Source: an uncultured Helicobacter sp. (GTDB lineage Bacteria; Campylobacterota; Campylobacteria; Campylobacterales; Helicobacteraceae). Taken from it: a DNA stretch of 64,000 bases. Both the position numbers and the translations under genes were made by a program. The notes under the pieces were generated by a model. The model saw only the letters and a list, made by a program, of their open reading frames with translations, ran no database searches and had not been told where the DNA came from. The stretch spans positions 129,806 to 193,805 of the forward strand of contig NZ_CAJTLL010000001.1 in NCBI RefSeq assembly GCF_910577135.1, given 5' to 3'. Positions 1 to 64,000 of this stretch are shown piece after piece. Positions within the stretch are counted from its first letter, which is position 1. Every line of letters starts with the position of its first letter.

Positions 1-2
1 GT

Positions 3-77
3 CAAGTGCCTACGTGGAATGTAAGCAATTTAACGAGTTTAAAAGAATGTATCGAGGGTATCAAAAGTAACGTATAA
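3..77 (+). CDS. fabD: C-terminal end of malonyl-CoA:ACP transacylase (partial)
   Basis: Only the last 24 codons are in the window. The frame ends with TAA at 75-77, 21 bases before mtnN. The tail contains NVSNLTSLKE, which resembles the C-terminal strand and helix of FabD proteins, the enzymes that load malonyl groups onto acyl carrier protein in fatty-acid synthesis. In H. pylori fabD lies directly before the same nucleosidase gene, and this supports the call. Two other frames also run to stops here, so the identification rests on the short match plus synteny. Confidence 0.5.
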   Translation, partial: QVPTWNVSNLTSLKECIEGIKSNV

Positions 78-98
78 AGATTCTATAAAGGAGTAAAT

Positions 99-791
99 AT
101 GACAATTGGCATTATTGGAGCAATGGTTGAGGAAATCACTCCATTATTAGCACGATTTGGCACTTATAAAGAGCATAAAATAGGCAGCAATATTTATTAT
201 GAAATTACCCGAAACAATCACAGAATCTTTGTCGCTTATAGCAAGATTGGCAAGGTGCATGCAGCACTAAGCGCAAGTGTGATGATTCTAAAATTTGGCT
301 GTGAGCAGATTATCTTTAGTGGCGTGGCGGGGGGCTTAAGCGCGGATTTGAAAGTAGGCGATTTAGTGCTTGGAAGTAAGCTATGTCAATATGATGTGGA
401 TATTAGCGCGTTTGGACATCCGCTTGGCTTTATCCCCGAGAGTAAGCTCTATATAGAATCCTCTCCCACCCTTAATGACATCGCCAAAAAGATTGCTAAA
501 GCACAGGGCATTGCGTTAAAAGAGGGTATTATCGCTTCAGGCGATAGCTTTATTGCTAATACTGAAAAAAAGCGCTGGATTATGGAACAATTTAACGCCA
601 TAGCTGTAGAAATGGAGGGTGCAGCGGTGGCGGTGGTATGCGATGCGTGTAAGATTCCATTTTGTATTTTGCGCTCTATTAGCGATAGTGCCGATGGTAG
701 CGCGGATATAAACTTTGATGAGTTCTTAGAGAGTTCTGCAAAACGTAGTGCGGATTTTGTGCTATCAATGTGCGAACACATTTTAGTTTAA
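99..791 (+). CDS. mtnN: 5'-methylthioadenosine/S-adenosylhomocysteine nucleosidase
   Basis: This enzyme cleaves the adenine-ribose bond of methylthioadenosine, S-adenosylhomocysteine and, in Helicobacter, aminofutalosine for menaquinone synthesis. At 230 residues it has the usual family length. It starts MTIGIIGAMVEEI, carries the FSGVAGG loop near residue 74, the VEMEGAAVA ribose-binding motif near residue 171, and the late RSISDSAD segment with the catalytic Asp. An AAAGGAG ribosome site lies just before the ATG. It follows fabD and precedes a SixA-like gene by 10 bases, so it is probably cotranscribed. The family assignment is firm; the aminofutalosine role is inferred from the genus. Confidence 0.95.
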   Translation: MTIGIIGAMVEEITPLLARFGTYKEHKIGSNIYYEITRNNHRIFVAYSKIGKVHAALSASVMILKFGCEQIIFSGVAGGLSADLKVGDLVLGSKLCQYDVDISAFGHPLGFIPESKLYIESSPTLNDIAKKIAKAQGIALKEGIIASGDSFIANTEKKRWIMEQFNAIAVEMEGAAVAVVCDACKIPFCILRSISDSADGSADINFDEFLESSAKRSADFVLSMCEHILV

Positions 792-801
792 AGGAGAGAG
801 A

Positions 802-1317
802 ATGCAGACCATCACACTTTTGCGACACGCTGATACAATAAGCAGGGAGGAATATCGATTGAAAAATAAAAAAGACAAAAGCGATATTTTCCGCCCATTA
901 AGTAAGCTTGGAAAAAGCCAAAGCAAAGATATTGCACATTTTGCAAAGCAACATTTGCAATTTGATATGGTATTTTGCTCCCCTGCTAAACGCACACAGC
1001 AGACACTTAAGCCTTTAAAAAAGTATCTTGATGCGGATTCTATTGTGATTTGTGAGGATATTTCACCTGATTATGGGCTTGATGGATATATGAAACTCAC
1101 GCAAACAAAGGCTTTTCAAAAGGCTTCAAATGTGCTTATTGTAGGACATCAGCCGGATTTAAAGAGCTTTGCGACTTATCTTTGCCCCTCATTTCACTCC
1201 CTTGTGCCAAAGGGTGTACTAATGCGATTTGTTATTAGCGCTAATAAAGATTCCTTAGAGGGAAGCGGTGTGATTGATTTTATTATCCCGCCTTTTATGC
1301 TTGAAGATTATAAATGA
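802..1317 (+). CDS. SixA-like histidine phosphatase
   Basis: A 171-residue histidine-phosphatase superfamily protein. The N-terminal TLLRHADT is the RHG-type catalytic motif in its RHA variant, as in SixA phosphohistidine phosphatases. CSPAKRTQQT supplies the phosphate-binding Arg and IVGHQPDL the second catalytic His near residue 117. SixA proteins remove phosphate from His-containing phosphotransfer domains. The substrate here is unknown. AAGGAGAG precedes the ATG. Its stop overlaps the start of the following pseudopilin (ATGA-type junction), so the two are likely translated together, which is an odd pairing with no obvious functional link. Confidence 0.8.
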   Translation: MQTITLLRHADTISREEYRLKNKKDKSDIFRPLSKLGKSQSKDIAHFAKQHLQFDMVFCSPAKRTQQTLKPLKKYLDADSIVICEDISPDYGLDGYMKLTQTKAFQKASNVLIVGHQPDLKSFATYLCPSFHSLVPKGVLMRFVISANKDSLEGSGVIDFIIPPFMLEDYK

Positions 1318-1787
1318 AAGGCAAACTACTGCATATAGGGCAAAGACGTGATGCGTTTAGTATGATGGAACTTGTCTTTGTCATCATCATACTTGGAATC
1401 CTTGCTGCTATCGCCATTCCGCGCCTTTCACTCACGCGTTCAGACGCACAGCTTATCGCTGTAGAAAATGATATTGTGAGTGCTATTAATGCTATTCAAA
1501 GAGAAGTGTTTAGCCAAAATATTGAGCCTAGCAATATTGATGGGATAAGAATGCTAGAGCTTGCTGGTCTAAGCCCTTCGCGTTGGGTAGCACAGAGCAA
1601 TGGTGTACGTTTAGCCAAAAATGGTGTGCTTGATGTGCAAAATGACTGCATTACATTAATGCAGGAAAATGGCAAGTTAGTATTTTTCGTGCAGCCAAAG
1701 GCAGATTCTACATTATGCACTAAACTCCTTGAGCGACATCAAGCGCGTAGAGAAGTGCCGCTTAGCACCTCAAATGCGATATTCTAA
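1314..1787 (+). CDS. Type II secretion/type IV pilus pseudopilin-like protein
   Basis: A 157-residue protein with a class III prepilin signal. A basic leader ends RRDA, then Phe+1, Ser, Met, Met, Glu+5 and a hydrophobic helix (LVFVIIILGILAAIAIP). The predicted prepilin peptidase cut is therefore after Ala rather than the usual Gly, and the conserved Glu+5 is present. Two cysteines in the C-terminal part could form a disulfide. It overlaps both neighbours and begins a pair of pseudopilin genes. Such proteins assemble short periplasmic pseudopili for secretion or DNA uptake. No assembly ATPase or secretin is encoded nearby. Confidence 0.8.
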   Translation: MKGKLLHIGQRRDAFSMMELVFVIIILGILAAIAIPRLSLTRSDAQLIAVENDIVSAINAIQREVFSQNIEPSNIDGIRMLELAGLSPSRWVAQSNGVRLAKNGVLDVQNDCITLMQENGKLVFFVQPKADSTLCTKLLERHQARREVPLSTSNAIF

Positions 1788-2199
1788 GAGGGCGGCTTTT
1801 AGCGCGTTTGAACTATTATGTATTATTGTTATTATCGCCATTATGGCAAGTGTAGGGATACGTTATCTAGGGTATATCACATCTAAACAATGTCTTTTAC
1901 ACCTTAAGGCTAGGCTTACACATACCCAAAATGCCCTAAGTGCTTACTATACGGATACATTCATTCGTGCGGAATCTATTGACATAACCTATCCACAAAG
2001 GATTCTATCATATTTATCGCAGACAAACACCCCACAATGTGGCTTTAACATACAATCACATCAAATCATCGCTACCATTGGCACACAAAGCCTTGCTTTC
2101 AGCCTAGAGCCTCCCACATTAGAAGTTAATCCAAAAATATCCTGCAATCTCTCCACTCCCTTGTGTAAGGACTTTAGCGATAGAATCTTAGATAAATAA
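1774..2199 (+). CDS. Second pseudopilin-like protein
   Basis: The chosen ATG at 1774 gives 141 residues and places a short basic leader (MRYSKRAA) before the prepilin-like helix FSAFELLCIIVII, with Glu at +5 from the putative cut after Ala. An upstream in-frame TTG at 1729 would add 15 residues but lies well inside the previous gene. The gene overlaps the preceding pseudopilin by 14 bases and ends 12 bases inside the oppositely oriented gene on the other strand. Four or five cysteines occur in the body. It is probably a minor pseudopilin partnered with the preceding gene. Confidence 0.75.
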   Translation: MRYSKRAAFSAFELLCIIVIIAIMASVGIRYLGYITSKQCLLHLKARLTHTQNALSAYYTDTFIRAESIDITYPQRILSYLSQTNTPQCGFNIQSHQIIATIGTQSLAFSLEPPTLEVNPKISCNLSTPLCKDFSDRILDK

Positions 2200-3045
2200 A
2201 TGTTTATACTTGCCGCTCTGCCCCAAACGATAGAGAGCAAAATCATACTTAATAGGGTCATCTTCACACATAAGAGCAAGGCTATCACTCGCTTGTAGGG
2301 CACTCTGCAAATTATATACGCGGGAGCGCAAGATTCCAAGGTGAATGCAAAGCGTGAAAGTATGTGTATCAAGGGGCAAAATCAAATGTGAGGGTGAAAT
2401 CTCCTGCCAAATCCCCATATCTATATGATCCTTACGCACAAGCCATCTAAGCAGCATATTCCACCGCTTCAGCGCGGAGGTGTGAGAAGGAATGCTATTT
2501 TTAGCCACTAAATACGCGCTATGTGATGTCCCAAGCGCAAAGCATAGCCCCTTGCTTAAGGGCAAATGAGCCGTTTTTGCATAATGATAAAGTATCTCTA
2601 TACACTCATAAATCCCATAGAGCATTCGTGCGTGATGGGCATTCTTGCTTTTATCCCATAAAGCGCTATTAATAGGCGCGTTTTTATAGGCTTGTAGAAA
2701 ATGTGGATACAATCCTCCATTCTCGCACATAAGAGCTATAATATGAAAGAGTGCTTTTATATCTACTTGAGTTTGGAATCTATAATAGGGAAATATGCTC
2801 TCATCGCTTTGAGTAATCTTGCGCACAGATTCTAAAAGTGTGAAATCAAGGCTTTGTAGCATTTTGACAATCGCCCTTGCATTGCCATAAGCAAGTAGAG
2901 CACATATAAGGGCAATTTCTGCAGTATAGGGCTTGTGTTGATATGTTTTTGCTACAAATAGCGGGTCTGGCTTCTCCTCACTTAATTCATCGGGCGTATT
3001 TTTATATGAATAATACTCCTCAAGTATCGTCTTTAGCTTTTGCAT
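2188..3045 (-). CDS. TIGR02757 (DUF2400) family protein
   Basis: This 285-residue soluble protein matches the TIGR02757 family in length and in its N-terminal pattern (a YYSYKNTPD-like start, then EIALICALLAYGNA). The family is conserved in Epsilonproteobacteria and Bacteroidetes and has no settled function. Motifs such as LRWLVRKDHIDMGIW and LPLDTHTF resemble the HhH/DNA-glycosylase-like fold sometimes proposed for it, which is an inference only. It is convergent with the pseudopilins, overlapping by 12 bases, and divergent from tolC with 65 bases between starts. Confidence 0.8.
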   Translation of the reverse strand: MQKLKTILEEYYSYKNTPDELSEEKPDPLFVAKTYQHKPYTAEIALICALLAYGNARAIVKMLQSLDFTLLESVRKITQSDESIFPYYRFQTQVDIKALFHIIALMCENGGLYPHFLQAYKNAPINSALWDKSKNAHHARMLYGIYECIEILYHYAKTAHLPLSKGLCFALGTSHSAYLVAKNSIPSHTSALKRWNMLLRWLVRKDHIDMGIWQEISPSHLILPLDTHTFTLCIHLGILRSRVYNLQSALQASDSLALMCEDDPIKYDFALYRLGQSGKYKHLFI

Positions 3046-3110
3046 ACTATTCCTTGATTATTGATATTTGTGAGTTAGAATCGGGATAATTTTAACATAA
3101 AAGGCAAAAA

Positions 3111-4460
3111 ATGAGGAAATACCTCCTTATGCTTGTGGTATTTGTAAATCTTCTACAAGCGGAATATTTAGGGTTTGAATCTGCCTATACAGAGGCTTTA
3201 GCGCATAATGATGGGCTAAAAAGCTCACAAAGTGCGCTAGATAAACAAGAAAAACTAAGAAGCGCGACAAAAATGCTCTACCTCCCTCAAATTTCGCTTA
3301 ATGCCGCATATATCCGTCTGCAAGAGCCGATGAATTTCAATCTAGTGCAAAACGCCCAATCCCTCAATAACCCGATATTTGCTCCCTTATTGTCGCATTT
3401 TAATGGCATTACCTTAGAGGATGAAAATATTGTCTTTGGTGCACTTAATATTATCTATCCCATTTTTAGCGGCGGAAAAAAATATTATGCCAATAAGCTC
3501 TCTCAAATCGCGCTTGAAGATGCCACTCTTGCACTTAAGCTTAAAGAATTAAGTCTTTTTGAGGATTGTGCAAAGCTCTATTATGGTGCGGTATTAGCCA
3601 ATCAGATTCTGCATACGCTAGAAGAGGCTAATGCGGGGCATTTACTGCATTATCAAAATGCGCTCAAACTCCAAGAAAAGGGGCAAATTGCCCGTTTAGA
3701 GACGCTTCAAGCACAAGTGAATTATGATAAATCAAGCATTGATATGCAAAAAGCAAATGATAATCTCAAAATCGCCAATATGGCGCTTAATGCGATGTTA
3801 GGCAGAGATTCTAATGCTTCACTTGAACTGATAGCAAGCATTGATATTAAGCCCGATGCGCTGCTGCAAAATGTAGATTATTTCATCCAAAAGTCGCTTG
3901 AAATCTATCCTGCCTTGCAAATGATGAATAATAAAATCAAATCTGCTGATGAGCTAAGCCATATTGAATTTGCCTCTTTTTTGCCTGATGTAGGGCTTTT
4001 TGGTAGCTATATAGTCAATGATAATAGCTCTTTATTAGATAAGGCTATGCCGCACTGGTATGTGGGTATCGGGGCGAGATGGTCGCTCCTTAGCCCAAAT
4101 GGGAGAATTCAAAAATATCAAGCAAGTAAAATCGCCTCCCTAGAGGCGCAATACACCACATCTCAAGCAAAAAAAGACTTAAAAACATTATGTGAAAAAA
4201 CCTATAATGAGGTGCTTTCTTATAAAACCCAATATTTTAGTCTGCAATCCTCTGTCGAACTCGCTAAGGAACATCTCAAATTGCGAGAAAGTGCGTTTTT
4301 GCAAGGTATGAGCACAAGCGCAGAGGTAAGCGATGCGCAAAATGCCCTTTCGCTCGCCCTTATTGAAAGGCAAAGTGTGGCATATAACTATGCTATCGCG
4401 CTTTCAAGGCTTTTAGCCTTGAGTGGAGAGGTGGAGAGATTCTATATTTTTTTTAATTAA
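3111..4460 (+). CDS. TolC family outer-membrane efflux protein
   Basis: A 449-residue TolC-type protein with an N-terminal signal peptide (MRKYLLMLVVFVNLLQA). Two long repeated helical-hairpin regions with many Ala, Leu and Gln residues form the trimeric outer-membrane channel and periplasmic tunnel. It is followed 12 bases later by an HlyD-type adaptor. The pair resembles the start of the H. pylori HP1489-HP1486 exporter operon, where two ABC-2 permeases follow; here the next gene is rpmB. The substrate is unknown. Confidence 0.85.
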   Translation: MRKYLLMLVVFVNLLQAEYLGFESAYTEALAHNDGLKSSQSALDKQEKLRSATKMLYLPQISLNAAYIRLQEPMNFNLVQNAQSLNNPIFAPLLSHFNGITLEDENIVFGALNIIYPIFSGGKKYYANKLSQIALEDATLALKLKELSLFEDCAKLYYGAVLANQILHTLEEANAGHLLHYQNALKLQEKGQIARLETLQAQVNYDKSSIDMQKANDNLKIANMALNAMLGRDSNASLELIASIDIKPDALLQNVDYFIQKSLEIYPALQMMNNKIKSADELSHIEFASFLPDVGLFGSYIVNDNSSLLDKAMPHWYVGIGARWSLLSPNGRIQKYQASKIASLEAQYTTSQAKKDLKTLCEKTYNEVLSYKTQYFSLQSSVELAKEHLKLRESAFLQGMSTSAEVSDAQNALSLALIERQSVAYNYAIALSRLLALSGEVERFYIFFN

Positions 4461-4472
4461 TGGAGAAGCATA

Positions 4473-5447
4473 ATGAAAAGATCGCTTAAGGTGGTAGCAC
4501 TTGTTTTAATCGCTTTGTGTTTTGTGGTGTGGCTTATTATTAGCTTCAAACGCGCCTATGAACCTAAAGAAGACAGAATCTATGCACAAGTGCAAGCACG
4601 AGAATATGCCATTAGCTCTAAAGTAGCTGGTCGTGTGGAAAATATCTTTGTCAAAAAGGGTGATATGCTCAAAAAAGGCGATTTAGTATATAACATTAAT
4701 TCCCCCGAGCTTCAAGCTAAGATAGAACAGGCAAAGGCAGGATATGAAGCAGCTCAAGCTTTAAGCACGGAGGCCAAGCAGGGTGCGAGAGTAGAGAGTA
4801 TTCAAAGTGCAAAAGATGTGTGGCAAGGTTCAAAGACGATGGCAAATCTTGCTAAAAGCACTTATGAGCGCATAGAATCTCTCTATAAAGATGGTGTAGT
4901 AAGTCAGCAAAGACGTGATGAAGCATATGCAAACTACACAACCGCCAAGCATAATGAAAATGCTGCCTATCAGCAGTATAAAATCGCCCTTGATGGTGCA
5001 AGTAACGAGATGAAAATCGCCGCCCAAGCTAAAGCAGACGCTGCCGCAGGGCAAGTCAATGAAGTAGAAAGCTATGCCAAAGATACACAGGCTATCGCCC
5101 CAGCAAATGGTGAGGTAAGCAATATCTTACTACACGAGGGAGAGCTTGCCCCGAGTGGATTCCCTGTTGTGCTAATGATTGATATGAATGAGGCGTGGAT
5201 TAGCTTTGCTGTGCCAGAATATCGCTTAAAGGATTTTGCTAAAGATAGCACTTTTAGGGCATATATCCCTGCACTTGAGAGAGAGGCGGAATTTAAAGTA
5301 ACATTTGTCTCTGTGATGGGAGACTTTGCGACTTGGAGAGCTACAAGCGCACATAAAGGCTATGATGTCAAAACCTTTGCAGTAGAAGCCCACCCTCTAT
5401 CACATATTGAGGGCTTACGTGTGGGTATGAGTGTGCTGATTGATTAG
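4473..5447 (+). CDS. HlyD/YhiI-type periplasmic adaptor (membrane fusion protein)
   Basis: A 324-residue adaptor with one N-terminal membrane helix (residues 6-24), a split biotinyl-lipoyl domain (VAGRVENIFVKKGDMLKKGD and later IAPANGEVSNILLHEGE), and a long alpha-hairpin between about residues 85 and 190. It links an inner-membrane pump to the TolC channel encoded upstream. A GGAG site precedes the ATG. The matching ABC-2 permease is probably the gene at 15234-16436, about 10 kb away on the other strand; that partnership is inferred from the H. pylori operon. Confidence 0.85.
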   Translation: MKRSLKVVALVLIALCFVVWLIISFKRAYEPKEDRIYAQVQAREYAISSKVAGRVENIFVKKGDMLKKGDLVYNINSPELQAKIEQAKAGYEAAQALSTEAKQGARVESIQSAKDVWQGSKTMANLAKSTYERIESLYKDGVVSQQRRDEAYANYTTAKHNENAAYQQYKIALDGASNEMKIAAQAKADAAAGQVNEVESYAKDTQAIAPANGEVSNILLHEGELAPSGFPVVLMIDMNEAWISFAVPEYRLKDFAKDSTFRAYIPALEREAEFKVTFVSVMGDFATWRATSAHKGYDVKTFAVEAHPLSHIEGLRVGMSVLID

Positions 5448-5521
5448 CTTTAAGGTAGATTTGTGCTAAGTTTTATTAGAATCCTAAGCTTATTTCATTG
5501 ATCCCACATAAAGGTAAGCTT

Positions 5522-5710
5522 ATGGCAAAAAAATGTTTTTTCACAGGTAAAGGTCCTATGGTAGGCAATAATGTAAGCCACGCTAATAACAAAACAAAGA
5601 GACGTTCCCTCCCCAATCTCCGTAGTATCGCCCTCAAGCTTGAAGATGGTACAAAGGTGCGCGTTAAGGTAGCTGCTTCTACTTTACGCACGATGAAAAA
5701 ATACTCTTAA
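5522..5710 (+). CDS. rpmB: 50S ribosomal protein L28
   Basis: A 62-residue basic protein matching L28. It starts [20 protein letters not shown], has the KRRSLPNLR stretch, and ends with a conserved [18 protein letters not shown] strand. The ATG at 5522 is preferred over an upstream in-frame start at 5498 because all L28 proteins begin MA(K/R)xC and a TAAGC-rich leader lies between the two. L28 binds 23S rRNA in the large subunit. The next gene is the potassium channel, the same order as H. pylori rpmB-kch. Confidence 0.97.
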
Positions 5711-5718
5711 TTCTCATC

Positions 5719-6846
5719 TTGCTAAGAAAGTTTAAGAACCTTATTCATTGGGGTAATAACCCCAAGCCCGATATTTCCCTCTCTAGTGAACTATATCAGC
5801 AGCTCAAGCCCTTTCGCCTCCCGCTTATTCTTGTCCAGCTTTTCCTCCTCTTTGGCACTTTAGGCTATTTGATATTAGAAGATTATGACTTGATGAGGGC
5901 ATTTTTTCAAACCTCTTATACCTTTACAAATACTGGTTTTGGCTCATTAGGAGAGGATAAGTTTGGCACGATTACGATTATTTTCACAGCAGTGCTTATG
6001 GTATGCGGTGCGGGAGTGGTAACCTTTAGCGTGGCGTTTATTATGAGTGTAATCAATAATGGCACACTCATTAAATTGATTAAGGAGCAGAAAATGATTT
6101 ACAAAATCGCGCGGCTGCAAAATCATTATGTGATTTGCTATCATAATGAATTTACGATACAACTCGCCCAGCAGTTTTTAGAATCCCATATCCCCTTTGT
6201 TGTCGTGGATAATTCTCCCGATTTTGAATCCCAAGCGCAAAAATGCAAATATCCCTATTATATTGTCGATGACCCACATACGCATATCGCTATGCTAAAG
6301 TCTCATCTCTCAAGTGCAAAGGGCATTGTGAGCTTTTCTAAAAATGCGGCGGACAATATCACAATGGTAGTGAGTGCGCGACTATTTGAGGAGGAGCTAG
6401 GGCGCAAACCCTATTACATTATCGCTAGTGCAAATTCCCAAGAGGAGGATAAGAAATTAAGGAAGTTGGGCTGTGATTCTGTGATTTCTGCCTCTAAGCT
6501 TATGGCACAGAGAATCTCCGCTATGGCGGTGCGTCCAGATATGGAGAATCTACTAGAACGTTTTCTTTACCACCGCGATACGCCCTTAGATTTAGAGGAG
6601 ATTATCGTTCCTCGCTATTCGTGGCTTGTGCTAAAAAAGCTTAAAGAAGCGCATTTCCGCGATGTTACAAATGTTTCTGTGGTGGGACTTACGCAAAAAG
6701 ATGGCACCTATATCACTATGCCTAATGGCAATACAATTGTCTCAAGCGAGTGCAAACTCCTTGTGATAGGCGCGAGTGAGAATATCCGCTCCACTAAACG
6801 TTTGATTATGAAAAAGCAAAAACCCCAAGAGGTGGATTATGTTTGA
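5719..6846 (+). CDS. Potassium channel protein with RCK (TrkA-N) domain
   Basis: A 375-residue channel homologous to the H. pylori K+ channel (HP0490 type). It has two membrane helices around a pore loop, with the filter reading TNTGFGS instead of the usual TVGYG. A cytoplasmic NAD-binding RCK domain follows ([20 protein letters not shown] from about residue 136) and then a TrkA-C-like tail. The only reasonable start is a TTG at 5719, eight bases after the rpmB stop and without a clear Shine-Dalgarno, which suggests coupling to rpmB. It overlaps argJ by 8 bases. The homologue in H. pylori is needed for K+ uptake and colonisation. Confidence 0.88.
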
Positions 6847-8053
6847 TATTATTCCTATCAAGGGCGGAATCAACGCACCGCAAGGATTCTATGCTGATGG
6901 TGTGAGCGCGGGGCTAAAGGCTGCATTGCCCGATGGGAGCAAGGCACTTGATGTAGCCTTTTTGTATAGTGAAGATGCCTTGATACCTTTTACACTTTTT
7001 ACAAGCAATACCTTTGAAGCCGCTCCTATCACACATTTTAAGCGATTTGTGCAAGGCAAAGCAAGTAATTTTGTGCTGATTACGACTAAAAATGCAAATG
7101 CAATGACAGGTGAGAGAGGCATACAAGATGTGTGTGAAATTTTAGAATCTCTCAAAGCGCAATTTCCTTTTGTACAAAATCCCATTATGTCTAGCACAGG
7201 CGTGATAGGGCAGTATCTCCCCAAGGCAAAAATTATAGAATCTTTTGCATTATTTAAGCCCCACGATAGGGATAATAAAGCCCACACAAGAGCCGCTGAT
7301 GCCATACGCACCACTGACGCCTTTAGCAAAGAAATCGCCTTAAGAGTTAATCTCCCAAATGGGCAGAGCTTTTGTATCGGGGCGATGGCAAAGGGCGCGG
7401 GTATGATACAGCCCGCCCTTGCCACAATGCTATGCTTTATCACCACAGATGCCACACTTCCAGCAGATTCTGGAGATAGAATCTTGCGTGAATGTGTCAA
7501 ACATAGCTTTAATGCCATTAGCGTAGATGGCGATACAAGCACCAATGATTCTGTATTTTTATTTGCCAATGGACGCAGCGGGACATATAATGAAGCAGCG
7601 TTTAAAGAAGCTCTCAAAATGCTCCTGCACAAACTTGCCACAGATATGGTGCGCGATGGAGAGGGCGCGAGTAAGCTTGTAGCCTTTGAAGTCAAAGGTG
7701 CAAAAGATGAGGCAGAAGCGATAAAGGCAGCAAAAGCCCTCACAAGCTCACTTTTAGTGAAAACCGCCATTTTTGGTGGAGACCCAAACTGGGGGAGAAT
7801 CGCCTCTACGATAGGTGCTAGTGGTGTGGAATGCGCACAAGATTCATTGAGTATTGCCTTTGATGATGTTGTGGTATTTGATAGAGGGGAGATTCGCTTT
7901 GATGAGAAGATGGAATCTAAGGCAGCAGCGGTAATGCAGAAAGAAAGTTTTAGGATTACTTGCGATTTAGGCAAAGGGAAAGGGCGATTTGTCGCGTATG
8001 GCTGTGATTTAGGATATGAATATGTCAAAATCAATGCCGATTATAGAAGCTAA
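6839..8053 (+). CDS. argJ: Bifunctional ornithine acetyltransferase/N-acetylglutamate synthase
   Basis: ArgJ transfers acetyl from N-acetylornithine to glutamate, recycling the acetyl group in arginine synthesis. At 404 residues it has normal family length. The autocleavage motif is present near residue 195 as [13 protein letters not shown], with the nucleophilic Thr after Ala. GDPNWGRI and the C-terminal [17 protein letters not shown] ending are also typical. It overlaps the K+ channel gene by 8 bases. With argA-like (23110) and argG (13924), it indicates an arginine pathway that H. pylori lacks. Confidence 0.95.
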
Positions 8054-8059
8054 TGCTTC
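8046..8059 (+). terminator. Possible weak terminator after argJ
   Basis: A GAAGC-TAAT-GCTTC hairpin overlaps the argJ stop codon and is followed by ATTTTA. The stem is only five base pairs and the T run is short, so termination is plausible but not certain. Confidence 0.35.
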
Positions 8060-8168
8060 ATTTTAGAGGAATTTGCCATAAAGACCAGCGTAATATCGCC
8101 CGAAGTGATAGGCTATTACCAAAAATATCTTACAATAGAATCTTAATTTATTTTCACAAGGAGTAGGT

Positions 8169-8390
8169 ATGTTTCACGAATATAGAGATGAGGTTACCGC
8201 GTTAAAGACGAGCAATGCGCATTTTGCAAAGATTTTTGATGAGCATAATGAGCTTGATGATAGAATCAAAAAGATTGAAGATGGCGAGGAGCTAATGAAT
8301 GATATGGAGCTTGAAGTGTTGAAAAAGCAGAAATTGCGCCTCAAAGATGAAGCGTATGCGATGATTTTAGAATATCGCAAGAGTCATTAA
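8169..8390 (+). CDS. YdcH family (DUF465) small protein
   Basis: A 73-residue, highly charged helical protein matching the YdcH/DUF465 family. It has an N-terminal FHEYRDEVTALK, a central LDDRIKKIEDG, and a C-terminal LKKQKLRLKDEAYAMIL helix, together forming a short coiled coil. Members are common in Epsilonproteobacteria and have no firm role. An AAGGAG site precedes the ATG and a likely -10 (TACAAT) sits near 8129, so it is probably a single-gene unit. About 170 bases of AT-rich DNA with no recognisable gene follow it. Confidence 0.85.
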   Translation: MFHEYRDEVTALKTSNAHFAKIFDEHNELDDRIKKIEDGEELMNDMELEVLKKQKLRLKDEAYAMILEYRKSH

Positions 8391-8561
8391 TTTAGCGCCG
8401 CTACGCCTCCTTGCCTCGTAGCCTATGTCTCTATACTGCTACAACTAGCTAGGGAGTATTCTCTCACAGGAAGCAAATCTTATGGCTAAGATGTTATCTT
8501 TTTTATTGAGCGAATTCTTAAGGTTTGGAATCTAAGCTTCACACGAAGCCTAGCTATAGGT

Positions 8562-9290
8562 ATGCTAGACAATCTCAATATAAGGGTAAATTTGCGTTTT
8601 CTTTTCTTTGCATTATATGCTGCCTTTTTACTCTGTGCCTGTGCCTCTTATAATCCGCAAGAGAGTTTCCAAGCCTCCCCGCTTAGCTTCTCACAAAGTA
8701 AAGTAACCCTGCAAAAAGCCTATAAGGAGCAAGACTTTAGAGAGGAATTTTATTGTGGTGTGGAGTTTGAACCAGATACCTTGCGTATCCTTCCTTCAAA
8801 GGACTATACCCCACGCAATGCTCTAACCAAAGCAAATAAGCCAAATGTCCGTGCTCAAAGGATAGAGTTTGAACATATTATGCCAGCCCATCGCTTTGGT
8901 AACACATTGCCTTGTTGGCAAAATGGCGGAAGAAAGGCTTGTGCTAAAGATAAGGAGTTTAGGCAAATGGAGGCAGATATGCGGAATCTTGTCCCTGCTA
9001 TTGGCGAGATTAATGCCGATAGGAACAATTTTAGCTTTGATGAGCCTCCTATTGATATATCTTATACGCAATATGGGGCTTGTGAAGTATATACGGACTT
9101 TAAAACGAAGAAATTTTATCCCAGAGTAGAGAGTAGGGGAATTATCGCTCGAATCTATCTTTATATGAGCAAACGTTATGATATAAGGCTCTCCAAAGAA
9201 GAGGAAAGCCTTATGCGTAAATGGGATAAGCTCTATCCACCAAGTGATTATGAAAAACGGCTTTTGCGAACTCAAGGAGCATTACCCTGA
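8562..9290 (+). CDS. Endonuclease I family secreted/lipoprotein nuclease
   Basis: A 242-residue endonuclease I (EndA/Dns/NucM) family protein. The N-terminus has a hydrophobic stretch ending LLCACASYN, fitting a lipoprotein or cleaved signal. The catalytic region is FEHIMPAHRFG near residue 103, with the metal-binding HNH-like His, followed by RNLVPAIGEINADRNNFSF, the second conserved block. Cysteines CGVEF, CWQNG, CAKD and CEVY match the family's disulfides. The enzyme cuts DNA non-specifically outside the cytoplasm. The ATG at 8562 lacks a strong ribosome site, so the exact start is uncertain. Confidence 0.88.
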   Translation: MLDNLNIRVNLRFLFFALYAAFLLCACASYNPQESFQASPLSFSQSKVTLQKAYKEQDFREEFYCGVEFEPDTLRILPSKDYTPRNALTKANKPNVRAQRIEFEHIMPAHRFGNTLPCWQNGGRKACAKDKEFRQMEADMRNLVPAIGEINADRNNFSFDEPPIDISYTQYGACEVYTDFKTKKFYPRVESRGIIARIYLYMSKRYDIRLSKEEESLMRKWDKLYPPSDYEKRLLRTQGALP

Positions 9291-9342
9291 TTCCTGCACT
9301 TATTAGCTAAACCTACTATGTAGTCTTGCTTTGCGCGATATA

Positions 9343-9756
9343 TTAGCACTTGATAGATTGTATATACCGCTCTAGGATAATACATGCACTTAGGGAATCT
9401 ATCCTGCCATCTTTTTGTGCTTTTGCTCGATTCTCCCGCTTCATATATGCTAGAGATTCCAAAGCCTCAATACTACTATAATCCTCATTGATAAAGCATA
9501 TCTCGCCCTTAAAGGTCAGCAATCCCACAAAATGCTTTATGCGCTGCATCATCTCTGTGTGTCCTGATTCACCGCCACTTGGTAGCCCTACGATAAGCTG
9601 CTCTATCTCATATTCACACAGAATCTTATCGAGGTCGCTTGCTGCTTGATGTCGATTGAAGCGTATAATAGGCTCTAATGGAAAGGCAATACCCGCTTTA
9701 TATATCGCTAATCCTATACGTTTAAGCCCCACATCACACGCTAGTAACTTCATCAC
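9343..9756 (-). CDS. ruvX: YqgF/RuvX family RNase H-fold nuclease
   Basis: A 137-residue RuvX/YqgF protein with the N-terminal ACDVGLKRIGLA motif holding the first catalytic Asp, QLIVGLPSGGESG near residue 54, and the later INEDYSS and DSLSACIIL segments. The family is linked to 16S rRNA 5'-end maturation and to Holliday-junction processing. It sits 6 bases after dprA on the same strand, as in H. pylori, where dprA and this gene are adjacent. Confidence 0.92.
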   Translation of the reverse strand: MMKLLACDVGLKRIGLAIYKAGIAFPLEPIIRFNRHQAASDLDKILCEYEIEQLIVGLPSGGESGHTEMMQRIKHFVGLLTFKGEICFINEDYSSIEALESLAYMKRENRAKAQKDGRIDSLSACIILERYIQSIKC

Positions 9757-9762
9757 TTCTCC

Positions 9763-10644
9763 CTAAGGCACACGGATAGTGCCAGATTCTCGCATAATTT
9801 TGCCCTCTAATTCATATTCATAAATCTTCTCTCCAAATCGCGCAAAAGCCTCCTCAAAGCTAGGGTTGTTTGCACAAAAGAGCAAAACCTCATCATCACA
9901 CCGCGACACACTCGCCCCAAATATAGATTCTATAAAATCATCTATATTATATATACCCTGTGCCTTGCCTTGCGCTAAAAGGTGGTTTGTCCCCTCGCTC
10001 TCACCTATGCGATGAGGTAGCACAAAAAGCGGTTTGTTAAGCTTCATCGCGATTCGTGCACTCTGCATAGAGCCGCTCATCATATCTGCCTGTGGTATCA
10101 CCACATAATCGCTTAAGCCTATCACAAGGCGATTTCTATCTAAAAAGCTGTATTGATGAGGCATATAGCCCTTATCGTATTCGCTCATTACGAGGGCTTG
10201 CTCCATCATTTGCTTTATCATTTTTGCATTGCTCTTAGGATAGATGATATCTAGTCCTGCGGGAGAAAACATAATCGTGCGTGGAAAGGCATAAGTATGA
10301 GCGATAATATCCACGCCCAGCGCCCCACCGCTTACCACTATACCACTATGTTTAGCAATACGAGTAGCCAAAGTAGCGACAAAGGATTTTGTGTAGGGAT
10401 TGGGTTTGCGTGAGCCGACAATAGCGATTTTTGGAGCGATTTGTGAAATGGGTTTGGAGGTGATTGTCTGGGTGGCTTTATGGGTGGTACTTACAGCTAG
10501 GTTAGATTCTAAAAGATTATTGAGTGCTTCGCAAGACCCGCAGTAATATAGCTTTTGCGGAGGATTAGGCAGCTGCTGCAAACCTTTAGGCATATCTTTT
10601 AAGGATAACTCTTTAAAGGATATAGAATCTATGTATGTTTGCAT
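9763..10644 (-). CDS. dprA: DNA processing protein DprA
   Basis: A 293-residue DprA/Smf protein with the Rossmann-like core: IAIVGSRKPNPYTKS near residue 74, VVSGGALGVDIIAH near 104, and SGSMQSARIAMKLNKPLFVLP near 185. DprA binds incoming single-stranded DNA and loads RecA during natural transformation, a function known in Helicobacter. A short N-terminal extension precedes the fold, and a C-terminal piece of about 60 residues follows. The start overlaps the stop of the upstream deacetylase-like gene by one base, giving a tight operon. Confidence 0.94.
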   Translation of the reverse strand: MQTYIDSISFKELSLKDMPKGLQQLPNPPQKLYYCGSCEALNNLLESNLAVSTTHKATQTITSKPISQIAPKIAIVGSRKPNPYTKSFVATLATRIAKHSGIVVSGGALGVDIIAHTYAFPRTIMFSPAGLDIIYPKSNAKMIKQMMEQALVMSEYDKGYMPHQYSFLDRNRLVIGLSDYVVIPQADMMSGSMQSARIAMKLNKPLFVLPHRIGESEGTNHLLAQGKAQGIYNIDDFIESIFGASVSRCDDEVLLFCANNPSFEEAFARFGEKIYEYELEGKIMRESGTIRVP

Positions 10645-11615
10645 TAATTGGGTCGAGTAAATGGAGCGCGGACATAGCGCAGAGTTTTATTAGCAACTAA
10701 ATAAGTTTCTAAATCACTAGGTGAGATAAGCTCTATTTCCTCTTTGATTTCATCACTCATTTGGGCTAATGCCTGAAATGTGCCGCTATTAGGGTGGCAA
10801 ATAGCAATCGCGTAGCCTTTATTTTGGGCTTTAGTGATGAGAGAGCGAATCTGTGCCTTGATATAGGCTATATGTGTTTCATTGTCTAAAAACACATCAC
10901 GTGCCATAATAAGCCTATCCTGCTCCATTGAAATTCTCTCGCTTACAGGGGTGCTTGTGGTAACACTATCGATAAACTTCAAATTAAGCTCATCAAAGGC
11001 TTCTAGGAGATTGCGCATATCATCATAGCTTTGAGTGAATTTGCTGCCAGTGTGGTTATTAAGATACACAAGATGAGGAAAATCTGCCTTGATTCCTATA
11101 AGAGCGTGTTTTATCGCTTCTTTATTTGCACCTACACGAATGGGGGCTAACTCACTTTGAGAAAATTGCTGTGCCTCAAGCGGGAGATGCACCATAAAGC
11201 TTTTGCCTTTTTTGTTAAGATATTCTGCAAGTTTTGGTGTGGTAGGATTATGCCTTGTTCTAGGGAAAATTGAGGGTGTGATATTTAGCCCTAAATGCTC
11301 TAGTTTGTAAATTTGCTCTAAGCTTGTAAGATCATCCATAATGAGCAAAACCTTTGGTTTATCATAAACCTTAGCTACATAGGGTTGCGAGGTGTAAGAT
11401 TGAGGCACTTGCACACTCTCCCACATCTGTGTCTTAAGATTCTCTCCTATATCGATAAAATTATCATTATGAAAGCGAGATAATGCCCTCTGCACACTTG
11501 AAACAAGAGGGTGGCTACTCACTTTTGTAGCGATATTTCGTAGAGTTTCGACATTCACAACAGAATCTGCCCTTAAATAGCATAAAGCAAAAATGAAGCA
11601 ATATAATATTCTCAT
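10644..11615 (-). CDS. Divergent polysaccharide deacetylase family protein
   Basis: A 323-residue protein with an N-terminal signal peptide ([16 protein letters not shown]) and a divergent polysaccharide deacetylase (DUF610) domain. KVLLIMDDLTSLEQ gives the conserved Asp pair, then ITPSIFPRT, FMVHLPLEAQQ, and LVYLNNHTGSKFT, which holds the conserved NNH. IAICHPNSGT lies near the C-terminus. Members sit in the periplasm and may act on peptidoglycan; the substrate is unproven. It overlaps minE by 4 bases, so a wall-modifying role at division is an attractive but untested idea. Confidence 0.85.
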   Translation of the reverse strand: MRILYCFIFALCYLRADSVVNVETLRNIATKVSSHPLVSSVQRALSRFHNDNFIDIGENLKTQMWESVQVPQSYTSQPYVAKVYDKPKVLLIMDDLTSLEQIYKLEHLGLNITPSIFPRTRHNPTTPKLAEYLNKKGKSFMVHLPLEAQQFSQSELAPIRVGANKEAIKHALIGIKADFPHLVYLNNHTGSKFTQSYDDMRNLLEAFDELNLKFIDSVTTSTPVSERISMEQDRLIMARDVFLDNETHIAYIKAQIRSLITKAQNKGYAIAICHPNSGTFQALAQMSDEIKEEIELISPSDLETYLVANKTLRYVRAPFTRPN

Positions 11616-11857
11616 TGTTTTTTCCCTAATGTGATTTGCACTTCCAATGTGCTGATATGCTGATTGCTATTAGTGCTAAATTGTATATCGCTTTCTTTTG
11701 TTTGGGTATATTTTTGCACCACTTGTAAAATCTCTTTTTTCATATCCTCTAGATAGGGGAGATTCGCGCTTCGCTCGTGTGATAAAACAAGCGTAAGCCG
11801 CTCTTTTGCCATTGAAGCACTTTTTGGCGAGTTATTAAACATTCCCCACAAATTCAT
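11612..11857 (-). CDS. minE: Cell division topological specificity factor MinE
   Basis: An 81-residue MinE. An N-terminal membrane-targeting segment (MNLWGMF) is followed by [18 protein letters not shown], the MinD-activating helix, and a C-terminal dimerisation domain containing LEVQITL. It drives release of MinD ATPase from the membrane, positioning the division septum. It overlaps minD by 4 bases and is cotranscribed with it. Confidence 0.95.
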
Positions 11858-12669
11858 TTGAAAATCCTTTTTAATGCTCCTATTACGCCTTCGCTTTCTA
11901 AGGATTCAAAGGCTACTTCCTCTCCTAGAATCCTCCTTGCAACGCGCATATAGGCTTTGGCGCTTAGGGATTGCGTATAAATGACAGGCTCACCTGTGTT
12001 TGTCGCACTTACAATCTTGTTATCCTCTGGTATAAGCCCAATAAGAGGCAGAGCAAGTATATTAAGCACATCATCAACATCTAGCATTTCACCCTTTTTG
12101 ACAAGCTCTGGCTTAATACGATTAATGATAATATACTTTTCCACCTGCTCGTTATGCTGTGCTTTAAAGGATTTTGCATCAATAATACCTATTACCCTAT
12201 CACTATCACGCACAGAGCTAACTTCTGGTGTAACGACTATCAATGCCCTATCTGCATATAATATGGCGTGTTCAAATCCCCCCTCAATCCCCGCAGGAGA
12301 ATCAATCAAAATATAATCAAACTCTGCCTTTAGCGCTTCAATAAGTTTGCCTACTTTATCTTTATCAAGTATAGTTTTATCTTTAGTTTGTGAAGCTGGA
12401 AGGAAATAGAGATTCTTTGTCTTTTTGTGATTAATGAGGGCTTGAGAGAGATTGCATTTGCCCTCCATCACATCGATTACATCATATACGATGCGGTTTT
12501 CTAGCCCAAGTAGCATATCAAGATTCCGCAAGCCGATGTCAAAATCCGCCGCCACGACCTTTTTGCCTATTTTTTCTAACTGCATAGCCAAGCCTACGCT
12601 TAGATTTGCCGTAGCAGTGGATTTACCTACACCACCTTTGCCTGAAGTAATAGTAATCACTTGTGCCAT
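11854..12669 (-). CDS. minD: Septum site-determining ATPase MinD
   Basis: A 271-residue MinD with the deviant Walker A motif [16 protein letters not shown] at the N-terminus, [16 protein letters not shown] as the switch region, IDSPAGIE as Walker B, and a C-terminal amphipathic tail ([10 protein letters not shown]) for membrane binding. It recruits MinC and is cycled by MinE. It is the first gene of the minD-minE-deacetylase-dprA-ruvX run. The upstream DNA to 12827 holds no gene I can support. Confidence 0.97.
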
Positions 12670-12827
12670 ATCTCACTCCCATAGGATTTAATATGCCACC
12701 TGTAAATACCACGACACTGCGCCCGCCATAACCCTTAAAGTGAGGCTAAAGCCTTACACACTAAAGATTGTTAAAATATGAGGGTATGTTTTAGTTTTTG
12801 TAGCATATTGTTGTAATCTTATAAGCA

Positions 12828-13566
12828 TTATCTATTCCACTTCGCCTTATTATAATGGGTGCAGCCTACATCAAATCCGCTATCACAAGCTTTTTTATAG
12901 TATTTTAATACTTAAGAAACATCACTCTTACAGATTCTAAGCCGTGCTCATAGATTCCCCAGCAATCAAACACGCACTACGAGCGATATTTTCCACATTT
13001 ACCTCACATTTATAGGTATGTTGAGAATTCTCACCAAGCTTTGCCAAAGTTTTACAATTTGCCTTTATATCACTCCCACAAGCCTGTAAATATGCTCTAG
13101 GGCTTTTGCTATCCTTTCTTACCCTGCCAAGCCCCTGCATTTCCCACAATTCCAGCTGATAGCAACGATGTATATCTTGCGATTCACAACCCTTTTGCAA
13201 CAGCATTCGCGCCTTTGTGCGATTCTTATTCACGCCTGATATATCCTGATAATAATAAAACACTAAGTTCCCACACGCTATACCTAGCCCCATCTCACAA
13301 TGCTTTTGATAGACTTTGCCATATTCATTAAGATTCTCTGTGTCGCTGGATTGCTCTAAAAACTTTAGGTTTTCACATCCTGCCTTAAAACCATACTCAC
13401 AAGCAAGTGCGCTATATCGCTTTGCTTATATAATATCTTGTGTTAGTCCTTGTGCGTGTTCATAAAGCATAGAGAGATTATAGCAACCCTGCTATCTTTT
13501 AGCTCAATAGCTTATCCCTAGCACACGGCAACCAAAAGCGGAATCTAACGCACAAGCCTTGAGCTC
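12828..13566 (-). pseudogene. Decayed Sel1-like repeat (Hcp-type) gene
   Basis: The minus strand reads as cysteine-paired Sel1-like repeats, for example CESQDIHRCYQLELWEMQG, ACEYGFKAGCENL and ACDSGFDVGCTHYNKAKW, the 36-residue repeat pattern of Helicobacter cysteine-rich proteins. The frame is broken. In-frame stops occur at 13504-13506, 13492-13494 and 13426-13428. A stop ends the longest open piece at 12937, and the final repeat continues in another frame to a TAA at 12828-12830. No start or signal peptide remains. Intact relatives are secreted host-interacting proteins; this copy cannot make a full product. Confidence 0.75.
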
Positions 13567-13923
13567 ATATTTATGCAACAGCTCTCGCTTTTTCAGGAAT
13601 AGATTCAAAAATGCCTAGCCACACCTCGCTCATAGCGATTTCATACGATTGCCTTTGTCGCTTTTTACTTGTGGCATTTGTAAGACAAGCCCTGCTATTT
13701 GCAGATTCTACATTTAGCATAGGGAATGGGTCTTTGCTGCTCTTTTTTGATATGTTCGATATAACCCCACTCCACCAAACCACTCTCCACATTCACTAAG
13801 GCTAAAAATAAAGTGATAGCTCACAATATGCAGTTTGCCCTGATTAGCTCAAATAGTGAAGCAAGGAGAGCATTAACGCATAAAATAAAGGCAAGAAATA
13901 TCTATTTAAAGCACTTATTCACT
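13567..13923. other. Intergenic DNA, possible further decay of the Sel1-type gene
   Basis: There is no convincing gene here. A 73-codon minus-strand open stretch (13571-13792) contains ANSRACLTNATS, which faintly resembles a Sel1 repeat. It may be the degraded 5' part of the pseudogene, but the match is too weak to assert. Confidence 0.3.
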
Positions 13924-15132
13924 TTACTTTCGCGCTTTACCAGCAATGATAAAACGCAGGGCATTAAGCTTAATAAACCCTGCCGCGTCCTTTTGATTAT
14001 ATACAGAATCTTCCTCAAAGGTGCTGTATGCCGCACTGAAAAGTGAATTTTTAGATTCCCTGCCAATGACTATCACATTGCCCTTATAGAGTTTTAGCCG
14101 CACTACCCCGCTTACCCTTTGCTGTGTCTTATCGATTAGAGCTTGAAGCGCCTCACGTTCAGGGCTAAACCAATAGCCATTGTAAATAAGCTCAGCATAT
14201 TTAGGCATAATAGAATCCTTTAAATGCGCCTCCTCTCTATCAAGACATAAAGATTCTATGGCACGATGAGCCTTAAGGTAAATGCTCCCGCCGGGCGTCT
14301 CATAGCAGCCCCGAGACTTCATACCCACATAGCGATTTTCTACTAAATCAAGTCGTCCAATGCCGTGCTTCCCGCCTAGCTCATTGAGTTTGCCCCAAAA
14401 TGCCGCCGGGCTTAAACGCTCTCCATTTATCGCCACACCATCGCCCTTTTCAAAGGTAATGCTTATACTCTCTGGCTCATTTGGGGCATTCATAGGTGAG
14501 ACACTCCATCGCCACATATCCTCTTCAGGCTCCACATTTGGGTCTTCTAGAATCTGCCCCTCATAGCTAATATGGAGTAAGTTTGCGTCCATTGAATAGG
14601 GCGATTTGTTTGCCTTTTTCTCAATGGGAATCCCTGCAGATTCTGCATACGAGAGGAGCTTCTCGCGACTATTCAAGTCCCACTCTCTCCACGGGGCTAT
14701 AACTTTAATATCTGGGTTAAGCGCATACGCGCCGATTTCAAATCGCATTTGGTCGTTGCCTTTGCCTGTGGCTCCGTGAGCGATAGCGTCCGCCCCGACT
14801 TTTTGGGCGATTTCTACCAATCTCTTAGCAATCAAAGGACGCGCGATGCTTGTGCCTAGCAGATATTCACCCTCATATATCGTATTAGCGCGAAACATAG
14901 GGAAAACAAAATCCCTGATAAATTCCTCTCTCAAGTCCTCAATAAAGATATTTTCTTTCTTTATACCAAGTTTTAATGCCTTCTCTCGTGCGGGTTCTAC
15001 CTCTTCACCCTGCCCGATGTCTGCGGTAAAAGTTACCACCTCGCAATGATAATTATCTCCTAGCCATTTGAGGATTACACTCGTATCTAACCCACCGCTA
15101 TATGCTAAAACGACTTTTTTAATTGCTGCCAT
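13924..15132 (-). CDS. argG: Argininosuccinate synthase
   Basis: A 402-residue argininosuccinate synthase, which joins citrulline and aspartate using ATP. The N-terminal [17 protein letters not shown] is the ATP-pyrophosphatase P-loop. [15 protein letters not shown] and APWREW are signature blocks, and [13 protein letters not shown] and [11 protein letters not shown] are further family motifs. A GGAG site precedes the ATG. It stands alone between the Sel1 pseudogene and an ABC-2 permease gene. It complements argJ and the argA-like gene in this window. Confidence 0.97.
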
Positions 15133-15233
15133 TTGCCACTCCCTTGTTTAGAATCTAAGGCAGGTATTATAATAAAAATTCTCTAAACTTTAAGGACAAA
15201 CAGGCAAGTCTTTCTCTAGGCTTAAAATAAGAG

Positions 15234-16436
15234 CTACTCTACTCTAGCTTCACGCTTTTTATAAATCATAATCCCAAAGGGCACAAAGAGGACAAAAGGC
15301 AGCAGCTCACACATCGTTTTTAAAGCGGTGGCGAAATCTACGCCATAGTTTGCGACCTGCACATAGAGCTTCAAATAATGGCTGATAGGCAAGATCGTAT
15401 GCCAAAAACTTGCAAACTCTCCCATAGAGTTTAAAGGAAAGGTAAGCCCTGTAAATGCAAAGCTTGGAGCGCAATAAATCGCCGCTATGGCAAGGGCGCG
15501 AGTATGGTCGCGAAAGAGCGCATAGGCAAATACCCCAACCCCCGAGTAGCCTAAAATCGTAAGCAACGCTCCGCCATACAAGACCAAATAGCTCCCGCGG
15601 AAGCTAAAGCCAAGTGCGGTAAAAAATAGCATCATTATCACCCACCAAAATGAGAATATTCCCGCATAGGCACATACTTTTGTGAGGATATACACCCCCG
15701 CGCTAATGCCTTGAGGCATTTGACTTTGCTTACCCTTCACAAAGCCCACATCGCTTTCATCACGTGCGAGAGCATTAATCACACATAAAATTACGAGCAT
15801 AATCCACGAGCAAGGCAGAATCCCTGTGAGCAAAAACTGCGAATAGCTGTTATTGATATTATAAAGGGGAGTGATTTGCATAAGAATAGGGGAGCTTTGC
15901 GCTAATGCAGCATTGAGATTATGTGTCTCGATGAGATGAGTGCCTAGCTTTGCCTTGACATTACTTGTCGCAATAAGCTGCTTAAACGCCCCCTCAATAG
16001 ATTTAGCGATAAGCACTAGCTGCGCGTTATAATAAATAGGAATATGGCTAAGCACCCCCTTTTTGCTCCGCGCTTCAAGCCCATAAGGAAAAATAACTAA
16101 AGCATAGATTTTGACATTGCTTATATCAGCTTTTGCCTCTTCAAGGCTGCTAAACTTCTGCGCGACATACATTGTGGGAATGCTATCAAGGTTGCTTATA
16201 AGCTCTCTGCTTAATGGGCTTTTGTCTAAATCCACTACGCCAATAGGCGCAGCCCTCACAAAGCTTTGTGAAAATACCGCCCATACAAAAAGCCCAAGCA
16301 AAAGCGGTGCGAGAGTGCAAAGAAACACAGAGAATCTATCATGAATAAAGCCATTAAATTCGCGTCTAAAAAATGATAAAAACTCCAAGAAATGCGCTTT
16401 TATCGCCATTTTTAGCTTTTGTTTGCTATTTTTCAC
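15234..16436 (-). CDS. ABC-2 type transporter permease (YhhJ-like)
   Basis: A 400-residue permease with one N-terminal helix (about residues 36-58), a large periplasmic domain beginning PIGVVDLDKSPLSRELI, and five C-terminal helices. This is the layout of YhhJ/YbhR-type ABC-2 permeases that work with HlyD adaptors and TolC. In H. pylori the homologues (HP1486/HP1487) lie directly after the TolC and HlyD genes, whereas here those genes are at 3111-5447. No ATPase is encoded nearby. It overlaps flhX by 4 bases, so the two may be translated together. Confidence 0.85.
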   Translation of the reverse strand: MKNSKQKLKMAIKAHFLEFLSFFRREFNGFIHDRFSVFLCTLAPLLLGLFVWAVFSQSFVRAAPIGVVDLDKSPLSRELISNLDSIPTMYVAQKFSSLEEAKADISNVKIYALVIFPYGLEARSKKGVLSHIPIYYNAQLVLIAKSIEGAFKQLIATSNVKAKLGTHLIETHNLNAALAQSSPILMQITPLYNINNSYSQFLLTGILPCSWIMLVILCVINALARDESDVGFVKGKQSQMPQGISAGVYILTKVCAYAGIFSFWWVIMMLFFTALGFSFRGSYLVLYGGALLTILGYSGVGVFAYALFRDHTRALAIAAIYCAPSFAFTGLTFPLNSMGEFASFWHTILPISHYLKLYVQVANYGVDFATALKTMCELLPFVLFVPFGIMIYKKREARVE

Positions 16437-16711
16437 ATAATATCCTTGCTAAGCTGCGCCTCTCTCTCACATTGGAGTAGCCATATAAACACCTCTACCA
16501 CGGCATTATACATTTCAGGCGGGATATGGGAATCTAGTGGCACATCAAAAAGAGATTCTACAAGCAAATGATTAGTAAAAAGTGGCACATCAAAAGCCTT
16601 TGCCTTAGCGATAATACGCATAGCAAGTTCATTTCTGCCCTTAGCTACTACACGTGGGGCATTGTCATTTACTGCATTGTAGCTAAGGGCAACTGCTTTT
16701 TTATCTCTCAC
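16433..16711 (-). CDS. flhX: FlhB C-terminal domain homologue (FlhX)
   Basis: A 92-residue stand-alone protein matching the cytoplasmic C-terminal domain of FlhB: ALSYN, DNAPRVVAKGRNELAMRI and PLFTNHLLVESLFDVPLDSHIPPEMYNAV. It lacks the FlhB membrane part and the NPTH autocleavage motif. The H. pylori counterpart (HP1575) can partly replace the cleaved FlhB C-terminal fragment in flagellar export switching. It lies next to ribE, as in H. pylori. Confidence 0.88.
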   Translation of the reverse strand: MRDKKAVALSYNAVNDNAPRVVAKGRNELAMRIIAKAKAFDVPLFTNHLLVESLFDVPLDSHIPPEMYNAVVEVFIWLLQCEREAQLSKDIM

Positions 16712-16732
16712 GTATCTTTCCTTACAATGTGC

Positions 16733-17368
16733 TTAATAGCTCAATGAAGCCATATCTATCTCACTCCACGAGAAAGAATCGGGCTTGTTTTGCATTATCG
16801 TGCGAAGTGTGCTAACAACGCTACGCGTGATAATATCTGTCTCAAGATTCACTCTCCTACCAATGTGAAACTTCCCAAAAAGCGTATTTTGCAAGGTATG
16901 AGGGATAAGAGTAAGCTTAAAGGCGTCTTTTGTAGATTCTACAACCGTTAGACTAATCCCCTCTATGCATATAGAGCCCTTAGAGATAATGTATGAAAGC
17001 ACTTCTTTAGAAGATTCTATCCAAAAATCGCTTGAATCCCTATGGTGCTTAATGTCTGTAATACGCCCTATACCATCGATATGCCCCTGCACGATATGCC
17101 CATCAAATCTATCTCCCACTTGCAAAGCTGGCTCTAAATGCACGAATGCTCCTTGTGCGTAGTTTTCTGTGGCGATGTGCTTTTGTGTGTGTGTGCTTAA
17201 CTCCATTACCATACCACCTTGAAAAACCCTTATAGCCGTGAGACAAGCCCCATTAATCGCAATAGAATCTCCTATGTGCGCTTGATTATACGATGTGAGA
17301 ATTTCAAGTGTGTTATTTCTAAAAGACTTCACTTGTGCGATATACCGAACCAATCCACTAAACATCAT
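16733..17368 (-). CDS. ribE: Riboflavin synthase alpha chain
   Basis: A 211-residue riboflavin synthase that dismutates two lumazine molecules to riboflavin. It shows the two homologous lumazine-binding halves: MFSGLVRYI with IAINGACLTA, and GHIVQGHIDGIG with ICIEGISLTVV. The normal start could be the first or the second Met (MMFSG). An AAGGAAAG site precedes it. It is divergent from tatD with 109 bases between the starts. H. pylori also has this gene between flhX and tatD. Confidence 0.95.
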   Translation of the reverse strand: MMFSGLVRYIAQVKSFRNNTLEILTSYNQAHIGDSIAINGACLTAIRVFQGGMVMELSTHTQKHIATENYAQGAFVHLEPALQVGDRFDGHIVQGHIDGIGRITDIKHHRDSSDFWIESSKEVLSYIISKGSICIEGISLTVVESTKDAFKLTLIPHTLQNTLFGKFHIGRRVNLETDIITRSVVSTLRTIMQNKPDSFSWSEIDMASLSY

Positions 17369-17417
17369 CTTTCCTTATAGAGTTTCTTTGATATTTAATT
17401 TTAACATAGCTTAATTG

Positions 17418-17426
17418 TGCTAGAAT
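17418..17426 (+). promoter_or_regulatory. Extended -10 promoter for the tatD-mrdA operon
   Basis: TGCTAGAAT, an extended -10 (TGn plus TATAAT-like), lies about 50 bases before the tatD ATG, in the 109-base divergent gap. Helicobacter housekeeping promoters often rely on an extended -10 with a weak -35. Confidence 0.5.
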
Positions 17427-17477
17427 TTCGCCTTTTATTCTAACATATCAATACCAATTAAAAGGATTTTACCCGCG

Positions 17478-18305
17478 ATGAGTGCGAGAGAACCTATACC
17501 ATTTGATTATATGATAGACACGCATTGTCATTTAGATTCCAAACAATTTGAAAATGACTTAGAGCAAGTGATTGAACGCGCCCTAAGCCATAAAGTGCGC
17601 AAAATCATCATTCCGGGCGCGGATATACGCACTTTACCCCAAGCACAAGCCATAGCACACAAATATGAGAATGTGTATTATGCCACAGGGGTGCATCCCA
17701 CGGACATTGAGCTCTTTGATGAATTGGTACTAAAAGACGCGCTCAAAGATAACAAATGTATCGCTATTGGGGAGTGTGGATTAGACTATTATTATTTGCC
17801 AAAGATAGTAGAGGATTCTGCAGAATCTATAATGCAGCAAAGAGAAGCCATTAAGCAGAGACAAAAGGAATGTTTTATCGCACAAATTGAACTCTCTTTA
17901 TCCTATCAAAAGCCCCTTATCGTGCATATACGTGAGGCAAGCAATGATAGCTTTGAGATTTTACAAAACTATCCTTTAGCTTATGGGGTGTTGCATTGCT
18001 ATAATGCGGATAGAATCTTGCTTGATTTACAGGAGCGGTTTTATTATGGTATTGGCGGGGTTTGCACGTTTAAAAACGCAAGCCGACTTTTAGAGGTGTT
18101 GCCCCTACTTCCAAAGGAACGTATCGTGCTTGAAACAGACGCGCCCTATCTCACGCCTCACCCACACAGAGGCACACGTAATGAGCCCTATCACATTCCG
18201 CTGATTATGGCACAGATTGCTAATGTGCTACAAATGAGCGAAAAAGAAGTGATAGAATCTAGCACAGCAAATGCTTTAAGACTCTTTAAGGAACTTAATG
18301 ATTAA
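17478..18305 (+). CDS. tatD: TatD family metal-dependent hydrolase
   Basis: A 275-residue TatD-type deoxyribonuclease. Metal-site motifs are IDTHCHLD near residue 13, GVHPTDIE, AIGECGLDYYY with the conserved Glu, PLIVHIREAS, VLHCYN, and LETDAPYLTPHPHRG. The chosen ATG has AAAAGGA upstream; a later Met at codon 12 would also keep the fold. It is the first gene of a long + strand operon and is followed by mltD with an overlap or near-overlap. Confidence 0.93.
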   Translation: MSAREPIPFDYMIDTHCHLDSKQFENDLEQVIERALSHKVRKIIIPGADIRTLPQAQAIAHKYENVYYATGVHPTDIELFDELVLKDALKDNKCIAIGECGLDYYYLPKIVEDSAESIMQQREAIKQRQKECFIAQIELSLSYQKPLIVHIREASNDSFEILQNYPLAYGVLHCYNADRILLDLQERFYYGIGGVCTFKNASRLLEVLPLLPKERIVLETDAPYLTPHPHRGTRNEPYHIPLIMAQIANVLQMSEKEVIESSTANALRLFKELND

Positions 18306-18324
18306 GCAAAAACAAGGAGCTTTG

Positions 18325-19434
18325 ATGTCTATATTATTGCGCGTAGCTTGTGCGTGGATACTTATTTTTTGCACTGCTTTAAGTGATGAAGGGGATATTT
18401 ATGCTCTTACTTATAATAAAAGAACAAATAGTGTTCTTAACTCCTTTGGTGTGCATACAGGGTTTATCATCAGTATGGCGGATACACAGAGGGTGCAGAA
18501 AATCGAGGAAAAATGGCAATATTTCGTGCAGAAATTTACCAAAAGCTATGAATTTATCCCTGTGCTGAAAAATATGATGGCAAAAGAGGGAGTGCCACAA
18601 GAGTTTTTATTTCTCGCTATGGCAGAATCCGAATTTACTCTCACAGCAAAAAGTCCTAAAAAAGCTATGGGTATGTGGCAGATTATGCCCGGAACGGCTA
18701 AGGGCTTGGGCTTAGAGATTAATAGCTATATTGATGAGCGAAAAGACCCGATTAAAAGCACAGAAGCAGCAATAAAGTATCTTAAGTATCTCTATGATGC
18801 CACAGGCGAGTGGTATTTAGCCGCTATGGCATATAATTGTGGATTAGGGCGATTGAAAAGAGGTATAGAAGAAGCTGGTGGTGATAGCTCTATAGGGACA
18901 TTGCTTGATGAAGAGGCACAATACATTCCAGCAGAAACGCGCAATTATATCCGCACGATTTTAGCTATGAGTTTGCTTTTTAATGATGTAGATTTTTTAA
19001 GGGCACAAAATGTAGATTATTTACTTAATCGTGGGGTAACTGATAGTATTGCAAGTGTAAGCGTTAAGGGTGGTATCTCGCTAAGTGCTATTGCTAAAAG
19101 TGCTAAGATTCCATTAAATGAACTACAAAAATATAATCGCCATTTTACACGTTCTATCCTCCCGCCGGGCAATCGATACTATAATGTCTATTTGCCTTAT
19201 GATAAACTTCGCATCTTTAAGCAAAATTTCAAAGAGGATTATCCAGAATCTGTGTTTGTAACACATATTGTGCAAAAGGGTGAGAGCCTTAGCGTAATCG
19301 CGCAAAACTATAAAGTATCCATCAAAGAATTGCAAGATATTAATGGCATTAAGGGCTCGCATATACGCATTGACCAAAAGCTAACTATTCCCGTCCTAAA
19401 GGGAAAGAAAGCTACAATCGCAGATGGACGATAA
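18325..19434 (+). CDS. mltD: Membrane-bound lytic murein transglycosylase D with LysM
   Basis: The start at 18325 is preferred because AAGGAG lies 5 bases upstream and a signal peptide (MSILLRVACAWILIFCTALS) begins there. An alternative ATG at 18298 adds nine residues. The SLT domain has the catalytic Glu in AMAESEFTLTAKSPKKAMG, then WQIMPGTAKGLGL and YNCGLGRL. A C-terminal LysM repeat (HIVQKGESLSVIAQNYKVS) binds peptidoglycan. The enzyme cleaves glycan strands to anhydro-muropeptides. The H. pylori orthologue is HP1572. Confidence 0.93.
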   Translation: MSILLRVACAWILIFCTALSDEGDIYALTYNKRTNSVLNSFGVHTGFIISMADTQRVQKIEEKWQYFVQKFTKSYEFIPVLKNMMAKEGVPQEFLFLAMAESEFTLTAKSPKKAMGMWQIMPGTAKGLGLEINSYIDERKDPIKSTEAAIKYLKYLYDATGEWYLAAMAYNCGLGRLKRGIEEAGGDSSIGTLLDEEAQYIPAETRNYIRTILAMSLLFNDVDFLRAQNVDYLLNRGVTDSIASVSVKGGISLSAIAKSAKIPLNELQKYNRHFTRSILPPGNRYYNVYLPYDKLRIFKQNFKEDYPESVFVTHIVQKGESLSVIAQNYKVSIKELQDINGIKGSHIRIDQKLTIPVLKGKKATIADGR

Positions 19435-19445
19435 GGAGGTAAATT

Positions 19446-20357
19446 ATGAAAAAGGTAAATATGATGAGAATATTTTTATATCCTTTGTTTATGGTGGTGT
19501 GTTGCATAGGATTCTTAGGCTGTTTGGAGAAAAGTGCAGATTGGAATGATAATGCTAAAAGCACAAAGGGCTTTAATGATAGCTTTGATGATTTAGATGC
19601 CTTTAATCAAGGTATTACGCCTAATATCGGGGGCAATTCTATGAGGGAATCTCCAGCCATTCAAGAAGCCACAATGCGCCCCTATCAAGTCGCAGGGAAG
19701 TGGTATTACCCTGAAAAGGTAAGTTTAGGCGACAGCTTTGATGGCTATGCGAGCTGGTATGGGGAGGACTTTCATACCAAGAAAACCTCTAATGGTGAAA
19801 CTTATAATATGCACGCTCACACTGCCGCACACAAAACCTTCCCTATGAATACGGTGGTAAAGGTGTTAAATGTAGAAAATGGCAAAAGCACAATTGTGCG
19901 CATTAATGATAGAGGACCATTTGTAGAGGGGCGCATTATAGATTTAAGCTCTGTGGCAGCTCACGATATTGATATGGTCAAAGTTGGCACAGCAAAAGTG
20001 CGTTTAGAAGTCATTGGTTTTGGTGGGGTGATAAATAAAGATGTAAAACAAGCCGTGCAAAATGTGCAGAGTGATGATATATTAAAAAGTGAATTTCAAG
20101 TATCAAGCACACCAAAATCTGTCAGTGGCGGGGATTTCGCCATTCAGGTGGGAGCATTTAGACGATATGAGGGGGCGCAAATCACACAGGAGCGATTCTC
20201 TCACACACCACCTTATCAAAGCGTGATTAAGGAATTTGAGCTTGATGGTGCGCCTATCTATCGGGTATTTTTGAGAGGATTCCAAAGTGAGCAGGAAGCA
20301 AGGGATTTTTTAAAGAAAAATCCGCAGATTCAGGGAGGATTCTTTATCCGCAATTGA
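19446..20357 (+). CDS. rlpA: Septal ring lytic transglycosylase RlpA with SPOR domain
   Basis: A 303-residue lipoprotein (signal ending GFLGC). A double-psi beta-barrel domain holds YASWYGEDFHTKKTSNGE and RINDRGPFVEGRIIDLS, the RlpA active-site region. A C-terminal SPOR domain (FAIQVGAFRRYEGAQ onward) binds denuded glycan at the septum. A GGAGG site precedes the ATG, 11 bases after mltD. RlpA acts on naked glycan, so it works downstream of amidases and beside MltD. Confidence 0.93.
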   Translation: MKKVNMMRIFLYPLFMVVCCIGFLGCLEKSADWNDNAKSTKGFNDSFDDLDAFNQGITPNIGGNSMRESPAIQEATMRPYQVAGKWYYPEKVSLGDSFDGYASWYGEDFHTKKTSNGETYNMHAHTAAHKTFPMNTVVKVLNVENGKSTIVRINDRGPFVEGRIIDLSSVAAHDIDMVKVGTAKVRLEVIGFGGVINKDVKQAVQNVQSDDILKSEFQVSSTPKSVSGGDFAIQVGAFRRYEGAQITQERFSHTPPYQSVIKEFELDGAPIYRVFLRGFQSEQEARDFLKKNPQIQGGFFIRN

Positions 20358-20379
20358 GCTAATTGCAAGGAGTAAGGCA

Positions 20380-20982
20380 ATGAAACAAGATAATATCATA
20401 CAAAAGAGTCGCAAGACAAAAGAGACAGATATTGCCTTAAGTGTGCTGCTATATGGCAGTGGCAAGGCAAATATACAAACCCAAATTGGCTTTTTCAACC
20501 ATATGCTTGAAGCCCTCACAAAGCATTCATTGATGGATATTACTTTGCAATGCAAGGGCGATGTATTTGTCGATGGGCATCATAGCATAGAAGATTGCGG
20601 TATCGTGCTAGGGGCGGCATTAAACGAAGCTATTTACCCCGCACAAGGCATTGAGCGATTTGGTAATGCAAGTGTGGTGATGGACGAAGCTTGCGTAGAA
20701 TGCGATATTGATGTGAGCAATCGCCCATTTTTAGTCTTTGACACGCATAACTACACGCTCCCATTTAAAGGTATGGTAGGGGAACTTGATGTAGAACTTG
20801 TGGAGGAGTTTTTCCGTGCAATTTGCTTTAATGCACATTTAAGTGCACATATCGTGCTTAAACGTGGCAAGAATCTCCATCATATCATTGAGGCGATGTT
20901 TAAATCCTTTGGCGTGGCATTCCGCCGTGCATTGAGTGAAAATCCTAGAATCTGCATTCCCTCTACAAAAGGTATCCTATGA
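20380..20982 (+). CDS. hisB: Imidazoleglycerol-phosphate dehydratase
   Basis: A 200-residue monofunctional HisB (dehydratase only, no phosphatase domain), catalysing the sixth step of histidine synthesis. Metal-binding motifs are FFNHMLEALTKHS, VDGHHSIEDCGI and a second His-rich copy, LHHIIEAMFKSFG. CAAGGAG precedes the ATG. It overlaps kdsC by 4 bases. H. pylori has no histidine pathway, so this gene is extra within an otherwise conserved envelope operon. Confidence 0.95.
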   Translation: MKQDNIIQKSRKTKETDIALSVLLYGSGKANIQTQIGFFNHMLEALTKHSLMDITLQCKGDVFVDGHHSIEDCGIVLGAALNEAIYPAQGIERFGNASVVMDEACVECDIDVSNRPFLVFDTHNYTLPFKGMVGELDVELVEEFFRAICFNAHLSAHIVLKRGKNLHHIIEAMFKSFGVAFRRALSENPRICIPSTKGIL

Positions 20983-21473
20983 TAAAACTCCTTGTCTTTG
21001 ATGTCGATGGGACATTGAGCGATGGCAAGGTGTATTATTCCCAAAGTGGCGAGGAGATAAAGAGCTTTGATATACGCGATGGATTAGCGATCAATGTATG
21101 GAATCGCCATCTTAAACGTGCTAGTGCGATTATCACAGGAAGAGAATCTGCAATGGTGCGCAAACGTGCGCAGGAGCTAGGTATAGCGCATATTTATATG
21201 GGCGTAGAGGATAAGGGTAAGGTGCTTAGGGCATTGCTTGAAGAGCTACATTTGCAAGAGAATGAAGTAGCCTGTATTGGCGATGATTTGAATGATTTAA
21301 GTATGTTTAGACAATGTCGCTTTGCCTATATGCCAAAAAACGGTGCAAAGGCGTTAAAAAAATATGCCTACAAGGTGCTTTCATCACTTGGTGGCGATGG
21401 AGCGGTACGAGAAATGATAGAAGATGTCTTAAGGCTCAATAAGGATAAAAAACTTGAAAAATATTTCTTATAG
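20979..21473 (+). CDS. kdsC: 3-deoxy-D-manno-octulosonate 8-phosphate phosphatase
   Basis: A 164-residue HAD phosphatase of the KdsC type, releasing KDO for lipid A-core synthesis. LLVFDVDGTLSDG is the catalytic Asp motif, AIITGRES is motif II, and VACIGDDLNDLSMF is motif IV. There is no cap domain, as in KdsC. It overlaps hisB and lptC, and sits with lptC and lptA, matching the H. pylori HP1570-HP1568 order. Confidence 0.95.
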   Translation: MIKLLVFDVDGTLSDGKVYYSQSGEEIKSFDIRDGLAINVWNRHLKRASAIITGRESAMVRKRAQELGIAHIYMGVEDKGKVLRALLEELHLQENEVACIGDDLNDLSMFRQCRFAYMPKNGAKALKKYAYKVLSSLGGDGAVREMIEDVLRLNKDKKLEKYFL

Positions 21474-21987
21474 AATCTATACATTTTTTATTGCTTTATT
21501 ATGCTTTAGCTTAGGAAGTATAGTGTTTTTCACACAGGATAATGAGCTACATAAAGCCATTGGCAAGGAGATTCCTAATATTGAAATCAATAACTTCACA
21601 CTCTATTTGATAAATCCCCAATACACACAAGCTATTTCGTGGGGGACAAGGGCATTGCGCTTTGAAGAACACGAGGAGATTTATGAGCTTTTTATGAATC
21701 AACTTAATAATAATTTTAATGAATATATATATGCCCCTTTTGTATATAGTAAAAATCATATCTACACCTTTTCGCAAGGTGTAGATTATCTACGTTTAGA
21801 TGGATTGTATTTTTGGAGCAAATGGGCGACTTATCATTACGCCACGCGTATTTTTAGAGGCAGGGGCGATTTCATTTTGCACAATTCCACGACACAAGCC
21901 ATAGGGCAGAATATCTACTATAATATACTGCAACATACCATTAAAGCAGATTCTATACGAGCAAATATCACTATGGAGGGCAAATAA
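21454..21987 (+). CDS. lptC: LPS export ABC transporter periplasmic protein LptC
   Basis: A 177-residue protein with one N-terminal membrane helix (about residues 9-26) and a periplasmic beta-rich domain, the LptC layout. Sequence identity in this family is low, so the call depends on length, topology and position between kdsC and lptA. It overlaps kdsC by 20 bases and abuts lptA. LptC passes LPS from the inner-membrane LptBFG complex to LptA. Confidence 0.8.
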   Translation: MKNISYRIYTFFIALLCFSLGSIVFFTQDNELHKAIGKEIPNIEINNFTLYLINPQYTQAISWGTRALRFEEHEEIYELFMNQLNNNFNEYIYAPFVYSKNHIYTFSQGVDYLRLDGLYFWSKWATYHYATRIFRGRGDFILHNSTTQAIGQNIYYNILQHTIKADSIRANITMEGK

Positions 21988-22460
21988 TGTATAAGATTTG
22001 CCCTATAATAATGTGTGTGTGTATGTGTGCTGCTGCTACCTCGTCGCATCTAGAAGTGAGTGCAAAAACAATACAAAGCGATTTAAAAAAGGGGCAGACG
22101 ATACTAAGTGGCGAAGTGATGATAATAAAGGGTGAGGATAAACTATGGGCTGATGAAGTGGTGATACAAACTGATAAAAAGAATCAACCTCTTACATACA
22201 CGGCTATTGGCAATGTGAGATTCTATACCAAAATGCCTGATAAGAAAATCAAAGGGAGGGCAAAAAGGGCAGTGTATGATGTGCAAAAAGATGAATATCA
22301 ACTTTTTAATAATGCGATGATTGAGGAGGTGGGGAAAAGTAACGCCATTAGAGGTAATATCATCACGCTTAATCCCACAACACAAGAGGCTTCCGTGAAA
22401 GGCTCAAATCAAAAACCTAGTGTGCTTACCTTTATTATGGAAGATGATAAAAAAGAGTGA
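21987..22460 (+). CDS. lptA: LPS transport periplasmic protein LptA
   Basis: A 157-residue OstA/LptA-type protein with a signal peptide (ending AAATS) and the repeated beta-jellyroll pattern, including SAKTIQSDLKKGQTILSGEV, KLWADEVVIQTD and YTAIGNVRFYTK. LptA polymers bridge the periplasm for LPS transport. It starts on the last base of lptC and is followed three bases later by engB. Confidence 0.88.
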   Translation: MYKICPIIMCVCMCAAATSSHLEVSAKTIQSDLKKGQTILSGEVMIIKGEDKLWADEVVIQTDKKNQPLTYTAIGNVRFYTKMPDKKIKGRAKRAVYDVQKDEYQLFNNAMIEEVGKSNAIRGNIITLNPTTQEASVKGSNQKPSVLTFIMEDDKKE

Positions 22461-22463
22461 AAT

Positions 22464-23120
22464 ATGGTGCAAGTGTTGGAATCTCGTTTTTTAAGCAGTG
22501 CAAGCAGTATCGATAACGCCCCATCACCCAGTACTACGGAGATTGTATGCTTAGGACGTAGCAATGTGGGCAAAAGCACCTTTATCAACGCGCTTTTAAA
22601 TAAGCCTTTAGCAAAAAGCTCCGCCACACCGGGCAAAACACAGCTTATTAATTTTTTTTACTCTTTATGGGCGATGAGAAATGAGCGCATTCCATTGACT
22701 TTGATTGATTTGCCCGGATTTGGGTATGCAAAGGTAAGCAAAAGTCTCAAAAATGAATGGCAAAAGCATTTATTGCCATTTCTAAGCAATCGCCCATCAA
22801 TTAAACTCTTTTTACATTTAGTAGATTCAAGACATACAGATATGGAGGCGGATATAATGATGAATGAAGTGCTTAAAAGTATATGTCGTGGCGATAGTCG
22901 CATTATGAGAATCTACACTAAAGCTGATAAACTCACGCAATCTGCTCTCAATACCCTTAAAAGTAAGATAGAGAATCTATCGCATAATGAGACAGATTCA
23001 CAGCAGATATATCACTTTCTTTTTAGTGCCACTGCAAAAAATCATCGCAAAATGACCTCTATTGCTAATATGCGTGAATCTATCATTACCCACACATTAG
23101 GATACTCAAATGGCGTATAA
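22464..23120 (+). CDS. engB: Ribosome biogenesis GTPase EngB/YsxC
   Basis: A 218-residue GTPase with all G motifs: GRSNVGKSTFINALL (G1), TPGKT (G2), DLPGFGYAKV (G3) and TKADK (G4). EngB helps late assembly of the 50S subunit. The order lptC-lptA-engB is the same as in H. pylori (HP1569-HP1567). It overlaps the acetyltransferase gene by 11 bases. Confidence 0.95.
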   Translation: MVQVLESRFLSSASSIDNAPSPSTTEIVCLGRSNVGKSTFINALLNKPLAKSSATPGKTQLINFFYSLWAMRNERIPLTLIDLPGFGYAKVSKSLKNEWQKHLLPFLSNRPSIKLFLHLVDSRHTDMEADIMMNEVLKSICRGDSRIMRIYTKADKLTQSALNTLKSKIENLSHNETDSQQIYHFLFSATAKNHRKMTSIANMRESIITHTLGYSNGV

Positions 23121-23580
23121 CATTATCAAACCCACACTTGCAGACATACCTGCTATGCGAGAAATTGTCAATATTGAAGTGAAAAATGGCAATATTTTAG
23201 AGCGGAGCGAAGATGAAATGGCAAATGCTATCCGCTCCTATCATATAATAAAAGATGATGAGAGTGGGGAGATAGCGGGATTTTGCGCTTTGTATATTTA
23301 TTCCAAGGATTTAGCAGAGGTACGCTCTTTGGTTGTAAAAGATACTTTGCGCGGACAGGGCTTAGGGAGTAAGCTCATACAAAAGGCTATCGATGAAGGC
23401 AGGGCGTTAGGGATAAAGGAGATTCTCACTCTTACCTATCGAGCGCATTTGTTTCAAAGGCTAGGTTTTGTTATAATAGACAAATCACTTTTGCCAAATC
23501 ACAAAATATGGGCGGATTGTATCAAATGCAAACATTTTCCAATATGCGACGAAATAGCACTTATAAACAAACTCTCATAA
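23110..23580 (+). CDS. Short ArgA-type N-acetylglutamate synthase
   Basis: A 156-residue GNAT acetyltransferase with the acetyl-CoA loop VRSLVVKDTLRGQGLGSKL and a C-terminal cysteine block KIWADCIKCKHFPICDE. That block is shared by the single-domain N-acetylglutamate synthases of Campylobacter and relatives. It would acetylate glutamate to begin arginine synthesis, feeding argJ. It overlaps engB at its start and the following membrane gene at its end. The GNAT fold is certain and the glutamate substrate is likely. Confidence 0.8.
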   Translation: MAYNIIKPTLADIPAMREIVNIEVKNGNILERSEDEMANAIRSYHIIKDDESGEIAGFCALYIYSKDLAEVRSLVVKDTLRGQGLGSKLIQKAIDEGRALGIKEILTLTYRAHLFQRLGFVIIDKSLLPNHKIWADCIKCKHFPICDEIALINKLS

Positions 23581-23996
23581 GTATCCTACTCTTTGTAGGA
23601 TTTTATGTCTATGAGAGTGTAGCGAGTATGCAGATGTGGCTACCACCATTTATTGGCGTGTGTTTAAGCCTGTTTATGCGCTTTGACAAACAAGATAATT
23701 TTTATGGATTTTTAGCTGTTGTTTTAGGTGTGATACTCATAGAAGCAGAGAATAATCTCCCTATGGGTATGCTTTTAGGCTTGTTTTTATTTTTATCATT
23801 TTTGGTGATTCCGCGCATACAGGCTGTGCTCGATACACCTCGTATTGCTCGGGCTATTTATGTGGTTTTAGCTTATGTGGGATTTTACTTTCTGGCTCTT
23901 ATGATAGATGGCTTAATGGGAAGTAGTATCGCGCCAAATATGTGGATTGTGCTTTATTATATGTTTATTGAGATTATTGTAGTGATGTTTGTATGA
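23526..23996 (+). CDS. Conserved hypothetical membrane protein before pbp2
   Basis: About 156 residues with four or five predicted membrane helices (ISILLFVGFYV, YGFLAVVLGVILI, LLGLFLFLSFLVIP, VVLAYVGFYFLALM, WIVLYYMFIEIIVVMFV). ATG codons at 23508, 23526 and 23544 are all possible and all lie inside the argA-like gene; the middle one is chosen without strong evidence. It overlaps mrdA by 4 bases. An equivalent gene lies between engB and pbp2 in H. pylori. MreD is a reasonable guess from position and topology, but not shown. Confidence 0.65.
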   Translation: MQTFSNMRRNSTYKQTLISILLFVGFYVYESVASMQMWLPPFIGVCLSLFMRFDKQDNFYGFLAVVLGVILIEAENNLPMGMLLGLFLFLSFLVIPRIQAVLDTPRIARAIYVVLAYVGFYFLALMIDGLMGSSIAPNMWIVLYYMFIEIIVVMFV

Positions 23997-25777
23997 ATAC
24001 ACGTTATGCAATTCTTGTTATTTGTATGGTGATAGTGTGGCTTATCATCAGCATACGTTTGTTTGTTATTAATGTGATTAATCACGAGTATTATGAAAAA
24101 TTTGCCGAAAAAAATGCCATCAGGACAGAAGTTTTGCTCCCTATGCGTGGCTTGATTGTCGATAGGAACAATGAGCCTTTAGCCATTAATGAACTAGGAT
24201 TTTCTGTATCATTAGTCCCTAAGATTCGAGATAAAAGTATTCTTGAGCGAGAAATACAACATATCGTGTCATTTCTGCCACATTTGGATAAAGATAATCT
24301 TTTAAAACTCTACGAAAAGAACAATCACGCCTATAATCACAATCCTGTGGAATTAGTGCATTTTGTGCCTTATGCACAAATGCTAGGAATCTACGCCCAT
24401 CTTAAACGTTCCTCTTATGTGATTGTGGCGGCAAATAGCAAAAGATTCTATCCTAATGAAAGCACCGCCTCCCACGTAATCGGCTATGTGGCTAAGGCAA
24501 ACAATAAAGATATTCAAAATAATCCATTATCAGCATATAGTAAGATTATAGGTAAAGAAGGTATAGAAAAAACATATAATACCTACTTACAAGGTGAGGC
24601 TGGATATAGAAAATCACAAATTAACTCTTTGTATAAAGAAGTGAAACTATTACAAGAAGATAATGTGCTTAAACGCAATGATTTGCGGCTTTCACTTGAT
24701 TTGAAACTGCAAGAAAGTATTGATGCAGAATTTACACAACGTTCTGGAGCAGTTATAGTAATGAATGTACACAATGGGGAGATTCTCGCTGCAGGTAGTT
24801 ACCCAGAATATAATATTAATTATTTTGTTGATGGTATTAGCCATAAAAATTGGCAGGAATTAATAGAAAATGTGCATAAGCCCCTGATTAATAAGCTCGT
24901 ATATGGTCGCTATCCACCCGGCTCGGTTATTAAAATGGGTATGTTGCTTAGCTTTTTAGAATTTGCAAATATTAATGAAAACTCCGTGATTCAAACTCCA
25001 GCTTTTGTTGAATTTGGAAATCGAAAGTTCCGCGATTGGAAAGCAGGAGGACACGGCAGTGCTGATGCAATCAAGGCAATTAGAGAATCTGTAGATGTAT
25101 ATTTTTATATCCTCTCTCAATATACGGGGATTGAAAATATGGCAAATGTGCTTAAACAAATGGGTATTGGTAGGCTTACGGGAGTGGATATTCCCAATGA
25201 GGTAAGTGGGATTCTGCCCACACCTGAATGGAAACTAAGGCGATATGGAGAGCAATGGTATACAGGCGATACAATTACTACATCAATAGGACAGGGCTAT
25301 TTTCTCTCCACACCTATACAGATTGCGCGCTATACCGCCCTTATAGCTTCTGGTAAGCTTGTAACACCGCATTTTGCTAAAGATTTCAATGGAGAGCAAG
25401 CCGTATTTGCGACTAAAGATGTGCTCAACGATGTGCAAAAATCAAAACTTAATGTTTTGCGCAAAGGTATGTATCAGGTTTGCTCTATGCCGGGTGGGAC
25501 AGCATACTCCCGCGCACAAGGCTCACAAGTAAAGCTTGCATGTAAGACAGGGACAGCTCAAGTAGTGGGTATCCCCCAAGATGTGCAAAAACGTATTAAA
25601 GAATCCGAAATGGAATATTTCCATCGCTCTCACGCTTGGATTACTGCATTTTTACCCTATGAAAATCCACAATATGCAGTAACCATTCTAATAGAACACG
25701 GTGGGAGTGGTGGGAGTGGCGCACCTGTGCTTGTGAAAATCGCAAATAAGCTTAAAGAGCTAGGCTATGTCAAATAA
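23993..25777 (+). CDS. mrdA: Penicillin-binding protein 2 (elongation transpeptidase)
   Basis: A 594-residue class B PBP2. One N-terminal membrane helix is followed by a dimerisation domain (RGLIVDRNNEPLA) and the transpeptidase domain with YPPGSVIKM (SxxK nucleophile), SVDVYFY (SxN-like, with Asp in place of Asn) and CKTGTAQV (KTG). It crosslinks peptidoglycan during side-wall growth with RodA. It overlaps the preceding membrane gene and ends the long operon starting at tatD. The H. pylori counterpart is HP1565. Confidence 0.95.
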   Translation: MNTRYAILVICMVIVWLIISIRLFVINVINHEYYEKFAEKNAIRTEVLLPMRGLIVDRNNEPLAINELGFSVSLVPKIRDKSILEREIQHIVSFLPHLDKDNLLKLYEKNNHAYNHNPVELVHFVPYAQMLGIYAHLKRSSYVIVAANSKRFYPNESTASHVIGYVAKANNKDIQNNPLSAYSKIIGKEGIEKTYNTYLQGEAGYRKSQINSLYKEVKLLQEDNVLKRNDLRLSLDLKLQESIDAEFTQRSGAVIVMNVHNGEILAAGSYPEYNINYFVDGISHKNWQELIENVHKPLINKLVYGRYPPGSVIKMGMLLSFLEFANINENSVIQTPAFVEFGNRKFRDWKAGGHGSADAIKAIRESVDVYFYILSQYTGIENMANVLKQMGIGRLTGVDIPNEVSGILPTPEWKLRRYGEQWYTGDTITTSIGQGYFLSTPIQIARYTALIASGKLVTPHFAKDFNGEQAVFATKDVLNDVQKSKLNVLRKGMYQVCSMPGGTAYSRAQGSQVKLACKTGTAQVVGIPQDVQKRIKESEMEYFHRSHAWITAFLPYENPQYAVTILIEHGGSGGSGAPVLVKIANKLKELGYVK

Positions 25778-26785
<1,008 letters not shown>

Positions 26786-26859
26786 TAAAAATTTAAGTAA
26801 AAATTTAGAAAATAGATTCTACAATTCCGCGTTTCCAAATTCTCATTAAAGGATACAAA

Positions 26860-27351
26860 ATGATTTCAAATGAAATTGTAAAATTGCTCAATGAGCAAAT
26901 CGCAAAAGAAATGTATGCGGCTAATCTCTATTTGAGTATGAGCTCTTGGTGCTATGAAAATAGCTTTGATGGTGCAGGGTTGTTTTTATTCCAACACGCC
27001 GATGAGGAAAGCGGACACGCTAAACGTCTTATCACTTATTTGAATGAAACAGATTCAAAAGTAAGCATTGGGCAAGTAGCCGCTCCAGAATCTAACTTTA
27101 ATGGCTTACTTGATGTGTTTGAAAAAACTTACGCCCACGAGCAAAAAATCACTCAATCTATTAATGATTTGGTAGATTTTACACTCAAAAACAAAGATTA
27201 TTCTACATTTAATTTCTTGCAATGGTATGTCAGCGAACAGCACGAAGAGGAAGCACTTTTCCGCGGTATCGTAGATAAAATTAAGCTTATTGGTTCTAAA
27301 GATGATGGTCCCTATCTTGCAGATAGATTCATCAAAGATCTTGCGAAGTAA
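26860..27351 (+). CDS. ftn: Non-haem ferritin
   Basis: A 163-residue ferritin of the prokaryotic FtnA/Pfr type. Ferroxidase ligands are visible: Glu in QIAKEMYAANLYLSM, Glu and His in HADEESGHAKRL near residues 46-53, and Glu in SEQHEEEALFR. It oxidises and stores iron in the cytoplasm. AAAGGA lies before the ATG. It sits between pseB and coaBC with its own AT-rich leader and a downstream hairpin, so it is probably an independent unit. Confidence 0.96.
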   Translation: MISNEIVKLLNEQIAKEMYAANLYLSMSSWCYENSFDGAGLFLFQHADEESGHAKRLITYLNETDSKVSIGQVAAPESNFNGLLDVFEKTYAHEQKITQSINDLVDFTLKNKDYSTFNFLQWYVSEQHEEEALFRGIVDKIKLIGSKDDGPYLADRFIKDLAK

Positions 27352-27390
27352 TCTCAAAATAAGCTTTTCTTTGCTAGATTCTCTCATACA

Positions 27391-27411
27391 AAGCCCTAAA
27401 TTTTAGGGCTT
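27391..27411. terminator. Palindrome after ferritin
   Basis: AAGCCCTAAA-T-TTTAGGGCTT is a perfect 10-base inverted repeat between ftn and coaBC. It could end ftn transcription, but no long T run follows and the repeat ends just before the coaBC ribosome site. Confidence 0.5.
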
Positions 27412-27424
27412 GATAGGAGAGTAT

Positions 27425-28648
27425 ATGCAGCATATTTTCACAAACAAAAAAATCCTTATTTGCATTAGCGGCAGCATTGCTGTATATAAAATGCTTGATT
27501 GTATTTCACAGCTTTATAAATACGGCGCAGAGATAAAAGTTGTTATGAGCGATGAAGCCTGTAAGTTTGTGAATCCTCTTAGTTTTGAAACCCTAAGCCA
27601 TCACATCGTCCTTGTTGAATCTAATCAAAGCTGGGCAAATGCAGATACAGAGGGCATTAATCATATCGCTTATGCTAAATGGGCGGATATTGTGCTTATC
27701 GCTCCGGCAACGGCTAATACCATTGCAAAAATCGCCTGTGGTATAGCAGATTCTGTCTTGCTTAGCACACTTCTAGCCGCTCCAGCGCCAAAGATTCTAG
27801 CTCCCGCGATGAATACAGCTATGCTCTATGCCCCTCAAACACAGCGCAATCTCGCTACATTAGCACAAATGGATTATCACATTATCCCTTCACGCTCGGG
27901 TGTGCTTGCCTGTGGCGATGAGGGAGATGGCGCACTTGCGGATATTGATGAGATTATTTTTACCCTAGCTCAAGCCCTCACTACAAGGAGCGCATTTTGG
28001 GATAAGAGAGAGGTGATTATTAGCGGTGGTGGCTCAAAGGAGAACATTGATGAGGTGCGCTATATCTCTAATCACAGCAGCGGCAAACAGGCAAGTGCAT
28101 TAGCCTTAGCGCTTTTTACATTGGGTGCGAGGGTAACGCTTATCTCAAGTGCCTTTCCGTTAAAACTCCCTCTGGCTATCAAATGTGTGAATGTCCAAGA
28201 TGTGCAATCCTTTGATAATGCTATAAATAACGCCCTCCACACTATAGATTCCAAGAAAAAGCCTATTGTGTTTATGGCAGCAGCTCTCGCAGACTATGCC
28301 CCACCATCTCAAAAGGGCAAACTCAAAAAAGCACAAATAGGTGAGATTCTACAGCTTACCTGCCATAAGACAAAAGATATTCTTGCCTCTATTCCACCTG
28401 ATATTGCCTATAAAGTGGGCTTTAAGGCGGAGATTGATGACTTAGAGGCACAAAACTACGCACAAGATATGTTACAAGCAAAGTCCGCTCAAATGGTGTG
28501 TTTAAATGTGATTAGCGAGGAAAATCCCTTTGGGAATGATAATAACAGCATACAGCTCATCACACATAAGGGCGTAGAAACGCTTAAAGGCTCAAAGTTT
28601 GAAGTGGCTTTAGGGATTGCTGTAAGTTTAGAATCCCTCCTTAAGTGA
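27425..28648 (+). CDS. coaBC: Bifunctional phosphopantothenoylcysteine decarboxylase/synthetase
   Basis: About 407 residues in two domains. CoaC is a flavoprotein decarboxylase (ICISGSIAVYKMLD, APAMNTAM), and CoaB is the synthetase (IISGGGSKENIDEVRYISNHSSGKQASAL, FMAAALADYAP). Together they make 4'-phosphopantetheine for coenzyme A. The ATG at 27425 is preferred to a TTG at 27410 because TAGGAGAG lies in front of it. The next gene is the same conserved hypothetical as in H. pylori (HP0841-HP0842 order). Confidence 0.94.
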   Translation: MQHIFTNKKILICISGSIAVYKMLDCISQLYKYGAEIKVVMSDEACKFVNPLSFETLSHHIVLVESNQSWANADTEGINHIAYAKWADIVLIAPATANTIAKIACGIADSVLLSTLLAAPAPKILAPAMNTAMLYAPQTQRNLATLAQMDYHIIPSRSGVLACGDEGDGALADIDEIIFTLAQALTTRSAFWDKREVIISGGGSKENIDEVRYISNHSSGKQASALALALFTLGARVTLISSAFPLKLPLAIKCVNVQDVQSFDNAINNALHTIDSKKKPIVFMAAALADYAPPSQKGKLKKAQIGEILQLTCHKTKDILASIPPDIAYKVGFKAEIDDLEAQNYAQDMLQAKSAQMVCLNVISEENPFGNDNNSIQLITHKGVETLKGSKFEVALGIAVSLESLLK

Positions 28649-28660
28649 CAGGATTGACAA

Positions 28661-29389
28661 ATGATAGGCGCATTGCAAAAGATTTCCACCGCGCTCAAAA
28701 GCACACAAACGCCCACTACCTATAATGCCTCATTGCCTATTTTGATTAAGGTATTAGCAAAGCTAAAGGGCGATATGTATCTTTTGCAAATTGGCACACA
28801 AAAGATTGAGACAAAAAGCTATAAGCCCCTGCATATTGGGGAGCGATATTGGGGTGAAATGGGGCGAAGCTCCCTAGGGCATATTGCATTAAAAAACCTC
28901 ATCGCGCAGCCTAAAATTATGGAAATGTTTTTTGACGCACCACTTAAATTTTCATTACAGAATCTGCAGGAAATGGGAGAAAAGAGTGATATTTTTGAAG
29001 GATTTAGAGATTTTTTGAGCTATAAACTCGCAGAAGCAAAAAGCAGGGAGGAGTTCATTTTTTTAAGCCATCTTTTGCTTGGACTAAAACATGGTGTGCT
29101 AAGCCTTGTGATTGATGAGAAAAATGAAGTGTTACAAATGAAAAGATATGGCACGAACAAAGTGCGATTTAGCGCAATAATGCCGCTTTTGGGGATTGTG
29201 GAGGGGGAAATTGGTGTGCATAAAGAGGGCAATACGCTTGATATGAAAGTGCTTTATCAAAGCACAAAAACGCTCCTTGAGCAGAATTTGAATAAACTTA
29301 AGGGCTTTAAGATTGGCAAAATCAGCATTAATACCCACCTTAGCCCATTCTATGAGTATAAAGAAGCCCTGCTTGATGTGCGCGGATAA
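28661..29389 (+). CDS. Conserved Helicobacter hypothetical protein (HP0842-like position)
   Basis: A 242-residue soluble protein with no motif I recognise. It begins MIGALQKISTALKST, has no signal peptide or membrane helix, and contains alternating charged and hydrophobic strands toward the C-terminus (IVEGEIGVHKEGNTLDMKVLY). It lies 12 bases after coaBC and is probably cotranscribed. A similarly placed gene exists in H. pylori. A structural or flagellum-related role cannot be argued from this sequence. Confidence 0.6.
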   Translation: MIGALQKISTALKSTQTPTTYNASLPILIKVLAKLKGDMYLLQIGTQKIETKSYKPLHIGERYWGEMGRSSLGHIALKNLIAQPKIMEMFFDAPLKFSLQNLQEMGEKSDIFEGFRDFLSYKLAEAKSREEFIFLSHLLLGLKHGVLSLVIDEKNEVLQMKRYGTNKVRFSAIMPLLGIVEGEIGVHKEGNTLDMKVLYQSTKTLLEQNLNKLKGFKIGKISINTHLSPFYEYKEALLDVRG

Positions 29390-29974
29390 TGAGACAATGC
29401 TTTAGCTTTTGTGTCTGCATAGCTTTATCATATAGCCCTATTTTTTAGAGCACTTCATCTTGTAGAGCAAAACTTACAAATACCTAAAAAGCAGACTTTA
29501 GCTAAAGCTAATGCTTTACTATCATAGCGTTTGCAAATATAGCTTCACATTTTGTTTCTTTTGCTGTGCGGATATATTATCCCCCTCCTTTTGGAGATTA
29601 CCTTGCCTTGCCTTTCTTTTCTCCACTCCTTAAGAGAGATTCCTTTCTCTATTCCCCCTCCCACAAGGGAAGGGGCTTTTTTGTTCTCCTTCTATTATAG
29701 AGTTTATATTGTTTTATCCTCCCTTGCAGAATTTCTTTCACCTTTTGTTCCCCCCCTCCCAAAGCGAAGGGGGTTAGGGGATGGGAATAAAAATATATTT
29801 AATTAAAGAGAGTAGGAGAATTTAAAGTCTTTCCCCTTAAGTGAAGCATATCGTTGAATCGGGGGGGGGATATATTCAAACGTGGGTAGTGTGTGGGAGG
29901 AAGATCTTAAAGATTCTAAGCAAAGAGAGAAAGCGTTTTGCATTTTTATAGTTTTCTATAAAAATTAAGCGGTA
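29390..29974. other. 585-base convergent intergenic region with C/G-rich repeats
   Basis: No supportable gene. It holds several runs of the type CCCCCTCC(C) paired with GGGAGGGG-like arms (near 29580, 29654, 29754), a G9 tract at 29861-29869, and AT-rich filler. An 84-codon open frame (29552-29806) is rich in Pro, Arg and Gly from the repeats and is not believable as a protein. Confidence 0.6.
29654..29682 (+). terminator. C/G-rich hairpin with T run
   Basis: CCCCCTCCC-ACAA-GGGAAGGGG forms a nine-pair stem with one mismatch, followed by C and six Ts. It looks like a rho-independent terminator or a dispersed hairpin repeat, although the nearest + strand gene ended about 265 bases earlier. Confidence 0.45.
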
Positions 29975-30307
29975 TTAATGTGAATCTTGATATTTCTCTC
30001 CCCAACTTTTAAGCGCATCAAGCACACTCTCTAGGCTTTGCCCTAGCTCTGTGAGAGAATACTCCACTTTTGGTGGCACTTGCGGATATACCTTGCGCTT
30101 AATGAGCTTTGCTGCTTCAAGTTCTCGTAGATTCTGTGTGAGCACATTTTGGGATATATTTTGATTTTTTGTCTCACTCGCTAGTTTTTTAAGCTCCCCA
30201 AATCGCTTTGTGCCACTGAGTAAATCGCGTATGATGATAAGCTTCCATTTGTTACCAATAAGATTGAGGCTTGTCTCCACAGGACAGGGTGAAACATAGG
30301 CATTCAT
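29975..30307 (-). CDS. HxlR family winged-helix transcriptional regulator
   Basis: A 110-residue HxlR-type regulator. CPVETSLNLIGNKWKLIIIRDLL is the family start with the single conserved redox-type Cys. KRFGELKKL, ISQNVLTQNLRELEAAKLI and VEYSLTELGQSL form the winged helix. Such proteins usually sense electrophiles or oxidants and control an adjacent oxidoreductase. The gene is divergent from a NAD(P)-binding oxidoreductase with 180 bases between, which is the classic arrangement and makes that gene its likely target. Confidence 0.9.
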   Translation of the reverse strand: MNAYVSPCPVETSLNLIGNKWKLIIIRDLLSGTKRFGELKKLASETKNQNISQNVLTQNLRELEAAKLIKRKVYPQVPPKVEYSLTELGQSLESVLDALKSWGEKYQDSH

Positions 30308-30487
30308 CTACACTCCTTATAAAAAATCTATAAAAATTATATCACAGATTTTCCCTATTTTACATAAAGGTATAGAAAATCTAACTACATTATAATTTTA
30401 TACCTACTTGATTTTAATAACTAAGTGTATTTATAATGCTAAGTGCAAAAATCATTTTGCAATGTTTTATTATATTAAGGAGCATCA

Positions 30488-31132
30488 ATGAAAATAGCGA
30501 TTTTATGTGCGAGTGGTAAAAGTGGCAGATGTGTATTAGAAGCAGCATTAAGGGCAAACTTGGAGATTGTGGCATTTGTCCGTAATCGCGCAAAGGCGGA
30601 TTTCCCCGCAAATGTAAAGCTTGTAGAAAAGGATATTTTCGCATTAGATTCACAAGATTTGCAGGGCTTTGATGTGATTGTCGATGCCTTTGCTGAATGG
30701 GTCAATTTAGAGCTGCATATAAAGCATATCAAGCATTTAGTGCAGATTTTGCAAGGCAATAAGGCGCGATTTATCATCGTGGGCGGTGCGGGAAGTCTCT
30801 ATATGGAGAGTTCGCACACTACAAGGCTTATGGATACGCCTGATTTTCCAGCTGAATATTTAGGCGTGGCAAAGGCTACGGCTGATGTGCTAGCATTTAT
30901 CCGCACACAAGATTCTCTTAATTGGCTTTATATCTCCCCTGCGGCGATATATGACTTTGAGGGGGCAGAGAGTGGCAAATACGAGATTATAGGCGAGGAA
31001 TTTAAGCTAAATGCGCAAAATCAAAGCTATATTAGTTACAAAGATTATGCTCTAGCGCTTATTGAGATTGCTACAAACACAAATTTTGAAAGCAAATATG
31101 CTAAGAGGCGCATTTCACTCCTTGCAAAATAA
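30488..31132 (+). CDS. NAD(P)-dependent epimerase/oxidoreductase (NmrA/YwnB-like SDR)
   Basis: A 214-residue atypical short-chain dehydrogenase. MKIAILCASGKSGRCVLEAAL is the nucleotide-binding motif (GxxGxxG-like), then VAFVRNRAKA and VKLVEKDIF. DVIVDAFAEW and IVGGAGSLYME follow, and the late WLYISPAAIYDFEG block resembles the YwnB/YtfG group. The substrate is unknown. AAGGAG precedes the ATG. Its promoter region is shared with the divergent HxlR gene, so it is probably induced by electrophile or oxidant stress (inference). Confidence 0.8.
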   Translation: MKIAILCASGKSGRCVLEAALRANLEIVAFVRNRAKADFPANVKLVEKDIFALDSQDLQGFDVIVDAFAEWVNLELHIKHIKHLVQILQGNKARFIIVGGAGSLYMESSHTTRLMDTPDFPAEYLGVAKATADVLAFIRTQDSLNWLYISPAAIYDFEGAESGKYEIIGEEFKLNAQNQSYISYKDYALALIEIATNTNFESKYAKRRISLLAK

Positions 31133-31280
31133 TTAGGGCTTTAGCCCACTGCTTAACTGCAAAAAAATGCGAGGATTGCAAAATTATTAGCAAGATACGT
31201 GGGGGATGAGTGTGTTATTGAGGTTATTAAATCGCCCATAAATAAAAAAAGGGGGCATTGGCAACACTTGGTAAAGCTTT

Positions 31281-31673
31281 TCAATCAAAATCGATAATCT
31301 TGCACTCACCTTTATCTATGAGTTCTTGCCTAAGATTTGTTAGATAGGAAGTGAGGTTACCTATCATAGCAGTTTGTAACTCTTGCACTTTGATTAAAAC
31401 TTCATTCTCTCTATGGTAGCTTTTACCATTTATGTCAGTGAAGGATACGACATCGTAGCTACAACGCGTTTCTGCATATACATTATCTATATATTGGCAA
31501 ATAAATTTAGATTTCTCATCGGCATTGTATTCCCTGTTTGTTACCCTAAATTCAATCTTGCCTCCGTTCATATACTCTTCCCACGACTTATCTTTACAAA
31601 CATATCTATCCTTTGCGTATAGAGATGAACCCATTACCAAACCTAAACCTAAAGTTAAAACTAATCTTTTCAT
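31281..31673 (-). CDS. Hypothetical exported protein of the rmuC-like cluster
   Basis: A 130-residue protein with a clear signal peptide (MKRLVLTLGLGLVMGSSLYA) and a small mature domain with four cysteines (YVCKD, FICQY, TRCSY, GECKI) that could make two disulfides. I do not recognise the family. GAGGAG lies before its ATG, and it begins right after the ancestral end of the frameshifted gene upstream, so it is the last gene of the rmuC-like operon. Confidence 0.6.
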   Translation of the reverse strand: MKRLVLTLGLGLVMGSSLYAKDRYVCKDKSWEEYMNGGKIEFRVTNREYNADEKSKFICQYIDNVYAETRCSYDVVSFTDINGKSYHRENEVLIKVQELQTAMIGNLTSYLTNLRQELIDKGECKIIDFD

Positions 31674-31675
31674 AT

Positions 31676-32346
31676 TTACTCCTCATTAAATACCATTGAT
31701 TTACAATAGAATATATCTCCATTATTAACTGCTGCGCTGGTAGTTCTATATTTTCCTATAAACTTAAAGCCTGTGGTTTTATTAAGCATAATAAAATCTA
31801 CATTATCAAATATACCAAACTTACCAAAGAATTGTATCGCCTCTCCAATACCTCATCTTTAAATGAAGTAAGGATATTGTATATATAATCTTTCTCTGCT
31901 GTGTATTTGATATTTTTTTCAAATAGGCTCGTGCTGCTCTTTATGGGATTAAGCATAATGATATTGCCCTCTATCTTTTCAAACTCTAGCTTGCCTCTCT
32001 CTGTCTTATTAACTTTTTGCTTATAAGATAAGTGCTTCATATTCTTAGATACTCTTAAGGGCATACAATCTTTTGGATTGCTATGCTCACCTTGATAAAA
32101 AGCTATTTGATAAGTATTGAGATTTTTTATACTATCAATATTAACTAGCATATCTACTATCGCGCCAAAGGTAGTGAAACCTTTTTGAGTGATGAGTTCT
32201 CTATCACGCCAAGTTTTAAAGCTTAATATTTCCCATACCTCGCTCACATCTACTTCTAAATAATAGAGTAATAGCAATATGGGGAGCGCTGGTATGGCTA
32301 AAACTAGCACTATAAGCCAAATAAAGCAATAGTATAAAAAATTCAT
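31676..32346 (-). pseudogene. Frameshifted hypothetical membrane protein
   Basis: From the ATG at 32346 the frame runs 182 codons to a stop at 31798, with an N-terminal membrane helix (FLYYCFIWLIVLVLAIPALPILLLL). The sense continues in another frame, from about 31845 to a TAA at 31676-31678, and reads EAIQFFGKFGIFDNVDF through to SMVFNEE. Restoring one base near 31841-31847 gives a smooth VLEEAIQFF junction and a protein of about 222 residues that stops two bases before the next gene. The family is unknown. Either the gene is disrupted or the assembly has a base error. Confidence 0.6.
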
Positions 32347-32681
32347 TTCTTACCCTCATATTGCTTCACTACTGCTTCTCCACCTGCATTATAAACTTTG
32401 TTTGCAGATTCTCTGCCTCGTTTGCTAATATAAGCACTCAACGTTGCCTGTTCATCTGGAGTGAGATTATCCATATGTTCTTTTCTGCAATCTCGTTCAA
32501 ATACGTCACTTAACTTATAATACGTTTCAACATCAAGTGATTTTGGTAATTGTAAAAGTTTTTGCCCCATACACTCAAAAACCTTATAGCCAAGTCCAAA
32601 CAATAATGATTCTGCTAATTTATCGTCATCATTTGCCATAGCACCTGCTACTAAAAATCCTGCTAAAATTAACTTTTTCAT
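32343..32681 (-). CDS. Hypothetical small exported protein
   Basis: A 112-residue protein. The ATG at 32681 is chosen because GGAGACAG sits just upstream and it begins a signal-like segment (MKKLILAGFLVAGAMA). Upstream in-frame starts lie inside rmuC. The mature part is helical and charged with two cysteines (FECMGQ, RDCRKE), and ends KVYNAGGEAVVKQYEGKK. I recognise no family. It overlaps the next gene by 4 bases and lies 25 bases after rmuC. Confidence 0.6.
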   Translation of the reverse strand: MKKLILAGFLVAGAMANDDDKLAESLLFGLGYKVFECMGQKLLQLPKSLDVETYYKLSDVFERDCRKEHMDNLTPDEQATLSAYISKRGRESANKVYNAGGEAVVKQYEGKK

Positions 32682-32706
32682 TCTGTCTCCTTTTATTTCG
32701 TCCATA

Positions 32707-34248
32707 TTACTCTCCTTCAACATTGGGTAGGTTTTTCTTAGGTGTAGCTCCAAAATTTTTAAGCGACTCAAATTTGCCACACAAGTTCCCTCTGCCACTC
32801 ACAAGTTGCTTATCTAGCTTGTCAATATCGTCTCCTAAAGATTTGAAATGTTTTTGAATGCCCTGAAAACTTTCAATTGCAGTGGCAAACTTTTCATAAA
32901 AAGCATTAATCTCTTTAAATGCGCTTTGCACACTTTTTTCTCGTTGAATGTATGTCCAGCTTATATGAATAGTCTTTAATGCCATAAAAAGTGTATGAGG
33001 AGTAACTAAGTATATTTTTTTGCTATACGCATATTGATAAATGTTATGGTCTGCCGAGAGTGCTAGGTCTAAGATATTGTTGTATGGTAAAAAAAGCAAA
33101 ACATAATCATAGGTGTAGTCATTAAACTCTCTATAAGGTTTATCAGCAAGTTCATCTATACGATATTTCAGGTTTTTAGCTATCTCCTTTGCTATACGAC
33201 TTTCCAGCTCCATATCAGAATCTGAAGTTAACGTTAAGTCATCGGGTAAAGGAAATTTAGAATCAATAATAATATTCCGCCTTTTATTATCATTTTCTGC
33301 ACCACCATCTAAGAATACTACAGCATCGGGCTTATATCCTTTGTTTCCGTCTTTGAAATGTGTTTGAAGTTTATATTGCTCACCCTCAATAAGCCCACTA
33401 TTTTCTAAAACATTTTTAAGCTGTATTTCTCCAAAATTGCCTCTTACCTTTTTGTCTCCTTTAAGAATCTTGCTTAATGATTCTGTAGTTTCCTGCATTG
33501 TTCTAGCATATTCAAACACACTTTTAATCTGTCCTTTTAGATTGGCTTCATTTTCTCTCAAATTAACCGAATATTCTTGGATAGTCTTTTTAATAGGTAT
33601 AAAAACATCATCTAATGCTTTTTTAGAATCCCTATTAAATATCAGTTCCACTTTCTTGAGTACATTATCATCTTGTAGTTTAATGTATTTTTCTAGTCCT
33701 TTTTGAATACTTTCAAACATATCTTTATGTTGTGCTTTTTCCCTCTCGATATCGTTATTTAATTCATTAATACGTTTTTCATTTGCCTCATTTGTCGCCT
33801 TAAATCTTGCATTATCATCTTTTATGCTTTGATTTTCTTTTCTTATTTGTTCTATATGTTCTTCTAGTTCTCCAATATTTTTATTTAAATTACAAATTTG
33901 CACTTCTTTATTTTTATTGTCTGCTTCAAGTTTTATCTTGTATTCGTGTATGGTGCTGTAATTTTCTTCAATAGTGTTTTTATCTTTATTCATCTGCTCA
34001 GCCTGCCTTAACAATTCTTCGATACGTTCATTTTTGTGTTTATTTTCTGCCTCAAGCTTTATTTTTGTTTCTTGTGCAATATCGCAAACCTCTTTCATTG
34101 CATATTTTTCTTTGCTCAGTCTTTCAATTTCTATTTCCAACTCTTCGTATTTTGTTTCAATTTTAATTTTTTCTGTATATGTGCTAACAAATTTATAAAC
34201 ACAAATAACTGCTAATATTAGAACACACGTAATTGCAAAATAGATCAT
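32707..34248 (-). CDS. rmuC: RmuC family protein
   Basis: A 513-residue RmuC-type protein. An N-terminal membrane helix (IYFAITCVLILAVICVYKF) is followed by a coiled coil to about residue 190 (repeats such as TKIKLEAENKHKNERIEELL and YKIKLEADNKNKEVQI), then the nuclease-like RmuC domain. Motifs there are KVRGNFGEIQLKNVLENSGL, KPDAVVFLDGG, IIIDSKFPL and YVLLFLPYN. The PD/DSK positions fit the restriction-endonuclease fold. RmuC limits recombination at inverted repeats in E. coli. A tandem repeat in the coiled coil is visible. It heads an operon with three small unknown proteins. Confidence 0.88.
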   Translation of the reverse strand: MIYFAITCVLILAVICVYKFVSTYTEKIKIETKYEELEIEIERLSKEKYAMKEVCDIAQETKIKLEAENKHKNERIEELLRQAEQMNKDKNTIEENYSTIHEYKIKLEADNKNKEVQICNLNKNIGELEEHIEQIRKENQSIKDDNARFKATNEANEKRINELNNDIEREKAQHKDMFESIQKGLEKYIKLQDDNVLKKVELIFNRDSKKALDDVFIPIKKTIQEYSVNLRENEANLKGQIKSVFEYARTMQETTESLSKILKGDKKVRGNFGEIQLKNVLENSGLIEGEQYKLQTHFKDGNKGYKPDAVVFLDGGAENDNKRRNIIIDSKFPLPDDLTLTSDSDMELESRIAKEIAKNLKYRIDELADKPYREFNDYTYDYVLLFLPYNNILDLALSADHNIYQYAYSKKIYLVTPHTLFMALKTIHISWTYIQREKSVQSAFKEINAFYEKFATAIESFQGIQKHFKSLGDDIDKLDKQLVSGRGNLCGKFESLKNFGATPKKNLPNVEGE

Positions 34249-34269
34249 TTGACTTTCTCCTTATGTATT

Positions 34270-34283
34270 TATCCCATAGGATA
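34270..34283. promoter_or_regulatory. Operator-like site 1 (near rmuC)
   Basis: TATCCCATAGGATA, an inverted repeat (TATCC-CATA-GGATA), lies 22 bases before the rmuC start. An identical 14-base copy lies at 34324, 54 bases away, close to five helical turns. The arrangement suits cooperative binding by the divergent XRE regulator. Confidence 0.6.
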
Positions 34284-34323
34284 TATGAAAACACATTTTA
34301 ACTTTGTAAAGTGCGTTATTCAA

Positions 34324-34337
34324 TATCCCATAGGATA
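34324..34337. promoter_or_regulatory. Operator-like site 2 (near XRE gene)
   Basis: This is the second identical copy of TATCCCATAGGATA, 25 bases before the ATG of the XRE regulator. Each divergent gene therefore has one copy next to its start, consistent with joint repression and autoregulation. Binding is inferred. Confidence 0.6.
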
Positions 34338-34362
34338 AGCTTTCTGTATCATCGGGGGAGTT

Positions 34363-34617
34363 ATGCAAAATGGCTTTGGTAACGCCACGCAAGAAGAGAT
34401 TCTAGCCTTTCATACACGCATATCACGTAAGATTCGCTCTTTACGTGAGGAGCGAGGAGTCTCGCAGCTTGACTTAGCTCTTGATATAGGCATTAAATCC
34501 GTAGCCTTTTATTCTAATTGTGAGAATAATCGCTATGGCAAACACTTCAACCTAGAGCATTGCTACAAAATCGCTAAATCCCTTGAAGTAGATATTACAG
34601 AGTTTTTTATGCTTTAA
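34363..34617 (+). CDS. XRE family helix-turn-helix regulator
   Basis: An 84-residue HTH_3 protein: ISRKIRSLREERGVSQLDLALDIGIKSVAFYSNCENNR is the DNA-binding unit, followed by the NLEHCYKIAKSLEVDITEFF helix of the Cro/C1 type. No second domain is present. GGGGGAG precedes the ATG. It is divergent from rmuC with 114 bases between starts, and the gap holds two identical inverted repeats that are its probable operators. Confidence 0.85.
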   Translation: MQNGFGNATQEEILAFHTRISRKIRSLREERGVSQLDLALDIGIKSVAFYSNCENNRYGKHFNLEHCYKIAKSLEVDITEFFML

Positions 34618-34651
34618 TTTAGGCTTTTGTATGTAATAATGGAGGATTGAT

Positions 34652-34686
34652 AATAGAAATTCTAAACCTTAGAATCTCACTTGATG
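34652..34686. repeat. Dispersed intergenic repeat, copy A
   Basis: A 35-base segment containing TCTAAACCTTAGAA and CTCACTTGATG. The reverse complement at 52997-53030 carries the same two blocks with about two differences. A nearby GCAAAGGCACAATAGATT (34893) also matches the other end of that copy. Confidence 0.6.
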
Positions 34687-34912
34687 ATTCACACGAAGTG
34701 CTAATCCATACCTGTAAATTGCGTTGGCAAGTCATCAAGTGCAACCTTTTTCCCTCGTGGCTTTGCCACTGCGGGATTTGCCCCTTTTAAGGGGTTGCAT
34801 GGCGGAAATGGGGGCTTAGCTCCCATTTACAAGACCTTTGTAGCAGCTTTAGCCACATACAACACGCAGTGTTTTATCCACACTTGCAAATAGCAAAGGC
34901 ACAATAGATTAG

Positions 34913-34929
34913 AGCATAGAATCTATGCT
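34913..34929 (-). terminator. Palindrome after ureH
   Basis: AGCATAGA-A-TCTATGCT is an 8-base perfect inverted repeat 16 bases beyond the ureH stop. It may end the urease transcript, but no U-rich tail follows on the minus strand. Confidence 0.4.
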
Positions 34930-34944
34930 AAGATAAAACTTAAG

Positions 34945-35703
34945 CTATTTCAATAGACTTTCTTTAAAATCAAGCAAGATTTCACTTTCATTGGCTAGAG
35001 CTTTGATAAGTATAACATCTCCGTGAGAGCTTATGCCGGCATTAAGCTTTGAATCTAAAACCTTAGCCTTTAATGCCTCCTTATCTATGCTTTTATCAAA
35101 GATAATGTAGCTTAAAAGATGTGTATGATGATAAAACATACAAAGGCTTTGAAGTGGCATTTGCGCAGGGATAAGCCTCATATTTTCAAAAAATATAAGT
35201 TTATTTTGAGCATAAAGGGCAATTTTTGAAGCAAATTGTTTAAAGGCAAATGTCTCACCTATCGCAACCCTACCCGCACAAAAGATTTCATCATAATAGA
35301 ATCTACAATCCTCGTGTAAAAATACATTTGTATGTGCCTCAAAGGAGGAATTTTCAAAAGGAATGCAAGGCAGGGGAGAATAGCGCAAAAAAGCATCTTT
35401 TTCTACGACTATTTGCGTGTTTCTTTGGGCTTTGCCATCTTGTGTATTATGTATTTTCTCATAGCTTTGGGTGCTAAGGAGTATTTTGCTTTTTTCACCT
35501 ATGCGTAAGTGTATTTCTTGCGTATCATCTTTCATTAACCCAGCAGAGACACACAGCAGCATAATCTCGGCAAAATCCCCATACTCTAGGGGCTGTATAA
35601 TTTTAAAAGGTGGAGTGAAAAATACTTTATCTATGATATTTTTATTATCTGCTCCTACCTTTGTTATGAGCTCTAGCACACTTTTTTGCGGAAAGTTACT
35701 CAT
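34945..35703 (-). CDS. ureH: Urease accessory protein UreH (UreD family)
   Basis: About 252 residues. UreH/UreD is the chaperone that binds apo-urease and recruits UreF and UreG for nickel delivery. Typical segments are FFTPPFKIIQPLEYGDFAEIMLLCVSAGLM near residue 27, EDCRFYYDEIFCAGRVAIGE, and a LLSYIIFDKS strand. The ATG at 35703, two bases after the ureG stop, is preferred over an upstream Met that lies inside ureG. It is the last gene of the urease operon. Confidence 0.93.
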   Translation of the reverse strand: MSNFPQKSVLELITKVGADNKNIIDKVFFTPPFKIIQPLEYGDFAEIMLLCVSAGLMKDDTQEIHLRIGEKSKILLSTQSYEKIHNTQDGKAQRNTQIVVEKDAFLRYSPLPCIPFENSSFEAHTNVFLHEDCRFYYDEIFCAGRVAIGETFAFKQFASKIALYAQNKLIFFENMRLIPAQMPLQSLCMFYHHTHLLSYIIFDKSIDKEALKAKVLDSKLNAGISSHGDVILIKALANESEILLDFKESLLK

Positions 35704-35705
35704 TA

Positions 35706-36305
35706 TTATTTTTCTAAAAGGGCATAAGTTTTTATCCACTCTATTACATCTGCAATCCCCTCTTTTTGGCGGATATTTGTAAAGAGAAATGCCCTATCCC
35801 CTCTCATTTTTTGTGTATCATTTTTCATCACTTCTAGACTTGCTCCTACATACGAAGCTAAGTCAATTTTATTAAGAAGCAATAAATCGGATCGTGTAAT
35901 GCCCGGTCCCCCCTTTCTTGGGATCTTATCTCCCGCGCAAACATCAATAACAAATATCGTAAAATCGGCGAGTTCTGGGCTAAAGGTAGCAGAGAGATTA
36001 TCTCCCCCACTTTCTATAAACACAATATCAAGTTCAGGAAAGCGCTCTAAAAGCTCATCTAAAGCTTCAAGATTCATAGAGGCGTCCTCCCTAATAGCTG
36101 TATGAGGGCAGCCTCCTGTCTCTACACCTATAATTCTCTCCTGTGGTAAAATGGAATTTTTGCTCAAAAATTGCGCATCTTCTTTTGTGTAAATATCATT
36201 TGTAATCACTGCGAGAGAGTATTCCTCGCTCATTGCTCGTGTGAGTGCTTCTATAAGTGCTGTTTTGCCACTTCCTACTGGTCCGCATACGCCTATTTTT
36301 ACCAT
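35706..36305 (-). CDS. ureG: Urease accessory GTPase UreG
   Basis: A 199-residue SIMIBI GTPase. [17 protein letters not shown] is the P-loop, [16 protein letters not shown] holds the CPH nickel-binding motif, [17 protein letters not shown] is the switch region, and LLLNKIDLA is the guanine-specificity motif. GTP hydrolysis drives Ni2+ insertion into urease. AAGGAG is present before the ATG. The length and motifs match H. pylori UreG closely. Confidence 0.98.
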
Positions 36306-36314
36306 TTATTCTCC

Positions 36315-36977
36315 TTAAGACATATATAATCTTGAGTAGAGATTCTCGTGCTGCATAGCCTTGATTTCCTGATGAGGGCTTATAGCGCAAAAATCTGCTT
36401 CCCCTAAAGTTTCTAACTGTGTATATGCCATATCAAATTCTTTATGCAAACTCATAAGAATCTTTTGCCCTTCACCTTGGGCTAGGGGGATAAGCTTCAC
36501 ACAATTTGTAAGGGTGCTTGATATTTGGGTGTATATGTAGTGCTTTATGCAATCTTTGGGTTTAAAATGATGTGATTTGCAAAAGACGCCATAGCATATA
36601 GGATATAAGAAATAATTACTCATCTTGGCATAGTTTAAAAAAAGCTCCTTTTGCCCTTCTTGTGTTATTTGCAGTGTTTTTATGAATCTTATGCCTATTT
36701 TTTGCATAGCATTTCTTGATTCCTCTGCGGCACTTGCTGCGTATAAGAAGGATTCTAGCTCAAGGATTTTCTCTACATTTTTAGATTCTAAAGCAAGTTT
36801 AATACCTAGCATATCTGTATATAAAAATTGTGTGTGTAAATAAGATATGAGATATTCTCTAGCGTCTTTTTGATTCTTTATAGTGCCTAATTGTACATAG
36901 CTTTCTAACCCAAAAGAATGCGTATAGCCTCCTATGGGGAAAAGTGAGTCGTTGATTTGCAAAAGTAAAAAGTTCAT
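36315..36977 (-). CDS. ureF: Urease accessory protein UreF
   Basis: About 220 residues and all-helical. The family start LLLQINDSLFPIGGYTHSFGLESYVQ is clear, and LEQ-like and CxL segments follow. UreF bridges UreG and UreH and acts as a fidelity checkpoint in urease activation. The ATG at 36977, two bases beyond the ureE stop, is preferred to the Met at 36998 inside ureE. It is tightly packed with ureE and ureG. Confidence 0.94.
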   Translation of the reverse strand: MNFLLLQINDSLFPIGGYTHSFGLESYVQLGTIKNQKDAREYLISYLHTQFLYTDMLGIKLALESKNVEKILELESFLYAASAAEESRNAMQKIGIRFIKTLQITQEGQKELFLNYAKMSNYFLYPICYGVFCKSHHFKPKDCIKHYIYTQISSTLTNCVKLIPLAQGEGQKILMSLHKEFDMAYTQLETLGEADFCAISPHQEIKAMQHENLYSRLYMS

Positions 36978-36978
36978 T

Positions 36979-37485
36979 TTAAGCCTTTTTAAATGCAATT
37001 TCGAAATTTGGACTATAAAGCATCTGTGGTTCTTTCATAAAGAGACTTTGGAGCCTATTTTTAGATTCTAAAATGCAGGGCTTTTTTTGAAAATCTATCT
37101 TAAGCCTTTCAAGCATTCTTTGCACCACTGGTTCAAAGGGTGTGTGAAACTCTTGCGTATTTTGTGCAAAGAATAGAGGAGCGTGGAGATTCCCAATCTC
37201 ATAGCAAAAGTGAGCCACACTTCCCAAGTCGTGCAAACCCACGCAAATGGCAGAAGTGGGGATAATAGAGACAACTATCGCTTCACTATTTTCTAGGGCA
37301 AGTATATCTCCATCATTTAAGCCAGATGTTTTAGTAAGTTTTAATCCTATGAGTTTATTGCCTTGAGATGTAAGACGAGCGATTTTCTTATACGAATCAA
37401 ACCATTCTATTTTTACTTCATCAATTTTAAGTGCTGTAGAATCTATATGCTTGATATTGCCACAAATTTTTTCTACAATTATCAA
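36979..37485 (-). CDS. ureE: Urease accessory nickel metallochaperone UreE
   Basis: About 168 residues if started at the TTG at 37485, whose T-T-G overlaps the ureI TGA stop (TTGA). That start gives MIIVEKICGNI, matching the H. pylori MII(V/E) beginning and its 170-residue length; no ATG exists at this position. UreE passes nickel to UreG. The conserved GLHDLGSVAHFCYEIGNLHAPLFF block with the metal-binding His is near residue 92. There is no His-rich tail, as in other Helicobacter. Confidence 0.9.
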   Translation of the reverse strand: MIIVEKICGNIKHIDSTALKIDEVKIEWFDSYKKIARLTSQGNKLIGLKLTKTSGLNDGDILALENSEAIVVSIIPTSAICVGLHDLGSVAHFCYEIGNLHAPLFFAQNTQEFHTPFEPVVQRMLERLKIDFQKKPCILESKNRLQSLFMKEPQMLYSPNFEIAFKKA

Positions 37486-37994
37486 TGCCAATATCCCAAA
37501 AAGAACAGCCAAGCAGGGATTAAAGCTGTGAAAATACCCTCTAAAATTGCCAAATAAGGCGTCCATTTCAATGTAATTTTAAGTACACATTCTACAAAAC
37601 CTATGAACCATAGCACTCCCCAAGCAAGCCATATACACATAAAAGCCTTTTCTTGAAAGCTCTCACCATAGCTAAGTAAAGCCGCGGGGATAGTATTTAG
37701 CGCTACAAATAGGCTATACCAGCCATACGCCCTTAAATCGAGGTTAAAAAGCAAATTACAAGCGATAAACAAATACGTAAATCCAAAAAGTAAGCTCATC
37801 GCCGCTGCATAAAAAGACTGAATCTCAGCAGAGGTTGCGCTCGCGCATATTACAAGAATAATGCTTGTAGTGATGGATAAAAAAGCGACAAAAAGATTCA
37901 TAATAGCTGTGGTTTTTGCATCAATATTACTTAAGCGGCAAATGCCATTATTAATAAGCACAGCCCCAACATAGAGTAAAACAAGAGCTAGCAT
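37482..37994 (-). CDS. ureI: Inner-membrane urea channel UreI
   Basis: A 170-residue AmiS/UreI family protein with six predicted membrane helices, including MLALVLLYVGAVLINNGIC, LLFGFTYLFIACNLLF and the Trp-rich GYSLFVALNTIPAALLSYGE and WLAWGVLWFIGF segments that line the urea pore. It is about 25 residues shorter than H. pylori UreI, mainly in the periplasmic loops, which lack the several histidines that help acid gating there. Gating therefore needs testing. It lies 9 bases after ureB. Confidence 0.93.
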   Translation of the reverse strand: MLALVLLYVGAVLINNGICRLSNIDAKTTAIMNLFVAFLSITTSIILVICASATSAEIQSFYAAAMSLLFGFTYLFIACNLLFNLDLRAYGWYSLFVALNTIPAALLSYGESFQEKAFMCIWLAWGVLWFIGFVECVLKITLKWTPYLAILEGIFTALIPAWLFFLGYWH

Positions 37995-38003
37995 TTACTT
38001 CTC

Positions 38004-39713
38004 CTAAAATAAGCTATAAAGTTGTCCTAGAGGGACTTTATCTACACTTTTTGAGGTGATTGTTTGATTATTGATTTTTACTTCATAGGTTTGAGGATTG
38101 ACTTCTATATGCGTGATAATATCATTATGCTTCATATCTTTTTTACCGATTTTACGGCAGTTTTTGACAGGCAGAATTCTTTTTTGCAAGCCTAATGTTT
38201 CTTGAATCTTTAAGTCATAAGCAGCTTGTGAAACAAAGGTGATGCTTGTATCATATTTTGCCTTTCCTTCTGCCCCAAACATCTTTGCATACACTACAGG
38301 CTGAGGAGTGGGGATAGAAGCATTTGCATCGCCAATTTTTGCCGCTACAATCATTCCATTTTTGATAATCATTTCAGGCTTTACACCAAAAAATGCAGGT
38401 TTATAAAGCACCAAATCAGCAAATTTACCCACCTCAACAGAGCCTACATAATCAGCAATGCCTGATGCAATAGCTGGGTTTATGGTGTATTTTGCAATGT
38501 ATCTTTTGATTCTAAAATTATCATTTTCGCCTTGCTCTTCCTTAAGGCTTCCAAATTCATTTTTGCATTTATCTGCGACTTGCCATGTCCTTATGATAAC
38601 CTCTCCTACCCGTCCCATTGCTTGGGAATCCGAACTTGTGATAGAAAACACCCCCATATCGTGTAGCACATCTTCTGCGGCAATACTTTCAGGTCTAATC
38701 CTACTATCTGCAAAGGCTACATCTTCTTTGATATTTTTATCTAAATGATGGCATACCATAAGCATATCTAAATGTTCATCAAGTGTATTTTTAGTAAATG
38801 GAAGCGTTGGGTTTGTGGAGGCAGGGAGGACATTTGCCTCTCCTGCGGCCTTAATAATATCTGGAGCGTGTCCGCCTCCTGCTCCTTCTGTGTGGAAAGT
38901 ATGAATCGTTCTACCAGCTATGGCTTTAAGTGTATCTTCAACAAAGCCGCTTTCATTAAGCGTATCTGTATGTATGGCTACTTGCACATCGTAACGTTCT
39001 GCTACATTTAAGGCGTGATTGATTGCAGCAGGAGTGGAACCCCAATCCTCGTGTATTTTTAAGCCTATGGCACCAGCTTGTATTTGTTTGCTTAGGGCAC
39101 TTTCACTTGAGCTATTTCCTTTACCCAAAAAGCCAAGATTCATTGTATAGGATTCAGCGGCTTTAAGCATACTTTTTATATTCACCTCTCCATTTGTGCA
39201 GGTTGTAGCATTTGTCCCAGCAGCTGGTCCTACCCCTCCTCCTATCATTGTAGTAACCCCGCTATAAAGGGCAGTTGGAATCTGTGTAGGAGAGATAAAG
39301 TGAATATGCGTATCAACGCCTCCAGCAGTGAGTATAAGCCCTTCTCCTGCCACAACTTCAGTATTAGTCCCAACAATCATATTTTCCCCTACACCATCTT
39401 GCGTATCTGGATTCCCGGCTTTGCCAATACCTACGATTTTGCCTTCTCTTATACCAATATCAGCTTTATAAATACCTGTATAGTCAATAACAACTACATT
39501 TGTAATCACTAAATCAAGCATATTTGGATAATCACTCGCACATTGTGCCATACCATCACGTATTGTCTTGCCCCCGCCAAATTTAATCTCCTCTCCATAG
39601 AGGGTATAATCTTTCTCAATTTCTGCAAGCAAATGTGTATCTGCTAACCTTATTCTATCCCCGGTTGTAGGACCATACATCGAAGCATATTCTTTTCTTG
39701 AAATTTTTTTCAT
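38004..39713 (-). CDS. ureB: Urease alpha subunit (catalytic)
   Basis: A 569-residue catalytic subunit (UreB in Helicobacter naming). Nickel ligands and the carbamylated Lys are in [24 protein letters not shown], and [17 protein letters not shown]; the flap Cys lies in LMVCHHLDK. It hydrolyses urea to ammonia and carbamate, giving acid resistance and nitrogen. The length matches H. pylori (569). AAGGAAAG precedes the ATG, 15 bases after ureA. The three following genes are tightly linked. Confidence 0.99.
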
Positions 39714-39728
39714 ATCTTTCCTTTTTAC

Positions 39729-40406
39729 TTATTCTGCGAAGTTTTGCTTTTGTGCGATTTTTATAGCTTTTTGCTCATTTTCTTGGTTAATAACCCCATT
39801 TGTTAGGTCGTTAAATCCTATTATCTTTTTCTTGCCTCCAAACTCTATAAGCTCCACATTTTTAACCTCTCCGGGTTCAAATCGCACAGAAGTTCCCGAA
39901 GCTATATTAAGACGTCTCCCAAAGGCTTTTTGTCTATCAAATTTTAAATATCTATTTACTTCAAAAAAATGGAAATGTGAGCCTACTTGTATAGGTCTAT
40001 CCCCTTGGTTGCTTACTTTGAGAGATATACATTCTTTATTGACATTGAGGAGTATATCTTCATCTTTTAAGATATACTCTCCGGGTTTTAGCTTTCCATT
40101 GTCTTGTATAGGATTGTGGATTGTTACAAGCTTAGTGCCATCGGGGAAGGTAGCTTCTACTTGCACTTCGTGGAGCATATAGGCTACACCATCAAGCACA
40201 TCTTCAGTCTTTAGTATTTCTCTACCATAGCTCATAAGCTCAGCCACACTTTTATTTCCTTCTCGTGCGAGTTCCATAATCTCCATACTAAGCAGCGCTA
40301 AAGCTTCGACATAATTAAGCTTAATACCTCTTTCTTTCCGTTTTTTTGCAAGATCCCCAGCATAGTGGAGCATAAGTTTATCTGTTTCTTTGGGTGTTAA
40401 ATGCAT
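39729..40406 (-). CDS. ureA: Urease gamma/beta fusion subunit
   Basis: A 225-residue fusion of the gamma domain (residues 1-100: [31 protein letters not shown]) and the beta domain (about 105-225: [37 protein letters not shown]). This fusion is characteristic of Helicobacter; most bacteria have separate genes. It is the first gene of the operon, with about 200 bases of upstream AT-rich leader. It forms the structural enzyme with UreB. Confidence 0.98.
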
Positions 40407-40609
40407 TGTAATCCTTAATATAAAACTTTGCTTTATTAATTAAATCTTGAGAATCCTAATATTTAGGAAATAATGCTCTTTTTATGGCTTAAACTAGGCT
40501 TTTATTATGTGGGAATTGCCACTATTATATGCTACAAACAAGCTATTTATGTAAAATATGCAAATACTCTATTGTAGAATCTTGTTTGCACACACGTTTA
40601 GAATCAGCC

Positions 40610-41100
40610 TTAAAAACGCTGGTATTTTTGGCTTTTAAGCGCATATTTACCATATTTTTCAAAGATTTGTTTAATCTGTTCTAAGCTTAATAATCCCTCA
40701 TCATTGTAGCTTAAAAAAATCCATTCAAAATGTGCGTTTTTGATAAGCGATTCTAACTCATTTGCTACTTTTGCTTTCTTACACCAATGTGATTTTGATA
40801 TGTTCTTAAGCCTGTTTTGCCCTGCGGGATAAAGTCATCATAGAGGGCAATGGTGTTTAAAAGATGATAGTTTGCCCCATACTCTCTAGCATTATAAGGA
40901 GGGTCTAAGTAAAGAATATCACCACTAATGCTCTTAATAAGCATATTAGCGTCCTCATTAAATACTAAATGTTGATTTTCATTACATTCAAAATAAGCAG
41001 GGGTTATAAACATTTGCCTTGTGGCACTTTTTTAAGATGCTTTAAAAACGCTCCATAAACAGAAGCGGTATTCGCCACGCTATCAGCAGTTTCTAAAGAT
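40610..41100 (-). pseudogene. Broken D12-class adenine DNA methyltransferase
   Basis: The minus strand reads ADSVANTASVYGAFLKHL, then ISGDILYLDPPYNAREYGANY (DPPY catalytic motif), then TGLRTYQNH. A stop follows near 40765. The sense then continues in another frame as KKAKVANELESLI, FEWIFLSYNDEGLLSLEQIKQIF and KYQRF to a TAA at 40610-40612. The AdoMet-binding N-terminal half (FxGxG) is absent, since the frame runs straight into the HNH gene's 3' end. The gene is therefore both truncated and frameshifted and cannot be active. Confidence 0.78.
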
Positions 41101-41781
41101 TTATTTTTGATAAATATGTTGATAATGGTATTTTAAAAATGCTTCTCTGCCATTGGTTGGCAAATTTTCAATAATTTTTCCATTAAAAAGATTTAATTTA
41201 TTAAGATATGCTCTAGTGCTTCTATCCATTTTCTTTGAAAATAAAATCTCTCTATCTTGCGCAAAAGTGATAAGTCCTACACTTTTATCAAAAAGTTTAT
41301 CAAACAATGGTGATAGCAACAATCCATTACACACATCAAGCCTTTCTTGATGACTGCAAAACACCCAAGGCTTAATATGTGATGCAATAAGAAGTTTTAA
41401 ATCTTGTATATGTGTAATAGGGCATTCTTTTAATGTCTGTATTAATGCTTTTCTAAAATCTTGTTGCCCAATTCTTATATTTTGTAGGCTTTGACTTTCT
41501 GTAAGATTCCTTGTTTTTATCTGCTTAGAATCTAGAATAATTTGTATATCTGCATTCTTATTTTCTATATCATTAATAAAGCTTCTAAGCGCATATATGC
41601 CATAGGCAATTCTTATAAACTTTGGATTTCTTTGACAACGTTCTTGAATGGTGTTATTAGGCGTTTTTCCGCTTATCTCATTTTTGTCCTTATAGTGCCA
41701 AATATATTCATATAAGCATTTCAACGAGGCAAATTCCCCATTTTCTAGCATTACTTTTTCTATCGCCTCATCATAAGTCAT
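41101..41781 (-). CDS. HNH restriction endonuclease
   Basis: A 226-residue protein with an N-terminal HARE-HTH-like DNA-binding segment (MTYDEAIEKVMLENGEFAS, NPKFIRIAYGIYAL) and a C-terminal HNH nuclease motif (LKLLIASHIKPW, then ERLDVCNGLLLSPLFDKLFD and VGLITF), typical of type II HNH restriction enzymes. Its former methyltransferase partner downstream is broken. The recognition site is unknown. If the nuclease is active without its methylase, protection must come from elsewhere, or the enzyme is itself silent. Confidence 0.85.
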   Translation of the reverse strand: MTYDEAIEKVMLENGEFASLKCLYEYIWHYKDKNEISGKTPNNTIQERCQRNPKFIRIAYGIYALRSFINDIENKNADIQIILDSKQIKTRNLTESQSLQNIRIGQQDFRKALIQTLKECPITHIQDLKLLIASHIKPWVFCSHQERLDVCNGLLLSPLFDKLFDKSVGLITFAQDREILFSKKMDRSTRAYLNKLNLFNGKIIENLPTNGREAFLKYHYQHIYQK

Positions 41782-41796
41782 TTCAAGCCCCCATTT

Positions 41797-41898
41797 TTAT
41801 ATTATCTTAATAAACTCTGTAATATTTACCCATCGTGAAAACCCCATACTATCTGGTTTGGCAAGCTCTAAAAATAAATCCATTTTTGTCTTTTTCAT
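41797..41898 (-). pseudogene. Short ORF resembling the N-terminus of an RM-associated protein
   Basis: A 33-codon frame beginning MKKTKMDLFLELAKPDSMGF and continuing SRWVNITEF. I recall this opening from type II RM proteins paired with HNH nucleases. It ends at a TAA 15 bases before the HNH start. It is probably the stump of a deleted gene; the match is from memory and uncertain. Confidence 0.35.
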
Positions 41899-41948
41899 TT
41901 ATGTTCCTTATGAAAATATTCTAACCTCTTTGTGCTTAATGCCGCTTT

Positions 41949-41957
41949 TGCTATAAT
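41949..41957 (+). promoter_or_regulatory. Extended -10 promoter of dld
   Basis: TGCTATAAT is a consensus extended -10, 38 bases before the dld ATG, with AAGGAGGAAG as the ribosome site between. The spacing gives a short leader. Confidence 0.65.
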
Positions 41958-41995
41958 GCCCCTTAGATGACAATGATAACAACAAGGAGGAAGAG

Positions 41996-44900
41996 ATGGT
42001 GAGTATAGATAATCCCACTCCCACAGAGGCAAAAACAAAAGCAGAAACAGAGACACAAGCAAAGGCAGAGGTATTCAGGGATTTTAGAGGATTCATCACA
42101 GAAGCACAAGATGTTTTCAAAGATAGAATCTACACAGATTATTTGCGGCGGTTTGCCTATGGCGTTGATGCCTCTTGCTATGCCTATGTGCCAAAGGCTG
42201 TGGTAAGGGCATTTAATGAGAGTGAAATCCAAAGGCTTTTTAATTTAAGCGATAAATACAATATCGCGCTTACCTTTCGAGCAGCGGGGACAAGCCTTAG
42301 CGGACAGGCTTGTAGCGATAGTGTGCTTGTCTTAGCAAATGCGAGATGGCAAAACATATCTATAAACAAAGAGGCGCAAAGTATTTTTTGTGATTGCGGC
42401 GTGATAGGGAGTGAGGCAAATGACGCCCTTAAGCCCTATGGGAAAAAGATAGGACCCGATCCAGCTACGATTAATAATGCAATGATTGGCGGGATTTTCT
42501 CTAATAATTCAAGCGGTATGTGCTGTGGGGTAAAACAAAATAGCTATAACACGATTAAATCTGTGCGGGTAGTTCTCAATAATGGCTTCGTGCTTGATAC
42601 AAGCCACAGGGCAGAGGAAAAAGAAAGTTTAGAATCTTTCTTACGCACAAAAAGGGGTAAAGCCATAACAGAGGGACTTCTAGCCCTAAGAAATGAGATT
42701 TTGCAAGATAGCGCCCTCTCTGCTCTTATTAAACGCAAATTTGCGATTAAAAACACGACAGGTTATAGCATTAACGCTTTGCTCGATTTTGCAGAGATAA
42801 AGGATATTCTTAATCATATTTTTATCGGTGCAGAGGGGACTTTGGGCTTTGTCTCAAGGGTGGAGTATGAATGTGTGCCTGATAGTGCCTTTAAAGCTTG
42901 TGCCTTGCTCTTTTATGAGAATCTTAATAGTGCGGCAAAGGCGGTGCAGATTCTCGCACGTAATGATGATAAGGTGAGTGCGGCAGAGATAATGGACTAT
43001 GCGTGTTTAAAATCTGCAAAAGATTTAGAGGGCGCGCCAAAAGAGCTAAGGAGCACCAAAGAAGGGCAATGCGCCCTGCTCGTGCAGCTAGAGGATACTA
43101 CGCAAAAAGGCTTAGAATCTAAAGTAGAGGCTATAAGCACACTTTTAGCACCCGCTCCTAGCCTTTTTGGGACACACTTTAGCACAGATGAGGTAGAAAT
43201 GGCTTCGTGGTGGAAAATACGTAAAGCCCTCCTGCCTTTATCGGCAAGCTTACGACCAAGTGGTAGTATTGTGATTACTGAGGATATTTGCTTTCCTATT
43301 GAATCTTTTGCAAAAGGCATTGAAGAGATTACGCGGCTTTTTAAACAATATAAATATGAGGGCATTATCTTTGGACACGCGCTCTCTGGCAATGTGCATT
43401 TCATCATCACGCCGCATTTAGGGGAGCAAAAGGAGAGTGAGCGATTTGGGGCGTTTATGGATGCTATGGTAGATTCTGTCATCGCTCTTAAAGGCAGCAC
43501 AAAGGCAGAACACGGCACGGGGCGAATGGTCGCGCCATTTGTAGAAAAAGAATGGGGAACAAAGGCATATCGCATAAATGAGCGCATAAAGGCGATTTTT
43601 GATGAAAAAAGCCTTATCAATCCTGATGTGATTATCTCTAAAGATTCTACAATCCATTTGAAGAATCTCAAAGGTAGCACGGAGGTAGAGGACTTTATCA
43701 ATCAATGTATGGAATGTGGATTCTGTGAGAAAATATGCCCGAGCAAGGAGCTTACACTCACGCCAAGACAACGTATTGCATTGCGGAAAGAAATCAAACG
43801 ATTAGAAAGTATAGAATCTAAGAGTGCGGAGGAGGTAAATGCGCTTAGGGAGCTAAAGGAGGGCTATGCGTATTTTGGCATTGAAACTTGTGCTACTTGC
43901 TCGATGTGTGCGATGCTCTGCCCCCTAGAGATTGATACTGCAAAGGTGGCTTTAAACCTAAAGCCTCAAATGGTAGGCACATTTAGCACATTTGTAGCAC
44001 AACAGACAAGTAGGCATTTTGCGAACGTGGTAAGTGCGGTAAAAGGAGGTGTGAAATGTAGCAATATGCTATTTTCTGCCTTTGGTGCGAATATAGTAAG
44101 TGAGATAAGCAAAAAGGCGCATAAGGTATTGAAAACGCCCTATATGCCTCGTAGCTTTCCACAGGCAAATGACTTTGTGCATAAACCTTTGTCATTAGAG
44201 GCAAATTTTCAAGATTCTACAAATGATACACGTATGAAAGTGCTGTATTTTAGCACTTGTATTAATCGTGCGTTTGCACCATCAAAGAGGGCGAGGGATA
44301 AGCGGAGCTTGCAAGAAGTCTTCGAATCTATTTGTAAAAAGGCAGATATTGCAGTGATTTACCCGCATAATTTAGGAAACCTCTGCTGTGGCAAGGCATA
44401 TAAGGACTATCCGCATATCGCACTAGAAAAGGCACAGGAGGCATATAATGCACTTAAAACAAGCATAGCAAAGCTTGGCGGGAATGTAAGTATGGTGTGC
44501 GACCATAGTGCGTGCAGCTATGAGCTTATGCAGCAGGTAAAAATGATAGAATCTAGAAGAGAGGGAGAAGACAAACTGCATATTTATGATATGCCTCAAT
44601 TTGTAGATTCTGTGCTTTTAGAGCGGCTTAATATCACGCCAATTGATGAGGATATAGCCCTGTATGCGATGTGTGCGACCAAAAAGGGCAAGTGGGATAA
44701 AAGCTTAGAAAGTATCGCAAAGGCGTGTGTGAAAGGCAAGGTGATAGAACATAATAAGACGCAGTGCTGTGGCTTTGCAGGGAATAAGGGCTTTACTTGT
44801 CCGGAGCTAAATGAGAGTGCGTTGCGGGAATTTAAGGCATTTTATGCAAAAACGCAACAGGAGTATTACACAAGGGTAGATTCACAAACAAGGCAGCTTC

Positions 44901-45013
44901 AAAGGGGTTTTGCGAGTTCTAGCACTTGCGAGATTGGGCTAAATGATAAGACAAATATTATATGGCAGAATCTGCTCTATTTAGTTGATGAGGTAAGTAG
45001 CCCACGAGATTAG
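41996..45013 (+). CDS. dld: Membrane-associated D-lactate dehydrogenase, FAD/Fe-S (Dld type)
   Basis: A 1005-residue protein. An unusual low-complexity start (TEAKTKAETETQAKAE) precedes a PCMH FAD-binding domain (LTFRAAGTSLSGQACSDSVL, NNAMIGGIFSNNSSGMCCG), an FAD-oxidase C domain (GIIFGHALSGNVHFI, EHGTGRMVAPF), two 4Fe-4S motifs (CMECGFCEKICP, CATCSMCAMLCP), and CCG motifs (NLCCGKAY, QCCGFAGNKG). It oxidises lactate and feeds electrons to quinone. The H. pylori homologue HP1222 is about 948 residues, the extra here being mostly N-terminal. The consensus promoter and ribosome site suggest strong expression. Confidence 0.93.
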   Translation: MVSIDNPTPTEAKTKAETETQAKAEVFRDFRGFITEAQDVFKDRIYTDYLRRFAYGVDASCYAYVPKAVVRAFNESEIQRLFNLSDKYNIALTFRAAGTSLSGQACSDSVLVLANARWQNISINKEAQSIFCDCGVIGSEANDALKPYGKKIGPDPATINNAMIGGIFSNNSSGMCCGVKQNSYNTIKSVRVVLNNGFVLDTSHRAEEKESLESFLRTKRGKAITEGLLALRNEILQDSALSALIKRKFAIKNTTGYSINALLDFAEIKDILNHIFIGAEGTLGFVSRVEYECVPDSAFKACALLFYENLNSAAKAVQILARNDDKVSAAEIMDYACLKSAKDLEGAPKELRSTKEGQCALLVQLEDTTQKGLESKVEAISTLLAPAPSLFGTHFSTDEVEMASWWKIRKALLPLSASLRPSGSIVITEDICFPIESFAKGIEEITRLFKQYKYEGIIFGHALSGNVHFIITPHLGEQKESERFGAFMDAMVDSVIALKGSTKAEHGTGRMVAPFVEKEWGTKAYRINERIKAIFDEKSLINPDVIISKDSTIHLKNLKGSTEVEDFINQCMECGFCEKICPSKELTLTPRQRIALRKEIKRLESIESKSAEEVNALRELKEGYAYFGIETCATCSMCAMLCPLEIDTAKVALNLKPQMVGTFSTFVAQQTSRHFANVVSAVKGGVKCSNMLFSAFGANIVSEISKKAHKVLKTPYMPRSFPQANDFVHKPLSLEANFQDSTNDTRMKVLYFSTCINRAFAPSKRARDKRSLQEVFESICKKADIAVIYPHNLGNLCCGKAYKDYPHIALEKAQEAYNALKTSIAKLGGNVSMVCDHSACSYELMQQVKMIESRREGEDKLHIYDMPQFVDSVLLERLNITPIDEDIALYAMCATKKGKWDKSLESIAKACVKGKVIEHNKTQCCGFAGNKGFTCPELNESALREFKAFYAKTQQEYYTRVDSQTRQLQRGFASSSTCEIGLNDKTNIIWQNLLYLVDEVSSPRD

Positions 45014-45190
45014 AGGTATATATGCCGATAAAAGAGGAGTATTGGCAAAATGTGTCTTACTGCTTCAATAGATGTAAAAGGTGGCTATCCCCCCCCTCCC
45101 TCCCGCTCAAAGATATATCTCTCACCCTCCAGCCAATGGAGGGGAACTATCCATTACGCTATAATTCCATCTGTAAGGAAGCTAGAACAA

Positions 45191-45610
45191 TCAAGGCATA
45201 AGCACGATGTAACGTTTGCTTATGCGGAGGATATTGGTGGTTGAGGGGTGTAAGATAGAGCCGTGTATGTCGAGTAAAATCGTTTGCATATCAAGATGTG
45301 TGAGATTTGCACGGAAATGATAGCCCTGCGGAAAGGTAAATTCCTGAATCTGGCAAGTAGGCATATCGTGCTTTTTGAGGCATAAAATCACCATATCTTT
45401 AAGGCTACGGGCATAGAGTTGTAGCTGGGCTTTGGCGTGGAGTGTGCTATGTGTATATGAGCGATGATAAGACTGATGGAGATAAAAGGTGGAAGCAAGT
45501 CCTATGGAGACGATAAGCAAAATAGCATATATGATATAGAATCCTCCACGTTTTGAGCTTTGTTGGAATTTGTCCTCGTATGGAGTAGGTGGTAGGCTAG
45601 CAAGATTCAA
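45191..45610 (-). CDS. Minor pseudopilin-like protein without Glu+5
   Basis: A 139-residue protein with a basic leader KRGG, then FYIIYAILLIVSIGLAS. The GG-F cut site and the following helix fit a class III signal, but position +5 is Tyr instead of Glu. That is a feature of tip minor pseudopilins such as GspK. Two cysteines (CLKKHDMPTC) probably form a disulfide. It overlaps the next pseudopilin gene by 4 bases and ends the cluster. Confidence 0.65.
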   Translation of the reverse strand: MNLASLPPTPYEDKFQQSSKRGGFYIIYAILLIVSIGLASTFYLHQSYHRSYTHSTLHAKAQLQLYARSLKDMVILCLKKHDMPTCQIQEFTFPQGYHFRANLTHLDMQTILLDIHGSILHPSTTNILRISKRYIVLMP

Positions 45611-46362
45611 GGCAGCACCTCGATCATATCATCAAGCCATACGCCCCCACTCTCACAATGAGCTTTTACAGGGGCTTTGATACAAAGATGAAGCTCTAGG
45701 AAAGTGCCTTGAGGGAGATTAATGGAGGTGGCAGTAAAAGAGAGAACATCAAAGATGAGCGGAGCACTATTAAGCATTAAGGTATTATCGTGTAGTGCAA
45801 GGCGATGGGAACGTATGGGGAGGATTAGACGTGGGGGGTGTGTAGGCTTATCATCAAGGCGGAGGGCATTAGTATAGACTTGCGCAATATGGTATATCTT
45901 AAAAGGCTCTTTAGGCTGGGTGATGAGATAGACTTCCTGTCCGCTCTGCCAACCTTTGAGTTGCGTGAAAGTAAATGTATCATCATAATGAGATTCTATA
46001 AGAAGGGAGGCATTAGGCAGGAGTGTGTCTCCATCTAGGGATTGGGTGGTATTTTTCACACCGCCGCCAAAGAGGAGAGGCTGTGAGAAAGTAGCAAAAA
46101 GAAGCGTGGAGGTGGGGGAGTGCGGGGGTGCGCCATTATCTGCGGTGATAGAATCAATAATGGCATATTGGAGGAGATTCTCAATCTTTAGCAGGGCAAG
46201 ACGTGGACTTGTGTCGCTTAAGGCTCTTGTGTAGGCGAGATTCTTACTGATACTAAGCAACATAGAGCTGCAAATAATGCCAATAACGCCTAGAATAACA
46301 ATGCTAAGCAAGGCTTCAAAGAGTGAAAAGGCGCTGTGTGTGGAGCGTGAGGAGAAAGACAT
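45607..46362 (-). CDS. Pseudopilin (PulJ/GspJ-like)
   Basis: A 251-residue protein with a prepilin-type N-terminus: a STHSA leader, then FSLFEALLSIVILGVIGIICSS, Phe+1 and Glu+5 after Ala. The long C-terminal beta-rich part with SLLIESHYDDTF and RSHRLALHDNTLML resembles GspJ. It overlaps the flanking pseudopilin genes by 4 and 1 bases, which indicates one transcript. The function is unknown in Helicobacter, whose DNA uptake uses a ComB type IV secretion system. Confidence 0.75.
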   Translation of the reverse strand: MSFSSRSTHSAFSLFEALLSIVILGVIGIICSSMLLSISKNLAYTRALSDTSPRLALLKIENLLQYAIIDSITADNGAPPHSPTSTLLFATFSQPLLFGGGVKNTTQSLDGDTLLPNASLLIESHYDDTFTFTQLKGWQSGQEVYLITQPKEPFKIYHIAQVYTNALRLDDKPTHPPRLILPIRSHRLALHDNTLMLNSAPLIFDVLSFTATSINLPQGTFLELHLCIKAPVKAHCESGGVWLDDMIEVLP

Positions 46363-46655
46363 TAGCGAATGTCAGTAGGGCTATAAAAGCGCAATGTTTC
46401 AAATGTATTTGGGCTAGTGCAGCTCTGCTCTAAAATATCATAAGTGAGTGTAGGTTGTGAATGCGTGGTGATGGTGGTTTGTGCGCTATGTGGAGTAAAA
46501 AAAAGCGCCTTATACACTTCATAGGTAGAGATTCTCACACTTGGGGAGAGCGTATAGAGGAAGCCAAAGGCAAGGGTAAAGGCAATGGCGGTGATACAAA
46601 TGCCCATAACCGCATCAAGCAACATAAAGGCAGGGCGCGATGTATTGTGCTTCAT
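46362..46655 (-). CDS. Pseudopilin-like protein with Asp+5
   Basis: A 97-residue protein. The leader MKHNTSRPA is followed by FMLLDAVMGICITAIAFTLAF, where the residue at +5 is Asp, an acceptable change from Glu. The C-terminal domain is short. It starts one base inside the FixH-like gene's stop region and overlaps the next pseudopilin by one base. It is probably the first subunit of this three-gene set. Confidence 0.68.
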   Translation of the reverse strand: MKHNTSRPAFMLLDAVMGICITAIAFTLAFGFLYTLSPSVRISTYEVYKALFFTPHSAQTTITTHSQPTLTYDILEQSCTSPNTFETLRFYSPTDIR

Positions 46656-47242
46656 TAGCTCTCTTTTACAAAAATTTCTTGCTCAAAAAATGCCTTTTTA
46701 TCCACATCATAGGTGATTTCAACGATGAATTTCCACCGCCCAGCAGAGAGATGCAAAGGGGCTGAAGTGTAGTGCAAGGGGTTTTGTGGGTTGGGTGAGA
46801 GGGTGCTGATTTCTTTAAACATATTTGCCTGATGGAAAGAATCTAATAAAAGGCGTATAGAAGCGATATTTTCTTGTGTATTATCAAGCGGGATTAGCTC
46901 TACATAAAATTCCCCTTGATGTGGGAGATATGTTTTAGAACCTTGGGCTTTTTTATCATTAGGGCGCGATGGCTTTGTCATATAAGGAAAGCTAAAGTTT
47001 GCAAGTGTGATTTGCTCATTTGGGCTATTAAAAAAGAAATGCAGCTTGTATGCGCTAAGGAAGCGATTTTGCTCTTTAATAATCTCATTGATACGTTCAT
47101 CGACATCGCGTTTTGAGCTTAGGAAAGTATCTTCATCTTGTATAGGATTTTTAAGTGCGATAGCAATAGAAACACTCACCATAAACACGCCAAAAAGTAA
47201 AATACCTATGATAGCGTGGGGCCAGTAATTTTTATTTTTCAT
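46655..47242 (-). CDS. FixH/CcoH-like cytochrome oxidase assembly protein
   Basis: A 195-residue protein with an N-terminal membrane helix (WPHAIIGILLFGVFMVSVSIAIAL) and a periplasmic beta domain (LHLSAGRWKFIVEITYD), matching FixH/CcoH. FixH aids maturation of cbb3 oxidase. It lies downstream of ccoNOQP with two small genes and a TPM-like gene between, the order seen in H. pylori HP0147-HP0150. The start has TAAGGAG-like sequence upstream. Confidence 0.75.
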   Translation of the reverse strand: MKNKNYWPHAIIGILLFGVFMVSVSIAIALKNPIQDEDTFLSSKRDVDERINEIIKEQNRFLSAYKLHFFFNSPNEQITLANFSFPYMTKPSRPNDKKAQGSKTYLPHQGEFYVELIPLDNTQENIASIRLLLDSFHQANMFKEISTLSPNPQNPLHYTSAPLHLSAGRWKFIVEITYDVDKKAFFEQEIFVKES

Positions 47243-47256
47243 TTGTTACTCCTTGA

Positions 47257-47913
47257 TTATTTTTTACGCGTGAGATAGATAATGCCAATAAGACCAAACA
47301 TAATAAACAACATAGCATACATACTGAATCGCACAAATTCCCGCCCGCCGCTCTCATCAATGGGCATATTATTTTCAAGTCCCACGTCAAAATGTGAAGC
47401 TATCATATCCGCTGCAGACACATAACCATTAAGCACAACGGCTGAAATGAGTTGGGGCGTGAGGGCTTCGTCTTTTTGCTTAGGCAAAAGTGGCACCATA
47501 TATTCAAAATATACTTTTTCTTCATCAAAGTAGGTATTGGGCTGTGAACTGATAATCCCCATTTTTTCATCATTTTTCATAAAAAAAATGATGCTATAAG
47601 GGGCTTTGAGATTCTGTGTGAGGGATTGCTTATAGGTATCGCGCTGAATCTTTTGCCACTCTTTTGCTGTGTGTTGGTTTTTGTCTGTATTATCCTCTTG
47701 TGTAGATTCTGGGATTTTATCAATAACGGCAACATAGAGAGAATAACCCGTTTTTGAGAAAAGCTCATTTGAAAGGATTTCTACAAATTCTACGCTTTTA
47801 GGGATAAGTAGCCAATGGGGATTATCAATAACATAAGATGTTTTAGCGTCATTTGCATAAGAAAGGGACAGACAGAGGCTAGCAAATGCTAGCCTCCTTA
47901 ACCATAAAAGCAT
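47257..47913 (-). CDS. Conserved membrane protein of the cco operon (HP0149-like)
   Basis: A 218-residue protein with a signal peptide (ending SLSYA), a periplasmic domain (LVAVIDKIPES-type and KAPYSIIFFMKNDEKMGI segments that recall TPM/psb32 domains) and a C-terminal helix (YAMLFIMFGLIGIIYLTRK). The TPM comparison is tentative. It sits between the oxidase genes and fixH, so it probably works in oxidase assembly. Confidence 0.65.
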   Translation of the reverse strand: MLLWLRRLAFASLCLSLSYANDAKTSYVIDNPHWLLIPKSVEFVEILSNELFSKTGYSLYVAVIDKIPESTQEDNTDKNQHTAKEWQKIQRDTYKQSLTQNLKAPYSIIFFMKNDEKMGIISSQPNTYFDEEKVYFEYMVPLLPKQKDEALTPQLISAVVLNGYVSAADMIASHFDVGLENNMPIDESGGREFVRFSMYAMLFIMFGLIGIIYLTRKK

Positions 47914-47914
47914 T

Positions 47915-48022
47915 TTAAACCAAATGTAAGAAGAAGTTAGGGATAAAAGGAATGATAATTGTCATAACAATAGTGAGGACAATTAATCCTCCAAGTAATT
48001 TTTCAATCAATGTGAGTTTCAT
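47915..48022 (-). CDS. 35-residue membrane peptide of the cco operon
   Basis: A small ORF starting MKLTLIEKLLGGLIVLTIVM and continuing TIIIPFIPNFF, which is one membrane helix. GGAGGCAG lies directly before the ATG, and it fits neatly between the DUF4006 gene and the HP0149-like gene with short spacers, so it is very likely translated. It resembles tiny cbb3-associated subunits such as CcoM or CcoS in size only. Confidence 0.7.
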   Translation of the reverse strand: MKLTLIEKLLGGLIVLTIVMTIIIPFIPNFFLHLV

Positions 48023-48031
48023 ACTGCCTCC

Positions 48032-48232
48032 TTATTGTACATCTGTGCGGTATTTTGCATTATCAGTGTTTTTTTGCTTAATTTCTGTTGCATCAATAAT
48101 TTTGTAATAATCAGTTGCTACCGATTTTTGCGTGAGGATAGCACAAGTGCCTAGCCCCGCAACAACACTTAGCAAAAGCACTACCGCGATGAAAAATCCT
48201 GTTAAACCATTAAGTCCAAACAAACCATTCAT
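48032..48232 (-). CDS. DUF4006 family small membrane protein
   Basis: A 66-residue protein with one helix (GFFIAVVLLLSVVAGLGTCAIL) and a charged C-terminal tail, matching DUF4006. This family is nearly always found directly after ccoP in Epsilonproteobacteria. AGGAGG precedes the ATG, 10 bases after ccoP. It is probably a cbb3 oxidase accessory subunit. Confidence 0.85.
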   Translation of the reverse strand: MNGLFGLNGLTGFFIAVVLLLSVVAGLGTCAILTQKSVATDYYKIIDATEIKQKNTDNAKYRTDVQ

Positions 48233-48242
48233 ACAAGCCTCC

Positions 48243-49112
48243 TTACTCTGCTTGAGATTCTAAAGAGCGGATAAACGCATTCAACGCTTCTTTTTGATTA
48301 GGATGAAAATTTGCATACTCAAATGAAGGCATAATACCAATCATACCTTTTTTACCCTTGGAGAGCACTTCTGTTAGATAATCTGTCGTGCCATATTTGC
48401 TTAAATCTGGTGCAAATCCATCAACCCCACTGCCATTGCCTCTACCCTCATCACCATGACAAGCAGCACAATGCATAGCAAAAAGCTCTTTACCTTTATT
48501 TACTTCAAGTGGGTATTTTGTGTTTTTTACATTTGAAATATCCTGCATTACATAAGCCGCAATGGCTTTAGCCTCACTATCACTCATTTCAAGAGGTGTC
48601 ATTTCACCCGCGATATACCCTAAGCCTTTGCTTCCATTTTTAATAACATCAATAATTCCATCTTCTTTACCCCATTTAGTAAGATCTGATGCTTTGCCAT
48701 TCATACCTTCTGCGGTAATGCCGTGACATTGAGAACATTGCACAAGGAATATGCTTTGTCCCATATTGCTTAATTCCTCACCATTGAGTTTTTTCCAAGT
48801 CGCCTCATATTTATCTTTATAGTTTTGGACTTCTTGATTATATTCGCCAATTTGTGAGTAGGCATTGAGGGGATAACCTAAAAAGATATACCAAAATCCC
48901 CAAATAAGCACGCCCAAAAAGCACGCAGCCCAACCTACAGGGAGGTTGTTTGTTTGTTCTCCAATGCCATCCCAACTCTCACCTACAACTTCTCCTTCAG
49001 CCTTGCTATCTCTAATTTTTTTAAGATACACGCCCATCACAAAGATAGTGAGTATTAAGATAACAAAAGCACCTAGTAACCCTAGTGTTGTTATATTATC
49101 TGACCAATTCAT
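48243..49112 (-). CDS. ccoP: cbb3 cytochrome oxidase subunit III (dihaem cytochrome c)
   Basis: A 289-residue subunit with two N-terminal membrane helices and two c-haem sites, CSQCH near residue 129 and CAACH near residue 215, with later Met ligands (MTPLEM, GIMPSF). It passes electrons from the bc1 complex to CcoO/CcoN. It follows ccoQ with no gap. The length and haem number match H. pylori CcoP. Confidence 0.97.
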   Translation of the reverse strand: MNWSDNITTLGLLGAFVILILTIFVMGVYLKKIRDSKAEGEVVGESWDGIGEQTNNLPVGWAACFLGVLIWGFWYIFLGYPLNAYSQIGEYNQEVQNYKDKYEATWKKLNGEELSNMGQSIFLVQCSQCHGITAEGMNGKASDLTKWGKEDGIIDVIKNGSKGLGYIAGEMTPLEMSDSEAKAIAAYVMQDISNVKNTKYPLEVNKGKELFAMHCAACHGDEGRGNGSGVDGFAPDLSKYGTTDYLTEVLSKGKKGMIGIMPSFEYANFHPNQKEALNAFIRSLESQAE

Positions 49113-49346
49113 CTAGTTCCCCTTTAATGGATTTTGTTTTCGTGGCTCAATGGGTTCATCATCAAGATTATCATTTAATGCAAGATTTGCATACTTTTCA
49201 TAATCTTTCACACCTTTAGCTTGTGAAGAATAAAGATGATAAACATATCCATACAAAAATGCTACAAGCAAAAGTGTAACAATGAGATAAATCTCTTTTT
49301 GATGGGCGATGATAAACTGCACCAAGAACTCTGCTATTGCTGTCAT
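49113..49346 (-). CDS. ccoQ: cbb3 cytochrome oxidase subunit CcoQ
   Basis: A 77-residue protein with one helix (EIYLIVTLLLVAFLYGYVYHLY) and a polar tail (KGVKDYEKYANLALNDNLDDEP), the CcoQ layout. It stabilises the oxidase complex. It overlaps ccoO by 4 bases and abuts ccoP. Confidence 0.93.
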   Translation of the reverse strand: MTAIAEFLVQFIIAHQKEIYLIVTLLLVAFLYGYVYHLYSSQAKGVKDYEKYANLALNDNLDDEPIEPRKQNPLKGN

Positions 49347-50083
49347 TGTGCTGCCTGTGATACTTGTGTCGCTGTGCGGCGAGATTGCCCAAGACTATTC
49401 ATATAGGCAATAAGTGCTACAATTTGCTTTACTTCGCCTCTTGCAAAGGCATCTTTCACATCTTGGCTTATCATTTCATTAACGATAGTTTCTGCTTCTT
49501 TCATAAATATCTCCTGAGCTTCTTTAAGTGTAGCAGGATTACCTTTTTGATAAGTTTCTGCGCCTATTTGCACACCACCTTCTGTATCATAAGGTACACC
49601 AAATACCACTTTTTGCGTATAGGCTTCAGCAAATGCTGTTTCAAAATCAGCATTTTTTGTATAGAGATGCTCATAAGCTGGCATAATTGAACCCGGAACA
49701 CGAGATTCTGGATCTCTCATATGCCCATCGTGCCAATCTACTGCATTGCGGCTATCACCTACCCTATGCAAGTCTGGTCCTGTGCGTTTTGAACCCCATA
49801 GGAATGGTCTATCATAGGCATATTCACCACTTAAGCTATATGAACCATATCTATCAGTTTCTGCCTTAAATGGGCGGATAAGCTGTGAATGGCAGTTATA
49901 GCAACCCTCGGCAATATAGACCTGACGTCCTGCTGTCTCAAGTAGAGAATAGGGCTTTAGGCCCTCAATAGGTTGAGCTTTTTTGGCAAAGCCCGGAATT
50001 ACTTCTACAAGTCCTGCGATAGAAAACACCAACAAGAATGCAACCGTAAAAAAGAATGGATTTTTTTCTAAAAAACTAAACAT
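49343..50083 (-). CDS. ccoO: cbb3 cytochrome oxidase subunit II (monohaem cytochrome c)
   Basis: A 246-residue subunit with one N-terminal helix (FFFTVAFLLVFSIAGLVEVIPGF) and a single c-haem site, CYNCH near residue 60, followed by SQLIRPFKAETDRYG and the Met ligand in GSIMPAY. It follows ccoN by 14 bases. The proximal helix and motif order are those of FixO/CcoO. Confidence 0.97.
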   Translation of the reverse strand: MFSFLEKNPFFFTVAFLLVFSIAGLVEVIPGFAKKAQPIEGLKPYSLLETAGRQVYIAEGCYNCHSQLIRPFKAETDRYGSYSLSGEYAYDRPFLWGSKRTGPDLHRVGDSRNAVDWHDGHMRDPESRVPGSIMPAYEHLYTKNADFETAFAEAYTQKVVFGVPYDTEGGVQIGAETYQKGNPATLKEAQEIFMKEAETIVNEMISQDVKDAFARGEVKQIVALIAYMNSLGQSRRTATQVSQAAQ

Positions 50084-50097
50084 TGCTCATTCCTCCT

Positions 50098-51561
50098 TTA
50101 GGCTGCCATCGGTGTAGCATTTTGTGGTTCTTTTTCAAGCACCCTGCCTGATGAAATTGTCATAAGGATATTGTAAAGGAATATAATAAACCCTATTAAA
50201 TACATCAAACCACCAATCGCACGAATAAGATAATATGGGAAAAGTGCGGTAACAGTATGGATAAAGCTATATACAAGACTTCCATTTGAATCAACATCTC
50301 TCCACATCATACCCTGTGTAATACCTGCAATCCACATACTTGAGAAGTAGAGGATAATCCCTGTTGTCATAATCCAAAATTGAACATCCATAAGTTTTTT
50401 AGAGTAAAGCTCACGTTTGAATATACGAGGTACCATATGGAAGCACGCAGCAATCACCATAAATCCTACCCAACCAAGAGCTGCATCATGTACGTGCCCA
50501 ATGATCCAATCTGTAAAGTGTGCCAATCCATTGACTGAACGAATAGATTGAATGGGTCCTTCAAGTGTAGTGAGCATATACCAAGTTGAAGCTAGAATCA
50601 TAAACTTAATCATAGGAGATTCTTTGATTTGATGCCATTGTCCGCGCATAGTGAGAAGCATATTAATAGCTGTACCCCAAGAGGGTAAAATCAAAATGAC
50701 AGAGAATACTGAACCCAATGTCTGAATCCAATCAGGTGTAGTTGAGTAGATCAAGTGATGACCACCTGCCCAAATATAAATAAACATAAGCCCCCAGAAT
50801 GAGAATAGTGTAAGTTTATATGAAAAAATAGGTTGTCCAGATTCTTTAGGAAGGAAGTAATAGATTAACCCAATAATACCTGAAGTAAAAACGAATGCAA
50901 CGGCATTATGCCCCCACCACCATTGCATCATTGCATCATTTGTGCCAGCATAGAATGAAATTGAATGCAAAATGCTTCCTACACCTGCGACAAAATAAGT
51001 TGGAACCGAAAGGTTATTAAAGATATAAAGCGCAGAAATACCAACAAATGTAGCGATGAAATACCATAATGAGATATAGATAGTCTGCTCACGTCTTACA
51101 CCCATACTACCAAATAGGCTCACACCCCATAAAACCCATACAACAACCACGATAATATCCAATGGCCAAATCAGCTCGGAATATTCTTTTGATTGTGTTA
51201 AACCGGCAAAAAGCGAAATTACCGCAAGTACCATTAACACAATGTAAATCCAAAAATGCGCTAAACCTACCCCACGTAAGAAAGTATGTTCTTTGTAGGT
51301 AATTTTAAGCACTCTTTGTCCTAAATAATACCACGAAGCCCAAATCCCACTAAGCGTGAAACCATAGATGATTCCGTTAGTATGAAGAGGTCGAAGTCTT
51401 CCAAAAGTCCCATATTCCGAAGCTAGATAGTTTAAGTCTGGAAATGCCATTTGAAATGCGATGATTACACCAATGAATAATCCCACGAAACCAAATGCCA
51501 TTGCAGAAAAAACAAATAACTTAGCAATTGAGTAATCATACTCGAGCGTGTTTGTCTGCAT
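50098..51561 (-). CDS. ccoN: cbb3 cytochrome oxidase subunit I
   Basis: A 487-residue catalytic subunit with about twelve helices. Haem and CuB ligands are in RLRPLHTNGIIYGF, MQWWWGHNAVAFVF, AGGHHLIYSTTPDW and DWIIGHVHDAALGWVGF. It reduces oxygen with high affinity, which suits microaerobic life. It is the first gene of the cco operon, about 100 bases after tilS on the same strand. An AGGAG-type site precedes the ATG. Confidence 0.98.
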   Translation of the reverse strand: MQTNTLEYDYSIAKLFVFSAMAFGFVGLFIGVIIAFQMAFPDLNYLASEYGTFGRLRPLHTNGIIYGFTLSGIWASWYYLGQRVLKITYKEHTFLRGVGLAHFWIYIVLMVLAVISLFAGLTQSKEYSELIWPLDIIVVVVWVLWGVSLFGSMGVRREQTIYISLWYFIATFVGISALYIFNNLSVPTYFVAGVGSILHSISFYAGTNDAMMQWWWGHNAVAFVFTSGIIGLIYYFLPKESGQPIFSYKLTLFSFWGLMFIYIWAGGHHLIYSTTPDWIQTLGSVFSVILILPSWGTAINMLLTMRGQWHQIKESPMIKFMILASTWYMLTTLEGPIQSIRSVNGLAHFTDWIIGHVHDAALGWVGFMVIAACFHMVPRIFKRELYSKKLMDVQFWIMTTGIILYFSSMWIAGITQGMMWRDVDSNGSLVYSFIHTVTALFPYYLIRAIGGLMYLIGFIIFLYNILMTISSGRVLEKEPQNATPMAA

Positions 51562-51660
51562 GCAGTCTCCTTTGTCTTATTTTGTAATGCAACCTTGATT
51601 CTAATCCCTTTGAAGTTATAGCTACCTTAAAAAGTTAATCAAAAAATAACAAATTTTTTT

Positions 51661-52794
51661 TTAAAAGCTAAAAAAGTGCCTTATCTTCAAATCAAATGCC
51701 TTATAATCTTCTTGAATTTCTTGTTTTATTTTCATATCATTGTTTTTGTGGAAATTTTTTGACATACAAAATTCACCCCATAAGAGCCTTCTAAGCTTTG
51801 GTGGTATGTGATATTTAGCACATAATGTTTTGAATCTTTTTGTCATTGGATTTTGTGTTACTAAATGATAGATATTTAAAATATCAAGTGCGATAAAAAG
51901 AGCAAAGTCATTTTTTACAATGATGAGATGATGAATCTTGCAGCGAAAATTACTTTTTAGAATCTCATTTCTTTGCTTAGCACTTAGCACATAGCCGCAA
52001 CGTTTAGCTATCTTATCACAGGCGAGTAAAAGCAGATGTGTCTCTATAATGTTATAAGCAAAGATAGCGCATTGCTGCTTAGATTCTAAAGGTAGGGCTT
52101 GACTTAGAGATTCTAAATACAATGCTTGGGGTGTGAGAGCAGCAAGCAAGGTTTGCTTATCTTTTTGCAGATACATAAGACTTCGCGCAATACCCTCGCT
52201 AAAGCTATTTACAAGCTCATTACAAAATGTATACCTAAAGTAATTGCGCTTAAATCTCATATCATTATTGCTGCTATCTTCAAAGTATGCCAACCCCTCA
52301 TCTTTACAAAATTGATAAATCTCATTTTTTGGAATAGATTCTAAAGGACGGATAATAGGATAAGAGCGACTATCCTCAAAACCTAGCAGGTTACTAAGCC
52401 CTACTCCTCGCACAAGCTGCATCATAAACCACTCAAGGCGGTCATTCAGCTGATGGGCGAGAATGAGCGATTGATAATGATGAGTGGCGATAATCTCACC
52501 AAAAAAGCCAAAGCGGAAGCTACGAGCATTTGCCTCAAAATGTGAATGAAAATGTGGTGCGTGGGCGATAAAACAGCGTTTATTGTATTTTTGAGCTAAA
52601 TCTTTCGCATAAGCCACCTCATCATCGGCTTCTTTGCGTGTGTGATAATGCACGATAGCCATATCAAAGACGACATTAAGCCTAAGGAGTATAAAAAATA
52701 ATGCCACAGAATCCACCCCGCCAGAAAAGCCTAGCAAATGTTTGCCTCGTGTGAGGGATTGCGTTGCAGGAGAGAGTTTATCATAAAGAGACAC
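51661..52794 (-). CDS. tilS: tRNA(Ile)-lysidine synthetase
   Basis: TilS puts lysidine at C34 of tRNA-Ile2 so that it reads AUA. The PP-loop motif LLGFSGGVDSVALFF is present, with HYHTRKEADDE, LAHQLNDRLEWFMMQLVRG and YPIIRPLESIPKNEI. Three starts are possible: TTG 52857, ATG 52833 and GTG 52794. The GTG is chosen because a TATAAT box at 52832-52837 overlaps the ATG; it gives about 377 residues. The long C-terminal extension is weakly conserved. Confidence 0.9.
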   Translation of the reverse strand: MSLYDKLSPATQSLTRGKHLLGFSGGVDSVALFFILLRLNVVFDMAIVHYHTRKEADDEVAYAKDLAQKYNKRCFIAHAPHFHSHFEANARSFRFGFFGEIIATHHYQSLILAHQLNDRLEWFMMQLVRGVGLSNLLGFEDSRSYPIIRPLESIPKNEIYQFCKDEGLAYFEDSSNNDMRFKRNYFRYTFCNELVNSFSEGIARSLMYLQKDKQTLLAALTPQALYLESLSQALPLESKQQCAIFAYNIIETHLLLLACDKIAKRCGYVLSAKQRNEILKSNFRCKIHHLIIVKNDFALFIALDILNIYHLVTQNPMTKRFKTLCAKYHIPPKLRRLLWGEFCMSKNFHKNNDMKIKQEIQEDYKAFDLKIRHFFSF

Positions 52795-52831
52795 GATGAG
52801 CCTTTGTGTGATGAGAGTAGATATGAGGCAC

Positions 52832-52837
52832 ATTATA
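52832..52837 (-). promoter_or_regulatory. -10 box for tilS
   Basis: TATAAT on the minus strand, about 38 bases before the GTG taken as the tilS start. It favours a start downstream of the ATG at 52833. Confidence 0.4.
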
Positions 52838-52996
52838 GCTTTCTTGAGGTAATGCAAAAAGTATTTATTGCTCTTATGCCCTTGCTACTGCGATAAATCA
52901 CCGCAAGGGTCTTGCACACTTAAGGCAAAGCCTCTCGTGTGCGCCTAAAGGACGCACTTAAAATTGCGCTTTGCTTAATTTTGCCCTTGCGGGATT

Positions 52997-53040
52997 GCAT
53001 CAAGTGAGTTTCTAAGGTTTAGATTCTATTGTGCCTTTGC
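52997..53040. repeat. Dispersed intergenic repeat, copy B (inverted relative to copy A)
   Basis: The reverse complement carries GCAAAGGCACAATAGA, TCTAAACCTTAGAA and CTCACTTGATG in order. These match blocks at 34893-34910 and 34652-34686. It lies between hugZ and tilS. Confidence 0.6.
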
Positions 53041-53074
53041 GGCACGAAGTGCAGTAGCGTAGCTATGATAAATC

Positions 53075-53857
53075 TTAATGAGACTTATGTGGTGTACTGT
53101 GAGGATTACCACCGCTACTTCCACCTACGTGCTTAATTTCACCATTTGGCAAAATATCATAAGCTTGACCGAATCCTTTGACATATCGCCCTAAACCCAC
53201 TTGCAATTCAATCAAATGAAAATCCTGCATTTGACGAATAGTCTTAATGCCACCTGCTCCATCCATCGCACATTCTAGACCATTAAGTGCTGTATTAAAC
53301 TCCTCACTATCACGCTCGATAAAACGTGCATTAGCTTTATATCTCAAACGTTTACGTAAAATTACAGATTTTGCCTTGCTTTCATCTTCTAAGAAAAGTA
53401 TCTCGATTTTATCGGGATTAGTAGAAATACTTTGAAAATGCTCGGCAACCTCGCTGATATAGATATAAAGCTTGTTGTCTACTTGCATTAATGGCGCATA
53501 AGAAGCAATAGCATAGCCATTTTTATCGATGCTTGCGATAATGATAGAACCAAGCTCTTTTTTAAATGCGGCTACCTCATCGGCTATGGCTTTATTATCG
53601 GGTGCCTTCGTGCCTTGGCATAGCGAGATGATAGCATCTTTAATCGTGCTCATATCGGCTTTTTGCGGAAATTCCACACGTAAAGAAACATTATTGTTAT
53701 ACACAATATCCAAGCCCTCAAAATCTACACCTGTAAGCGTGGCATTTTGCACTTCACCATTGATAAGCGCATCGACTTTGCCATATTTTTTACACAGAGC
53801 CATAAGCTCACTATTGTGGTGTTCATTCATATGTTTAAGGATACTTTCAAAATTCAT
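53075..53857 (-). CDS. hugZ: HugZ family haem oxygenase
   Basis: About 260 residues. HugZ degrades haem to release iron. The N-terminal MNFESILKHMNEHHNSELM and the split-barrel core with LGSIIIASIDKNGYAIASYAP and RLRYKANARFIERDSEEF match the family. The His-rich tail (HSTPHKSH) holds the haem-binding C-terminal His. The ATG at 53857 is preferred because TAGGAG lies upstream; an earlier Met adds 12 residues. A Fur-box-like site lies about 200 bases upstream. Confidence 0.93.
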   Translation of the reverse strand: MNFESILKHMNEHHNSELMALCKKYGKVDALINGEVQNATLTGVDFEGLDIVYNNNVSLRVEFPQKADMSTIKDAIISLCQGTKAPDNKAIADEVAAFKKELGSIIIASIDKNGYAIASYAPLMQVDNKLYIYISEVAEHFQSISTNPDKIEILFLEDESKAKSVILRKRLRYKANARFIERDSEEFNTALNGLECAMDGAGGIKTIRQMQDFHLIELQVGLGRYVKGFGQAYDILPNGEIKHVGGSSGGNPHSTPHKSH

Positions 53858-54021
53858 AAGATAACTCCTAAGGGAAAATGAAGTTGCGTCCATAGACTAC
53901 CCCTAAAGGATAGCCTATTTGTGCAATCAAACAACAAATAAGGAAGGAAAAGATGCTTTGCTAACCCAACCCAATCAAATCAAAAATGATTTTGTTAGTT
54001 AGCATCATTTTGATGAGTAGC

Positions 54022-54027
54022 ATTATA
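54022..54027 (-). promoter_or_regulatory. -10 box upstream of hugZ
   Basis: TATAAT on the minus strand, about 165 bases before the hugZ start. The Fur-like site at 54052-54066 covers the DNA just beyond where its -35 would be. Confidence 0.5.
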
Positions 54028-54051
54028 ATACTAGAAAACTTAAAAACAAAT

Positions 54052-54066
54052 TAATAACTATTATTA
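54052..54066 (-). promoter_or_regulatory. Fur box for hugZ
   Basis: TAATAACTATTATTA differs at one position from the H. pylori Fur consensus TAATAATnATTATTA. It sits next to the -35 region of the likely hugZ promoter, so iron-bound Fur would block transcription and iron limitation would release it. Haem degradation for iron supply fits this control. Confidence 0.68.
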
Positions 54067-54141
54067 ATTATTGATATTTTTTCAACTTTTTACAGCAGCG
54101 AACAGCTCTTAAGCTATCATATTATATAAGTTTATCAAAGA

Positions 54142-54915
54142 TTAGTACCCAAGTCCAAAAGATTGCATTACTTTCCACATTGTTAGGATGACAGAAAGGG
54201 CGTATATCCCAATGAGTGCGTAGCGATGGTTGCTTAGAGTTACTTTGCTAATGAGATAGATTCCAAGCCAAACGCCAAGCATTGAAGATATGCCAATGGT
54301 TAAACCCGCGTGAAAATCAATGAGATTATGTGAGGCAAGAGATATGCTGCCTGAAATAGAGGCAAAAATAATGAAAAAAAGCGAAATAGGCACGACTTTT
54401 TTAGAATCAAATCCTAAATAATATGCCAAAATCGGCGCAAGTATCAGTCCTCCGCCCACTCCTAGGCTTATTGCAAAAATACCGGTTAGGAATCCTGCTC
54501 CAATCATTAGGCATTTTTGCTTAAAGGGATTAGTGATAGGCGGTGTGGGATTAGCCGTTGTTTTGACATCAAAGGCATATTTATAAAAACTCACGCAAGA
54601 AAGCAACAAAAAGAGCAAAAGCAGTGTCCTAGATGAAAGGCTATCAACGATTATCCCGCTAAAAGCCGCACCCATAAGCCCCCCTAAACCCACAAACACC
54701 CCGTGATTTATATCAAGCTTTTTTTGATAAATATTAATGATAGAGCCAAAGGTAGAGGAAAACACCATCTGCATAATGGATATACCAATGGCATATTCCA
54801 TTTCCATACCGAGCAAAAGGAGGCAAGGCACGATGATAACGCCCCCTCCTATACCAAAAAACCCAGCCGCCACGCCGCTTACACAACCAATAAGAATGAG
54901 AATCTCAACACCCAT
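54142..54915 (-). CDS. TauE/SafE family sulfite/organosulfur exporter-like permease
   Basis: A 257-residue protein with eight predicted helices and the paired family motifs GVAAGFFGIGGGVIIVPCLLLLG near the start and GILAISLGVGGGLILAPILAYYLG (reading FLTGIFAISLGVGGG) in the second half. TauE/SafE proteins move sulfite, sulfoacetate or related anions; the substrate here is unknown. It lies 10 bases after gpmI on the same strand and is probably cotranscribed. Confidence 0.87.
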   Translation of the reverse strand: MGVEILILIGCVSGVAAGFFGIGGGVIIVPCLLLLGMEMEYAIGISIMQMVFSSTFGSIINIYQKKLDINHGVFVGLGGLMGAAFSGIIVDSLSSRTLLLLFLLLSCVSFYKYAFDVKTTANPTPPITNPFKQKCLMIGAGFLTGIFAISLGVGGGLILAPILAYYLGFDSKKVVPISLFFIIFASISGSISLASHNLIDFHAGLTIGISSMLGVWLGIYLISKVTLSNHRYALIGIYALSVILTMWKVMQSFGLGY

Positions 54916-54925
54916 TATTTCGCCT

Positions 54926-56398
54926 TTAAAAGAGGGGTTTATCCATTTCTTGCGGGATTGGTAATCCCATCACTTTGAGCACACTAGGAGCGATATTGTT
55001 TAGCCCACCATTATTAAGCTTACTCACACCATCAGCAAGACAAAAGCACCATACCTGCCCAACCGTGTGATTTGTGAGGATATTTCCCTCCTCATCTCTC
55101 ATCTCCTCACAATTCCCGTGATCGCTTGTGATAAAAAGCCCATAATGATGAGCCTTAGCAGATTCTATAATTTTCCCTAATGCCGTATCTACCGCCTCTA
55201 CCGCCTCTACCGCCGCTTCAAAATTACCCGTATGCCCCACCATATCGCCATTAGCAAAATTCACTACGATAAAATCATAGCTCTCCTCTATGCCCTTTAA
55301 CACTTCATCACATACCTGTGGTGCGCTCATTTCAGGCATTGTATCATAGGTTTTGACATTAGGAGAGGGGATTAGCACACGATGTTCCCCTGCAAACTCC
55401 GCCTCACGTCCGCCATTAAGAAAGAATGTTACGTGAGCGTATTTCTCTGTCTCTGCGGTGTGAAGCTGCCTCAAATGATGTATAGAAATAACTTCTGCAA
55501 GGGTGTTTTGCACCTTTTGTTTAGGGAAAAGTATAGGATAGGTGAAAGTAGCATCATATTCTGTCATTGTAGCAATGCGGAGATTCACTACTTTTGAACG
55601 TTCAAACCCTGTAAAATGTGGATTCCCTAGCGCATCGACAATCTCCCTCGCCCTATCAGAACGGAAGTTAATAAAGATAAAGCCCTCATTATCATTCATA
55701 CCGCTAAAGCCCTCAAAACTCGCAGGAGTGATAAATTCATCAAAAATACCCTCCTCATACATAGAGTGCACATATTCTTGCGGGGAGAGCGATGTGGGAT
55801 TAGTCCCCATTACCATACTTTCATACGCCTTTTGCACCCTCTCCCATCGCTTATCTCTATCCATCGCATAGAATCGCCCACAAAGAGTCGCTATCCGCAC
55901 AGATTCACTGCAAAGTCCCTGTATCTCATCGATAAATGTTATTGCGCTTTGTGGAAGGACATCGCGCCCATCGGTGATAAGATGAAGATATACTTTTTTA
56001 TGCTGTGCAGATAGAATCTGTATAAGTGCCTTAAAATGTGATATATGCGAATGCACCCCACCATCGCTTAGCAATCCACATAAATGCACAATATTTTGAT
56101 GCTCTGTGGCGTGAAGAAAAGCGGGATTATCTTGGATTTGCTTATCCTCAATGGCGCGGGAGATTCTCACTAGGTCTTGGTATAACACTCGCCCTGAGCC
56201 AATACACATATGTCCCACTTCCGAATTGCCCATTTGCCCTTGAGGTAACCCCACACTCAAGCCAAAGGTATCAATCATACTATAAGGCACATTTTTAAAA
56301 AGATAATCATAGGTTGGTTTTTTAGCGTGATGGAAGGCATTATATTGGGTTTGCTGGCTATATCCTATGCCATCAGTAATCACAAGAATTGTTTTCAT
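54926..56398 (-). CDS. gpmI: 2,3-bisphosphoglycerate-independent phosphoglycerate mutase
   Basis: A 490-residue Mn-dependent mutase interconverting 2- and 3-phosphoglycerate. TDGIGYSQQ holds the first metal Asp, and [16 protein letters not shown] has the catalytic Ser. [37 protein letters not shown] and [12 protein letters not shown] complete the metal sites. The ATG at 56398 begins [10 protein letters not shown] as in relatives; the upstream Met adds 12 unconserved residues. Confidence 0.96.
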
Positions 56399-56519
56399 AA
56401 GCATTCCTTTACAGAGAGATTTAGCATTAACCAATTGTAGCTAAAATCAAAAACCTTTCATTAAACTCACTTTAAAATCCCTAGCTTTATGCTTAAAGCT
56501 TATAGGATAAAGGATTGCT

Positions 56520-57599
56520 ATGCTTTATTGGCTCTATCAACACTTTGGTATTAATATCTTTTTTTATATTACGTTCCGTGCGGGGGTGGCATTTTTCTTA
56601 GCTTTTGGATTTAGTATCGTGCTTATGCCTTATTTTATCAAATGGGCGAAGGCAAAAAAGGCTAATCAGCCCATCTCTACTTATGTAGCTGCACACGAGG
56701 GCAAGAAAAATACCCCGACAATGGGCGGAATCGTCTTTATCGCTAGTATGGTTGTAGCCTCTTTGCTCTGTGCGAATCTCTTTAACCCCTATGTGATTTT
56801 GGGGCTATTTTGCATTGTGAGTTTTAGCCTTATTGGTGCAAGAGATGATTATATGAAAATCTCACGCAAAAATAATGCCGGAATGAGCGCGAAAATGAAG
56901 TTTTTTCTGCTTTTTGTTGCTTCACTTATCATTACTGCCGCGCTTTTATATATAGGGCATAATACCAATCTCTACATTCCCTTTATGAAGTATCCTATCT
57001 TTGATATGAGTGCATTAAGGATAATGGATATTCCCTTTATCGCTTTGGGCTTTTGGATTCTCGTATTTTTGGCTACGAGTAATGCAGTAAATATCACCGA
57101 TGGGCTTGATGGATTAGCCACAGTGCCTAGTATTTGCGCGCTTTGTTCGCTCTCTGTTTTTGTATATGTAGCCGGACACGCTGGATTCTCCGGCTATTTG
57201 TTATGGCCTAAAGTCGTAGATAGCGGGGAATTAGTCATTCTCTCTGTGGCACTCATCGGCGCACTCTTTGGCTTTTTGTGGTATAACTGCCACCCCGCAC
57301 AAGTCTTTATGGGAGATAGCGGAAGCCTCGCTCTTGGAGCATTTATAGCCTTTATGGCAATCGTTTCTAATAATGAGATTCTACTCTTACTCATTGGCAT
57401 TATTTTTGTCATCGAAGCCCTCTCCGTGATTTTACAAGTATGGAGCTACAAATACAGACAAAAGCGTATCTTTGCGATGGCACCTATTCACCATCATTTT
57501 GAAGTGCGCGGCTGGGCAGAAAATAAAATTATCGTGCGGTTTTGGATCATTGCAATTTTGGCAAATCTCATCGCGCTTTTAAGTATCAAGATCCGTTAA
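56520..57599 (+). CDS. mraY: Phospho-N-acetylmuramoyl-pentapeptide transferase
   Basis: A 359-residue MraY with ten predicted helices. It transfers phospho-MurNAc-pentapeptide to undecaprenyl phosphate, giving lipid I. Signature sites are [26 protein letters not shown] and [13 protein letters not shown] with catalytic Asps, and [13 protein letters not shown]. It precedes murD by 24 bases, as in H. pylori (HP0493-HP0494). Confidence 0.97.
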
Positions 57600-57623
57600 T
57601 TTAGCATTGCATAAGGAGGCTAA

Positions 57624-58883
57624 ATGCGTATAAGTATCTTTGGCTATGGCATTACGACCACGCCTCTTGTAGCATTTCTCAACCAAAAGGGGCATAAGCT
57701 CCATATTTATGATGATAAGTTTAATTCTATAAAAAATGATGATAAAGGCAATGTTTTGCTGCCCTCATCGCATTTTGAGCCACTTCAAAGCGATATGGAG
57801 ATTCTAAGTCCGGGCATTCCGCCTAGCCACCCTCTTATCCATAAGGCAAAGCACCCCATTAGCGAATATGATTATTTTGATATGCTTTTAAAGGCGGATT
57901 CACAAGCAAGCATACAAATGCCCTATATGATATGGATAAGCGGGACTAATGGCAAAACCACAACCACAGAGATGAGCACATTACTTTTAGAATCTTTTGG
58001 CGCACAAAGCGGAGGGAATATCGGCACACCTTTGGCAACTCTTTATGAGCAAAAACCCAAAGTATGGGTGCTAGAGACAAGCTCCTTTACTTTGCATTAC
58101 ACACACAAAGCCACCCCACATATCTACGCCCTCTTGCCCGTGAGGGAAGATCACATCAGCTGGCATGGGAGCTTTGAGGCTTATATTGATGATAAGCTAA
58201 GCCCTTTAACGCGTATGGATTCAAAGAGTGTTGCCATTATCCCCACTGCGCTTAAAAACCATCGCTTTGTGCAGGATTTTAGCGGAACTTTGATAGATTA
58301 TGAGGGGAGCGTGGATTTAAGCCAAAAATGTGGCATTGCCCTGCAAGATATTGTCTTTAAAGAGCCGTTTTTGCTCGATGCGCTTATTGCTCTAAGTATC
58401 GCTAAATATGCCTTTAAGGCAGATAACATCGCGCTTTTAAATCGCTTTAGCATTGGCAAACACAGAATCGCAGAATTTTATGATAAATATAAACGTCTGT
58501 GGGTAGATGATAGCAAGGGAACAAATGTCGATGCGACTATTCAGGCTATCGCTCGTTACACACATACGCATATTATGCTAATCCTTGGAGGTGATGATAA
58601 GGGGGCAAATCTCACGCCACTTTTTGAATTTATGCAGGGGAAGGATATTGAGATTTTTAGCATTGGGACAAATGAGGCGCGATTAGTTGCATTTGCAAAG
58701 GAATACAAGATTCCCATTACACCTTGTGGGAATATATATAAAGCAATGGAATCTATTAAGAATAAACGCACAAAAAATGCTAAAGATATAGTTTTGCTCT
58801 CTCCTGCTGCTGCAAGTTTAGACCAATTTAGCTCATATAAAGAGCGAGGAGAAATTTTCACACAACTTGCCCTGCGGGAGTAA
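57624..58883 (+). CDS. murD: UDP-N-acetylmuramoylalanine-D-glutamate ligase
   Basis: A 419-residue Mur ligase. IFGYGITTTPLVAFL starts the UDP-binding domain, WISGTNGKTTTTEM is the ATP loop, LETSSFTLHY and LLPVREDHISWHG are central motifs, and VDDSKGTNVDATIQAI lies in the C-terminal domain. It adds D-Glu to UDP-MurNAc-L-Ala before MraY acts. AAGGAGG precedes the ATG. The following DNA is the decayed RM locus. Confidence 0.97.
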   Translation: MRISIFGYGITTTPLVAFLNQKGHKLHIYDDKFNSIKNDDKGNVLLPSSHFEPLQSDMEILSPGIPPSHPLIHKAKHPISEYDYFDMLLKADSQASIQMPYMIWISGTNGKTTTTEMSTLLLESFGAQSGGNIGTPLATLYEQKPKVWVLETSSFTLHYTHKATPHIYALLPVREDHISWHGSFEAYIDDKLSPLTRMDSKSVAIIPTALKNHRFVQDFSGTLIDYEGSVDLSQKCGIALQDIVFKEPFLLDALIALSIAKYAFKADNIALLNRFSIGKHRIAEFYDKYKRLWVDDSKGTNVDATIQAIARYTHTHIMLILGGDDKGANLTPLFEFMQGKDIEIFSIGTNEARLVAFAKEYKIPITPCGNIYKAMESIKNKRTKNAKDIVLLSPAAASLDQFSSYKERGEIFTQLALRE

Positions 58884-58986
58884 TATAGAACTTCACATAA
58901 AAAGCAGCAAAGTAGCTTTATATGGCTAAATGTGTCGCTTTTTGAATATATGACAATATAATATTATAATTTATAGGGAGGGCAGT

Positions 58987-59370
58987 ATGCCAAGCATAGA
59001 AGAAACATAGACGACCAAGTCAAACAAGAGCTAGCACACCATCATATCCAATATTTTTATAAAAACAGATGCCATCAATAGCGAAATAGAACAGGCTTTA
59101 CGCAAATACCCTAGCAAAAGTGGAGGCAGCGGGAGGAATTATCCTGATATTAAGCTTTTCTTACATACAAGCGAATTGAGAAAAATCCCTGTGATGATAG
59201 AGAGGTTAAGACACAAAGGATAAATTAAAATTCCAAAAAACAGGCGATGAGGTCAAAAACACCAATGATAAAGGCGATTTCAGTTTCAAAAACATAAGCG
59301 AATACGCCCTAAATGGTACGGTGCATTATGATTGCAAAGCTGGTGTAGGTTTGCCCTATTAAAAGACACG
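58987..59370 (+). pseudogene. Remnant of a BcgI-like nuclease N-terminus (duplicate copy)
   Basis: Three frames together read MPSIEET, then QALRKYPSKSGGSGRNYPDI, KIPVMIE, KDKLKFQKTGDEVKNTNDKG and NISEYALNGTVHY. That order fits the PD-(D/E)xK nuclease head of BcgI-like fused RM proteins, with PD at 59143-59148 and the later IE but no following Lys. Stops and shifts break it several times. A second, better-preserved nuclease head of the same type begins at 59411, so this is a truncated tandem copy. Confidence 0.55.
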
Positions 59371-59410
59371 TAATAAAATATCACGGCTAGGATTAAGACA
59401 AAGGATAAAT

Positions 59411-61311
59411 ATGCAGTGGAAAAACGAAGCCGATGTAGATGATTATGTCAAAGGGACTTTTAAGAATCTTGGGCTTAAGAAAAATAAAGATTTTTTTGAA
59501 AAATCAGGCAGTGAGTATCTCAAAAATGCACTTGAGGGCTTTTCTAAGACAAAGGATAAAAGCGGAAAGGAATCCCAGACTTTGCCATAGAAAGCTATCA
59601 AATTCCTATTTTAATTGAAAGCAAACTTGGGCTTAAGAGATTAGAAAGCAGAAAAGAAAATGAGCTTAAATTTGATGATAATGCTATCTCAAGTTGTGCT
59701 TTTAATGGGGCTTTACATTATGCAATGGGCGTGATAAAAAACAATAAATACAAAGAAGTCATTGTTATAGGTATAGCAGGAGACAATGAAGAAAATGTTA
59801 GTTTTAAAGTTGCTTATGTTTTTGGTGCTTCTTCTTTAGCTTTTAAAGAGATTGTAAGTCAAAATTTAGATTTTTTAGAAAACAAAAAGAGCTTTGAGAG
59901 TTTTTATGCATGAAAAAGCGATTTTAAGCGAAGAAGACAAGCATAACATTCTTATTAGAGGTCAATTTAAACTTGAAAGGCATTCCAAAAAGCTTAATAA
60001 ACTCATGCACAATCGCAACATTACCGCCCATCAAAGAGTGCTTTATGCCTCAGGTATGCTCCTTACTATGCAGAGTATAGGAGATAATAGGGGCTTGGAA
60101 ATCGATGATTTAAAAGGCAAACCAAAAACCAGCAACGACAGAGATGGCTTGATATTTTAAGGCAGATTGAAGATTTTTTAAAGACAAAGGTTAAGGATGA
60201 AAGAAAATTGCAGCTAATGCTAGAATCTTTCAAAGAAATTTCAAAAGACGCCGACAGAGACGAAGCACAAAAAGAAAATCATAAAGAAGTCGCCGAATTA
60301 CTCAAAGAACCAAGCTCTATCACAAAGCAAATTTACCTATCTTTATGAATACATTTATAGCGACATTGACGGACTTAAAGGGCATTTAGATATAATGGGA
60401 CAAATGTATAGCGAGTTTTTAAAATATGCTTTAGGTGATGGCAAAGAATTGGGAATCGTCCTTACTCCTCCTTATGTAACCAAAATGATGAGCCAGATTC
60501 TAAAAATCAATCAAGATTCTAGGGTAATGGATCTAGCCACAGGCTCGGCAGGATTTCTCATCTCGGCTATGGAGCTAATGATAGAAGATGCGGAAAAAAT
60601 TTCAGGCAAAGACACGAGCAAAACAGAAGCAAAAATCACACATATTAAAAAGAATCAGCTCTTAGGCGTGGAGCTTAATGCAGAAATGTTCGTCCTAGCC
60701 ACCACGAATATGATTTTACGCGGCGATGGCTCAAGTAGAATAGAAAAGGCAAATACCTTTGATACTCCGCCCAGCCTTTATAGCGATTTTAACGCAGATA
60801 GAATCTTGCTTAATCCTCCCTTTACTTATAGCGAAATGTGAGTAATCCTAAAATTTTAGAAAAGCACCCTTTAAAAGCGAGTATTAAAATGCCTGTGGAT
60901 TTGTTTGAACCTATGGCAAGTGTGCAAACAAGTATTTATGTCTTTGAAGCGGGAATCCCGCACGATTTTAATCAAGTGGTAAAATTTATTGATTTTAGAA
61001 ATGACGGCTATAAACGCACAAAGCGAAAATTACAAGACAAAGACCACGCAAAATGGCGTTACCAAGACATCATAGAAATTTATAAAAATGGCTACAAAGC
61101 AAGACTACAAGCTAAGTGGAATTTAGATGAAATCTATGTAGAAGATTATATTGATAAAAGCGGAGCGGATTGGAATTTTGACCAGCATAAAATAATCGAT
61201 ACTAAGCCCACATTAGCGGATTTTAAAAAATGCGTGAGCGAATATTTAGCGTGGGAAGTAAGCAATGTGCTGAAAAATACCAATAAGGAGAAAGAGCCAA
61301 ATTTTCACTAA
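59411..61311 (+). pseudogene. Broken BcgI-like fused restriction-modification subunit
   Basis: Read across frames, the ancestral protein had a nuclease head (GIPDFAIESYQIPILIESK: catalytic PD, E and K), a helical linker (LMHNRNITAHQRVLYASGML), and an N6-adenine methylase domain (GIVLTPPYVTKMM, VMDLATGSAGFLISAMEL, LLGVELNAEMF, ILLNPPF motif IV). It ends with a C-terminal part including ASIKMPVDLFEPMASVQTSI. The frame changes near 59569, 59910, 60150, 60340 and 60838. At the last break, motif IV is joined to a later segment as if about 30-40 codons were lost. No full product can be made. Confidence 0.78.
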
Positions 61312-61319
61312 GCCCCCGT

Positions 61320-62045
61320 TTGGCAGAGCTTGAAAAAACATTCAAGCAAAATGGGGGCGAATGGAAGGAATTTCGAATCGGGGATTTGTTTATTTCTTAT
61401 AATGGCGATTTTGACATACAAAAAACGCATTTAAACGATAGGGGTTTTTATGTGGTAAGTTCAGGCGAACAAAATATGGGTATCATAGGCAAAACAGATC
61501 TAGAAGCTAGAATTTTTCCTAAAAATACCATAACTTGCGATATGTTTGGAAATGTGTATTATAGAAATTTTGATTATAAAATGGTTACTCACGCTAGGGT
61601 ATTTTGCCTTGAATTTATAGCTGGAAATTTAAATGAAAAAATCGCTTTGTTTATCATTTCTGCAATGAAATTTCTACGCTTTAAATTTCAATATTCTAAT
61701 ATGGCAAGTTGGAGAAAAATACAAGATTTGACAATCTCCCTCCCTGTATATAATCCCGCTCGTCATTGCGAGGACGACAGGACGAAGCGATCCATAGAAA
61801 TCAATAAAATGGATTGCCACGATTCTGCTACCGCAGAATCTCGCAATGACAACAAGGACAAAAACTATACTATCGCCTTTGATTTTATGGAAAAGTATAT
61901 CCAAGAACTCGAGGCGTATCTTTTAGTAGCTAGACTAAAAGATACAAGGCTTACAGAAAAAGAAAAAGAAGCTTTGCGAATCTTCGCAACGCTTGAAGAT
62001 TCTGCAATTCGGGGGGGGGGGGGTAGAATCCTCTCCGCTGCTTGA
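61320..62045 (+). CDS. Specificity subunit, first half (phase-variable split)
   Basis: A 241-codon frame from a TTG at 61320 encoding the first target-recognition domain (WKEFRIGDLFISYNGDFDI to TISLPVYNP) and its helical spacer (IAFDFMEKYIQELEAYL). It is the S partner of the broken subunit upstream. It contains an 89-base palindromic insertion at 61762-61850 that is translated as about 35 extra residues between TISLPVYNP and IAFDF. It ends soon after a G13 tract, which throws the reader out of frame before the second domain. Confidence 0.75.
   Translation: MAELEKTFKQNGGEWKEFRIGDLFISYNGDFDIQKTHLNDRGFYVVSSGEQNMGIIGKTDLEARIFPKNTITCDMFGNVYYRNFDYKMVTHARVFCLEFIAGNLNEKIALFIISAMKFLRFKFQYSNMASWRKIQDLTISLPVYNPARHCEDDRTKRSIEINKMDCHDSATAESRNDNKDKNYTIAFDFMEKYIQELEAYLLVARLKDTRLTEKEKEALRIFATLEDSAIRGGGGRILSAA
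61762..61850. repeat. Palindromic (REP/RPE-like) element inserted in the specificity gene
   Basis: An 89-base element with perfect 11-base inverted termini (GTCATTGCGAG and CTCGCAATGAC) and an inner GATTCTGC-TACC-GCAGAATC hairpin. It lies in frame inside the first half of the S gene. The second half lacks it at the matching point (ISLPVYQNNQIAFDF), which shows it is an insertion. Confidence 0.8.
62011..62023 (+). repeat. G13 homopolymer tract
   Basis: Thirteen consecutive G residues within the specificity gene between its two target-recognition domains. Such tracts slip during replication in Helicobacter and Campylobacter. Losing one G, or gaining two, would join the two halves in one frame. 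Confidence 0.9.
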
Positions 62046-62604
62046 GCGTGAAAATTTTGCAAACATCAAATGGTGGGAATTTCAGCTCGGTGAGCTGTTT
62101 GAGATTTTTACAGGTAGAGATGTGATTATAGGAAATATGGAAAGTGGAGATATTCCTTTAATTAGCCATCAAAATACAAACAATGGAGTAGCAAAATATA
62201 TTAAAAGATTAGAGCATAGATGCCTTTTTAATTATAGAAATACTGTCGCACTTGCTGACAGGGGTGTTTTTTATGCGACAACACACAATCAAAACTTTCA
62301 TATAAGAACAAGAGTGAAAGCTTTAGTATTTAAGGAAAAAAATATAAGTAGGAATATAAGATTGTTTTTCGTAGTAGCTATTAATAGATTACAAATTAAA
62401 TTTATAGAATATTCGGCAAATGCTACCGATAAATTATCTAATGAAAGAATCTCCCTCCCCGTGTATCAAAACAACCAAATCGCCTTTGATTTTATGGAAG
62501 ATTTCATCAAATCCATAGAAAAAGCCCATATTGATAATATTTATAGATTCTGGCAAAACAAATTATCAGCTTATAAAGATGTCGTTGCAGGTAGCGGGGG
62601 TTGA
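62024..62604 (+). pseudogene. Specificity subunit, second half (out of frame)
   Basis: The second target-recognition domain and spacer (WWEFQLGELFEIFTGRDVIIG, then RISLPVYQNNQIAFDFMEDF) lie in a different frame from the first half. There is no independent ribosome site or good start. The domain mirrors the first half in order of motifs, as expected for the two-domain S protein of type IIB/BcgI-like systems. It is expressed only when the G13 tract changes length. Confidence 0.72.
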
Positions 62605-62622
62605 TACAAGAATCCCATCTCT

Positions 62623-62655
62623 TGTTGAGGTTTCGCACCTTGCAGGTGTTCAACA
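62623..62655. terminator. Nested hairpin between RM locus and adh
   Basis: TGTTGA...TCAACA encloses CACCT-TGC-AGGTG. It sits in the convergent gap after the specificity gene and before the end of the dehydrogenase gene, so it may end transcripts from either side. There is no T run. Confidence 0.35.
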
Positions 62656-62687
62656 TGACATAGGTGCAGATATTTCATGCATTGCTC

Positions 62688-63785
62688 CTAAGCTTTCAAA
62701 CTACTCATATCAATCACATAGCGGAATTTTGCCTTGCCTGTGGTGAGGTTTGTATAAGCCTCATTAATATCATTAACGCTAATAACCTCTGTTTCGGGGT
62801 AGATTCTATGTTTGAGTGAGAAATCTAGCATTTCTTGCGTCTCTTTAATGCCCCCAATGAGTGAGCCATAGACCTTTTTACCCGCAGAAAATACAAGACG
62901 TGCTACATCAATATGCGTTTTTAGCTCCGCAGGAGGCAACCCGACAATCGCCATTTCACCCCCAAAGGCAAGCAAATCCACATAATCATTCACATTATAA
63001 GCAGTAGGAATAGTAGAGATGATAAAATCAAATCTCTCCTTTACATCTTTTAGCCTATCAGTCGTGTATAGGGCTTTTGCACCAAGTGCTAAGGCTTCTT
63101 TTTCCTTATTTTTATTACGGGCAAATACGCTCACCTCCGCACCCATTTGCAATGCGTATTTTAAAGCCATTACACCAAGTCCGCCAAACCCAGCTACTGC
63201 GACCTTATCGCCGCCTTTGACATTGCTAAATTTAATAGGTGAATATGTCGTAATCCCCGCACACAGCAAGGGAGCGACTTTCTCTAATGACGCATCTTTT
63301 GGGACGCAAATAGCAAATTTTTCATTCACCACGATATTATTGGAATAGCCTCCATAAGTGGGGGCGTTATTATGAAAGCAATCAAGGCAATCATATGTGA
63401 AAACCACTTTGCCGTTCTCACAAAACTGCTCTTGGGATTTCTTACATGCCGCACATTCCCCGCAAGAATTGACCATACAGCCCACGCCCGCATAATCACC
63501 GACTTTGAACTTACTCACCTTGCTCCCCACAGCCACGACCTTTCCGGCTATTTCGTGTCCGGGCACCATAGGGTAAATGCCCTTCCTCCATTCACTTCGT
63601 GCGGAATGTATATCGCTATGGCAGATTCCAGCATAGAGAATCTCTATGAAAATATCATATTCGCCCATAGTATGACGTTTGAAGCTAAAGGGCTTAAAGG
63701 TATCATCTTTATGCGCCACAGCATAGCCTAGCGCGTCTATCTCCGCACCGCTTGTAGCTTGAGTGAGATTATCTTTTAATAACAT
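62688..63785 (-). CDS. Zinc-dependent NAD(P) alcohol dehydrogenase (YahK/cinnamyl type)
   Basis: About 365 residues. Catalytic zinc ligands are in AGICHSDIHS and VPGHEIAG; the structural zinc site is CGECAACKKSQEQFC. The cofactor site is VAGFGGLGVMALKYA, and the downstream VFARNKNKE favours NADP. Relatives reduce aldehydes. The ATG at 63785 is preferred because AAGGAG lies before it; an earlier in-frame start adds 23 unconserved residues. It ends just after the decayed RM locus. Confidence 0.92.
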   Translation of the reverse strand: MLLKDNLTQATSGAEIDALGYAVAHKDDTFKPFSFKRHTMGEYDIFIEILYAGICHSDIHSARSEWRKGIYPMVPGHEIAGKVVAVGSKVSKFKVGDYAGVGCMVNSCGECAACKKSQEQFCENGKVVFTYDCLDCFHNNAPTYGGYSNNIVVNEKFAICVPKDASLEKVAPLLCAGITTYSPIKFSNVKGGDKVAVAGFGGLGVMALKYALQMGAEVSVFARNKNKEKEALALGAKALYTTDRLKDVKERFDFIISTIPTAYNVNDYVDLLAFGGEMAIVGLPPAELKTHIDVARLVFSAGKKVYGSLIGGIKETQEMLDFSLKHRIYPETEVISVNDINEAYTNLTTGKAKFRYVIDMSSLKA

Positions 63786-64000
63786 AACAACTCCTTGTTT
63801 GGGAAACTTTAAAATTGCAATTATAATACCTAACACCAAGTGTTTGTCAAGCATACGTAGAGAAAAGTTAAGATAAATGCGTGGTAAAAGCCATTGTGAT
63901 AGAAAAGATGAAAAGGCAAATCGTGGCAGAGAGGAAGGGATTCGATAAATATTGTTTATAATTCCCTCATATAGGGATTAAGGTTTCTTTTGTCCCCAAT

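Follow-up and report, generated by a model that had tools for sequence, protein, structure and literature searches.

A poly-G tract between two target-recognition domains of a BcgI-like specificity subunit in an uncultured Helicobacter: a probable slippage switch in a locus that looks like a decaying relic

In a 64,000-nt stretch of DNA from an uncultured Helicobacter (hereafter, the window), a run of G residues separates the two target-recognition domains (TRDs) of a specificity (S) subunit gene (Table 1). We consider it very probable that the S gene belongs to a BcgI-like restriction-modification (R-M) system (Type IIB, also filed under Type IIG with a separate S subunit) and is phase-variable, this tract serving as its slippage switch, in a locus that in this lineage looks like a decaying relic. 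Replication slippage in the G run, which we infer as the cause of the variation described below, would alter the tract length; at lengths that are multiples of three, TRD1 and TRD2 would be joined in one subunit of ~427 residues, whereas at other lengths, that of the window included, the protein would end just past TRD1, yielding a half subunit of the kind that in Helicobacter pylori acts alone with the nuclease-methylase fusion (RM) protein on a palindromic site. Because the RM partner in cis is broken, the switch would now most likely have little or no effect, unless a paralogous RM protein uses the half subunit.

The tract and the frames that it connects

Both strands of the window contain nine G8-run starts in total, compared with a mean of 0.54 and a maximum of 4 in 100 dinucleotide-preserving shuffles, and the run between the TRDs alone supplies six of the nine; the run is real and beyond chance for this window. 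Two further G/C runs, at 29861-29869 (9) and 45089-45096 (8), are located outside the ORFs listed there.

The first-pass annotation had placed a G13 tract between two TRDs, traced the first frame from 61320 (frame 0) to a stop ending at 62045 and calculated that G12 or G15 would fuse the halves into a protein of about 428 residues, and all of this is borne out. Both S halves match the Pfam Methylase_S (target-recognition) family, in two different frames; the first frame is open, and the second is open across the tract until a stop codon whose last base is 62604. At tract lengths of 12 or 15 G, which are multiples of 3, the two TRDs fall into a single frame of 427 or 428 aa. This frame contains no stop; stops in the fused frame were among the findings that the annotation had named as refuting its reading.

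The starts are less clear. The sole start of the first half is the TTG at 61320, 8 bases after the RM stop codon, and neither ATG nor GTG was found for this frame. The earlier claim that the second domain lacks a start of its own holds in substance: the TTG assigned mechanically in the ORF listing, at 61993, falls within the first half and lacks a ribosome-site match, and a search of the 75 bases before the tract found no start with such a match. A search of PDB by sequence with the first half as query gave no matches, neither half matched NCBIfam, where the methylase piece gave four matches, all far under the cut-offs, and Rfam gave no match over positions 56000-64000 of the window.

Table 1. 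Features of the R-M locus, in window coordinates
Feature	Position	Strand	Evidence
B-type RM N-terminal remnant, broken, ahead of the main RM pseudogene	58987..59362	+	three-frame translation
RM (nuclease-methylase fusion) pseudogene, A-type body with B-type C-terminal tail	59411..61311	+	N6_Mtase E 2.3e-21 at 60395-60838; several broken frames
Junction in the methylase region, where the window lacks 97 bases that G001 has	60836..60837	+	pairwise comparison with L026
S subunit first half, TRD1 and helix, 241 aa with G13, TTG start only	61320..62045	+	Methylase_S E 4e-13; open frame
Palindromic repeat element, in frame within the first half, between TRD1 and the following helix	61756..61858	+	RNA fold -39.3 kcal/mol, z -6.2
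G13 tract between TRD1 and TRD2	62011..62023	+	run counted, exactly 13 G
S subunit second half, TRD2 and helix, frame +1 relative to the first half	62024..62604	+	Methylase_S E 2.5e-11; open frame
G5 ending the second half, at the place of the second tract of H. turcicus (G10, leading to a third TRD)	62596..62600	+	sequences compared by eye

The first half also carries a palindromic repeat element (GTCATTGCGAG...), the 12-base core of which is present in 12 copies in the nearest genome (G001; reversed control, 0) and which presumably resembles the palindromic elements found in Rickettsia genes. One copy resides in the same frame inside a gene of G001 that is Type I hsdS-like by protein match (L028, 1594-2994). 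At the same place, the first cassettes of H. turcicus (L034) and H. valdiviensis (L037) contain other repeat-like segments (CHSEAL..EES), as judged by eye.

A broken, mosaic RM gene

The RM gene adjoins the S gene on its upstream side, and the N6 methylase domain is recognized in the window piece as well as in the open RM genes of relatives. It had been described as broken, and this proved correct: beyond the frame breaks and the missing 97 bases, single bases present in G001 are absent at 59005 and 59565, and the copy of G001 itself at this place (L026, copy A) is likewise spread over several frames. Given that the intact RM gene needed for an enzyme cutting on both sides of its site is found neither in the window nor in G001 copy A, the locus is a degenerate member of the BcgI-like Type IIB/IIG systems. 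A Pfam scan of three RM relatives matched no nuclease family; we take the PD...EVK/ENK residues in RM to be consistent with a PD-(D/E)XK motif, and the RM protein of G006 gave a weak PDB match to an M protein (2okc, E 4e-4).

The locus is flanked by what we take to be murD upstream and, on the opposite strand downstream, by what is presumably an alcohol-dehydrogenase-like gene. A Type I (NgoAV-like) assignment was considered and rejected: the murD-to-S interval holds only RM pieces, with no hsdR-sized frame among ORFs of at least 80 aa, and RM is fused.

Judged by alignment, the RM locus is a mosaic of a B-type N-terminal remnant, an A-type body and B-like last 40 columns, the tail being measured on the G001 copy. 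The remnant reads MPSIEET...INSEIEQALRKYPSKSGGSGRNYPDIKLF...PVMIE and ...FKNISEYALNGTVHY and by eye resembles L033, L031 and L027. Over columns 361-600, L026 is 55-89% identical to the A-type L032 vs 25-60% to its paralogue L027, whereas over the last 40 alignment columns the relation is reversed (82% to L027 vs 43% to L032).

Comparison with known systems

Probable homology of the window's S gene to published H. pylori S proteins is judged from the descriptions in the respective papers and from protein matches to H. pylori specificity subunits (41-44% over 94-97% among the matches listed). The closest parallel is HpyUM032XIII of H. pylori UM032, a BcgI-like Type IIG system in which, as published, an RM fusion is followed by two half S genes; a G12 tract splits S1 from S2, and G11 joins them (PMC4450513). 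The window shows the same plan, that is, a separate S subunit with two TRDs in two frames and a tract at the TRD1-TRD2 junction, the length of which sets the joined or split frame. In HpyUM032XIII, split S1 together with RM methylates CYAN7TRG and the joined form CYAN7TTC, so that both the split/joined switch and the reading of a palindromic site by a half subunit, which the first-pass annotation had put forward as a possibility, have been experimentally demonstrated for a system of this kind; unlike in the window, however, the RM gene there is intact and active (PMC4450513).

Phase variation of S through a homopolymeric G repeat is also described for the BcgI-like pairs HP1471/HP1472 and JHP1364/JHP1365 (Hpy99XXII) of H. 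pylori (PMC3936762). As in the window, 13 G block full translation of HP1471 and JHP1364, and S has no clear start, but these genes are joined at 14 G rather than at 12 or 15; according to that account, JHP1365/JHP1364 methylated TCAN6TRG after changes made by the authors, and HP1472/HP1471 gave no methylation (PMC3936762). Outside Helicobacter, the Type I system NgoAV of Neisseria gonorrhoeae resembles the window in that a poly-G run ending hsdS1 joins or splits two half S genes, with a change in specificity, but is reported to have separate hsdM and hsdR genes and a shorter tract of 6-9 G (PMC9577141). The H. pylori and NgoAV publications therefore establish the switch mechanism for this kind of gene, and the window contributes a further example, one in which the partner is broken. 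Domain movement (DOMO), in which TRDs of an H. pylori Type IIG S gene shift position and a one-TRD form exists, is a further close system, with the difference that in the accessible text of that paper the word homopolymer does not occur and, in section 8, at most two TRDs are named for the Type IIG gene (PMC3077401).

State of the locus in this lineage and alternative explanations

G001, the nearest genome, has 84% of the window's sampled 31-letter words in common with it. At the same place, G001 has G16, which, like the G13 of the window, leaves the gene split; thirteen versus sixteen is a difference between genomes, read from assemblies, and does not change the frame. The third form seen in the lineage is P0001, a 243-aa half form representing a cluster of 84 member sequences, which is the only near-identical protein listed when the joined halves (427 aa) are used as query; it has two additional residues, Ile-Asn, following the glycines, which suggests an allele slightly altered directly behind the tract. 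Scoring in this search covered the 7996 candidates with the most shared words, and the 120 best of 2097 matches included no joined form that was near-identical. With only a split near-identical form listed, the lineage seems to be locked in the split configuration, or at any rate yielded no joined allele. Thus, the phase-switch claim stands insofar as the tract length differs between genomes and both states exist in relatives, but at this locus all three lineage forms are split and RM is broken.

These observations bear directly on the possibility that neither gene functions any more and the tract persists as a passive, slippage-prone remnant, a reading to which we give about an even chance. 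It is favored by the several RM lesions in both genomes, with further ones in the window, by the TTG-only start of S and by the uniformly split lineage forms; against it, both S halves have remained open, the tract being the only site in them at which the window and G001 differ by an indel, although the two genomes are too close for this to carry much weight. For the interpretation of the tract as a slippage switch, the same lack of a joined lineage form among the proteins listed, the unchanged frame between 13 and 16, and the absence of ATG or GTG starts in S count against it. The RM lesions, the TTG-only start and the failure to find a joined near-identical protein among those listed suggest that the switch, if such it is, is probably idle in the window.

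The half subunit could also still be used in trans by a paralogous RM protein, in which case the tract would switch the methylase specificity of another locus. The first-pass annotation had suggested searching for another intact modification subunit, and the nearest genome does contain a second, B-type RM gene (near C1:280-283 kb) next to a split S gene with a G17 tract. Its RM frame is open over 620 aa, including the N6_Mtase domain, but breaks near residue 37. Use in trans would fit with the B-likeness of the RM tail (82% at the protein level) and of the S helix region to this paralogue, which at the nucleotide level amounts to 84% over 224 bases and 75% over 246 bases, and with the distant S subunits reported to serve one methylase in H. 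pylori Type I systems (PMC3936762). However, recombination between copies accounts for this likeness without any function, and the paralogue is known from G001, not from the strain of the window; together with the frame break, this makes use in trans unlikely in our assessment.

Long G runs are prone to miscounting. This is what would speak for G13 being a sequencing or assembly artefact of a gene fixed in the joined form, an explanation we find highly improbable given the runs at the same place in G001, in its paralogue and in many other assemblies, both joined and split, and the split G13 genes described from SMRT-sequenced H. pylori strains (PMC3936762).

Distribution of the tract among relatives

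An RM alignment was scanned against GTDB genomes, and the best 80 of 507 confirmed matches were taken as loci; among 398 Campylobacterales genomes searched, RM was present in 52 (E up to 1e-60), and 53 downstream stretches were taken. TRDs were detected with a profile built from ten cassettes, eight of them from Helicobacter and all ten from loci later counted, and divergent TRDs could therefore have been missed. The linker tally is free of the duplicates L034, L035, L038 and L060 and of loci in which the profile detected at most one TRD (4 of 34 in Helicobacteraceae, 5 of 34 in other Campylobacterales and 10 of 66 in other phyla); runs in TRD bodies were counted after removal of 8 and 2 terminal bases.

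The first TRD linker contains a run of at least eight G in 22 of 30 Helicobacteraceae loci, 6 of 29 loci from other Campylobacterales and 5 of 56 from other phyla. Linkers totalling 12,399 nt hold 46 runs of at least eight G, whereas the TRD bodies, with 125,251 nt in total, have no run of this length in either G or C. A continuous joined frame through TRD1 and TRD2 is seen at 14 of the 33 first-linker tracts. It is lacking at the other 19, which include H. heilmannii, N-masked after the tract, and NHP21005 (L062), in which the frames agree but a stop follows 7 bases after the tract; the TRD1 frame stops before the tract in none of the 33. The confinement of the runs to linkers and the tally of joined and split genes therefore indicate that the position of the tract is conserved as part of the TRD joint and that both states exist in the family, while saying nothing on the strain of the window.

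Individual loci illustrate this range: G017 has G13 and is split, with RM open over 679 aa; G006, of the same genus, has G11 and a joined S of 459 aa, with RM open over 676 aa; and G021 has a joined S with no run of at least 7 G, open for 444 codons up to the contig end. The full-length form, the absence of which everywhere the first-pass annotation had named as part of a refutation, exists in relatives, but not as a near-identical protein among the best matches listed. An S frame with no ATG, GTG or TTG between the preceding stop and ~30 bases into TRD1 is seen in 36 of 138 S loci (duplicates kept), in one of which the frame extends to the boundary of the sequence taken.

Another poly-G tract (C16 at 1257-1272) lies close to the end of a 413-aa frame elsewhere in G001 (C1:822500-825000, L029); the gene is Type III mod-like by eye and likely represents another phase-variable methylase of this species.

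Arrays of TRD cassettes

In several relatives, more than two TRDs follow each other downstream of RM. Unexpectedly, gastric Helicobacter have arrays of four or five cassettes with poly-G tracts between them: five TRDs with four tracts in H. vulpis (L041), and four TRDs with three tracts in both H. mehlei (L039) and H. cynogastricus (L042). H. turcicus (L034) has three TRDs and two tracts in a single open frame of 809 codons (a profile count of four was discarded, one match being split), and H. valdiviensis (L037) has three TRDs and one tract. Compared with H. mehlei, H. vulpis has one extra cassette together with its tract, and the breakpoint falls not within the tract but before it, in a helix-coding stretch of ~113 bases that is alike in both copies. 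Similar cassettes also occupy shifted positions: T1 of the G001 paralogue resembles T2 of H. cynogastricus (65%) and T3 of H. vulpis (64%), and T3 of H. mehlei resembles T1 of H. cynogastricus (56%).

All eight later tracts of H. mehlei, H. vulpis, H. cynogastricus and G238 are preceded by a ribosome-site-like motif and an ATG 30-38 bases upstream; the frame of the previous cassette is closed before the ATG in seven of the eight, and the ATG is in frame with its cassette in two and out of frame in six. Before the later tracts of G055, L037, G186 and G282, no such motif and ATG were found (0 of 4), nor before the later tract of H. heilmannii, the upstream side of which is masked. The ribosome-site test also matches within first-linker coding sequence (at ATG in L039, L041 and G238, at TTG and GTG in G055, and at TTG in the G001 paralogue), and a match alone therefore proves no start; internal starts of the later gastric cassettes are nevertheless plausible.

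A broader hypothesis, which we consider tentative and rather doubtful, is that in this family poly-G tracts punctuate arrays of TRD cassettes and do more than turn a gene on or off, with each extra cassette bringing its own tract and, in the gastric species, a ribosome-site-like motif and ATG. Half subunits would then be switched independently, allowing many pairings, cassettes and tracts would be gained and lost as units, and the window would represent a shrunken two-cassette array, the half subunit of which is perhaps lent to a paralogous RM. By comparison with H. turcicus, the GCGGGGG at the end of the window's second half may be a relic of a second tract. A literature search, thin on subscription journals, found nothing on poly-G-separated TRD arrays, only a Type I subunit with three TRDs and the domain movement described in H. 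pylori.

Biological significance

In phase-variable specificity subunits, slippage by a single base changes the sites that are methylated and hence gene expression and phage defence. The locus described here extends the H. pylori type of switch to a further Helicobacter lineage, in which the partner enzyme is dying. Judging from the relatives, the tract may generally act as the joint between TRD cassettes, up to five of which are found in H. vulpis; if this is true, such a joint would mean a combinatorial methylation switch.
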